The position numbers and the translations under genes are program-made. Below are positions 1 to 32,042 of a DNA stretch of 32,042 nt, piece by piece (the stretch's first letter is position 1; each line of letters opens with the position of its first letter). The notes beneath the pieces were generated by a model. It was given only the letters and a program-made list of their open reading frames with translations, did not search any database and was not told the DNA's origin. This stretch comes from a virus, in IMG/VR virus record IMGVR_UViG_3300029268_000084, positions 1 to 32,042 of that record. One strand, given 5' to 3'.

Positions 1-112
1 AGTGTATGGATTGTATCGCGGTCAAAAGCCGTGAGAAGTCAAACCCATAATACCGTCTCTCAGGTGATGGGCGTTTTATAACATACATTAAGCCTGTTTG
101 TTTATCTATCAT
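1..112 (-). CDS. Partial unknown gene, cut by left window edge (N-terminus)
   Basis: A minus-strand reading frame runs off the left edge. From the ATG at 112-110 it reads MIDKQTGLMYVIKRPSPERR and goes on with YYGFDFSRLLTAIQSIHT. A second in-frame ATG at 88-86 is preceded by ACAGG at short spacing and may be the true start; the ATG at 112 is preceded only by pyrimidine-rich repeat DNA. The same frame stays open upstream through the 9-bp repeat, encoding Leu-Pro-Ser units, back to the stop codon at 200-202. The KRPSPERRYYGFDFS stretch is loosely like small virion or fibre-adaptor proteins that sit beside phage tail-fibre genes, but this is a weak memory-based resemblance. Function unassigned; the frame itself looks protein-like. 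Confidence 0.45.
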   Translation of the reverse strand, partial: MIDKQTGLMYVIKRPSPERRYYGFDFSRLLTAIQSIH

Positions 113-114
113 AA

Positions 115-177
115 GTAGAGAAGGTAGAGAAGGTAAAGAAGGTAAAGAAGATAGAGAAGGTAGAGAAGGTAGAGAAG
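115..177. repeat. 9-bp tandem repeat, seven units (GTAGAGAAG)
   Basis: Seven adjacent 9-bp units with consensus GTAGAGAAG on the plus strand: four are exact, two are GTAAAGAAG and one is ATAGAGAAG. On the minus strand they read in frame with the partial gene at 1-112 and encode repeated Leu-Pro-Ser. No ATG lies inside the tract, so it is either a 5' leader or an N-terminal extension if a non-ATG start or read-through is used. Unit length is a multiple of three, so copy-number change would not shift the frame. Confidence 0.9.
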
Positions 178-199
178 AAACGGAAGAAAGTTTAAAACC

Positions 200-388
200 T
201 TACCTAGTTTGGTTGGTAAAGTTTAAATAATTCGTCCGTTCTTTAAAAACCAAATAGTTTACCCTTTTTGTAAAACTGATAAATGAAGGTCTCTTCTTAA
301 ACTTTAACAAAGAAATTCTAGTTACAGGTTGTTTATATCCTGTAACTGAAGTAAAAGCCGTCTCAGAAAAAGAAGAGAACCCTAACAT
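200..388 (-). CDS. Hypothetical 62-aa protein with 9-residue repeats
   Basis: The ATG at 388 overlaps the stop of the 103-aa gene upstream (TAATG), which suggests coupled translation. I do not recognise the product. From residue 30 the sequence falls into 9-residue units, FKKRPSFIS, FTKRVNYLV, FKERTNYLN and a fourth beginning FTNQTR that is ended by the stop, with consensus F-x-[K/E]-R-x-[N/S]-[Y/F]-[L/I]-x. The frame stays open after the stop through the Leu-Pro-Ser repeat into the next gene. It could be a small real gene, or the 5' part of a larger repeat-rich gene broken by one stop. The composition is basic and aromatic, with no clear membrane segment or signal peptide. Confidence 0.4.
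   Translation of the reverse strand: MLGFSSFSETAFTSVTGYKQPVTRISLLKFKKRPSFISFTKRVNYLVFKERTNYLNFTNQTR
203..301 (-). repeat. Degenerate 27-bp coding repeat, about 3.7 units
   Basis: Units at 301-275, 274-248, 247-221 and a partial one at 220-203 each begin with a Phe codon on the minus strand and encode related nonapeptides. They are visible mainly at protein level. The 27-bp unit is three times the length of the neighbouring 9-bp repeat and is in the same reading frame. Confidence 0.6.
321..346. repeat. Inverted repeat, 8-bp arms, 10-nt loop
   Basis: GTTACAGG at 321-328 is the exact reverse complement of CCTGTAAC at 339-346. The transcript could form an 8-bp hairpin. It lies inside the 62-aa reading frame, near its 5' end, and no T-run follows on the minus strand, so I do not call it a terminator. 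Role unknown. Confidence 0.6.
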
Positions 389-699
389 TAAACTTCAATA
401 CCACCAATATCAACCATCAAAGAAGTGTAAAGCGATACATAACCTCGTTCCTCTGCTTTGTACCCTACTGAATGGTTAAACTCTTTAATTAAGTTTTTAA
501 CTGTGGTTTCAGGTTGAGCAGGAATAAAGCCTTCCTCACCTTCAATACCCACCGCAGCCACGGCAGGCATGACCACTTCCATGTATACACCAACCAAAGA
601 ACTCCATCCTTCTCTGGATGAACCCCATAATCTGTCGATGCGTACATAAGCGTTAGGGATAGTTAAACCGTTAAAATTGTAGTCTGTTTGAATTGCCAT
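388..699 (-). CDS. Small tail-fibre-module protein, MAIQT family (intact copy)
   Basis: A 103-aa protein beginning MAIQTDYNFNGLTIPNAYVR. The start has a good ribosome site (AAGGAACAACTAAAATG). I do not know its function. Proteins with this N-terminal pattern occur next to tail-fibre genes in many phages, so a virion or fibre-accessory role is a guess from context. A broken copy lies immediately upstream at 717-878 and shares most of the first 35 residues (IPNAY, GSS.EGW) and the leader with its ribosome site. Near the C-terminus is YKAEERGYVSLYTSLM, then an acidic tail. No membrane segment. It is followed with TAATG overlap by the 62-aa frame. Confidence 0.75.
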   Translation of the reverse strand: MAIQTDYNFNGLTIPNAYVRIDRLWGSSREGWSSLVGVYMEVVMPAVAAVGIEGEEGFIPAQPETTVKNLIKEFNHSVGYKAEERGYVSLYTSLMVDIGGIEV

Positions 700-716
700 T
701 TTAGTTGTTCCTTGTG

Positions 717-878
717 TTAAATTGTGACTGCGTTTGCTGGTGTTGTGTAAGTTTCATCTACACAAACCTAGGTCAATGAGTTCCAGCCTTCTTTGCTTGA
801 ACCAAAGATACGTGCTACACGAATGTAGGCATTAGGGATTTGGATGCCTTTGAAGTTGTAGTTTGTTTGAATTGCCAT
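717..878 (-). pseudogene. Stop-interrupted copy of the MAIQT gene
   Basis: From the ATG at 878 the frame reads MAIQTNYNFKGIQIPNAYIR and continues to WNSLT, where a TAG at 768-770 ends it after 36 residues. Beyond the TAG the same frame reads VCVDETYTTPANAVTI to a TAA at 717-719; this weakly matches the next part of the intact 103-aa paralogue (VYMEVVMPAVAAVGI). So the copy carries a stop at about residue 37 and has lost its last half. Its leader keeps the ribosome site (ACAAGGAAACAACAATC), almost identical to the intact copy's leader, so a 36-aa peptide could still be made. A 7-bp inverted repeat (TTGTGTA at 743-749, TACACAA at 759-765) lies in the decayed part. Confidence 0.75.
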
Positions 879-901
879 GATTGTTGTTTCCTTGTATTAA
901 A

Positions 902-2047
902 TTATTTCTCGACCCATGGTGTCCAAGAGCCGTTAACCATACTTCTAATGAACATTTTATTGGTGTTCTCTGAAACAACACCAAGACTTGTTGCTCTTTG
1001 TACAGCCCATATGTTTGCGTCGTGAACCATAACCTCTAAATACCAAAAGTCACCAGTAAGCGGCATGTTTGTTGCATTAACACTACAAACGTATGTTTTA
1101 TTAACCGTGCTTAAAGTGTTTGCGTCGTATCCCCCATGACCAATCGGTGTGCTGCTAATACTCCCCGCCACCTGCAGCTTATCAACACCGTTGTCTGTGG
1201 TAGTGCCGATTAGGACTCTGCCAGACTCCATATCCATTATGTTTGCAGACCTTAAACGCATTACAGCCGACCCAAACGTAGCTTTAAGCAACTCTGACAA
1301 AGTATTTGGTGATGTATTTTGCGTAAAGAATGATGTCAAGCCAGTGATTGTTGAAAATGTAGCGGCTGGGTCAGTGTAGTAAGTGGTGGGCGCACCTGTA
1401 TCAGCTCTATATGTGAAAGTAACAGTTGATACCGAATCATTTCTATTTAAAAAATATATTATATCACTCCCAGCACCAAGTGAGTTAAACCCCCCGTAAA
1501 CATCAAAGGGACACGGCGTATAATACTCTGTTTGACTTAGTAAAGTAAGATGTACACTACCGTGTCCCTCCCCCATCAAATTTACAGCATAAACTTTTGA
1601 CGTCGCTCGGTGCGGATACGCATTAGTTACAGTAAGTGTTCCTGAAGTTACATACCCCCAAGAACCCGCACCAAAACTCATAATAGGACAATACTTTCCA
1701 GCAGGGACATCTGATATAACCCAACGTTTAGTGAAGATAGCTCCACCATCCTCAACAGTAACTAAGCTATTCTGCACATCCCCAGTTGTCCCATCAAACC
1801 TTACCAACGCATTGTCTGTTGAAGTGACTTTGGATACTTTAGTATTTAATGCAGTTTGAGTTGCGGTGGAGATGGGTTTATTTGCATCTGTGGTATTGTC
1901 AACGTGAGATAAACCCACCATCGCTTTTGTAACACCTGATACAGTACCTGATACAGTTAAATTACCTAATGTAGATAGATTACCTCCGAAACTTCCTGTC
2001 TCAGAAACCTCTATACCTTTTTTTACTACTAAATTCTTGTCTGCCAT
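902..2047 (-). CDS. Tail fibre or receptor-binding protein
   Basis: A 381-aa fibre protein. The N-terminal region has short beta-strand-like steps (SFGGNLSTLGNLTVSGTVSG), then the motif VGLSHVDNTTDANKPIS at about residues 44-60, which is widespread in phage tail fibres. The C-terminal 90 residues (GGYDANTL, WYLEVMVHD, AVQRATS, MFIRSMVNGSWTPWVEK) resemble the knob end of known phage and R-type pyocin fibres, which probably contacts the host surface. The AAAGGTTGGG stretch lies upstream of the ATG. It is the last large gene of the leftward fibre unit and lies 17 bp after the 720-aa fibre gene, with which it shares the VGLS/KPISTATQTAL segment. That it is a receptor-binding tip protein is inferred. 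Confidence 0.8.
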   Translation of the reverse strand: MADKNLVVKKGIEVSETGSFGGNLSTLGNLTVSGTVSGVTKAMVGLSHVDNTTDANKPISTATQTALNTKVSKVTSTDNALVRFDGTTGDVQNSLVTVEDGGAIFTKRWVISDVPAGKYCPIMSFGAGSWGYVTSGTLTVTNAYPHRATSKVYAVNLMGEGHGSVHLTLLSQTEYYTPCPFDVYGGFNSLGAGSDIIYFLNRNDSVSTVTFTYRADTGAPTTYYTDPAATFSTITGLTSFFTQNTSPNTLSELLKATFGSAVMRLRSANIMDMESGRVLIGTTTDNGVDKLQVAGSISSTPIGHGGYDANTLSTVNKTYVCSVNATNMPLTGDFWYLEVMVHDANIWAVQRATSLGVVSENTNKMFIRSMVNGSWTPWVEK

Positions 2048-2064
2048 TTTTACCCAACCTTTAA

Positions 2065-4227
2065 TTAAACTTCAATAATTGTAGCTACTACTTTAACTTT
2101 AATGTTAGCGGTAGTAGGAGAGAAAAGCAAGCGAAGTCCGTTAGAATAATCTACACTAAAACTTCCTAAACTAGATGCAGTGAGGATTTCACTATACTCT
2201 ACTTTATAAGCCGTAATGCCGTCAGTCATCAATAACATTTCTACGGTTTGACATGCAGACATAGTGGTGTTATGTACGATAACAACTGCTTTAAGGACTT
2301 TTGCTGTAAAAGTTGTAATAACCTGACTCGCGGTAAGGGTAGATAAAACAGCCTCAGCCGAAATCATGTTACCAATCAATGGTTTAGTTTGTTTTAAATC
2401 TAAAGCCGTTTGTGTAGCGGTTGAGATAGGTTTCAATAAATCAGCAGTATCGTCTGCATTAGAAAGCCCAACATCTGCTTTAGTTAAAACAACCACACCT
2501 GTCCGACCTGCTACAGAATCCACTGCACCCGAAGTAATGTAGATATAAACAGTACCAGACCATCTATAAGCTTTGTTTGTAGAAATGTCAACATATATTT
2601 TACCTGTTTCACCTGTTGAAGGGAAAACAGAAAAGGTATTATATTCAACAACATCATCAACATAAGATGGTAAATAAGTAGATAATATTTTAGACGTGGA
2701 GTCTAAAGGACACACGCCGTTAGCAGCACCAATCAAACTTGAAGCAACCCTAGCTGTAGAGTCAACCGCATTAACAGTAATATTAGAAGAACCATTAAAA
2801 CTAACACCATTAATTGTGCGAGCAGTTTGTAAAACAGTTGCGCTACCTGCATTACCCGATACAGTAGTTTGGTCTCCTGTGTTTGTCCCAGATAGATTAG
2901 CTACCGAAGAATTAGCTAACATAGAGTTCGAAACAGACCCTGCACCTAACAATCCTGTAATATCAGACTGAGCTACTGAGGCTGTACCTGTAACACGTCC
3001 TTTAGAGTCGATTGCTACTTTTTTAAACTCACCTAATCCTGAATTAGTTAAACTAGATAGGGTTAAAGCAATAGATGTACTGCCTGAACCTGTCATGTCC
3101 CCTGAGACGGATATTGTTTGGTTACCTGTCAAATATGTGCTAGTATCTAACGCCCATGTGTTGACGGCAGTTTTCTTCAAGAACCCTGTACTACCTACCA
3201 AACCAGCAATTGCCGTTAAGTCTGCATCAAGAAGTTGTGCATCAGTAATTCCAAACCCGCTTACTGTTGTCGGTTTACCTGAAGTAATCTTACCCCAATC
3301 TAAATTTGGCACGTCACTTGCTAGTAAACTACTTGAACCTGTAACCAATCCTTTAGAATCATAAGTAATCTTTGTTGCGGTTGCTGCGGAGATTGCGGAG
3401 TTTGCGGATACTTTACCTGCAACAGTTGCAGTTAAAGCCGATACAGCCGACTCGTCAGAAGCTAATTGAGAAGCAATCTCAGCTAGAGTATTTAAAGCAT
3501 CAGGAGCAGCTCCAATAATATCCTGAATTGCTGTAGAAACCTGTGCTGATGTTTGAAACCCACTATCATTAGTTAAAGAAGAAACTGCTGAAGGTATTGT
3601 AGGTAGATTCGATAAATCAGTGTAACTACCTGATTTTGCTACAGAAGATAAAGAAGAATCGTCTGTTTTGGTAGCCAGCAGTGTTACTATTTCTTGATAA
3701 TCATGTCCGTCTAATAGGTCAGCATCTAAACCTGAACCCGCTCCATCTACAGTTTTGAGTTTAGTTAAAAGTTCATTCGCAGAGATTCCGTCGATTACAG
3801 CCTGTACAGCTCCGTAACCATAAGTACAGATTAGGAATTCATTGTTGTAGTTTTGTGACCCAACTGTTACTGTATTAAAAGAAACTGAAGGATTGTCTAA
3901 AGTAATGAGTAATTCGTTATTTGAGTTAATTATATAAGCATTCCAAACTAGGTTACTTTGTGGAGAGTGGTCTAAAGTAGCCTGTCCATTATTGATTTGA
4001 TGTGTTTCTGTAACAAAAATTAAATCGTCTTTGTTTTCTTTCCAAGTTAGAATCCATTTAGCTTTAGTTCCACTCCATTCGTAGCCTGCTGCACCACCTC
4101 CGACATAAATATCAGAAATAGTATCTAACACAGTTACCTGCATTCCGTCAAATTTATTTACAATAGCATTTCTTTCAGCTATCGTCCCTACTTCTTTATC
4201 ACCATCGTTTGTAATTATAATACCCAT
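2065..4227 (-). CDS. Large tail fibre protein
   Basis: A 720-aa fibre protein. The N-terminal part (residues 1-65, AERNAI..FDGMQVTVLDT, YEWSGTKAKWILTWK) resembles a phage particle-attachment module. LDADLLDGHD at 167-176 is a recurrent tail-fibre motif. The middle is a long Ser/Thr/Ala/Gly-rich region with repeats of the KSGSYTDLSNLPTIP and GNQTISVSGDMTGSGSTSIAL type, typical of trimeric beta-structured shafts. Near residues 600-630 is VGLSNADDTADLLKPIS, shared with the 381-aa fibre. The last 90 residues look like a separate beta-sandwich end domain. Start: ATG with AAGGAAAATC. It lies downstream of the hairpin at 4246-4276. Which fibre end binds the host is not visible. Confidence 0.8.
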   Translation of the reverse strand: MGIIITNDGDKEVGTIAERNAIVNKFDGMQVTVLDTISDIYVGGGAAGYEWSGTKAKWILTWKENKDDLIFVTETHQINNGQATLDHSPQSNLVWNAYIINSNNELLITLDNPSVSFNTVTVGSQNYNNEFLICTYGYGAVQAVIDGISANELLTKLKTVDGAGSGLDADLLDGHDYQEIVTLLATKTDDSSLSSVAKSGSYTDLSNLPTIPSAVSSLTNDSGFQTSAQVSTAIQDIIGAAPDALNTLAEIASQLASDESAVSALTATVAGKVSANSAISAATATKITYDSKGLVTGSSSLLASDVPNLDWGKITSGKPTTVSGFGITDAQLLDADLTAIAGLVGSTGFLKKTAVNTWALDTSTYLTGNQTISVSGDMTGSGSTSIALTLSSLTNSGLGEFKKVAIDSKGRVTGTASVAQSDITGLLGAGSVSNSMLANSSVANLSGTNTGDQTTVSGNAGSATVLQTARTINGVSFNGSSNITVNAVDSTARVASSLIGAANGVCPLDSTSKILSTYLPSYVDDVVEYNTFSVFPSTGETGKIYVDISTNKAYRWSGTVYIYITSGAVDSVAGRTGVVVLTKADVGLSNADDTADLLKPISTATQTALDLKQTKPLIGNMISAEAVLSTLTASQVITTFTAKVLKAVVIVHNTTMSACQTVEMLLMTDGITAYKVEYSEILTASSLGSFSVDYSNGLRLLFSPTTANIKVKVVATIIEV

Positions 4228-4245
4228 GATTTTCCTTTATAGACT

Positions 4246-4276
4246 AAAGAAAGGTAGGGAAGTTTCCTTCCCTACC
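4246..4276 (-). terminator. Probable intrinsic terminator with GAAA loop
   Basis: GGTAGGGAAG at 4253-4262 and CTTCCCTACC at 4267-4276 form a perfect 10-bp stem. In the leftward transcript the loop reads GAAA, a GNRA tetraloop, and the stem is followed by UUUCUUU at 4252-4246. It sits after the coiled-coil gene and 19 nt before the next start codon, so it may attenuate expression of the fibre genes or protect an upstream mRNA end rather than fully stop transcription. Confidence 0.7.
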
Positions 4277-4325
4277 AAAACTTCTATTTACACAAATTTC
4301 TAAACTAACTATAAAGCAGTAAGTC

Positions 4326-5231
4326 TTATACGTTTACATAAAGGTACTGAATAGAAACAGAGAAACCGTCCCATTGACCTGAAGTATCCACAGAAATGGT
4401 GTATGTTTTACCGCTAACGTCTGAACCGTCAATGAAGACAGGAGCGTCATAAGCAACACCACTACCATCGATGTAACGAACAGTAGCAAAGTTCATAATA
4501 CCGTTGACACCTGATTTAGGAGCTTTACTTAACACAATTTTGTTTGCGCTAACTACTAAAGTTTCTAATTTAGGTAAAGAACCGCCTTGAGTTGCAGCAT
4601 TGTCAGCATAAGCTTTTAATGCAACATCTAAAGCAGAGTCAGCAGCAGTACGAGCAGAAACTTCAGCAGCTAAGTTAGTAGTCAAAACAAGTTCAGCCGC
4701 ACGAGCAGTTGAAGCTTCAGAGGCTAGGTTGTTAGTAAGAAGAAGTTCAGCGGCACGAGCAGTAGTCGCTTCAGCAGCTAAAGCAGTAGATGCAGTAGAA
4801 GCTAAAGTAGTGATAGCACCGTTAAGATCACTGTCGGCAGCTTGAAAAGCCGTAACGATTTCAGTTAAAGAGTTTAACGCAACACCATCAACGTTAGATA
4901 AAACATTGTTGATTTGAGTTTGTAAACCTGCGTCACCTGCGATACGAGCAGTTTCTTCAGCAGATACCGCAGCGATACGAGCTGTTTCTTCAGCAGTAAT
5001 CGCAGTTTGTAACACACCTTCAGCAGCAGTAGCGCGAGAAGCTTCAGCAGTCAAGTTGTTTGTTAATAACAATTCAGCAGCGCGAGCAGTTACAGCTTCA
5101 GCAGCTAGATTGTTGGTCAACACTAACTCAGCCGCTTCTGCACGAGCTAATTCAGTTGCGTCAGCCGCATATAAAGCAGTTAAGTCTGCGTTTAAACCGG
5201 AAATACTACTTTTTGCACGAGTAATTAACAT
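4326..5231 (-). CDS. Coiled-coil tail fibre shaft protein
   Basis: A 301-aa protein dominated by Ala/Glu/Thr repeats: LTNNLAAEAVTARAAELL and close variants recur about five times between residues 30 and 215, with an AEETARIA variant near residues 85-105. This is typical of a trimeric coiled-coil fibre or collar shaft. The segment TQINNVLSNVDGVALNSLTEIVTAFQAADSDLNGAI at about 105-140 interrupts the repeats and is common in phage structural proteins. The last 80 residues are beta-rich (NKIVLSKAPKSGVNGIMNF, SVDTSGQWDGFSVSIQYLYVNV). The ribosome site is GGAG. Several 50-bp direct repeats in the DNA underlie the protein repeats and could recombine. Function inferred from composition and neighbours. 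Confidence 0.65.
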   Translation of the reverse strand: MLITRAKSSISGLNADLTALYAADATELARAEAAELVLTNNLAAEAVTARAAELLLTNNLTAEASRATAAEGVLQTAITAEETARIAAVSAEETARIAGDAGLQTQINNVLSNVDGVALNSLTEIVTAFQAADSDLNGAITTLASTASTALAAEATTARAAELLLTNNLASEASTARAAELVLTTNLAAEVSARTAADSALDVALKAYADNAATQGGSLPKLETLVVSANKIVLSKAPKSGVNGIMNFATVRYIDGSGVAYDAPVFIDGSDVSGKTYTISVDTSGQWDGFSVSIQYLYVNV

Positions 5232-5274
5232 TTTGTAATCTCCAAATAAAATTTATTGTTAAAATTTATAGGTT

Positions 5275-5496
5275 TTACTTAGTCCTACAACTGATAGCAG
5301 CATTACGCTGGTTGTTTATAACTCTTATTAACTTTTTTACCTTAGAAAATAAAGGTTTTAAGGTTTTGTACTCCGTATATAGGGTGTCGAGTTCTTCTTT
5401 TGATAGGTTCGATATATATAACTTACCATCCTCAATCCTGTATTCGTATCCTTTTAAAATAACCCATGAAGCAAAATAAAAATCCCTGAATCGCAT
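5275..5496 (-). CDS. Hypothetical 73-aa protein
   Basis: Reads MRFRDFYFASWVILKGYEYR, then a Lys/Leu-rich helical C-terminus (KEELDTLYTEYKTLKPLFSK, KKLIRVINNQR). No domain recognised. It follows the 216-aa gene with only 6 bp between, so it is probably co-transcribed and perhaps translationally coupled; its own ribosome site is weak (GAG only). A second ATG at 5506 is in another frame and gives only a short product. It could be a small fibre-assembly factor, but nothing in the sequence proves that. Confidence 0.55.
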   Translation of the reverse strand: MRFRDFYFASWVILKGYEYRIEDGKLYISNLSKEELDTLYTEYKTLKPLFSKVKKLIRVINNQRNAAISCRTK

Positions 5497-5502
5497 AAAA
5501 AC

Positions 5503-6153
5503 TCATGTTAAATAAGATACAACTGCGAACCCATTTATTTTGACTGACTCATTTAAAATGGCATAAAACTTGCCTGAAGACTCTAGCGTAGAAATATTAT
5601 CGTATTCTACCACACCTTCAGGAGAATATACAATAGCTATTTTAAATAAAATATCTCCTGAAGGTTTGGAGGGTAAAAGTATAGAATTATTTATAATTTC
5701 TGTTTTATTTATGGTGATTAACTGTTGGTCTCCTGAGTTTGTAGCATATAAGGTATCTATATGTTGTTTATCATCTGGAGATAGAAGTCCTGAAAAAGTT
5801 TGTGTTGCTAAATTACCTACAATATGGTTGTTTTGGTCTAGGTAGACACTTTTTTCACTAGGATAGGTGATAAAGATATGTTTCGTACCTTTAGTAAACG
5901 GGACTAACTCACCGTTTGCGGAGGAAGAAAAAACTTCCTGTCTTCTTATAGAGTTTGTCCTGTAGATATAAAAACCAAGTCCTACCTCCCACAACGCACC
6001 TACCTGACTCTCGATAGCATAATAAAAACAATCCCCGTCAGAAGAAGTAGATTGAAAACTTTTAAAACCATTTACAGGTTCAAAAAGTAAAATATCCCCT
6101 GTCCCTTCTGTTAAGGTTAATTCTTTGACTCGGTTAGCTACTATAAGGGTCAT
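5503..6153 (-). CDS. Virion-associated protein with a tail-protein N-terminal domain
   Basis: A 216-aa protein. Residues 1-107 (ANRVKELTLTEGTGDILL, NGFKSFQSTSSDGDCFYYAI, WEVGLGFY, FTKGTKHIFITYPSEKSVYLD) match a pattern I recognise from many phage tail-associated proteins that sit near fibre genes. The C-terminal half is beta-rich and not recognised. No strong ribosome site lies upstream of the ATG at 6153, which is 23 nt after the stop of the 78-aa membrane protein gene. The exact role (adaptor, baseplate-like or fibre) is not visible. Confidence 0.6.
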   Translation of the reverse strand: MTLIVANRVKELTLTEGTGDILLFEPVNGFKSFQSTSSDGDCFYYAIESQVGALWEVGLGFYIYRTNSIRRQEVFSSSANGELVPFTKGTKHIFITYPSEKSVYLDQNNHIVGNLATQTFSGLLSPDDKQHIDTLYATNSGDQQLITINKTEIINNSILLPSKPSGDILFKIAIVYSPEGVVEYDNISTLESSGKFYAILNESVKINGFAVVSYLT

Positions 6154-6176
6154 TGATATAAGGATATAACTTTGTT

Positions 6177-6413
6177 TTAAGGAAGTTTAATTATATTATG
6201 AGATGATAACCATGTAAAGACTCCGACTGCAATTATACCGACGAGCCAAAAGAATTTAGTTATAATCGTTTCTCCTACTTCTTTATAGAAACTATTTCTA
6301 GCTTCTTCTACTGCTTTTTTAGCTATAATAATTATCTGTTCTTCTGATAGTTCGTATGTACCAAAATGAGGGCATTGGGAAAAATCGGTTGTATTATTAT
6401 CTTGACCAGACAT
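6177..6413 (-). CDS. Small membrane protein, one transmembrane helix
   Basis: A 78-aa protein. The N-terminus is soluble (SQCPHFGTYELSEEQIIIIA), followed by a helix of the KKAVEEARNSFYKEVGETII type and one hydrophobic span at about residues 53-71 (FFWLVGIIAVGVFTWLSSH). This layout, with a K/E-rich helix ending in a C-terminal membrane anchor, is common in unassigned phage proteins. It could be a holin-like or membrane-accessory protein; one span only and a position outside a visible lysis cassette leave this open. It is the first gene of the leftward unit; AAGG precedes its ATG at about 8 nt. Confidence 0.65.
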   Translation of the reverse strand: MSGQDNNTTDFSQCPHFGTYELSEEQIIIIAKKAVEEARNSFYKEVGETIITKFFWLVGIIAVGVFTWLSSHNIIKLP

Positions 6414-6576
6414 TTTATTTACCTTACACTATATTAGGTTGAGTATAAACAACATAAGAACAACCTAAAAAGATTATTCAGTAGTGGAGTATACTATAGG
6501 TTAGGTTTTAAATCAACTATATAGGTTAAGGAAAAACCATTACAAATCAAACAGATAGAAAAGAGGGAGAAAATAA
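6414..6576. promoter_or_regulatory. Divergent intergenic region with TAGGTT repeats
   Basis: This 163-bp region separates the leftward fibre unit from the rightward packaging genes. TAGGTT occurs at 6435-6440, 6497-6502, 6502-6507 and 6522-6527, and its complement AACCTA at 6463-6468. TTAGGTTG at 6434-6441 and CAACCTAA at 6461-6468 form an 8-bp inverted repeat. TATACT at 6490-6495 could be a rightward -10 element, but no good -35 is visible. The repeats could bind a regulator, or the small terminase as part of a packaging site as in lambda; both are inferences from position. Confidence 0.5.
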
Positions 6577-7296
6577 ATGTTAGCTGAAGAAAGTTTAGAC
6601 ACTTCACAGACCCTAATTAACATTCACGCTAAGGTAAGTCCGATAGTTTTAGCGAATCTACTAGGGTGCAACGTGTCGCTAGTTTACCAACACAGTCAAC
6701 TAGGAAGATTACCTATAGACTTTACTAAGCATAGTTACTTAGAATGTCTACATATGTATATAGGTTACTATAAAAAATCAGTAGAAATTAAACTTTTAAA
6801 GGAAAGTAATGAACAGGAAGTTAGATTAGCTAAAATTGCGGAGGAAGGAAGGTTAAAAGAGGTAAAAGATAGAGAAAAAGCTGAGATTGAGCGTCAAAAA
6901 GAAGCAAATAAGACAAAAAGAAGAGTAATGAATCTAGGAGATTTAGAGGGAGATGATGACGGACTCCATCCTTTGATTGCTGCGAAGATGAAACAGGATA
7001 TACGCAACGGACGAGCGAGAGAAGGGCAGATTTTGCTGAAAAGTATGATAGAAAGAAGTGAATATATTTCAGCAAACGAAATGTATAACCTTCTTGAGCC
7101 TTTTCTTCAAGCAATTAAAAATAATTTAGTAAATATTTCTTCAGATATACCTGAAGTACAACTGCAAATAGACCAAAATATGGAAAACCTTTATAATTTA
7201 GGTATGGTTATTGCTGATAAAGCAGATAAAGACGGTAAAGAGTTGGTTCAAAAACTACTAGACACTACTTTAGACATAGCAGAAATAACGATTTGA
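6577..7296 (+). CDS. Terminase small subunit (Nu1-like)
   Basis: A 239-aa DNA-recognition subunit of the packaging motor. Residues about 17-43 (VSPIVLANLLGCNVSLVYQH) form a helix-turn-helix of the type that binds packaging sites. A charged helix of Lys/Glu/Arg follows at about 70-120, then an acidic linker (DLEGDDDG), and a C-terminal helical region that probably contacts the large subunit. It is longer than lambda Nu1 (181 aa). The ribosome site is GAGGGAG before the ATG. It lies directly before the large subunit (TGA, one base, ATG), which supports the call. Family assignment rests on the helix-turn-helix and position. Confidence 0.75.
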   Translation: MLAEESLDTSQTLINIHAKVSPIVLANLLGCNVSLVYQHSQLGRLPIDFTKHSYLECLHMYIGYYKKSVEIKLLKESNEQEVRLAKIAEEGRLKEVKDREKAEIERQKEANKTKRRVMNLGDLEGDDDGLHPLIAAKMKQDIRNGRAREGQILLKSMIERSEYISANEMYNLLEPFLQAIKNNLVNISSDIPEVQLQIDQNMENLYNLGMVIADKADKDGKELVQKLLDTTLDIAEITI

Positions 7297-7297
7297 T

Positions 7298-9223
7298 ATG
7301 ATTCCTCAAACCGACTCAAATATAGCTGAGAGAAAACTTATAGGACTGTTATTTAAACTGTTTAAACAGCCTGTAAGAGTAGGTACTTTAGAATGGGCTA
7401 ATAAGTTTAGGATTATGACAAGTGCGGAGTCTTCTATTGTAGGGAGATTTAGTAATTCCCCTACTCCGTACATGGAATTTGTCTACGATTGTGCTGATAA
7501 TAATCAAATACCTGTTATTGTTGCGGTCAAATCAGCTCAAATAGGTTGGTCAGAAGCCTCAAACAACATAATTGGAAAGTGGATTCATACCGACCCTAGT
7601 AAAATAATGATGGCTTTCCCTAGATTAGCTTCTGCTCGTAACTATTCCAGAGAGAAGATTAAACCTTTTTTTACAGGTACAAAAGTTCTTAAAGAGATAG
7701 TCAACCAAAATGTAGCTAAAGAAAGTTTTAACTATTTTGAATTTCCAAATGGGTTTTTGAAATTAATTACAGCAGGTTCTGTAGGTGAAATGAAGTCCTC
7801 TTCTATCCCTAGAATCATTATCGAAGAGCCTGATGATTTAAAATCTGACGTTAATGGGCAGGGGGATAGTTTAGATATTGTTATCGAAAGACAGAAAACT
7901 ATTCCAAAAGTACGAAAAAAACTTATTTACGGAGGGACTCCGACAGATAAAGACTTTTCAAAAGTAGAAGATGCGTACAAAAAATCAAATCAAATGGTTT
8001 TTAAAGCAGAATGTCATCATTGTAAAGGACTTCATGAACTTTCGTTTGATAACCTTTACGAAGATGATTACCCTGACCGATATATAGATGACATTTACGG
8101 AAGAAAGAATCCTGAATCTGCTTACTATATTTGTCCTATCTGCTCAGAGCAGTGGGAGTTTGAAGACAAAAAAAGAAATATTTTAAATGGATTGAAACAT
8201 GGAAACAAAGGTTGGCACGCACAGAAACCTGAAATAAAAGACATTTATGGGTTTGCTTTTAATGAATTACTTTCTTCTTTTCCTGCTTCAGAATACAAAG
8301 AGTTGAGTAAAAAAAGAATCCTAGCTGAGTTAGAATTAGCTAAAGGAAATGAAGGAAAGATGAAGTCCTTTGTAAACAACAACATGGGAAAGGCGTATGC
8401 GAGCGGAAGTTCAGCTTTAGAAGTTGATGAAATGAAGTTATTGAGAAGTAACTACCCTGAGCATATTGTACCTATGGAGGGATTAGTTCTTACAGCAGGT
8501 ATTGACGTGCAGGACAATAGATTCGCTGTAGTTATTCGAGCATGGGGACGAAACAACAATTCATGGCTGGTTAGTTGGTTTGAGATTTTTGGGGATGTAA
8601 AAAATCAGGATGATTATGTATGGAAGGAGTTAGCAGATAAAACTGTTTTAGCTTCTATTCCTCATGCAGGAGGTAAACATCTTAACATCGCCGCAATTTC
8701 TATAGATTCAGGAGACAACACCGAAATAGTTTATCGATGGGTTTTGGAGATGAATCAGTATAACCCACAGGTTTTTGCGACAAAAGGTGTAAAAGATTTA
8801 CGGTTTTCTGAAGATGAGATTTATAGAGAACCTTCGAATTTAGAGTTTAACGTAGATAAACAATATAGAAGAAGTATGGCGGAGTCGATGGGGGTATCTT
8901 TATTTCTTTTAGGAGCGCATAAAGCACATACAGAAATCCTTAATCGTGTTATCCTTAACAAAAATAAAGATGCACGAAGTAATATATATTATTTTAACGA
9001 ACAAAGTTATGGTATGTATGAAGAGCAGATGACATCCTGTCGTAGATTGGTTGACTCAAACTCAGGATATAACAAAACTGTTTATAAATTGATTGCGGGA
9101 AAACGTAAAGAAGCTATGGATGCGGAGAAAAATGCGTTACATGCGGCGTATGCGATAGGACTTCGCAATTACGGCTACGAGAATTGGAAGGCTATTGAAG
9201 ATTACCTATACAAAGACCTTTAA
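7298..9223 (+). CDS. Terminase large subunit (gpA-like ATPase and nuclease)
   Basis: The packaging motor that cuts the concatemer and pumps DNA into the prohead. It is 641 aa, the same length as lambda gpA. The Walker A variant KSAQIGWSE is at 78-86 and the acidic Walker B region RIIIEEPDD at 172-180. TAGIDVQDNRFAVVIRAWG, near residues 397-415, is the start of the RNase H-like nuclease domain with its first metal-binding Asp. Cys239, Cys242, Cys279 and Cys282 form a probable zinc ribbon between ATPase and nuclease. Its start overlaps no gene but lies one base after the small-subunit stop, suggesting coupling. Confidence 0.93.
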   Translation: MIPQTDSNIAERKLIGLLFKLFKQPVRVGTLEWANKFRIMTSAESSIVGRFSNSPTPYMEFVYDCADNNQIPVIVAVKSAQIGWSEASNNIIGKWIHTDPSKIMMAFPRLASARNYSREKIKPFFTGTKVLKEIVNQNVAKESFNYFEFPNGFLKLITAGSVGEMKSSSIPRIIIEEPDDLKSDVNGQGDSLDIVIERQKTIPKVRKKLIYGGTPTDKDFSKVEDAYKKSNQMVFKAECHHCKGLHELSFDNLYEDDYPDRYIDDIYGRKNPESAYYICPICSEQWEFEDKKRNILNGLKHGNKGWHAQKPEIKDIYGFAFNELLSSFPASEYKELSKKRILAELELAKGNEGKMKSFVNNNMGKAYASGSSALEVDEMKLLRSNYPEHIVPMEGLVLTAGIDVQDNRFAVVIRAWGRNNNSWLVSWFEIFGDVKNQDDYVWKELADKTVLASIPHAGGKHLNIAAISIDSGDNTEIVYRWVLEMNQYNPQVFATKGVKDLRFSEDEIYREPSNLEFNVDKQYRRSMAESMGVSLFLLGAHKAHTEILNRVILNKNKDARSNIYYFNEQSYGMYEEQMTSCRRLVDSNSGYNKTVYKLIAGKRKEAMDAEKNALHAAYAIGLRNYGYENWKAIEDYLYKDL

Positions 9224-9248
9224 AAACTGTTGACAAAAAGGATAAAAC

Positions 9249-9515
9249 ATGATTTTACCGTTAGAAGAAGCTAAAATTCAGTTAGCTACTGTGAATGCTG
9301 CGATACAAACCTTAATTAGCGGTAAAAGAATATCGGAGTTGCGGGTAGGTTCGGATGGTTTTCAAAGATTGTTGCGGTATCAGGAAATAACTATCGAATC
9401 TTTACGCGAAATACAAAAAGAATTGTTGATTTTAATTGACAGTTATGAGTCGAATAAACCAAAATTTAGAACTAACGCACATATTCCGATGGTAGTAACG
9501 AAGGATATTTACTAA
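9249..9515 (+). CDS. Head-tail connector (gpW-like)
   Basis: An 88-aa protein with two long helices: LEEAKIQLATVNAAIQTLIS, then GKRISELRVGSDGFQRLLRYQEIT with a short beta hairpin between, then ESLREIQKELLILIDSYE. This is the lambda gpW pattern, including the GKR turn. gpW fills the portal exit after packaging and allows tail joining. It lies between terminase and portal exactly as in lambda. AAGGA precedes the ATG at good spacing, and its TAA overlaps the portal ATG (TAATG). It is slightly longer than gpW (68 aa), mostly at the C-terminus. Confidence 0.8.
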   Translation: MILPLEEAKIQLATVNAAIQTLISGKRISELRVGSDGFQRLLRYQEITIESLREIQKELLILIDSYESNKPKFRTNAHIPMVVTKDIY

Positions 9516-10960
9516 TGACACAAATTTACGACCCTTACGCAGATCACGTTTATGACCCTGTAGAGCAGAGAGCTTTTGAAGGTTCTAGCACAAACTATAG
9601 AAACTTTCAAAGAAGTTTATTGTCAGGTGAAGCAGATACTCTAGCCGCTAGGGAACTTCTAGCTCTTCAGATGAGGTCTGAACATGCGGTAAGGAACAAT
9701 GGGTATGCGGAGACGGCTTTAAATAAATACATGACCTCTATGGGAAGTGTGAAAATAAATTGGAAGGATGCGAAGAATAAAGTACACAATCAGATGCAGG
9801 ACTATTGGGACGAGTTTGCAGAAAACCCAAACTTAGATGGGTATGGAACATTGTGTAATACGGAGAGTGTATGGCACGCTTCTATGTTTGTTACAGGAAA
9901 TGCTTTTACAAGAATGGTTATTCGTAGACAAGGAAATCCCAACAAAATACCTTTAAAGCTACAAAATATACCTTCGCAACTTCATAACGTATTTTATATG
10001 GGAGATACTGCACAGGATATTGTACGAAATGGCATAAAATTTGTTGACAGCAAACCTGAAATTTACTACTTTCGCAAAGGAATCCATGAACAACTTTGGT
10101 ATAACACATCTAACACTTTTCCACAAGTAGAAATTCCTGCAAACGAGTTGCTTCATTTATTTATGCGTAAAAGCCCCGGTCAATGGTTAGGTATACCTTA
10201 CTTATCCTCCGTCCTTCTTAACCTGTATGAGGTAGATGAATTGAATGACGCGACCATTGCAAAACAAAAAGCCGCTCAAGCCATTGCGTGGATTGTGGAA
10301 AATACAAATCCTTTAAGCATGACTCCAACAGGTACACCAATCGTAACTCAGGATAAAGATAAAAAAGATAAAATTGTGTTTAAAAGTACAGGAGGTAATA
10401 CTCAATATCTAAATAAAGGAGAAAGAATAAACTTTTATCAATCTACTGATATTGGAGCTAATCTTCCTGTGTTAATTAAAGCTGAGTTGCATAGAATTAG
10501 TGCGACAGTAGGTATTCCTTACCATAAACTAACAGGAGATACTTCGGGACTAGACTTTTCTTCGATTAGAGCAATAGGAATCGAATTAAGGACGAGGTTA
10601 GAGTACATTCATCACGTTTATACAATTTCTTTAGGACTCGCCCCTTTAACCTTATATTTCAAACAGTTAAGTAAATTGACGAGTAAAAAAGTAAGTAATG
10701 CGATTCCTGTTTATCAACTTCCTAGATGGTATGGAGTAGATGCTTTAAAAGACGCACAAGCCGACCTTCTTGAAGTTCAGTCAGGGTTTTCTACTTTAGA
10801 AAGTAAACTAGACGAAAGACATACAACTTTTGAGCAGATTATAGCTGACAGAGAGAAGATTAAAGAAAGTGGGTTAGACCATTTACTTTCTACTGCCACA
10901 AATACCATGACAAATCAAATGGAAAACACCTCTGCGAACCCTAAATCAACTTCAGCCTGA
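9515..10960 (+). CDS. Portal protein (lambda gpB family)
   Basis: The 481-aa dodecameric channel at the capsid vertex. Recognisable family features are the N-terminal RNFQRSLLSGEADTLAAREL segment, ARxLxxNNGYAETALNKY-like text around residues 48-72 (RSEHAVRNNGYAETALNKYM), RKSPGQWLGIPYLSSVL near 220-235 (gpB-like RPGQxRGxPxL), and AELHRISATVGIPYHKLTGD near 325-345 followed by DFSSIRA. It is shorter than lambda gpB (533 aa). It is coupled to the gpW-like gene by TAATG. After its stop come a T-run and a promoter, so it may end a transcription unit. Confidence 0.9.
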   Translation: MTQIYDPYADHVYDPVEQRAFEGSSTNYRNFQRSLLSGEADTLAARELLALQMRSEHAVRNNGYAETALNKYMTSMGSVKINWKDAKNKVHNQMQDYWDEFAENPNLDGYGTLCNTESVWHASMFVTGNAFTRMVIRRQGNPNKIPLKLQNIPSQLHNVFYMGDTAQDIVRNGIKFVDSKPEIYYFRKGIHEQLWYNTSNTFPQVEIPANELLHLFMRKSPGQWLGIPYLSSVLLNLYEVDELNDATIAKQKAAQAIAWIVENTNPLSMTPTGTPIVTQDKDKKDKIVFKSTGGNTQYLNKGERINFYQSTDIGANLPVLIKAELHRISATVGIPYHKLTGDTSGLDFSSIRAIGIELRTRLEYIHHVYTISLGLAPLTLYFKQLSKLTSKKVSNAIPVYQLPRWYGVDALKDAQADLLEVQSGFSTLESKLDERHTTFEQIIADREKIKESGLDHLLSTATNTMTNQMENTSANPKSTSA

Positions 10961-10968
10961 TTTTTTTT
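10943..10968 (+). terminator. Weak candidate terminator after the portal gene
   Basis: AAATCA at 10943-10948 pairs with TGATTT at 10958-10963 around a 9-nt loop, and eight T residues run at 10961-10968. The stem is short and AT-only except one pair, so termination would be weak. It ends at the portal stop codon and lies just before the promoter at 10990. Confidence 0.35.
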
Positions 10969-10989
10969 TAGTTTTTAATAAATAACCTA

Positions 10990-11019
10990 TTGACACTAAA
11001 TACTTTTTCAAAGTAAGAT
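10990..11019 (+). promoter_or_regulatory. Candidate sigma-70 promoter before the protease gene
   Basis: A perfect TTGACA -35 at 10990-10995, an 18-bp spacer, and TAAGAT at 11014-11019 as -10 (4 of 6 consensus bases). It lies in the only sizeable gap (83 bp) of the head operon, 24 bp before the ATG at 11044, leaving room for the AGGA ribosome site. It could boost protease, scaffold, decoration and capsid mRNA. Confidence 0.6.
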
Positions 11020-11043
11020 AGGTAAAACAAAACAGGATTGTTT

Positions 11044-12267
11044 ATGCGATATAACAGAATTTTAACTAGATTATATAACCAACCATTAGCTATTGCACAA
11101 AGTAAACTAGACGTTATAACTTCTGAAGTTACTTTACGGCTTTTAGCTAATGAACGACCTTCAGCTTTAGAAGCTATAGAGTCAGTAACAGCTTTAGAAA
11201 ACTCTAATGTAATCAATGTGTTTGATACTTTAGTTTCTAAAAATGGAGTTGGGGATAGTGGCAGTACGAGTTATGAGTCTGTAACAAGACAGATAAACCA
11301 AGCTATTTCAACAGGACAACAAAAACTAATATTTTATGTCGACAGTCCAGGTGGGGAAGTTAGTGGTTTATTTGCTCTTGCTGCCTTCATATCTTCTTTA
11401 CCCGAAAAACACGGGGTAGAGACAATAGCTGTAACAGACGGTATGGCGACCTCCGCAGCATACGTTATAGCCTCCGCAACTCAAAAAGTATTTGCGACAC
11501 CTTCAGCTATGTTGGGGAGTATCGGAGTTATCATGACTTTGGTAAATGTATCTGAAGCTGATAAAAAAGCAGGGGTTCAGTACACAATTTTAAGAAGTAA
11601 AGATAAAAAAGCCTTGCTTAATCCTCATGATTCTGAGTTTACTTCCTCTGCTATAGAAGATGCTGTAAAAATGTTATCTTCTTTAGATGTGATGATGAGT
11701 GAAATTATACTTTCTTCGAGAAAAAACTTGACACAAGAAGTTATTGATGGTTTGGCAGGCTCAACAGTTTTAGCAGAAGAAGCTTTATCCTTAAATCTTA
11801 TTGATGGAATTGTTGATTCCATAGAAGATGTAATTCAAACAAATTTAACTCCAACCCGAAAAAAGGACAACAACATGACCTTAGAAGAAGCTTTAGTAAA
11901 GAACATAGAATTAAGTTCTGAGCTAGAAAATTTAAAAAAATCATCTGCTTTAGAAGTTGCAAAAGCTAGAGTAAATGAACAAAACAGAGTTTTAGGTATC
12001 TTAGAAGCCGCAGAGACTTTTAAACTTTGTACAGAAATGGCAGTAAAACGTATTAAAGCAGGGGCTTCTGTGGAAGATTCTGTTGAAATGTTTGAAAGTG
12101 TAAAAGAAATGCTACAAATGAGTAATAGTTTAGATACTTCTATTGGTTTTTGTAGCTCAATCAATGAATCCCTCATTCCTAAAGAAAAATCTGAAGACTT
12201 TTTAGATACTTTTATGGATGCTGTAGATAAAATTCAATCACATGATATGTATAAAGGGGTTAGATAA
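11044..12267 (+). CDS. Prohead protease with C-terminal scaffold domain (S49, gpC-like)
   Basis: A 407-aa Clp/SppA-fold serine protease that processes the prohead. Visible features are FYVDSPGGEVSG (98-108) and TDGMATSAAYVIAS with the likely nucleophile Ser137. SKDKKALLNPH at 185-195 aligns with the KADGNP region of this family and points to Lys189 as the likely base. The C-terminal 130 residues are charged and helical (ELSSELENLKKSSALEVAKA), as in the gpC/Nu3 scaffold arrangement of lambda. I start at the ATG at 11044, because AGGA at 11034-11037 is well spaced for it and too close to the TTG at 11038. An internal start at 11875 probably makes the scaffold alone. The stop overlaps the next gene (TAATG). 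Confidence 0.9.
   Translation: MRYNRILTRLYNQPLAIAQSKLDVITSEVTLRLLANERPSALEAIESVTALENSNVINVFDTLVSKNGVGDSGSTSYESVTRQINQAISTGQQKLIFYVDSPGGEVSGLFALAAFISSLPEKHGVETIAVTDGMATSAAYVIASATQKVFATPSAMLGSIGVIMTLVNVSEADKKAGVQYTILRSKDKKALLNPHDSEFTSSAIEDAVKMLSSLDVMMSEIILSSRKNLTQEVIDGLAGSTVLAEEALSLNLIDGIVDSIEDVIQTNLTPTRKKDNNMTLEEALVKNIELSSELENLKKSSALEVAKARVNEQNRVLGILEAAETFKLCTEMAVKRIKAGASVEDSVEMFESVKEMLQMSNSLDTSIGFCSSINESLIPKEKSEDFLDTFMDAVDKIQSHDMYKGVR
11875..12267 (+). CDS. Capsid scaffold protein from internal start (Nu3-like)
   Basis: An in-frame ATG inside the protease gene, giving a 130-aa protein that begins MTLEEALVKNIELSSELENL. AAAAGGA at 11861-11867 is the strongest ribosome site in that gene and sits 7 nt before the ATG. 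It lies just after the protease domain, in a linker (LTPTRKKDNN), as the Nu3 start does within lambda gene C. The product is helical and charged with no catalytic residues, as expected for a scaffold that is removed during maturation. Expression is inferred from the site and the family precedent. Confidence 0.7.
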   Translation: MTLEEALVKNIELSSELENLKKSSALEVAKARVNEQNRVLGILEAAETFKLCTEMAVKRIKAGASVEDSVEMFESVKEMLQMSNSLDTSIGFCSSINESLIPKEKSEDFLDTFMDAVDKIQSHDMYKGVR

Positions 12268-12719
12268 TGGCTGAATATAATGGCGGTTTTCAAAGCTATC
12301 CAGACAGAGTAACAAAGAAAACATTTTTTCGAGCAGATGACAGACAGACAAAAACAGTTACAATTAAAGCAGGTCAGGTATTAAAAGCTTTAAGTTTTGT
12401 TGAGTCAGATGTAGATGGAAAAGCAATTGCTCATACAGGTGTAGTAGGTGGAAATAAGATTGCAGGTGTTACAGTATTTGATGTCGATGCTAGCGCGGCT
12501 GATGTGGATGCTAGTATCTATGTTGAAGCTAGTTTTTGGGCAGATGCTTTAGTATGGGATGTTGACCCTCTAGTTGATGTAATTGATAAGTTTGATGGCA
12601 CGGCTATTGCTGTTACTGCTTACGACACAGGTTGTACTACTAATTTACTTAAACAAAAATTCGTTGAAGGTACTGAGTTTGAACCTTTAGGATTCTTAAC
12701 CGCTGGGGAGCAATTATAA
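12267..12719 (+). CDS. Head decoration protein (gpD-like)
   Basis: A 150-aa protein between the scaffold and capsid genes, the gpD position. TKTVTIKAGQVLKALSFVES and GKAIAHTGVVGGNKIAGVTVFDVDAS match the beta-rich fold pattern of decoration proteins that cap threefold sites and stabilise the expanded shell. The C-terminus (EGTEFEPLGFLTAGEQL) is similar in style to gpD-type ends. It is longer than lambda gpD (110 aa). Start and stop both overlap neighbours through TAATG, so translation is probably coupled with scaffold and capsid. Confidence 0.75.
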   Translation: MAEYNGGFQSYPDRVTKKTFFRADDRQTKTVTIKAGQVLKALSFVESDVDGKAIAHTGVVGGNKIAGVTVFDVDASAADVDASIYVEASFWADALVWDVDPLVDVIDKFDGTAIAVTAYDTGCTTNLLKQKFVEGTEFEPLGFLTAGEQL

Positions 12720-13906
12720 TGGCTTTAACTTTTCTTGACCCTTACCAAGCTAGTAAGGTTTTATCTGGTGTTATTCCTGCAAACAAAGTAAAACGTCCTA
12801 ATTGGTTGCAATCTTTTTTCACTAACGTTTCTACAACTGAGAAAGATACTGTAAACTTTGACGTAGAATTTACAGCAAAGAACACAATGGGTATGTTTGT
12901 ACTTCCTGAAGTAGACGTTACCCCAATTACTTTAAATGAATTTGGTACAAAAGAGTTGCGTTTCTCTTACGCTAAAGAAGGTTTAAACTCCCCTGATTAC
13001 GAAGAGATTAATGTAAGACAGTTAGGACAGGCTTTTGGCACTCAAGATGTTATGGCTAATGAAGCTATGAATCTTAGAAGTAAGTTAGCTTTAGCCGAAC
13101 AACGTTTCGAAAACCTTTTCGAGTTGACTGCAACAAACATCTTAATCTATGGCGGTTACGAAGCTTCTTCTGAAAAACATCCTAAAATTCGTTACTCTTT
13201 TGGGCGTACAGTAGCTACTTCTACCACAGAATTTAACGGTGATTTAGTACCTTCAGTTAACTTAACAACAACTGCGGTCAAAGCTCCGTGGGATTCTACA
13301 CAAACTATTTTACCTGTATTAACAGGAACATATAGCGATGGTAGACGTGCATGGACTAATGCTAACATTTCTGCAAAGACAGCACACCCCATACAAGATT
13401 TGGTTAAAATGTATGAGACTGCTAAATATCGTTCAGGAACAACAGCTTGTTTAATGTCGGCAGATGCTTATGAAGCGTTTAATTTTGATTTAATCACAAA
13501 TTACAAAGACGCTTCAGTAACTACTTTAGATGTTATGTTACGCGCTCAGCAGGATATTTTACCTAGACTTAAAGATGTTCAAGGTCTAACTTACAAACGG
13601 TCTTTTCCTTTAGGTAATGGTGAACTAATTGATATTCATATATACGATGGCTTCTATCACACACGAGGAACAGGTGCTGCTGTTAAATATGTTCCTGATG
13701 GTTTCGTTGTTTTAATCCCACCTTCAGAAAACGGTATAAAAGTTTATGGCAGGATTAAACATCCTAGAGCTAATTACTCTGCTATGCCTAGATGGATTAA
13801 CTATTGGGAAGATGTTAAAACAGGTAAAAGAGAATGGGAAATTCACACTAACTTTTTGATGGGGCATACTGATATTGATTCAGTTGTTTCTTGGAAAGTG
13901 GTTTAA
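12719..13906 (+). CDS. Major capsid protein (gpE-like)
   Basis: A 395-aa HK97-fold capsid protein of the lambda gpE family. Family-like text includes FFTNVSTTEKDTVNFDVEF, the FRADD-like DVTPITLNEFGTKELRFSYA stretch, LRSKLALAEQRFENLFELTA near residues 118-140 (in gpE the E-loop and spine helix region), the A-domain segment LVKMYETAKYRSGTTACLMS, and a C-terminal YSAMPRWINYWEDVKTGKRE. It is longer than gpE (341 aa). Its position after gpD and before connectors, and TAATG coupling, agree. Confidence 0.92.
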   Translation: MALTFLDPYQASKVLSGVIPANKVKRPNWLQSFFTNVSTTEKDTVNFDVEFTAKNTMGMFVLPEVDVTPITLNEFGTKELRFSYAKEGLNSPDYEEINVRQLGQAFGTQDVMANEAMNLRSKLALAEQRFENLFELTATNILIYGGYEASSEKHPKIRYSFGRTVATSTTEFNGDLVPSVNLTTTAVKAPWDSTQTILPVLTGTYSDGRRAWTNANISAKTAHPIQDLVKMYETAKYRSGTTACLMSADAYEAFNFDLITNYKDASVTTLDVMLRAQQDILPRLKDVQGLTYKRSFPLGNGELIDIHIYDGFYHTRGTGAAVKYVPDGFVVLIPPSENGIKVYGRIKHPRANYSAMPRWINYWEDVKTGKREWEIHTNFLMGHTDIDSVVSWKVV

Positions 13907-13912
13907 AATCCT

Positions 13913-14593
13913 ATGTCGTTTAGCATAGACTCTTCAGAATTAGAAGCGATCCGTAAAAAAATTATGGATTCTCAATCTATAGCCTATGCTGAACCTCTCA
14001 TAACCAATGAATTTAGGAAGTTTAATGATTTATTGAGTTTTAGAGTAGGTTTTTTATACGAAGCACCTGAAAAATTAGTTGACATTTCGTTAAATAAGTA
14101 TTGTCTTCCGTCAAAAGTGTCAGACCACACGTTAGAATACGAAGTAGTCTACCCTCATAGACTACTTACTATTTCCGATTACCCTTTATTCTTCGCAAAA
14201 GTACCGACACCGACTGCAAAATTTCCCGCAAGACTTCCTAGCAGCTATATTAGGTGGACTCCTTCTATTCAAGCTGAACAAGTTAAGGTTGCTATTAGAA
14301 GAGGTAAACCTATGATAGCTTCAAGAGAAGACAAAAATCAAAAAGGGTTTAGGTATAAAGACACACAAATAATTAAGGCTAGACGACAAAGAGCAACATG
14401 GGACAGGTATCCTTCTTACAGAACGGAAGGTATTCGTGCACCTTATGGCACGTTATTTGCTCCGAGTGTAGCTCAGTTAGGTGCGATTACCTACGATAAA
14501 GACCCAAAAGTGCGGAGTGCATTAGATAGTTTTCCCGATACTCTCATGGAAGTTGTCGGTGTAAATCTGTTGACTATGTTGACTAAAGACTGA
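13913..14593 (+). CDS. Probable tail completion or connector protein (gpZ-like)
   Basis: A 226-aa protein starting 6 bp after the capsid stop. I do not firmly recognise it. The middle is rich in Arg/Lys and aromatic residues (VKVAIRRGKPMIAS, QIIKARRQRATWDRYPSYRT), followed by GIRAPYGTLFAPSVAQLG, and the C-terminus ends MEVVGVNLLTMLTKD. This is faintly like lambda gpZ, whose conserved end reads RYPIDVVKIPMAVPLT. In lambda Z lies after FII; here the gene is before the FII-like one. A head-tail connector is an alternative. Confidence 0.45.
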   Translation: MSFSIDSSELEAIRKKIMDSQSIAYAEPLITNEFRKFNDLLSFRVGFLYEAPEKLVDISLNKYCLPSKVSDHTLEYEVVYPHRLLTISDYPLFFAKVPTPTAKFPARLPSSYIRWTPSIQAEQVKVAIRRGKPMIASREDKNQKGFRYKDTQIIKARRQRATWDRYPSYRTEGIRAPYGTLFAPSVAQLGAITYDKDPKVRSALDSFPDTLMEVVGVNLLTMLTKD

Positions 14594-14607
14594 AAAGGGA
14601 AACCTAA

Positions 14608-14928
14608 ATGATGAGTGACTTTGATGACTTGAATTCAGTGTTTTTAGAAGAATTAGGAGATGATTTGGACTTTGATTTTGGGGTTATTAAAGGTTTTTTC
14701 AAACAATCTACTTATTCTGTACAGGGTTTAGACTCTATTTATGATATTGAACGACAGGATACATCTTTTTATATAGATTATATAGACTTTTATCAGTATA
14801 ATATACAGGTTAAAGATGTGTTTAAATACTATATCATTAATGCGGAGTATAGATTTGAAGTTACATCGTATGTTGTTCAGTTAGATGGTTGGGTTTTGTT
14901 GAAAGTAAATATGCTAGGGTTGGGTTAA
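14608..14928 (+). CDS. Head-tail joining protein (gpFII-like)
   Basis: A 106-aa acidic protein. MSDFDDLNSVFLEEL resembles the N-terminus of lambda gpFII (MADFDNLFDAA), and the later part alternates short strands (GVIKGFFKQSTYS, TSFYIDYIDF, YRFEVTSYVVQLDGWVLLKV) in the FII order, ending in the DGW-x-L strand. FII joins the filled head to the tail. Two adjacent ATG codons at 14608 and 14611 could both serve; AGGGA lies upstream. Its stop codon lies within the 12-bp tandem duplication. Identification is by pattern only. Confidence 0.6.
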   Translation: MMSDFDDLNSVFLEELGDDLDFDFGVIKGFFKQSTYSVQGLDSIYDIERQDTSFYIDYIDFYQYNIQVKDVFKYYIINAEYRFEVTSYVVQLDGWVLLKVNMLGLG

Positions 14929-14940
14929 GGGTTGGGTTAA
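14917..14940 (+). repeat. Perfect 12-bp tandem duplication with G-quadruplex motif
   Basis: GGGTTGGGTTAA occurs twice back to back at 14917-14928 and 14929-14940. The first unit contains the stop of the FII-like gene; the second ends exactly at the ATG of the next gene. The result is four GGG runs with loops of 2, 4 and 2 nt, a canonical G-quadruplex pattern, in AT-rich DNA. AAGGG at 14927-14931 is the only ribosome-site-like sequence for the next gene and lies inside the motif. Confidence 0.85.
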
Positions 14941-15354
14941 ATGTATAATGAACAATTATTGATTGATGTAGTTAAAGCAAAAACAGGTTATGTTGTTGAG
15001 TTGGCTGAAGACCGTACAATAGATTTAGTAAATATAAATACAATTACATCACCTAGAGTTTACATAGGACACATTGGGGTAAAACCTGAACACCCAAATG
15101 ACTTTCATGTAAATGGGTACAATGAATACGATAACCCATCTATTCTACTTACATCTATTCAGTTTGTTTGTGAGCGAGATAGTTTAACTGAAGTACGGAC
15201 AAACATAGCTGAAGCTTATAAGAATTTTACTCCTTTTGAAGGTGATTCAGAATATAGCAGTTTAATCTTTATGGAAGCACAGGCTATAGCTAAAACAGGT
15301 ACTAAAATATGGTGGCAAGAAATAGTGGGTTTAATTTTTCCAAGAATTTCATAG
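14941..15354 (+). CDS. Probable tail terminator (gpU-like)
   Basis: A 137-aa protein, close in size to lambda gpU (131 aa), in the position between FII-like and tail tube genes. Text such as YIGHIGVKPEHPNDFHVNGYN, SILLTSIQFVCERDSLTEVR and the C-terminal IWWQEIVGLIFPRIS resembles phage tail-terminator proteins that cap the tail tube and join it to the head. The call leans on size and order. Translation starts within a G-rich duplicated sequence rather than a plain ribosome site. Confidence 0.55.
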   Translation: MYNEQLLIDVVKAKTGYVVELAEDRTIDLVNINTITSPRVYIGHIGVKPEHPNDFHVNGYNEYDNPSILLTSIQFVCERDSLTEVRTNIAEAYKNFTPFEGDSEYSSLIFMEAQAIAKTGTKIWWQEIVGLIFPRIS

Positions 15355-15366
15355 AGAGATAAAATT

Positions 15367-15600
15367 ATGGCAGTTTATTTAGAGAATGACGATGGTACGA
15401 TAGAAGTTTTGGTAGAAGATTACTCAGCAGGGGAATATGCTAGACTCCAATCTGCGGGAGCTATTTCTTTACCTACTTTATCTACAGATGTTTTAGCTTT
15501 AAAGTCCGATGTAACAAAAATTCAAAATACAGTAGATGGGATTATAGCGGATTTGAATGATGTTATGATTCTTCCTTCTCAATCACAGGCAGGAGTTTAG
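15367..15600 (+). CDS. Hypothetical 77-aa protein with coiled coil
   Basis: Not recognised. Residues 1-35 (MAVYLENDDGTIEVLVEDYS) look like a small folded segment; residues 40-68 (DVLALKSDVTKIQNTVDGII) form a probable short coiled coil. It starts 12 bp after the gpU-like stop and ends one base before the tail tube ATG, so it belongs to the late operon. It may be a small tail or connector accessory protein. Confidence 0.6.
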   Translation: MAVYLENDDGTIEVLVEDYSAGEYARLQSAGAISLPTLSTDVLALKSDVTKIQNTVDGIIADLNDVMILPSQSQAGV

Positions 15601-15601
15601 T

Positions 15602-17305
15602 ATGACACAAGTAGCAAAATTTGACCAAAAAGCTGTAGTTTTATATGCCTGCGCTCAGGTTGCTGAAGGGATTCCTGTAAATCAGAATTTTTGGTTTGGG
15701 GGAGATGCTACTGTAGGTTACGAGGGGTATGTAATCTACGTTTTAGGTACTTCAGTTACTTGTCAGAAAAGGACGTATACTATAAGCGGTGACGTTCTTC
15801 AATACACAGATGACTCGGAAGTTGCTATTCCTGTAGCTGAACACCCTTTCGCTAAACTTTCTGTAGGTTCTTATCTATATGACGTTACCACAGCTTTAAG
15901 TAAAGTAGGTGCGGAGAGTAAAGGACGGGTTATTGGTAGAATTGCTGCAATTACCTCAGTTAAAGATGATAACAGCATCTCCGGCTATACCATCAAACTA
16001 GAAGAGTTACCTGTAGAAAGGCCATTCATCACAAACACTAGAATGGCTTCAGCAGGGAATGGAGTATATAAATTTAGAGTGGGTTTAGGTGCTAAAAATG
16101 CTTTAGCTGCTTTAAACCTAAATGCCTCAATCGAAACTCAGTCAGAAGCTTTTCAATATCTAGGAGATGAGTTAGATAGAGACGAAGTTACAATTGTTAC
16201 AGATAGAACCTGTAAGTTTGATTTTGAGACTTTTGTCCCTGCTTTCGGTACGATTGCGAATACTGTTGATTTGGGTATGAAGTTTTACTCTTTAGATTTA
16301 GATACTGGTGTTTTGGTAGTAACTGTTGACGACTCAGCCTTTACCCTTAAGGAAGTGTTAGGGGCTATACCTTTGAAAGCTTCTATTAATTATATAGACG
16401 ATAGCGGGAGTACAGTAGCATTAGGAAAAGTAACGGAAAAATCAGACACTAACCTGACAATATCATCAATTACTCCAGTTATTGTTCCTTCAGACTCAAC
16501 TCCTCTCTTCGTTATCATCAACGAAGATGCTTTAAGTATCCCACTTTCTCCTTTCTTTCAAGCCTGTGGTATGGCTTTAGTATTAAACCCCTCAGCCTCT
16601 CGCTACTACGTTTCTAACAAAAATATATCTAACACATACCTAACCGTAGAAGTTCGTCATGCTTCTAGCGACCTTAGAATTCAAGATAAAGTTTATACTG
16701 TAACCGACTGTAGGGGTAGTGCTGATTTAGATTTGGTTATCGGCTCGATACCAAAACTGAAATTTAATTTCGAAGGTAACGTAAACCAAGCCAAAATCGC
16801 ATCAGAAAAACTTAAAGTTCTACCAAACTTTGAGAAACAAAAACAAACAAGGTCAGTTACATTAAAATCATCTAGCATTGTTCGTGCCAACCTTGAACTT
16901 TATTCGGAAGACGGTGTGATGCCGATTACTGTACCTACAGCATCTAACATTGTTTTCAACAAAATCACCGCACCAAATATCACAGGCTTTAAGTACGCAA
17001 GATACTTGACAAGTGAACTTGACGGTTGGTCAAAAGGTGGAGAACCTTCAGATGTTACAATTTCTATTCTTGAAGATGTTAGTTCTGTTGCAGATGTGTT
17101 TGACCCGCACGACAACCTTGAAAAGTACCATAAATTCAGTTTACAGTACAAAAAGAATGATTCAACATCAGGAATTGGCTCTACTGTTTTAATTGTTTTT
17201 GAAAAAATTCAACTTGTTAAGGTATCTTCTGGTACAATAGGCTCTTACAATTCACAAGACGTAGCATTTAGAAATGTCGGCAAAGTGACTTTTACTTTCT
17301 CGTAA
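15602..17305 (+). CDS. Major tail (tube) protein, unusually large
   Basis: A 567-aa protein in the gpV position, directly before the tail chaperones. The C-terminal half carries text typical of long siphovirus tube proteins (FFQACGMALVLNPSASRYYV, VYTVTDCRGSADLDLVIGSI, PKLKFNFEGNVN) followed by a beta-rich end (FKYARYLTSELDGWSKGG). The N-terminal 300 residues are also beta-rich and contain ERPFITNTRMASAGNGVY; they look like an additional domain, perhaps displayed on the tube. Lambda gpV is only 246 aa. No ribosome site of note; it is coupled to the 77-aa gene. An alternative is a minor tail protein, but no other tube candidate exists in the window. Confidence 0.75.
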   Translation: MTQVAKFDQKAVVLYACAQVAEGIPVNQNFWFGGDATVGYEGYVIYVLGTSVTCQKRTYTISGDVLQYTDDSEVAIPVAEHPFAKLSVGSYLYDVTTALSKVGAESKGRVIGRIAAITSVKDDNSISGYTIKLEELPVERPFITNTRMASAGNGVYKFRVGLGAKNALAALNLNASIETQSEAFQYLGDELDRDEVTIVTDRTCKFDFETFVPAFGTIANTVDLGMKFYSLDLDTGVLVVTVDDSAFTLKEVLGAIPLKASINYIDDSGSTVALGKVTEKSDTNLTISSITPVIVPSDSTPLFVIINEDALSIPLSPFFQACGMALVLNPSASRYYVSNKNISNTYLTVEVRHASSDLRIQDKVYTVTDCRGSADLDLVIGSIPKLKFNFEGNVNQAKIASEKLKVLPNFEKQKQTRSVTLKSSSIVRANLELYSEDGVMPITVPTASNIVFNKITAPNITGFKYARYLTSELDGWSKGGEPSDVTISILEDVSSVADVFDPHDNLEKYHKFSLQYKKNDSTSGIGSTVLIVFEKIQLVKVSSGTIGSYNSQDVAFRNVGKVTFTFS

Positions 17306-17340
17306 ACAACTCAATCCAATTTAACCTTCGTGAGGACATC

Positions 17341-17895
17341 ATGACTAAACTATATATCAAAGCCCATAAACCTTTTGTAGAAAAAATAATCACTGCAAAA
17401 GGTGTAAAAGATTCTGTAATTCTAGGTATCAAAACATATACAAACAATGAAATTGATGAAGTTAGAAAAACTTTTCAATCTTTGTTGGAGAATGTGCGTG
17501 TTACCCGATTGCTGAAAGAAATAGATGATTTAAAACAAGACGATACAATTTCTATTTCTGACGCAGAATCTAGGCTACAATCTTTATACTCTGAAATAGA
17601 CTCAACTCAGGAAGACCAAAAAGATAAACTACATGCTTTTTACAGAGGGCATATTTTATTTTTAAAAAGTGCGTATCTAGCTTATGAAGATGCCGCAGGT
17701 AAAAAAGTTGATGTATCTGTTACAGATACTAGAGATGCTAAACCTTTAGAGTTTCTATGGGAAAGTGCAGAAGAATGTCTACCCGTCCTCCTAGATGTTT
17801 ATTTTGATTCACCGTACTATAGAGACTCGCTTATTACATCTATAACTGAGACAATCTTTAACTACTCTGCAAAAGAGAATGAAAGAAAAAACTAA
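17341..17895 (+). CDS. Tail assembly chaperone, short form (gpG-like)
   Basis: A 184-aa protein in the lambda G position, between tube and tape measure. The N-terminus (MTKLYIKAHKPFVEKIITAK) is beta-like and the rest helical and acidic. Such chaperones coat the tape measure before tube polymerisation and are not in the virion. The start has GAGGACATC before ATG. The gene ends with A AAA AAC followed at once by TAA, a classic -1 slippery site, so some ribosomes should continue into the T-like frame. Function comes from position and the frameshift arrangement more than from sequence identity. Confidence 0.8.
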   Translation: MTKLYIKAHKPFVEKIITAKGVKDSVILGIKTYTNNEIDEVRKTFQSLLENVRVTRLLKEIDDLKQDDTISISDAESRLQSLYSEIDSTQEDQKDKLHAFYRGHILFLKSAYLAYEDAAGKKVDVSVTDTRDAKPLEFLWESAEECLPVLLDVYFDSPYYRDSLITSITETIFNYSAKENERKN

Positions 17896-18272
17896 TTGAC
17901 GCAGGCAAAGCGTTAGGCAAAGTTTATAAAGCTAAACCTAACGAAGAGCTTGTGTCAAAAAATAAAAAAGATGAAGACCTTTTTATTGAAGCTTTTCCTG
18001 AATTTAAAGATGTAGAAACAGAGATAGATGAAGTAGAAGAGGATACGGACGAAGAAATCTTCTACATTTTCGAAACAGTTAAGGATATTTTTGACATTTA
18101 CAACATAACTATAAATTATGTTGTAAATGAATTTAATTCTTTAGACTCTTTGGTGTTAGTTGAGTTGATAAAAGACAAAAAGTTAGCTATGACAGAAAGT
18201 CTTTCTAACATAACTTACATTCATAGCGGCTTTCTTTCAGTTGTAAACTATAAGGCAAGAACAGATGGCTAA
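17341..18272 (+). CDS. Tail assembly chaperone, frameshifted long form (gpGT-like)
   Basis: A -1 shift on the heptamer at 17886-17892 joins the G-like frame to an open frame that starts right after a TGA at 17880-17882 and runs to the TAA at 18270-18272. The predicted fusion is 310 aa (184 plus 126), with junction ERKN-LIDAGKALGKVYKA; lambda gpGT is 279 aa. The T-like part is very acidic (FKDVETEIDEVEEDTDEEIF). On its own the T frame has no ATG near its start and no ribosome site, and begins at best with GTG at 17952, which argues that it is made only as a fusion. Its end overlaps the tape measure start at 18265. Confidence 0.8.
17886..17943 (+). promoter_or_regulatory. Programmed -1 ribosomal frameshift site
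   Basis: A AAA AAC at 17886-17892 is in the correct phase (X XXY YYZ) for simultaneous -1 slippage and is followed directly by the zero-frame stop UAA. Downstream, CGTTAGG at 17911-17917 and CCTAACG at 17937-17943 are exact reverse complements that can form a 7-bp stem with a 19-nt loop, 18 nt after the heptamer. The slow stop codon and the stem are both plausible stimulators. Efficiency cannot be predicted from sequence. Confidence 0.8.
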
Positions 18273-21200
18273 CTCTAAAGATTTGAAGTTAAAATTAAAG
18301 GTTATTTATGACGCAGACGGAACTGCTCTTCTAAAAACCCAAAAAGAATGGGATTCACTTCAAAAAGAGTTAACAAAAGAAAGACAAAAAGAAAAAGATA
18401 TAGTAGCAGGTATTTCTGATGAACTTCGAAAACAACTAAACATTGAAGACAATTTAAAATCTTCTTTACAAAAGTTAAACCAAGAACAACAGGCAAAACG
18501 TAGAGATATAAATAGACAAGTTGATGAGCATAATAAGAAGGTATCTGAAGGATTAGCTACTGAAGAGAAGTTAAAAGAAACTCTTCAAGACAAACTTTCT
18601 CTTGATAATCAAATACTTAAAAACATAAACGACAAAATAAATCGAACCAAAAAACTTCTCGACGGTCAAAGGCAGTTAGTTGACGAAAAGCGGCGAGAAG
18701 GACAGGTAGAAAAGGAAAACGAAAGAAACGGAAAAACGGCTCGAGGAACTTCCTCTTCCTCTTCCTCTTCCTCTTCCTCTTCCTCTCCTTCCTCTCCTTC
18801 CTCTTCTAGCGGAATGAATATGGATAGGTTGTCGCAGTATAGCCGTGATTCTAGGTCAGGTGGCATGGATATTGCTAACCTTTCACGTTATAGCCGTGAA
18901 TGGAGAACCCTATCTAACGTAATCGGAGAGAATACAGTGCGAGTTGCGGAAAATGCGCGACAGTACCAAAATCTTTTTGTTCGGGTTTTTGAAATAGCCA
19001 GTATTCATGGATTAATTAACAGATTTAGAGAAGCTATAAAAGGTATTCCTGCTGCGGGTATTGAATTAGAATCTACAATAGCTTCTTTAACTGCCACAGC
19101 AGGCGGTTCTGGCGGAATGGGGAGTGTGTTAGAATCGCTTAGAGGTGAGGCAGATAGGACAGGTATTTCTATAAAAACTTTGAGAGAAACTTTCAGAGGT
19201 TTTCAAGCATCTACAAGTCTCGCAGGTGAGTCAATAAGTTCAACTTGGAAAATGTTTACTGAATTAAATACAGTAATTACAGGATTGCATCTTCCCTCCG
19301 ACAAAGCTAATGGCATATTTCTTGCTATGGCTCAAATCTTCAACAAAACAAAAGTACAATCTGAAGAGTTGGTAAAACAGCTAGGTAACTTATTGCCTGG
19401 TGCTTTTGCTAGTTTTGCTGCGGCTAACAATGTTGCTTTTGGAGGTCAGTTCAAAAACGCCTTAGATTTGATTGTACAAATGAAAAAAGGTTTAGTTTTT
19501 GCCCACGACACAATGGGAAAATTTACAGAATATTTAGCTGAGCGATTTGCTCCTGCGTTCGCCTTAGCTAGTCATAGTTTAAATGCAGAAGTTGGAAGGT
19601 TAAAAACAGGTTTTACTTTACTTCAAGAATCTATCTATACAGATTATTCTGGGTCTATTGTTGGTACTGTAAGAAACCTTACTAATTTAACGGATACCCT
19701 TAGAGGAGTTGTTGAAGGTACAAATACATTAGGTAATGTACTAAAAAATATAGCTATTATTGCTTTGGGAATGTTTTCTATCTATATAGTAAAAACTATC
19801 TTAGCCGCTCTAAAGTTACGAGCCGAAACTATAATTTTAGCTGCGGTTGTAGATAGTCAGGCTGCGGCTACTTTACGAGCTGCTGCGGCTACTCATACCC
19901 TAACAGGAAGGGTAATTGTAAGCACAATAGCTATGAACGCTTTTAGAACCGCTATAGCCTTTCTTAGTTCTCCAGTTGTTGCGATGACAGTTTTTTTAAC
20001 GGTATTATCTCTGATAATTAACGAATACAAAAACTCTAGAAAACCTATTGATGATGTAAATGAACTTTTACAACAATCTAAAGAAAATTTAGATGCGATA
20101 GGTAAAAAACCTGTAACATTAGAATTGAGGGTAGACGCCGACCCTGAAGTAAAAAAAGCTTTGGCAGCTATGAAAGCTTTACAAGACTATAGAGACAAAC
20201 TCAAAAATAGTTTAGAAACGAGTTTGGTTAAGAACAGTACTGTTAGACGTATTAGAGAAGATTGGTTATTAGAAACGAGTTTGGCTAGGGACAGTCTTGT
20301 TAGAAGTATTAAAGAACGTGGGTTAAAAGAATCAGAGGATAAAGTAAAAGAACTAGGAGACCTTCTTGTAGTGCTTAGAGAAAAGGCAGCCATAACTCTT
20401 GAACTTGAAACAAGTCAAGCTTTGGTAGATATACAAGAAATTTCCTCAAAAATGAAAGAGTTAGCTTTACAAGCTCAAGGATTTACTGAAGAAGCTGCTC
20501 GTACGAATTTTGAACATAGTTATGCTTCTCAAATGACAAAAGTAGAGAAAGTTATAAATGAAGGAAGTAGTCCTGTAGCCTCTTTAACACCTCCTTCTAT
20601 TTCAGGTTCTCTTCCTTCTTCAGTTATGTCAGGTAAAGGAGGAACTGCTCCTGTTAGTATTTTAGGTAGTATAGATTCTTTTCAAAAACCATCGACTCAA
20701 AAATCATCGACTACGCAAGTTGACGTTTGGGCAACTAAATTAAAAGAACTACAAAATATTAGATACCCTACCGAAGAACAAGCTAAACTAGCTTTGAGTT
20801 ATATGAATAAGCTAGCTATGTTTAAAGCGGCTGAAGATACTCAAAGAGACTATAGAATTGCTAAGGACTATCGTGTTAACGCTCAAGTAGAAGGTAGAGC
20901 TGTTGCACATACTAAAAGTATGTTAGAAATTCAAAAAAGAGCTTATGGAGAAGCAAAAACTTTAGATGATGTTACAGCTCAAGCAACTATTGAAGCTAAA
21001 CTAAATGAAACAGAGCTTTTAAAACAAATAAACCTAGAACAAAGTAATTTAAACTTTAGGACTAGAGCTGAGAATTATAAACCTAGCGAAGAAGATATTA
21101 AATTACAAAAAGACCTTAATGAGCAAAAAAAGTTACTTAAAATAGGGACAGAGAAAGAAATATCTGACGCTCAAGAAGCTTTTCTAAATAAAAATAAAGA

Positions 21201-22713
21201 ATCTAACTCATCTGCGTTGGATACAGAAACCAAAGATGTAAAAAGATTTTATAAAGATTATATTCGTGATGCTAAAAATGCAAGCAAAGAAATTGCCTTT
21301 TCTATTCAAACTGTTGAATGGGAATTTGAAGATAAAGCCATTTCTGCTGAAGAGTATTTTAGACAGAAAAATGCTTTACAAGACAAGGACTTAGCACAAC
21401 AAAGAAAAGCAACTGAAGAAGCTTTAGCCTTAGCTCAATCTGTTAATGACGTAGATTTAGTAATGGAGTATACAGATAGACTCGAAGGCTTAACAGACGA
21501 ACAAAAGAATCTAAACTTTCAAAGAGAAAGAGAGAATAACCTTCTTATTTTCAAACAACAGTTAGATAAAATAAATTTAGAAACAGCTCAAAAACTAAAT
21601 GCTTTAAATCTTCAATCAGCTGTAACAGACAATAAATACCTTTCAGGACTACTTCACGAAACTGTGTATTTAAAAGAATTAAATAAACTTAAACAAAAAG
21701 AGTTACAAAATATTTGGGAAGAAATTAAAGCTAAAACCACTTTAGCAAATCTTCCTACCACATCTCCTGCAAAAAGGGAAGAGTTACAAACCGAAATAAG
21801 TGGATTAAAAACACAGGTAACACAAAAATCATTAAGCGGAACGACTGTTAAAGATGTGATGGGGTTAAAAGGAACTGACCAAATATCTAACCTAGTAAAC
21901 TCAGCCTCAACCGCTAATAAATCTTTAACAGACTTAGAGGGAAATAAAACAGCAGAGAAAAACAGTGTAATGGAGAAAGCAGATAATGATTCTCTTAGAT
22001 TTCTTATGGGAGCTAAAGATGTAGACCCTGTTGAAACTTACAGAAAGCAGAATGAAGACCTACTTAAAATAGATGAACAATACGCACAGGCTTCTTTTGT
22101 TATTAGGTCAGAAAATTTTGGAAATATAATGGGTTCAGGGGCTGATGCGTTTGCTTCTTTGACTTCTTCTATGCAGGCATACTACGGAGCAGATAGTGAA
22201 GCGGCTAAGGCAGCTTTCATAGCGTACAAAGCTTTCAAAATTTCTGAGATTATAATAACTACTGCACTTTTAGCAATAAAGTTAGCTACTTCTCAGGCAG
22301 ACATACCTATTATCGGGCCGTTCACTGCTGCAAGTATGATACCTTTTGCTTATGCAATGGGGGCTGTTCAGATTGCTGCTGTAATGGCACAACCTATGCC
22401 TGCTGCTCATGGAGGTTTAACCAAAGTACCTGAGGAGCAAACCTATCTACTTAACAAAGGGGAAAGGGTTTTATCTCCAAAACAAAATACAGACTTTACA
22501 AATTATCTAAATAGAAAAAAAGAATCTACTTCAGATGGACAAAACCAAAATAACGTATACAATATATCAGTAACTGTACAAGGAAACAAAGACGATAAAC
22601 CTTCCGACACAGGTCAAAAAGTCGCAGAAGCTGCTATGCGTGCAATAGCTAAACAAGAAATAACTTCTGCTTCTAGGTTAGGTAACAAACTAAATAAAAT
22701 AACTGCTTTCTAA
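18265..22713 (+). CDS. Tape measure protein
   Basis: A 1482-aa protein that sets tail length and is ejected during infection. Residues 5-150 are coiled coil (KEWDSLQKELTKERQKEKDI), followed by a poly-Ser/Pro linker at 163-180 and a globular start typical of lambda gpH-like proteins (FRGFQASTSLAGESISSTWK). Hydrophobic segments lie near 490-520, 550-590 and 1320-1375. Two 19-residue tandem copies occur at 650-687. The C-terminus AHGGLTKVPEEQTYLLNKGERVLSPKQ is the hallmark end of tape measures. With the usual 0.15 nm per residue the tail would be about 220 nm, against 135 nm for lambda (853 aa). The start overlaps the T-like frame. Confidence 0.93.
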   Translation: MANSKDLKLKLKVIYDADGTALLKTQKEWDSLQKELTKERQKEKDIVAGISDELRKQLNIEDNLKSSLQKLNQEQQAKRRDINRQVDEHNKKVSEGLATEEKLKETLQDKLSLDNQILKNINDKINRTKKLLDGQRQLVDEKRREGQVEKENERNGKTARGTSSSSSSSSSSSSPSSPSSSSGMNMDRLSQYSRDSRSGGMDIANLSRYSREWRTLSNVIGENTVRVAENARQYQNLFVRVFEIASIHGLINRFREAIKGIPAAGIELESTIASLTATAGGSGGMGSVLESLRGEADRTGISIKTLRETFRGFQASTSLAGESISSTWKMFTELNTVITGLHLPSDKANGIFLAMAQIFNKTKVQSEELVKQLGNLLPGAFASFAAANNVAFGGQFKNALDLIVQMKKGLVFAHDTMGKFTEYLAERFAPAFALASHSLNAEVGRLKTGFTLLQESIYTDYSGSIVGTVRNLTNLTDTLRGVVEGTNTLGNVLKNIAIIALGMFSIYIVKTILAALKLRAETIILAAVVDSQAAATLRAAAATHTLTGRVIVSTIAMNAFRTAIAFLSSPVVAMTVFLTVLSLIINEYKNSRKPIDDVNELLQQSKENLDAIGKKPVTLELRVDADPEVKKALAAMKALQDYRDKLKNSLETSLVKNSTVRRIREDWLLETSLARDSLVRSIKERGLKESEDKVKELGDLLVVLREKAAITLELETSQALVDIQEISSKMKELALQAQGFTEEAARTNFEHSYASQMTKVEKVINEGSSPVASLTPPSISGSLPSSVMSGKGGTAPVSILGSIDSFQKPSTQKSSTTQVDVWATKLKELQNIRYPTEEQAKLALSYMNKLAMFKAAEDTQRDYRIAKDYRVNAQVEGRAVAHTKSMLEIQKRAYGEAKTLDDVTAQATIEAKLNETELLKQINLEQSNLNFRTRAENYKPSEEDIKLQKDLNEQKKLLKIGTEKEISDAQEAFLNKNKESNSSALDTETKDVKRFYKDYIRDAKNASKEIAFSIQTVEWEFEDKAISAEEYFRQKNALQDKDLAQQRKATEEALALAQSVNDVDLVMEYTDRLEGLTDEQKNLNFQRERENNLLIFKQQLDKINLETAQKLNALNLQSAVTDNKYLSGLLHETVYLKELNKLKQKELQNIWEEIKAKTTLANLPTTSPAKREELQTEISGLKTQVTQKSLSGTTVKDVMGLKGTDQISNLVNSASTANKSLTDLEGNKTAEKNSVMEKADNDSLRFLMGAKDVDPVETYRKQNEDLLKIDEQYAQASFVIRSENFGNIMGSGADAFASLTSSMQAYYGADSEAAKAAFIAYKAFKISEIIITTALLAIKLATSQADIPIIGPFTAASMIPFAYAMGAVQIAAVMAQPMPAAHGGLTKVPEEQTYLLNKGERVLSPKQNTDFTNYLNRKKESTSDGQNQNNVYNISVTVQGNKDDKPSDTGQKVAEAAMRAIAKQEITSASRLGNKLNKITAF
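18751..18804 (+). repeat. TCCTCT hexanucleotide tract encoding poly-Ser
   Basis: Six perfect TCCTCT units at 18751-18786, then two CCTTCCTCT units at 18787-18804. They encode twelve Ser then Pro-Ser-Ser twice, a flexible linker in the tape measure. Unit lengths keep the frame, so expansions would be tolerated. Confidence 0.9.
20212..20325 (+). repeat. 57-bp tandem duplication in the tape measure gene
   Basis: Two adjacent 57-bp units (20212-20268, 20269-20325) both begin TTAGAAACGAGTTTGG and encode LETSLVKNSTVRRIREDWL and LETSLARDSLVRSIKERGL. About 11 of 19 residues are identical. The duplication is in frame and diverged, so it is not recent; it lengthens a predicted helix. Confidence 0.85.
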
Positions 22714-22732
22714 ATTTGGATTTTTTATATTT

Positions 22733-23107
22733 ATGGCAACCACAGCACTTCCTTTACCCTACCCTGAAAAGATTCTACTTTCTGCTTCTAAAACAAGAGG
22801 TTACAGGGATATAAATATAAGTTATGGTGATGGTTATAGTCAAATAGCTCCAAAAGGGTTAAATCCTTCCTTCGATACATGGACTGTAGAATGGGCAGGA
22901 TTAGATTTAGTTGAAAAACAATTTATAGAAACTGTTTTAGATTTATCAGGTTCATGGGGAATTCTTACATGGAGACCACCGAAAGAAACTCTTTTGAAAA
23001 AGTTTAGAATGACTTCAGAGGGGTATACTTTATCTATGGTAGGACGCTCTAGTTACAGAATCTCCTGTACTCTAAAACAGGTATTTGACATTCTGACTGT
23101 AGCATGA
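22733..23107 (+). CDS. Minor tail protein (gpM-like)
   Basis: A 124-aa tail-tip protein (lambda gpM 109 aa). GYRDINISYGDGYSQIAPKG, FDTWTVEWAGLD and FLDLSGSWGILTWRPP-like text (LDLSGSWGILTWRPPKE) are the conserved run of the family, followed by FRMTSEGY and the strand SYRISCTLKQVFDI. It is a beta-sandwich that begins tail-tip assembly after J, I, K and L. It is the first of five ordered tip genes and overlaps the next (ATGA). Only a weak GGA lies upstream of the ATG in an AT-rich leader. Confidence 0.9.
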   Translation: MATTALPLPYPEKILLSASKTRGYRDINISYGDGYSQIAPKGLNPSFDTWTVEWAGLDLVEKQFIETVLDLSGSWGILTWRPPKETLLKKFRMTSEGYTLSMVGRSSYRISCTLKQVFDILTVA

Positions 23108-23640
23108 GTGATTTATTTGTTACAGAAACAGAACAATCTACTGTATCTAACTTTATCGAACTTTTTGAGTTAAATTTAAGTGTAATTCCTTCCATATCTC
23201 CTGAATTTGTAAAAAGTTATTGGACTCCTTCAGGAGTTCACATGGAAGGAAATATACCTACTCAGATAACTTTTAAAGGAAATTCTTACACCCCCTACCC
23301 AATCCAATTAACAGGGATTTCTCAGGTAGTTGAAGGTGCTTATCCCCGACCTCAATTAGTGATTGCTAATTTAGATAAACTAATCGGGAGTTATACATTT
23401 CTTTTTAGTGATATTATTGGAGCGGAAGTAACTTATATCAGAACTTTTGCTAAATTTTTATCAGTAGGTTTATCTTCTCCTCCTTTGACCTACTACATAG
23501 CACGAAAAGTTAGTCATGAAATAGGTAGTTTGACTTTTGAACTCCGAACTGCTTTAGATAAAGAACGGGCTTTTTTACCTTCTCGACAGATGTTAAAAAA
23601 GGATTTTCCAGGCTTAGGTGTAAATAAAAGTGTAAAATGA
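23104..23640 (+). CDS. Minor tail protein (gpL-like), lacking cysteines
   Basis: A 178-aa tail-tip protein. FIELFELNLSV at the N-terminus, MEGNIPTQITFKGNSYTPYP, QLTGISQVVEGAYPRPQLVIAN and the LRTALDKERAFLPSRQMLKK end match the N-terminal domain of lambda gpL. Lambda gpL is 232 aa and binds an iron-sulfur cluster through cysteines in its C-terminal domain. This protein stops where that domain would start and has no cysteine at all, so a cluster is impossible. Overlapping ATGA junctions on both sides place it firmly between M- and K-like genes. The stop looks natural: the next start overlaps it, so I do not call it truncated by mutation. Confidence 0.85.
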   Translation: MSDLFVTETEQSTVSNFIELFELNLSVIPSISPEFVKSYWTPSGVHMEGNIPTQITFKGNSYTPYPIQLTGISQVVEGAYPRPQLVIANLDKLIGSYTFLFSDIIGAEVTYIRTFAKFLSVGLSSPPLTYYIARKVSHEIGSLTFELRTALDKERAFLPSRQMLKKDFPGLGVNKSVK

Positions 23641-24359
23641 TACAACTAAATGACGTACAAAAAGAAAAAATAAATTTCAACACTCTTGTTTGTTATCCCT
23701 ATGAAATGTGTGGGATACTTACTGAAGATGACTTTATTTTCTGCCCCAACATACATGAAAACCCTAAAACAAACTTCAAAATATCCCCAAAAGACTTACT
23801 ACCTTATTTAGGAAAAGTCAAGGCAATTGTTCATTCTCATTGTAAAGATTCAAAAACTCAGGAAGTTTTCGACATTAGAACTCCTTCTGTATCTGATTTA
23901 GAAGGGCAAACTCTTTCAGGAGTTTCTTGGCTTATCGTCTCCTGCAACGGTTCTACAGTTTCCTCTCCTTTAGAATTTCCTAGACAACCTTCTAACAACT
24001 ACATTGGACGACCTTTTATATGGTTAATCAATGACTGTTACACTTTGGTACAGGATTTTTACTTTTTTGAGTTAGGAATTTCACTACCAAACCACAAAGC
24101 CAAAACAGATTACAGAGATATACGGACTTTGAACGGTTTATTTGACGATTTTATCGTCGAATACAATTTTAGACCTAGACATGAAGGAGAACCTGTGGTA
24201 ACAGGTAACCTACTTCTTCTAAACCATAAAGGAAGTGTAAGAAATCACTTAGGAATTTATAACAAAGGTAAAGTAATTCACCAAGACATGTTAAGTGTAG
24301 AGGTTGATTTTGAAAGAATGCTTCCTTATATCGCTGAGGTGTTAGTTTATGAAGGTTAG
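23637..24359 (+). CDS. Tail-tip peptidase (gpK-like, JAMM plus NlpC/P60)
   Basis: A 240-aa two-domain protein. The N-terminal JAMM-type fold shows Glu23 (PYEMCG), His66-x-His68 (IVHSHC) and PSVSD with Ser84 and Asp87, a complete metalloprotease signature. The C-terminal NlpC/P60 domain shows Cys134 (NDCYTLVQDFY), His204 (NHLGIY) and His215 (VIHQ). In lambda gpK this domain is thought to help assemble the tip or cut peptidoglycan during entry. Both catalytic sets appear intact. It overlaps L-like by 4 bp and I-like by 11 bp. Confidence 0.9.
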   Translation: MIQLNDVQKEKINFNTLVCYPYEMCGILTEDDFIFCPNIHENPKTNFKISPKDLLPYLGKVKAIVHSHCKDSKTQEVFDIRTPSVSDLEGQTLSGVSWLIVSCNGSTVSSPLEFPRQPSNNYIGRPFIWLINDCYTLVQDFYFFELGISLPNHKAKTDYRDIRTLNGLFDDFIVEYNFRPRHEGEPVVTGNLLLLNHKGSVRNHLGIYNKGKVIHQDMLSVEVDFERMLPYIAEVLVYEG

Positions 24360-24936
24360 AATCTTCTCAGATGTAAATAATTACGAGGATTTTTATTTTA
24401 ACTCTCCTTATCTACAGGAAACCTTAAATTTTATAAAACTTCAGAAAGGATTTGAGTATACAGATAGAATTGTTCAAAATAGATACCTTTATGTGTTGTA
24501 TAAAGAAGGGGAAGAATCTATAATACTTAACGAAGATATTATTTTTTCTAAACTACCTGAAGAGTATTCAGTTTACATTATACCTGAGATTGAAGGGGAA
24601 ATTCCTGTGCCATTTATTTTAATTGCTGCTCTAGCCGCTTCTACAGGATTAACTTTAGCTACTTCAGCTTTAATTCTAGCCATCGTAGGTACAGTTATGA
24701 TAGTTGCAGCTATCACTATGGGTGTTATGGCTTTTCTAGCTCCGACTGCTTCATTCCAAAAAGACCCTTCAAAATCTCAGAACAATAAAAGTAGTTTATT
24801 TAATAATAGCCCTGTTATACGAGAGCAGGGAGGAAGTATTCCTTTAATCTATGGTAACCCTTTCTGTTCAGGAGTTTTAATTTCTTCAGGTTTATCTACT
24901 CATGACATTGAAATAACTCCTGTCCTAACTTTTTAA
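24349..24936 (+). CDS. Tail assembly protein (gpI-like)
   Basis: A 195-aa protein between K- and J-like genes. The N-terminal 75 residues are a ubiquitin-like region (MKVRIFSDVNNYEDFYF). Then comes a long hydrophobic stretch at about 84-130 (PFILIAALAASTGLTLATSA and onward to MAFLAP), and the conserved end NNSPVIREQGGSIPLIYGNP with GVLISSGLSTHDI. In lambda gpI acts in tip assembly and is not kept in the virion. Length 195 against 223 aa in lambda. Confidence 0.88.
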   Translation: MKVRIFSDVNNYEDFYFNSPYLQETLNFIKLQKGFEYTDRIVQNRYLYVLYKEGEESIILNEDIIFSKLPEEYSVYIIPEIEGEIPVPFILIAALAASTGLTLATSALILAIVGTVMIVAAITMGVMAFLAPTASFQKDPSKSQNNKSSLFNNSPVIREQGGSIPLIYGNPFCSGVLISSGLSTHDIEITPVLTF

Positions 24937-24963
24937 CTTTTAACTTTTTGATTCTTTAACTTT

Positions 24964-27900
24964 ATGGCTATACTAGAAGGCGAATACATTCAGGGAGCTA
25001 AAGGAGGTAAACCCTCCGAAGAGCCTAGTGACACACTCCGAAGTAGACAAACTGTCCGTCTTTTGTTTGCTATTTCTGAAGGGGTAATTTCTGCGGAAAC
25101 TCCTGAAATATACCTAAACAAATCATCTATAGAGAATTTTAAACATGATGAATTGACGGTTAAACAAGGTACTGATTGGCAAGGAGTTATTCCAGGTTTT
25201 ATAGCGATTGAAGCTTCTAAAGATGTTCCTACACAATTTTCTGAAATTAGGAAAGCAACTACTGATACCAACCCGCAATCTAAAGACTATAAAGATTACT
25301 CTGTTTCTTTAGAGGCAGATGTAGATGCTGTAAATTTAACCTTTACTTTATCTAGTTTACGGTTAGCAGATGATAAAGGGGATATAAAACCTTATACGGT
25401 AGAGTTTAATATAGCTACTTCTTTTGACTCTATGTTCTCTGCAGTTAAGTCTGAAAATAAAATAACTAAAAAAGGTAAAGTATCTACTGTATACGCTTTT
25501 GATGTTTTGGTTAAGAAACCTCCAACAACTCAGGGACAGGAAAATGCTTTATGGTATGTAGGGGTTAAACGGCTTACAATAGACGATGACACTAAAGTCA
25601 CAGCAAAACAAAGTTCAAAAACATCTATAACCTCGATTATCTCTATCCAATATAAGCAACTTCCTTACCCAAACACAGCACTTTTAGGTTTGGTAATGAA
25701 AGATGCTGACGAGTTTGGCGGGAAGATTCCTGACATCATTTTTAGGGTTAAAGGAATAAAGGTAAGAATCCCAACAGCCTACAATCCTGAGGAGGAGGGA
25801 GAAAGGTATACAGGTCAATGGGATGGTAAACTAAAATATATAACTTTAGAAGGAGGGATAACCCATGACCAGTATGAGTGGACAGCTAATCCTGCTTGGA
25901 TTTTATTTGACGTACTTACTCGTCCTAGCTCTCGAGGAGGGTTAGGAATAGCTGACAAAGATATAGACCTGCCTTCTATATATCTTTTAGGTAAGTATTG
26001 TGACGATTTAGTTGAGTCAGGAAGGATAAATACAAATGGCACTCTTTTAAAAGAACGTCGTTACGAACTGCACAATCAATTTGCAACTAGAGAAAATGTA
26101 CCTACATTTTTAATGTATATCCTTACAATCTGTAATGCTAACATAACCACTAATGAGTTTGGGCAGATTAGTGTTATGTGGGATAGAGAAGGGCAGGAAA
26201 TAACCAAACAAGTTTCTAACGCAAATGTTGTAGATGGGATATTTACTTACAGTTCTAATGACTTTGAAGCTCGTTATACTGTAGCCAACGTAACTTTCAA
26301 TAACCCTGATAACTTTGGGGAAACTATCACCACAACGTATATAGCGGATGGTTCTCATGGAGGAAGTGACTTTGATTTAGTCTCTCGTTACGGGATTCAA
26401 ACAATTGATATTGTTTTAGCAGGGTGTATGAGTGAGGCTCAGGCAATTAGAAAAGCTAGATGGGCTATTTACTCTAATTCAATAACAACAGGATTTGTAG
26501 GGTTTAAGGTTGGTTTTACAGGAATAAACTATAAAATAGGAGAATTGATAAATATTTATGACAATTATAATGCTTCGGACAGTTTAGCAGGGATTGTCAC
26601 AGGATTTTTAGCTAATACACGCTCTTTTAGGTTAGATAAATCAATAACTAGAATACCTACAGGAAGTTGGGTGGCTAGTTATTATACTTCTGAAGGTATT
26701 GTCTCTTCTATAGTAAGTATTGAAGGTGATGTAGTTACTTTACCTCTTAAGTCTACTTTACCTATTCTATCTAGTCTATGTATGTTATCTGATTCTACTT
26801 TATCTCCTAAAGTATATAAGGTAATCAAAATAGACTTAGAAGAGGACGTGTACTTTATCACCTGCTCTGAACATTTTGAAGGTAAGTATAGTTTTATCAA
26901 CAGCGGAATTCTTTTAAAACCACCTTCCGTTGATTTTATCGACCAAACTTACTTTGAAGTACCTGCTCCAACTACTTTAAAGGTAACTACACGCACAGTT
27001 ACAAACAAAATTGTGTCTAGTTATTTGGATTTAGATTGGAAGATACATCCTTTCCCGTCTACTTTACCAAGAAATCAAAGGTTTAAACCGACTTATAAAC
27101 TTATTTACTCCTTAGATGGAGTTGTACAAAACACTATAACTAATATTGAAGTTTCTGAATATTCTATAAAAGACCCTATACCTGGAGTTTATGAATTTAG
27201 GTTATGGGCGATTAACCCTAAATCAGGAAGGCTATCTTCTGAACTGTCTCTCGAATTTGTGTTTAGACCTAGAACAGGTAGATCTGATTTAAAAACTCCA
27301 ACTAACATAAAAGTTCAGGGGAGTACAGCTACAGGAAATCGTTTACCCTTTACAACCAAAAACCTGACTGTAAATTTTGAGCATGGAGGAGGGGAAAAAG
27401 ACACTCTTAAAGATTTTCTTATAGAAATCAGAGAGTTAGATAATAAATTAGTACATTCCTATTATATCCCATCTACTAACACACAATTTCAATATAATCT
27501 AGGAACAAATTTGTTCGATAAATACCCTACCTCAGCAGACACAGTAAGTAATGTAGGGGAAGTATATGAAGTAACATACCCATTTGCTGATGATGGGTTA
27601 TATAACAGCTATACAATAGGTAGTGTAATCTCTGCAGATGACTTAAAGGATATGGGTAGTCTATCTATTGTAGGTAGCTTTCCTACTTTATCTGATGTAT
27701 GTGGGTTTGGTATAGATATTCAACCTGATTCTGCTTCTTCTACCTTCGTTATTCTATGTAAAGACTTTAAAATCAACTGTTATATACAAGGTACTTTAGT
27801 CTACAGCTTCCCAACACTAAGTACACATACTCCTTCTGACTCATACGAAATAGAGTTTGGGTTCGAGGATAACTATTTTGTTGTGTTCAAAAAGAGTGGA

Positions 27901-29862
27901 AAGTACAGTTATAGAAAAGGTTTTACAGCGGCAAATACAGATTTTGCTGCTAAAATCCAACCTAAAATAATCTTTAAATCCCAAAACTCAGTTATCTCTG
28001 ATTTAGAGTTATTTACTTTAGAAGACTCCCTCTATCCTTCGGACTACTACAAAACTAAAAACCCTAGCATCCTTGCTAAAACAATTAGTTTTACCTTCCC
28101 CTACGAAGACAATTTAGCTTTTTTCAAAACCCCTGCTAGAAGTTTTAGGCTGAGGTTCTACGCTAGAGATTTTTTCAATGATTTGTCGAAAGGGGTTGGG
28201 GTTAGGTTTGATAACTATGCCCCTCCCACAGACTGTTGCTCATTTACTGTAAAAGCTTTGGCTGAAGCTGTGTTGATTACAATAACTCCGACAGCCTCTA
28301 CCGATGAAGATATTTTAGGTTATTGTGTTTGGCAGGAAAACCCTTCATTGACTAAAGCTGCAGTAGCTGAAAAAACCCCAATTTATAAAGGCGAATCTAC
28401 TTCGGTTACTTTAGCTGCTTTACCTGATGTAGACTACGAGTATTGGGTAGCTGCTTATGATTCTTACGGTAAATCCGACCTAAATTTGTTAGATAAAATA
28501 CCACTTACTGTCAGGGTAGCTACTAATTTGCAGGATGCTTTGGTTATTGTAGAAGGATTAGAGTTTTCTACTTTAGCTCATGGATATACATGGACTGAAG
28601 GAGTTGTTTTAAACAATAACAATGGGCGAAAATATGTTGTAGAGGAGGGAAGCACTGCCACTCAGGGTATGTTATCTTACTTTGTATTGGATTTTGATGA
28701 AACTTTAGAATCACATTTTGAAGACTCTTCAGTACAAAAACAGAGTATTACAAAATTAAGTATTACGACGGTAAATATACACACTCTAGTTACTGCCCCT
28801 CCTTTGAACGTCACTAGAGTTACTGTAGCCTCATGGTATATAACACCTTTGGGGGGTTACGGACTGACAACATGGTTAAAAGAATCTGCTAACAAAATAG
28901 AAGCACGGACTAAGGCTAGGATAGATACTGCTTTGGATTTGGTTGAGCATGATTTTAGAGTAACTGCATTAACTCCAAAAATAGTTTTGAAAGATAAAAA
29001 TGATTTATCAGAGGATGGGACAAAGTCTACAACCTATTCTTTGACCGCTGATAAACATATTTTTACTATTACAGCCGATTTATGCAACTCTTCAGATAAT
29101 GAAGTTATCTCTCAGAGAGGGTTTTCAGCTCCTTTAAGAATTAATTTTGATGATAAATCCTTATCTATTTATGGTAACAGGATTGTTGATGAAGGTAGAC
29201 TAGCTAATGTAATCTCTTCTATACCTACCCTAGATAGTCTACTCACTAACTCCTATGACATAGGTTGTGTAGTTAAAAGTATGTTAGATGGAGTACCCGT
29301 GATAGGAACTCAACGTATGTCCTCTAGCGGAATTATAACAGATGCATATGGAAATGAAGCAACTGATGGGTTTACTTTAGCCGTTAGAAATCAGTTTGGT
29401 AGCTGTGCTTTTCATGACCTGATAGCTCACGGAGGTTTAAAGGTAATAGGAAATATAAATAATAACGGGAGCATAAACACTTATGGAAAAGTTGTATCTC
29501 AAATTGGTATGGTCGCTCCTTTTTTCAATACACCATCGGATGAAAACCTAAAGACTATTCATTCAAAGGTCTCTAACGCTTTAAGTGGGTTATGTAAACT
29601 CACTCCTATAAAATATACCTACAACAATAAATATTTATCTTTACAGACTCAAAAACTTTCTATCGGACTTATTGCTCAGGAAGTTGAGGTAGACTTTCCT
29701 GAAGTTGTTACTTCTTCTACTCTTTTTGATGGAGATGATACAGAATATAAAAGCCTAGACTATTCTAAACTTATACCTGTACTTATTCAAGCTATAAAAG
29801 AGCTTAATGAGAAAGTAGACCTTCTAACATCTAAACTATTCCTTTATGAGACACAAATCTGA
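24964..29862 (+). CDS. Central tail fibre, host specificity protein (gpJ-like) with S74 chaperone domain
   Basis: A 1632-aa protein (lambda gpJ 1132). The start KGGKPSEEPSDTLRSRQTVR and LLFAISEGVI match gpJ. Family text continues to about residue 640 (QYEWTANPAWILFDVLT, GLGIADKDIDL, NQFATRENVPTFLMYILTICNA). Fibronectin-like text follows at about 665-780. A beta-rich insertion near 860-1040 (YTIGSVISADD, GFGIDIQPDSASSTF) may be a lectin-like fold. The C-terminal 108 residues begin PSDENLK, with Ser1525 as likely cleavage residue, and include GLIAQEVEVDFPEVV and a final coiled coil: the intramolecular chaperone that trimerises fibres and then cuts itself off. There is no ribosome site upstream, only AACTTT repeats. 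Confidence 0.92.
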   Translation: MAILEGEYIQGAKGGKPSEEPSDTLRSRQTVRLLFAISEGVISAETPEIYLNKSSIENFKHDELTVKQGTDWQGVIPGFIAIEASKDVPTQFSEIRKATTDTNPQSKDYKDYSVSLEADVDAVNLTFTLSSLRLADDKGDIKPYTVEFNIATSFDSMFSAVKSENKITKKGKVSTVYAFDVLVKKPPTTQGQENALWYVGVKRLTIDDDTKVTAKQSSKTSITSIISIQYKQLPYPNTALLGLVMKDADEFGGKIPDIIFRVKGIKVRIPTAYNPEEEGERYTGQWDGKLKYITLEGGITHDQYEWTANPAWILFDVLTRPSSRGGLGIADKDIDLPSIYLLGKYCDDLVESGRINTNGTLLKERRYELHNQFATRENVPTFLMYILTICNANITTNEFGQISVMWDREGQEITKQVSNANVVDGIFTYSSNDFEARYTVANVTFNNPDNFGETITTTYIADGSHGGSDFDLVSRYGIQTIDIVLAGCMSEAQAIRKARWAIYSNSITTGFVGFKVGFTGINYKIGELINIYDNYNASDSLAGIVTGFLANTRSFRLDKSITRIPTGSWVASYYTSEGIVSSIVSIEGDVVTLPLKSTLPILSSLCMLSDSTLSPKVYKVIKIDLEEDVYFITCSEHFEGKYSFINSGILLKPPSVDFIDQTYFEVPAPTTLKVTTRTVTNKIVSSYLDLDWKIHPFPSTLPRNQRFKPTYKLIYSLDGVVQNTITNIEVSEYSIKDPIPGVYEFRLWAINPKSGRLSSELSLEFVFRPRTGRSDLKTPTNIKVQGSTATGNRLPFTTKNLTVNFEHGGGEKDTLKDFLIEIRELDNKLVHSYYIPSTNTQFQYNLGTNLFDKYPTSADTVSNVGEVYEVTYPFADDGLYNSYTIGSVISADDLKDMGSLSIVGSFPTLSDVCGFGIDIQPDSASSTFVILCKDFKINCYIQGTLVYSFPTLSTHTPSDSYEIEFGFEDNYFVVFKKSGKYSYRKGFTAANTDFAAKIQPKIIFKSQNSVISDLELFTLEDSLYPSDYYKTKNPSILAKTISFTFPYEDNLAFFKTPARSFRLRFYARDFFNDLSKGVGVRFDNYAPPTDCCSFTVKALAEAVLITITPTASTDEDILGYCVWQENPSLTKAAVAEKTPIYKGESTSVTLAALPDVDYEYWVAAYDSYGKSDLNLLDKIPLTVRVATNLQDALVIVEGLEFSTLAHGYTWTEGVVLNNNNGRKYVVEEGSTATQGMLSYFVLDFDETLESHFEDSSVQKQSITKLSITTVNIHTLVTAPPLNVTRVTVASWYITPLGGYGLTTWLKESANKIEARTKARIDTALDLVEHDFRVTALTPKIVLKDKNDLSEDGTKSTTYSLTADKHIFTITADLCNSSDNEVISQRGFSAPLRINFDDKSLSIYGNRIVDEGRLANVISSIPTLDSLLTNSYDIGCVVKSMLDGVPVIGTQRMSSSGIITDAYGNEATDGFTLAVRNQFGSCAFHDLIAHGGLKVIGNINNNGSINTYGKVVSQIGMVAPFFNTPSDENLKTIHSKVSNALSGLCKLTPIKYTYNNKYLSLQTQKLSIGLIAQEVEVDFPEVVTSSTLFDGDDTEYKSLDYSKLIPVLIQAIKELNEKVDLLTSKLFLYETQI

Positions 29863-30562
29863 AAGACGTGGAGCTAAACCAGAAAGAAATAGAGCTAAAA
29901 GAAATGAAAAGGTAAATAATTCAGAAGAAAGTTATCAAAACCAATCAAAACCTTTAACTCCTTTAACAAAAAACCAGAAAAAATATCTAAATTCCTTTAC
30001 CAATAACATAATTACGTTTGGTATTGGAGAGGCTGGAACAGGAAAAAGTTATTGTGCTGCGGGTTATGCAGCTAACCAACTGAAAGAAGGTAAGATAGAT
30101 TCTATAATAATCACTCGTCCTGCTGTAGAAGCAGGGGAAAGTTTTGGTTTTCTTCCAGGTGAGTTGTCTGAAAAGTATCTACCTTACTTAGAACCATTTA
30201 AAAGTATACTTAATGAACGATTGGGGGTAAGTTATGTAGAATACCTTATTAAAGTAGGTAAGATACTTCCTTCTCCTTTATCCTTTATGAGAGGTAAGAC
30301 ATTTAATGATTGTGTAGTTATTTTAGACGAAGCTCAGAATACCTCACCTACTCAGATGAAGATGTTTCTAACTAGAATAGGTAAAAATTGTACGGTTATC
30401 ATAGACGGAGACCCTATTCAAAAAGATATTAGAGGTATTTCAGGGTTAGAAGATGCTGTGGATAGGTTACAAAACCTAGATTCAGTAGGAATTGTACGGT
30501 TTACTATTAATGATATTGTAAGGTCAGGAATAATTAAAGATATTTTACTTGCTTATAGATAA
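29846..30562 (+). CDS. phoH: PhoH-like ATPase
   Basis: A 238-aa P-loop ATPase. Walker A GEAGTGKS lies at 61-68, TRPAVEAGESFGFLPGEL at 90-107 is the signature of PhoH proteins, Walker B VVILDEAQNTSP is at 157-168, and IDGDPIQKDI at 186-195 follows. The N-terminal 30 residues are basic and disordered-looking. PhoH is widespread in phages, especially aquatic ones, and its role is unsettled (RNA or phosphate-stress links). Its ATG lies within the last codons of the J-like gene, 17 bp overlap, so it is expressed as a late gene here. Confidence 0.9.
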   Translation: MRHKSERRGAKPERNRAKRNEKVNNSEESYQNQSKPLTPLTKNQKKYLNSFTNNIITFGIGEAGTGKSYCAAGYAANQLKEGKIDSIIITRPAVEAGESFGFLPGELSEKYLPYLEPFKSILNERLGVSYVEYLIKVGKILPSPLSFMRGKTFNDCVVILDEAQNTSPTQMKMFLTRIGKNCTVIIDGDPIQKDIRGISGLEDAVDRLQNLDSVGIVRFTINDIVRSGIIKDILLAYR

Positions 30563-30600
30563 ATTACTTGTTTTAAGAATGGTTTTAAGGTAGAGTAGCT

Positions 30601-30825
30601 ATGTGTAGAGTAGAAGCTACAGAAGAAGAGATAGACACAATCTTCAATGAAATCAAAGGGTTAATGACCCAAACTTACTCTACACAAGCTCAGCAAGATG
30701 AAGCTCTTAGACAAGGTAAGTTACTTATAACAGCTTCAATAGGTAAGTTAGTTTCTAAAGCGTTTACCATTGGAAAGAACATCGGAGAAGCTAGAGCCGA
30801 TGAAAAAGACCTAACAATGTATTGA
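30601..30825 (+). CDS. Hypothetical 74-aa protein
   Basis: Reads MCRVEATEEEIDTIFNEIKG, then a helix-rich body with ASIGKLVSKAFTIGKNIGEA. Not recognised. No strong membrane span. It lies 38 bp after phoH, with AAGG in the leader, and its TGA is followed closely by the small membrane protein gene, whose ribosome site AAGGA starts 4 bases after this stop. By position it might belong to a lysis or late accessory set. Confidence 0.6.
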   Translation: MCRVEATEEEIDTIFNEIKGLMTQTYSTQAQQDEALRQGKLLITASIGKLVSKAFTIGKNIGEARADEKDLTMY

Positions 30826-30842
30826 ATGAAGGATGGTTATTT

Positions 30843-31010
30843 ATGAATTTGAAAGAAAGAAGTACCTATCGTGGTTTGGTTTGGTGCATTGCATCGGGGG
30901 TTAGTTTGTATTTTTTACTCTCTCATGATAGTGAAAGTGCTACGATTGCTTTAAGTTTGGCTGCTACCATAAGCGGGGGGTTGGGTTTGGGGGATGATAA
31001 GGTGGGTTAA
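30843..31010 (+). CDS. Small holin-like membrane protein
   Basis: A 55-aa protein starting MNLKERSTYRGLVWCIASGV. I choose the ATG at 30843 because AAGGA at 30829-30833 lies 9 nt upstream; a TTG at 30822 would give 62 aa but has no site. Two hydrophobic spans are visible at about 11-25 (GLVWCIASGVSLYFL) and 33-48 (ATIALSLAATISGGLG), with a charged end DDKVG. The layout ERSTYRGL, two short spans, glycine-rich turn, charged tail, resembles small phage holins. No endolysin is in the window, so the role stays unproven. The last codons are G-rich (SGGLGLGDD). Confidence 0.6.
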   Translation: MNLKERSTYRGLVWCIASGVSLYFLLSHDSESATIALSLAATISGGLGLGDDKVG

Positions 31011-31095
31011 CCCTTTGTTTTTTGTCCTTTTTCCCTTTGTCCTTTGTCCTTTTTGTTTTTTGCCCTTCTTCCCCGCTCGCCCCTCGCGGGGGAAG
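31004..31095. terminator. Convergent intergenic region with GC-rich hairpin
   Basis: The region between the holin-like gene and the methyltransferase. GGGTTAACCC at 31004-31013 is a perfect palindrome over the stop codon, followed by T-rich DNA with repeated CCTTTGT-type units to about 31063. Then CTTCCCCGC at 31068-31076 pairs with GCGGGGGAAG at 31086-31095 with one bulged G, a 9-bp stem with a 9-nt loop. Position between converging genes suggests two-way termination, but neither strand has a U-run directly after the stem, so the mechanism is uncertain. Confidence 0.45.
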
Positions 31096-31100
31096 GTCTT

Positions 31101-31844
31101 CTATCCAATCATGTAAAGTTTTTCTAAACCTTGTACAGCTCCTGTGTTTTTACCTAAACTACTAGCTATCTCCTTCTCCCAAATACAAACAAATTCAGAC
31201 GGCATGAAGTATTCTGACACAAATATTCTATGTTTTGTTCGGTTATCGATACACCATTGGTAGAATTGTTCGTAGTTGAATAAATTTTTACTGTTTGTGG
31301 TATACTTAGTGGTGGATTTGTAAGGAATATCGCAATAGACTATTGACTTTTCAGGAATAACCAAATCTAAATAACTTCCTATCCGCAAATCAACTGTCTG
31401 AAGAGCTTTACTTTGTTTCTTCGCCGCTCCGTACGCTTCAGCTATGTCGTCTCTACCTTTTCTACTTTTTCTATCCCTACACCACCCTCCGTACCATTGA
31501 CCTCCATACGATAAAGCATAGCCTGTGTAGCAATTTAACCCTGTTAATTCCCCATTTTTAACCTGTTTTTTCTGTTCGTGGTAGGTTTCTTCGGTAAATT
31601 CCTGATTATTCTTTGGAAAATCTACCTCATTTTCTATGTTCTTTATGTAGGTTAGAGCTAAAATACATTCTTTGCTTAAATCACTTCCCATCCTACTTAT
31701 GTTACCCCATTCTACTTTATCTATCATACCCCCACCACCAACAAAAGGCTCAACCCACCAATCAAACTCCGCCACGTTTACATTCTTCTCTATTTGTTGA
31801 AGAATATGTTTCGCAATTCTACTTTTCCCACCCATGTATTTCAT
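31101..31844 (-). CDS. DNA adenine methyltransferase (D12 class)
   Basis: A 247-aa N6-adenine methyltransferase of the Dam/D12 type. KYMGGKSR at the start and VEPFVGGGG, about residues 31-39, form the AdoMet-binding motif I. CDIPYKSTTKY, about 171-181, is the catalytic motif IV, DIPY in place of the usual DPPY. Between them TGYALSYGGQWYGGW is the usual phage-type middle region. I start at the ATG at 31844, preceded by AGGGG; a GTG one codon earlier is also possible. It probably methylates phage DNA, which may protect from host restriction. No partner nuclease gene is visible. It runs against the late operon and likely belongs to an early or accessory unit. Confidence 0.85.
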   Translation of the reverse strand: MKYMGGKSRIAKHILQQIEKNVNVAEFDWWVEPFVGGGGMIDKVEWGNISRMGSDLSKECILALTYIKNIENEVDFPKNNQEFTEETYHEQKKQVKNGELTGLNCYTGYALSYGGQWYGGWCRDRKSRKGRDDIAEAYGAAKKQSKALQTVDLRIGSYLDLVIPEKSIVYCDIPYKSTTKYTTNSKNLFNYEQFYQWCIDNRTKHRIFVSEYFMPSEFVCIWEKEIASSLGKNTGAVQGLEKLYMIG

Positions 31845-31904
31845 CACCCACCCCTAGCTCATAAAGTTTCATCATTTACTCCAATTATGTCGTACCCCAA
31901 ATCA

Positions 31905-32042
31905 TCATCTTCTTTGATAACCCACCCAATCTGGTTTAAAAGGTTCAGGTTGGGTAAGTAGTTCTTTCACCTCATTTATCAATTCTGGACATGGTACTTC
32001 ATAATACTGCAACTCCTCCAAACACGTCCATAAAAGCTCTCT
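31905..32042 (-). CDS. Partial unknown gene, cut by right window edge (C-terminus)
   Basis: A minus-strand frame enters from the right edge and reads ELLWTCLEELQYYEVPCPEL, then INEVKELLTQPEPFKPDWVG and YQRR to a TGA at 31905-31907. LLTQPEP-type ends are frequent in small unassigned phage proteins. An alternative frame, shifted by one, stays open to 31859 and also looks protein-like (GWVIKEDDDLGYDIIGVNDE), so the true end could be there if a frameshift exists. The stretch from 31845 to 31904 otherwise holds only the methyltransferase ribosome site. Confidence 0.5.
   Translation of the reverse strand, partial: RELLWTCLEELQYYEVPCPELINEVKELLTQPEPFKPDWVGYQRR

Follow-up and report, generated by a model that had tools for sequence, protein, structure and literature searches.

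A AAA AAC abutting the stop codon: a probable variant of the lambda G/GT-like programmed -1 frameshift in several families of putative phage tail assembly chaperones

The window, which is the whole stretch of DNA analyzed here, is an AT-rich virus record of 32,042 bases. Its gene order resembles that of lambda, with terminase, portal, protease, capsid, tail genes, tape measure, and more tail genes. All features described are on the + strand unless otherwise stated. The tape measure open reading frame (18265-22713; 1482 aa) matches a PHROG tape measure family (E 4.2e-27). Upstream of it lies a gene, referred to as G (17341-17895; 184 aa), which starts at ATG 17341 behind a probable ribosome site, GAGGA (17332-17336), recognized by sequence reading. 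Based on its position upstream of the tape measure gene and its alignment with 16 relatives, G encodes a putative tail assembly chaperone. In the zero frame, the 3′ end of G reads ...GAA AGA AAA AAC TAA, resulting in the C-terminus ...ERKN. As the earlier note had described, the slippery heptamer A AAA AAC sits in the phase of G at 17886-17892, and the UAA stop codon at 17893-17895 abuts its 3′ side in the intercodon arrangement. The -1 frame is open from the heptamer to the tape measure start, also as described before; it spans 17883-18272 and overlaps the tape measure ATG (18265) by 8 nt. The segment of this frame read from 17892, referred to as T, comprises 126 codons. Together, G and T would form a 310-residue GT protein after the predicted shift, with the junction peptide KN|LIDAGK.

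Because G and the -1 frame overlap by only about 13 nt, any shift is confined to this short region, and the heptamer is the slippery site within it. There are 98 in-phase heptamers of the form X XXY YYZ in 28 genes of the window. The A AAA AAC at 17886-17892 is the only one that abuts a stop codon, and its -1 extension of 126 codons compares with a maximum of 35 for the other 97. Scans of the window against Rfam and for tRNAs returned no match. Elsewhere in the window, sequence reading alone indicates a leftward block of repetitive, fibre-like genes (388-6413, - strand), an open reading frame with a PhoH-like ATP-binding protein (29846-30562), and another resembling DNA adenine methylase (31101-31847, - strand). 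Within the tape measure open reading frame, a long run of serines (S13 and more; 18670-18870) is present that is missing in the relative L001.

Relatives of the window phage were collected using its tape measure and capsid proteins as queries, leaving the junction itself out. This yielded 13 more distinct phages with the same G-T gene pair, giving a group of 14 including the window. Their G proteins share 20-68% identity with that of the window and their T proteins, in the aligned members, 22-65%. Other approaches recovered less: querying annotated phages with the DNA of the G-T region gave no real relative, G alone gave no match among viral contigs, and a two-sequence alignment retrieved only the L001 contig again. 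A capsid scan of bacterial genomes returned no relative that would point to a host. One phage (L035, 11281-13194) has a capsid protein in common with the window, though it carries another tail module that lacks the G-T pair.

The heptamer A AAA AAC is present in phase in all 14 phages. A stop codon, either TAA or TAG, immediately follows it in 11 of them and is found one codon later in the remaining three (L013, L020, L033). Given the encoded amino acids and the codon usage of each genome, the probability of the heptamer occurring in all 14 has a log10 P of -14.0, a figure that treats the lineages as independent, which is true only in part. The seventh base of the heptamer is always C, even though a T at this position would leave the amino acids of both frames unchanged (AAC/AAT for Asn, CTA/TTA for Leu); the per-genome probabilities of this invariance multiply to about 2e-7. 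Conservation of the T protein starts at its first residue, with the consensus L(I/V/M/L)xxG.

An alternative explanation is that T is a separate gene, with translation starting at GTG 17952 or through re-initiation where G stops. The earlier note had stated that T has no start of its own. This holds in that there is no ATG near the beginning of T, but there is an in-frame GTG at codon 21 (17952-17954), the sole early start-like codon in T. We rejected this codon as a real start, given that it is replaced by GTA in the closest relative, L001, and that starts are absent or located elsewhere in other relatives. The T segments of L005, L008, and L016 contain no ATG, GTG, or TTG anywhere. In addition, the conservation of T begins at the junction, upstream of the GTG. 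L026 alone has an ATG at the junction, in the context TAATG, which would suit re-initiation. Weighing these observations, we consider a separate T gene highly improbable.

Downstream of the heptamer, the window contains a two-tier hairpin. The perfect 7-bp stem previously noted 18 nt after the heptamer is present, with arms CGTTAGG (17911-17917) and CCTAACG (17937-17943), but forms just the top part of a larger structure, its upper helix, and this structure lies closer to the heptamer. The lower helix consists of 11 bp (17896-17906 paired with 17948-17958), such that the hairpin begins 3 nt past the heptamer, right behind the UAA. Its minimum free energy is -28.2 kcal/mol (z -7.8) and none of 200 shuffled sequences folded as well. 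Among the window, L001, and L005, four pairs of the lower helix are changed on both sides. All seven pairs of the upper helix are kept in the three phages, one of them being double-changed through two synonymous changes. Shifting the 3′ arm by 1-3 columns reduces these five double-changed pairs to zero or one. This level of covariation was reached by 7 of 500 shuffles, and is derived from three sequences with the structure taken from the window’s own fold. The hairpin was rejected as a general feature of the group, given that in most of the distant relatives the fold does not surpass that of shuffled sequences. Conservation in relatives, which the earlier note had suggested as a check, is thus complete for the heptamer, but the hairpin is clear only in the nearest relatives of the window. 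Three phages (L017, L130, L026) have different 3′ folds that are better than shuffles.

Across the group, Shine-Dalgarno-like sequence is enriched 6-18 nt upstream of the heptamer compared with the rest of the gene (KS P 7e-4). This element is clearest in L001, L005, L017, L020, L026, and L033. In L004, L008, and L016, the 3′ fold and upstream scan detected no strong hairpin and no Shine-Dalgarno-like element. Shine-Dalgarno-like elements are known to stimulate -1 shifts in bacteria. These features bear on the possibility that RNA polymerase, rather than the ribosome, slips on the run of A and adds one A in some transcripts, which ribosomes would then read normally. The conservation of a run of exactly six A is compatible with such transcriptional slippage. 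However, six A is short for efficient slippage by the polymerase, which would also not need the C that is retained behind the run despite T being synonymous in both frames. The covarying hairpin and the upstream Shine-Dalgarno-like excess are likewise features of translation. It therefore seems very unlikely that polymerase slippage accounts for the conserved site.

Sequence and structure comparisons were less informative about the identity of G. The window’s G reached the cut-off of no chaperone profile. Phage_TAC_4 (PF08748) gave sub-cut-off matches in 5 of 17 group members, with a best E of 0.024 and a best score in the group of 15.2 bits compared to the Pfam gathering score of 21.1, and gave no match for the G of the window. 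No member of the window’s group matched the PF08890 (XkdN) profile at E 0.1, whereas XkdN controls matched at 1e-45 or better. A sub-threshold Pfam match to Retrotrans_gag, found in 1 of 17 members, was taken as chance. The predicted structure of G is confident (pLDDT 86.5), but searches with it were weak: several tail assembly chaperones appeared only at E 0.2-0.7, and the matches among solved structures were generic helical hairpins. A sequence search of solved structures with a profile of G returned no match. The name chaperone remains putative and refers to the position of G, its frameshift, and its tape measure neighbor.

A pattern scan that included the junction hinted at further families with the same site, and no statistic was drawn from it. 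Two families, the XkdN chaperones and those of certain cyanophages, were then tested by homology without the junction. Homology to XkdN identified ten annotated phages. In eight of them, A AAA AAC has an immediate stop and is followed by a -1 frame of 52-64 codons that is not annotated as part of the gene. In the remaining two, the stop is one codon later in one, and both parts are in one frame in the other, Streptococcus phage EJ-1. We also collected 80 XkdN loci from bacterial genomes using a query that lacked the C-terminal end, and 78 of these were readable. A AAA AAC with an abutting stop is present in 73 of the 78 (47 TAA, 25 TGA, 1 TAG), the stop is one codon later in four, and one has no such site. 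This lone exception (L182, around 2881) lacks a slippery site at the end of the gene; its zero frame continues 38 codons beyond the match and its -1 frame is closed. The XkdN -1 frame begins with LIxxG. These XkdN genes (L156-L165, L169-L248) have a conserved -1 frame, which in the phage records mostly lies in an unannotated gap before the tape measure gene. Strong RNA structure is predicted in the 75 nt after the heptamer of the XkdN loci (mean z -3.3; 83% below -2); this 3′ structure (L169-L248) is stronger and more general than in the window’s group. A third kind of G served to identify three cyanophages by homology (S-CBS1, S-CBS3, S-LBS1), and all of them have A AAA AAC TGA. The abutting site is hence present in 11 of the 13 named phages of the XkdN type and cyanophages combined. 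The stop-abutting layout, which the earlier note had set against that of lambda, is not peculiar to the window phage, given its presence in XkdN and cyanophage chaperones.

These counts also address whether the window simply contains a broken gene, in which a sequencing error or indel splits a single G-T gene. The window is a metagenome contig, and EJ-1, of the XkdN type, does have both parts in one frame. However, the same split at the same heptamer recurs in 13 relatives, 73 of 78 XkdN loci, and 11 of 13 named phages, and we regard this explanation as refuted. In EJ-1 (L158, 1195-1791), the single frame results from one extra A upstream of the heptamer compared to the related MismyG; either a sequence error or a genuine variant with a single product could explain it.

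The heptamer conserved in all 14 phages, the conservation of T from its first codon, the lack of a conserved start for T, and the covarying hairpin in close relatives together support a programmed -1 ribosomal frameshift. On this sequence evidence, it is very probable that the shift from G into T proposed in the earlier note takes place and produces a minor G-T fusion, as in the G/GT system of lambda. That ribosomes slip here, how often they do so, what part release plays, and how the products act in tail assembly are inferences, as follows. Most ribosomes would read AAA-AAC and be released at the adjacent UAA, yielding the 184 aa G. A small fraction would move back by one nucleotide on the heptamer, aided by the downstream hairpin, and continue as ...KN-LIDAGK... 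to make GT. By analogy with lambda, G would coat the tape measure protein and T would recruit the tail tube protein. The abutting stop would fix the end of G at KN. If slipping is possible with UAA in the A site, release would compete with slippage, as the earlier note had proposed, and GT would stay low.

Such a yield can be compared with published systems. In two HK97-like chaperone genes, the shift occurs at 6-7% (PMC3711429), and lambda requires a ratio of about 30:1 (PMC5009743). A AAA AAC is a weak site in E. coli (PMC5009743; PMC4066793), which counts against the frameshift reading, and the re-pairing of AAC to AAA is poorly tolerated by bacterial ribosomes (PMC4066793). A weak heptamer and poor re-pairing fit a low yield of GT.

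The stop codon may also contribute to the signal. We compared the observed stops with an expectation from codon usage, which assumes that the stop is a by-product of the Leu codon of T. In the XkdN set collapsed at 80% identity (59 loci), 56 stops abut the heptamer compared to 26.6 expected (P 1.4e-19 if independent); in the window’s group, 11 of 14 abut compared to 5.2 expected (P 0.0013 if independent). As abutting stops exceed this expectation, selection seems to act on the stop codon itself as an element of the signal, and the stop probably has a role of its own. A more conservative reading is that the frameshift is real but the stop is passive: G must end at or just after KN, and the stop has no role in the rate of shifting. 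Three of 14 phages in the window’s group and 4 of 78 XkdN loci indeed tolerate one extra residue, and UAA, UAG, and UGA are all used despite being read by different release factors. Conversely, the large excess of strictly abutting stops in XkdN is not anticipated by a passive stop. In addition, PMC4373837 reports that -1 shifting in bacteria and human cells drops when the next codon is a stop, in a manner dependent on the cognate release factor. We consider the chances of a passive stop to be about even. Strict abutment is not essential in any case, since an additional codon precedes the stop in three of the 14 phages.

The frameshift of G/GT and the heptamer A AAA AAC are both already known, and -1 shifting is the rule for tail assembly chaperones of this kind (PMC5009743). 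Lambda resembles the window in the position of a short G before the tape measure gene, a -1 extended GT (predicted in the window), a T segment lacking its own start, and an in-phase heptamer near the end of G (reviewed in PMC5009743). The two differ in that the lambda heptamer, GGGAAAG, lies upstream of the stop codon of G, whereas A AAA AAC touches the stop in the window. No sequence similarity was detected between G and T of the window and profiles of lambda G or T. The distance from site to stop averages 26 and 36 nt in two sets of chaperones (PMC10885494). The g-t site of HCTV-2 is A_AAA_AAC in a tail chaperone gene (PMC5009743), the heptamer also present in the window, though HCTV-2 is a virus of haloarchaea. 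The XkdN chaperones (PF08890), from phages and prophages of Bacillota, share with the window the heptamer with immediate stop and the junction KN-LI(E)(A/G)G. They differ in belonging to another family by profile, in having a T of only 52-65 residues, and in originating from long-tailed contractile phages; their frameshift is unannotated in the records examined. S-CBS1, S-CBS3, and S-LBS1 also have A AAA AAC abutting the stop in chaperone-like genes, and their -1 frame reaches the tape measure gene after 109-113 codons, but they use UGA, are GC-rich, and encode different proteins. Part of this frame is listed in S-CBS1 and S-CBS3 as a tape measure protein in its own right (L166-L168 for S-CBS3, S-CBS1, and S-LBS1, respectively). 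Stop-intercodon shifts on eukaryotic ribosomes resemble the window in having a stop codon next after the heptamer, although the heptamers and genes differ. RSV and BYDV are natural next-codon-stop cases named in PMC4373837. The literature searched contained no chaperone shift site touching the stop and no XkdN frameshift, though an earlier account of the abutting layout may exist.

As judged from these sequences, the phages described here very likely carry a widespread, stop-abutting variant of a lambda G/GT-like programmed -1 frameshift. The site is fixed in three chaperone families that have no detectable profile match in common, which suggests that the junction KN-LIxxG is conserved better than the proteins around it. 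This junction can thereby serve to locate the longer chaperone, now missed in many phages and prophages, and to annotate it. More tentatively, A AAA AAC and the abutting stop may be a single recoding signal, ancestral or repeatedly selected, in which competition from release helps to set the G:GT ratio. If so, this would be a widespread natural stop-intercodon -1 frameshift in bacteria, and tail assembly would be tied to the supply of release factors. The stop-abutting site also provides a natural bacterial system for asking whether ribosomes slip before or after translocation. Finally, since E. coli ribosomes perform poorly on this heptamer, one may ask how enough GT is made by these phages.
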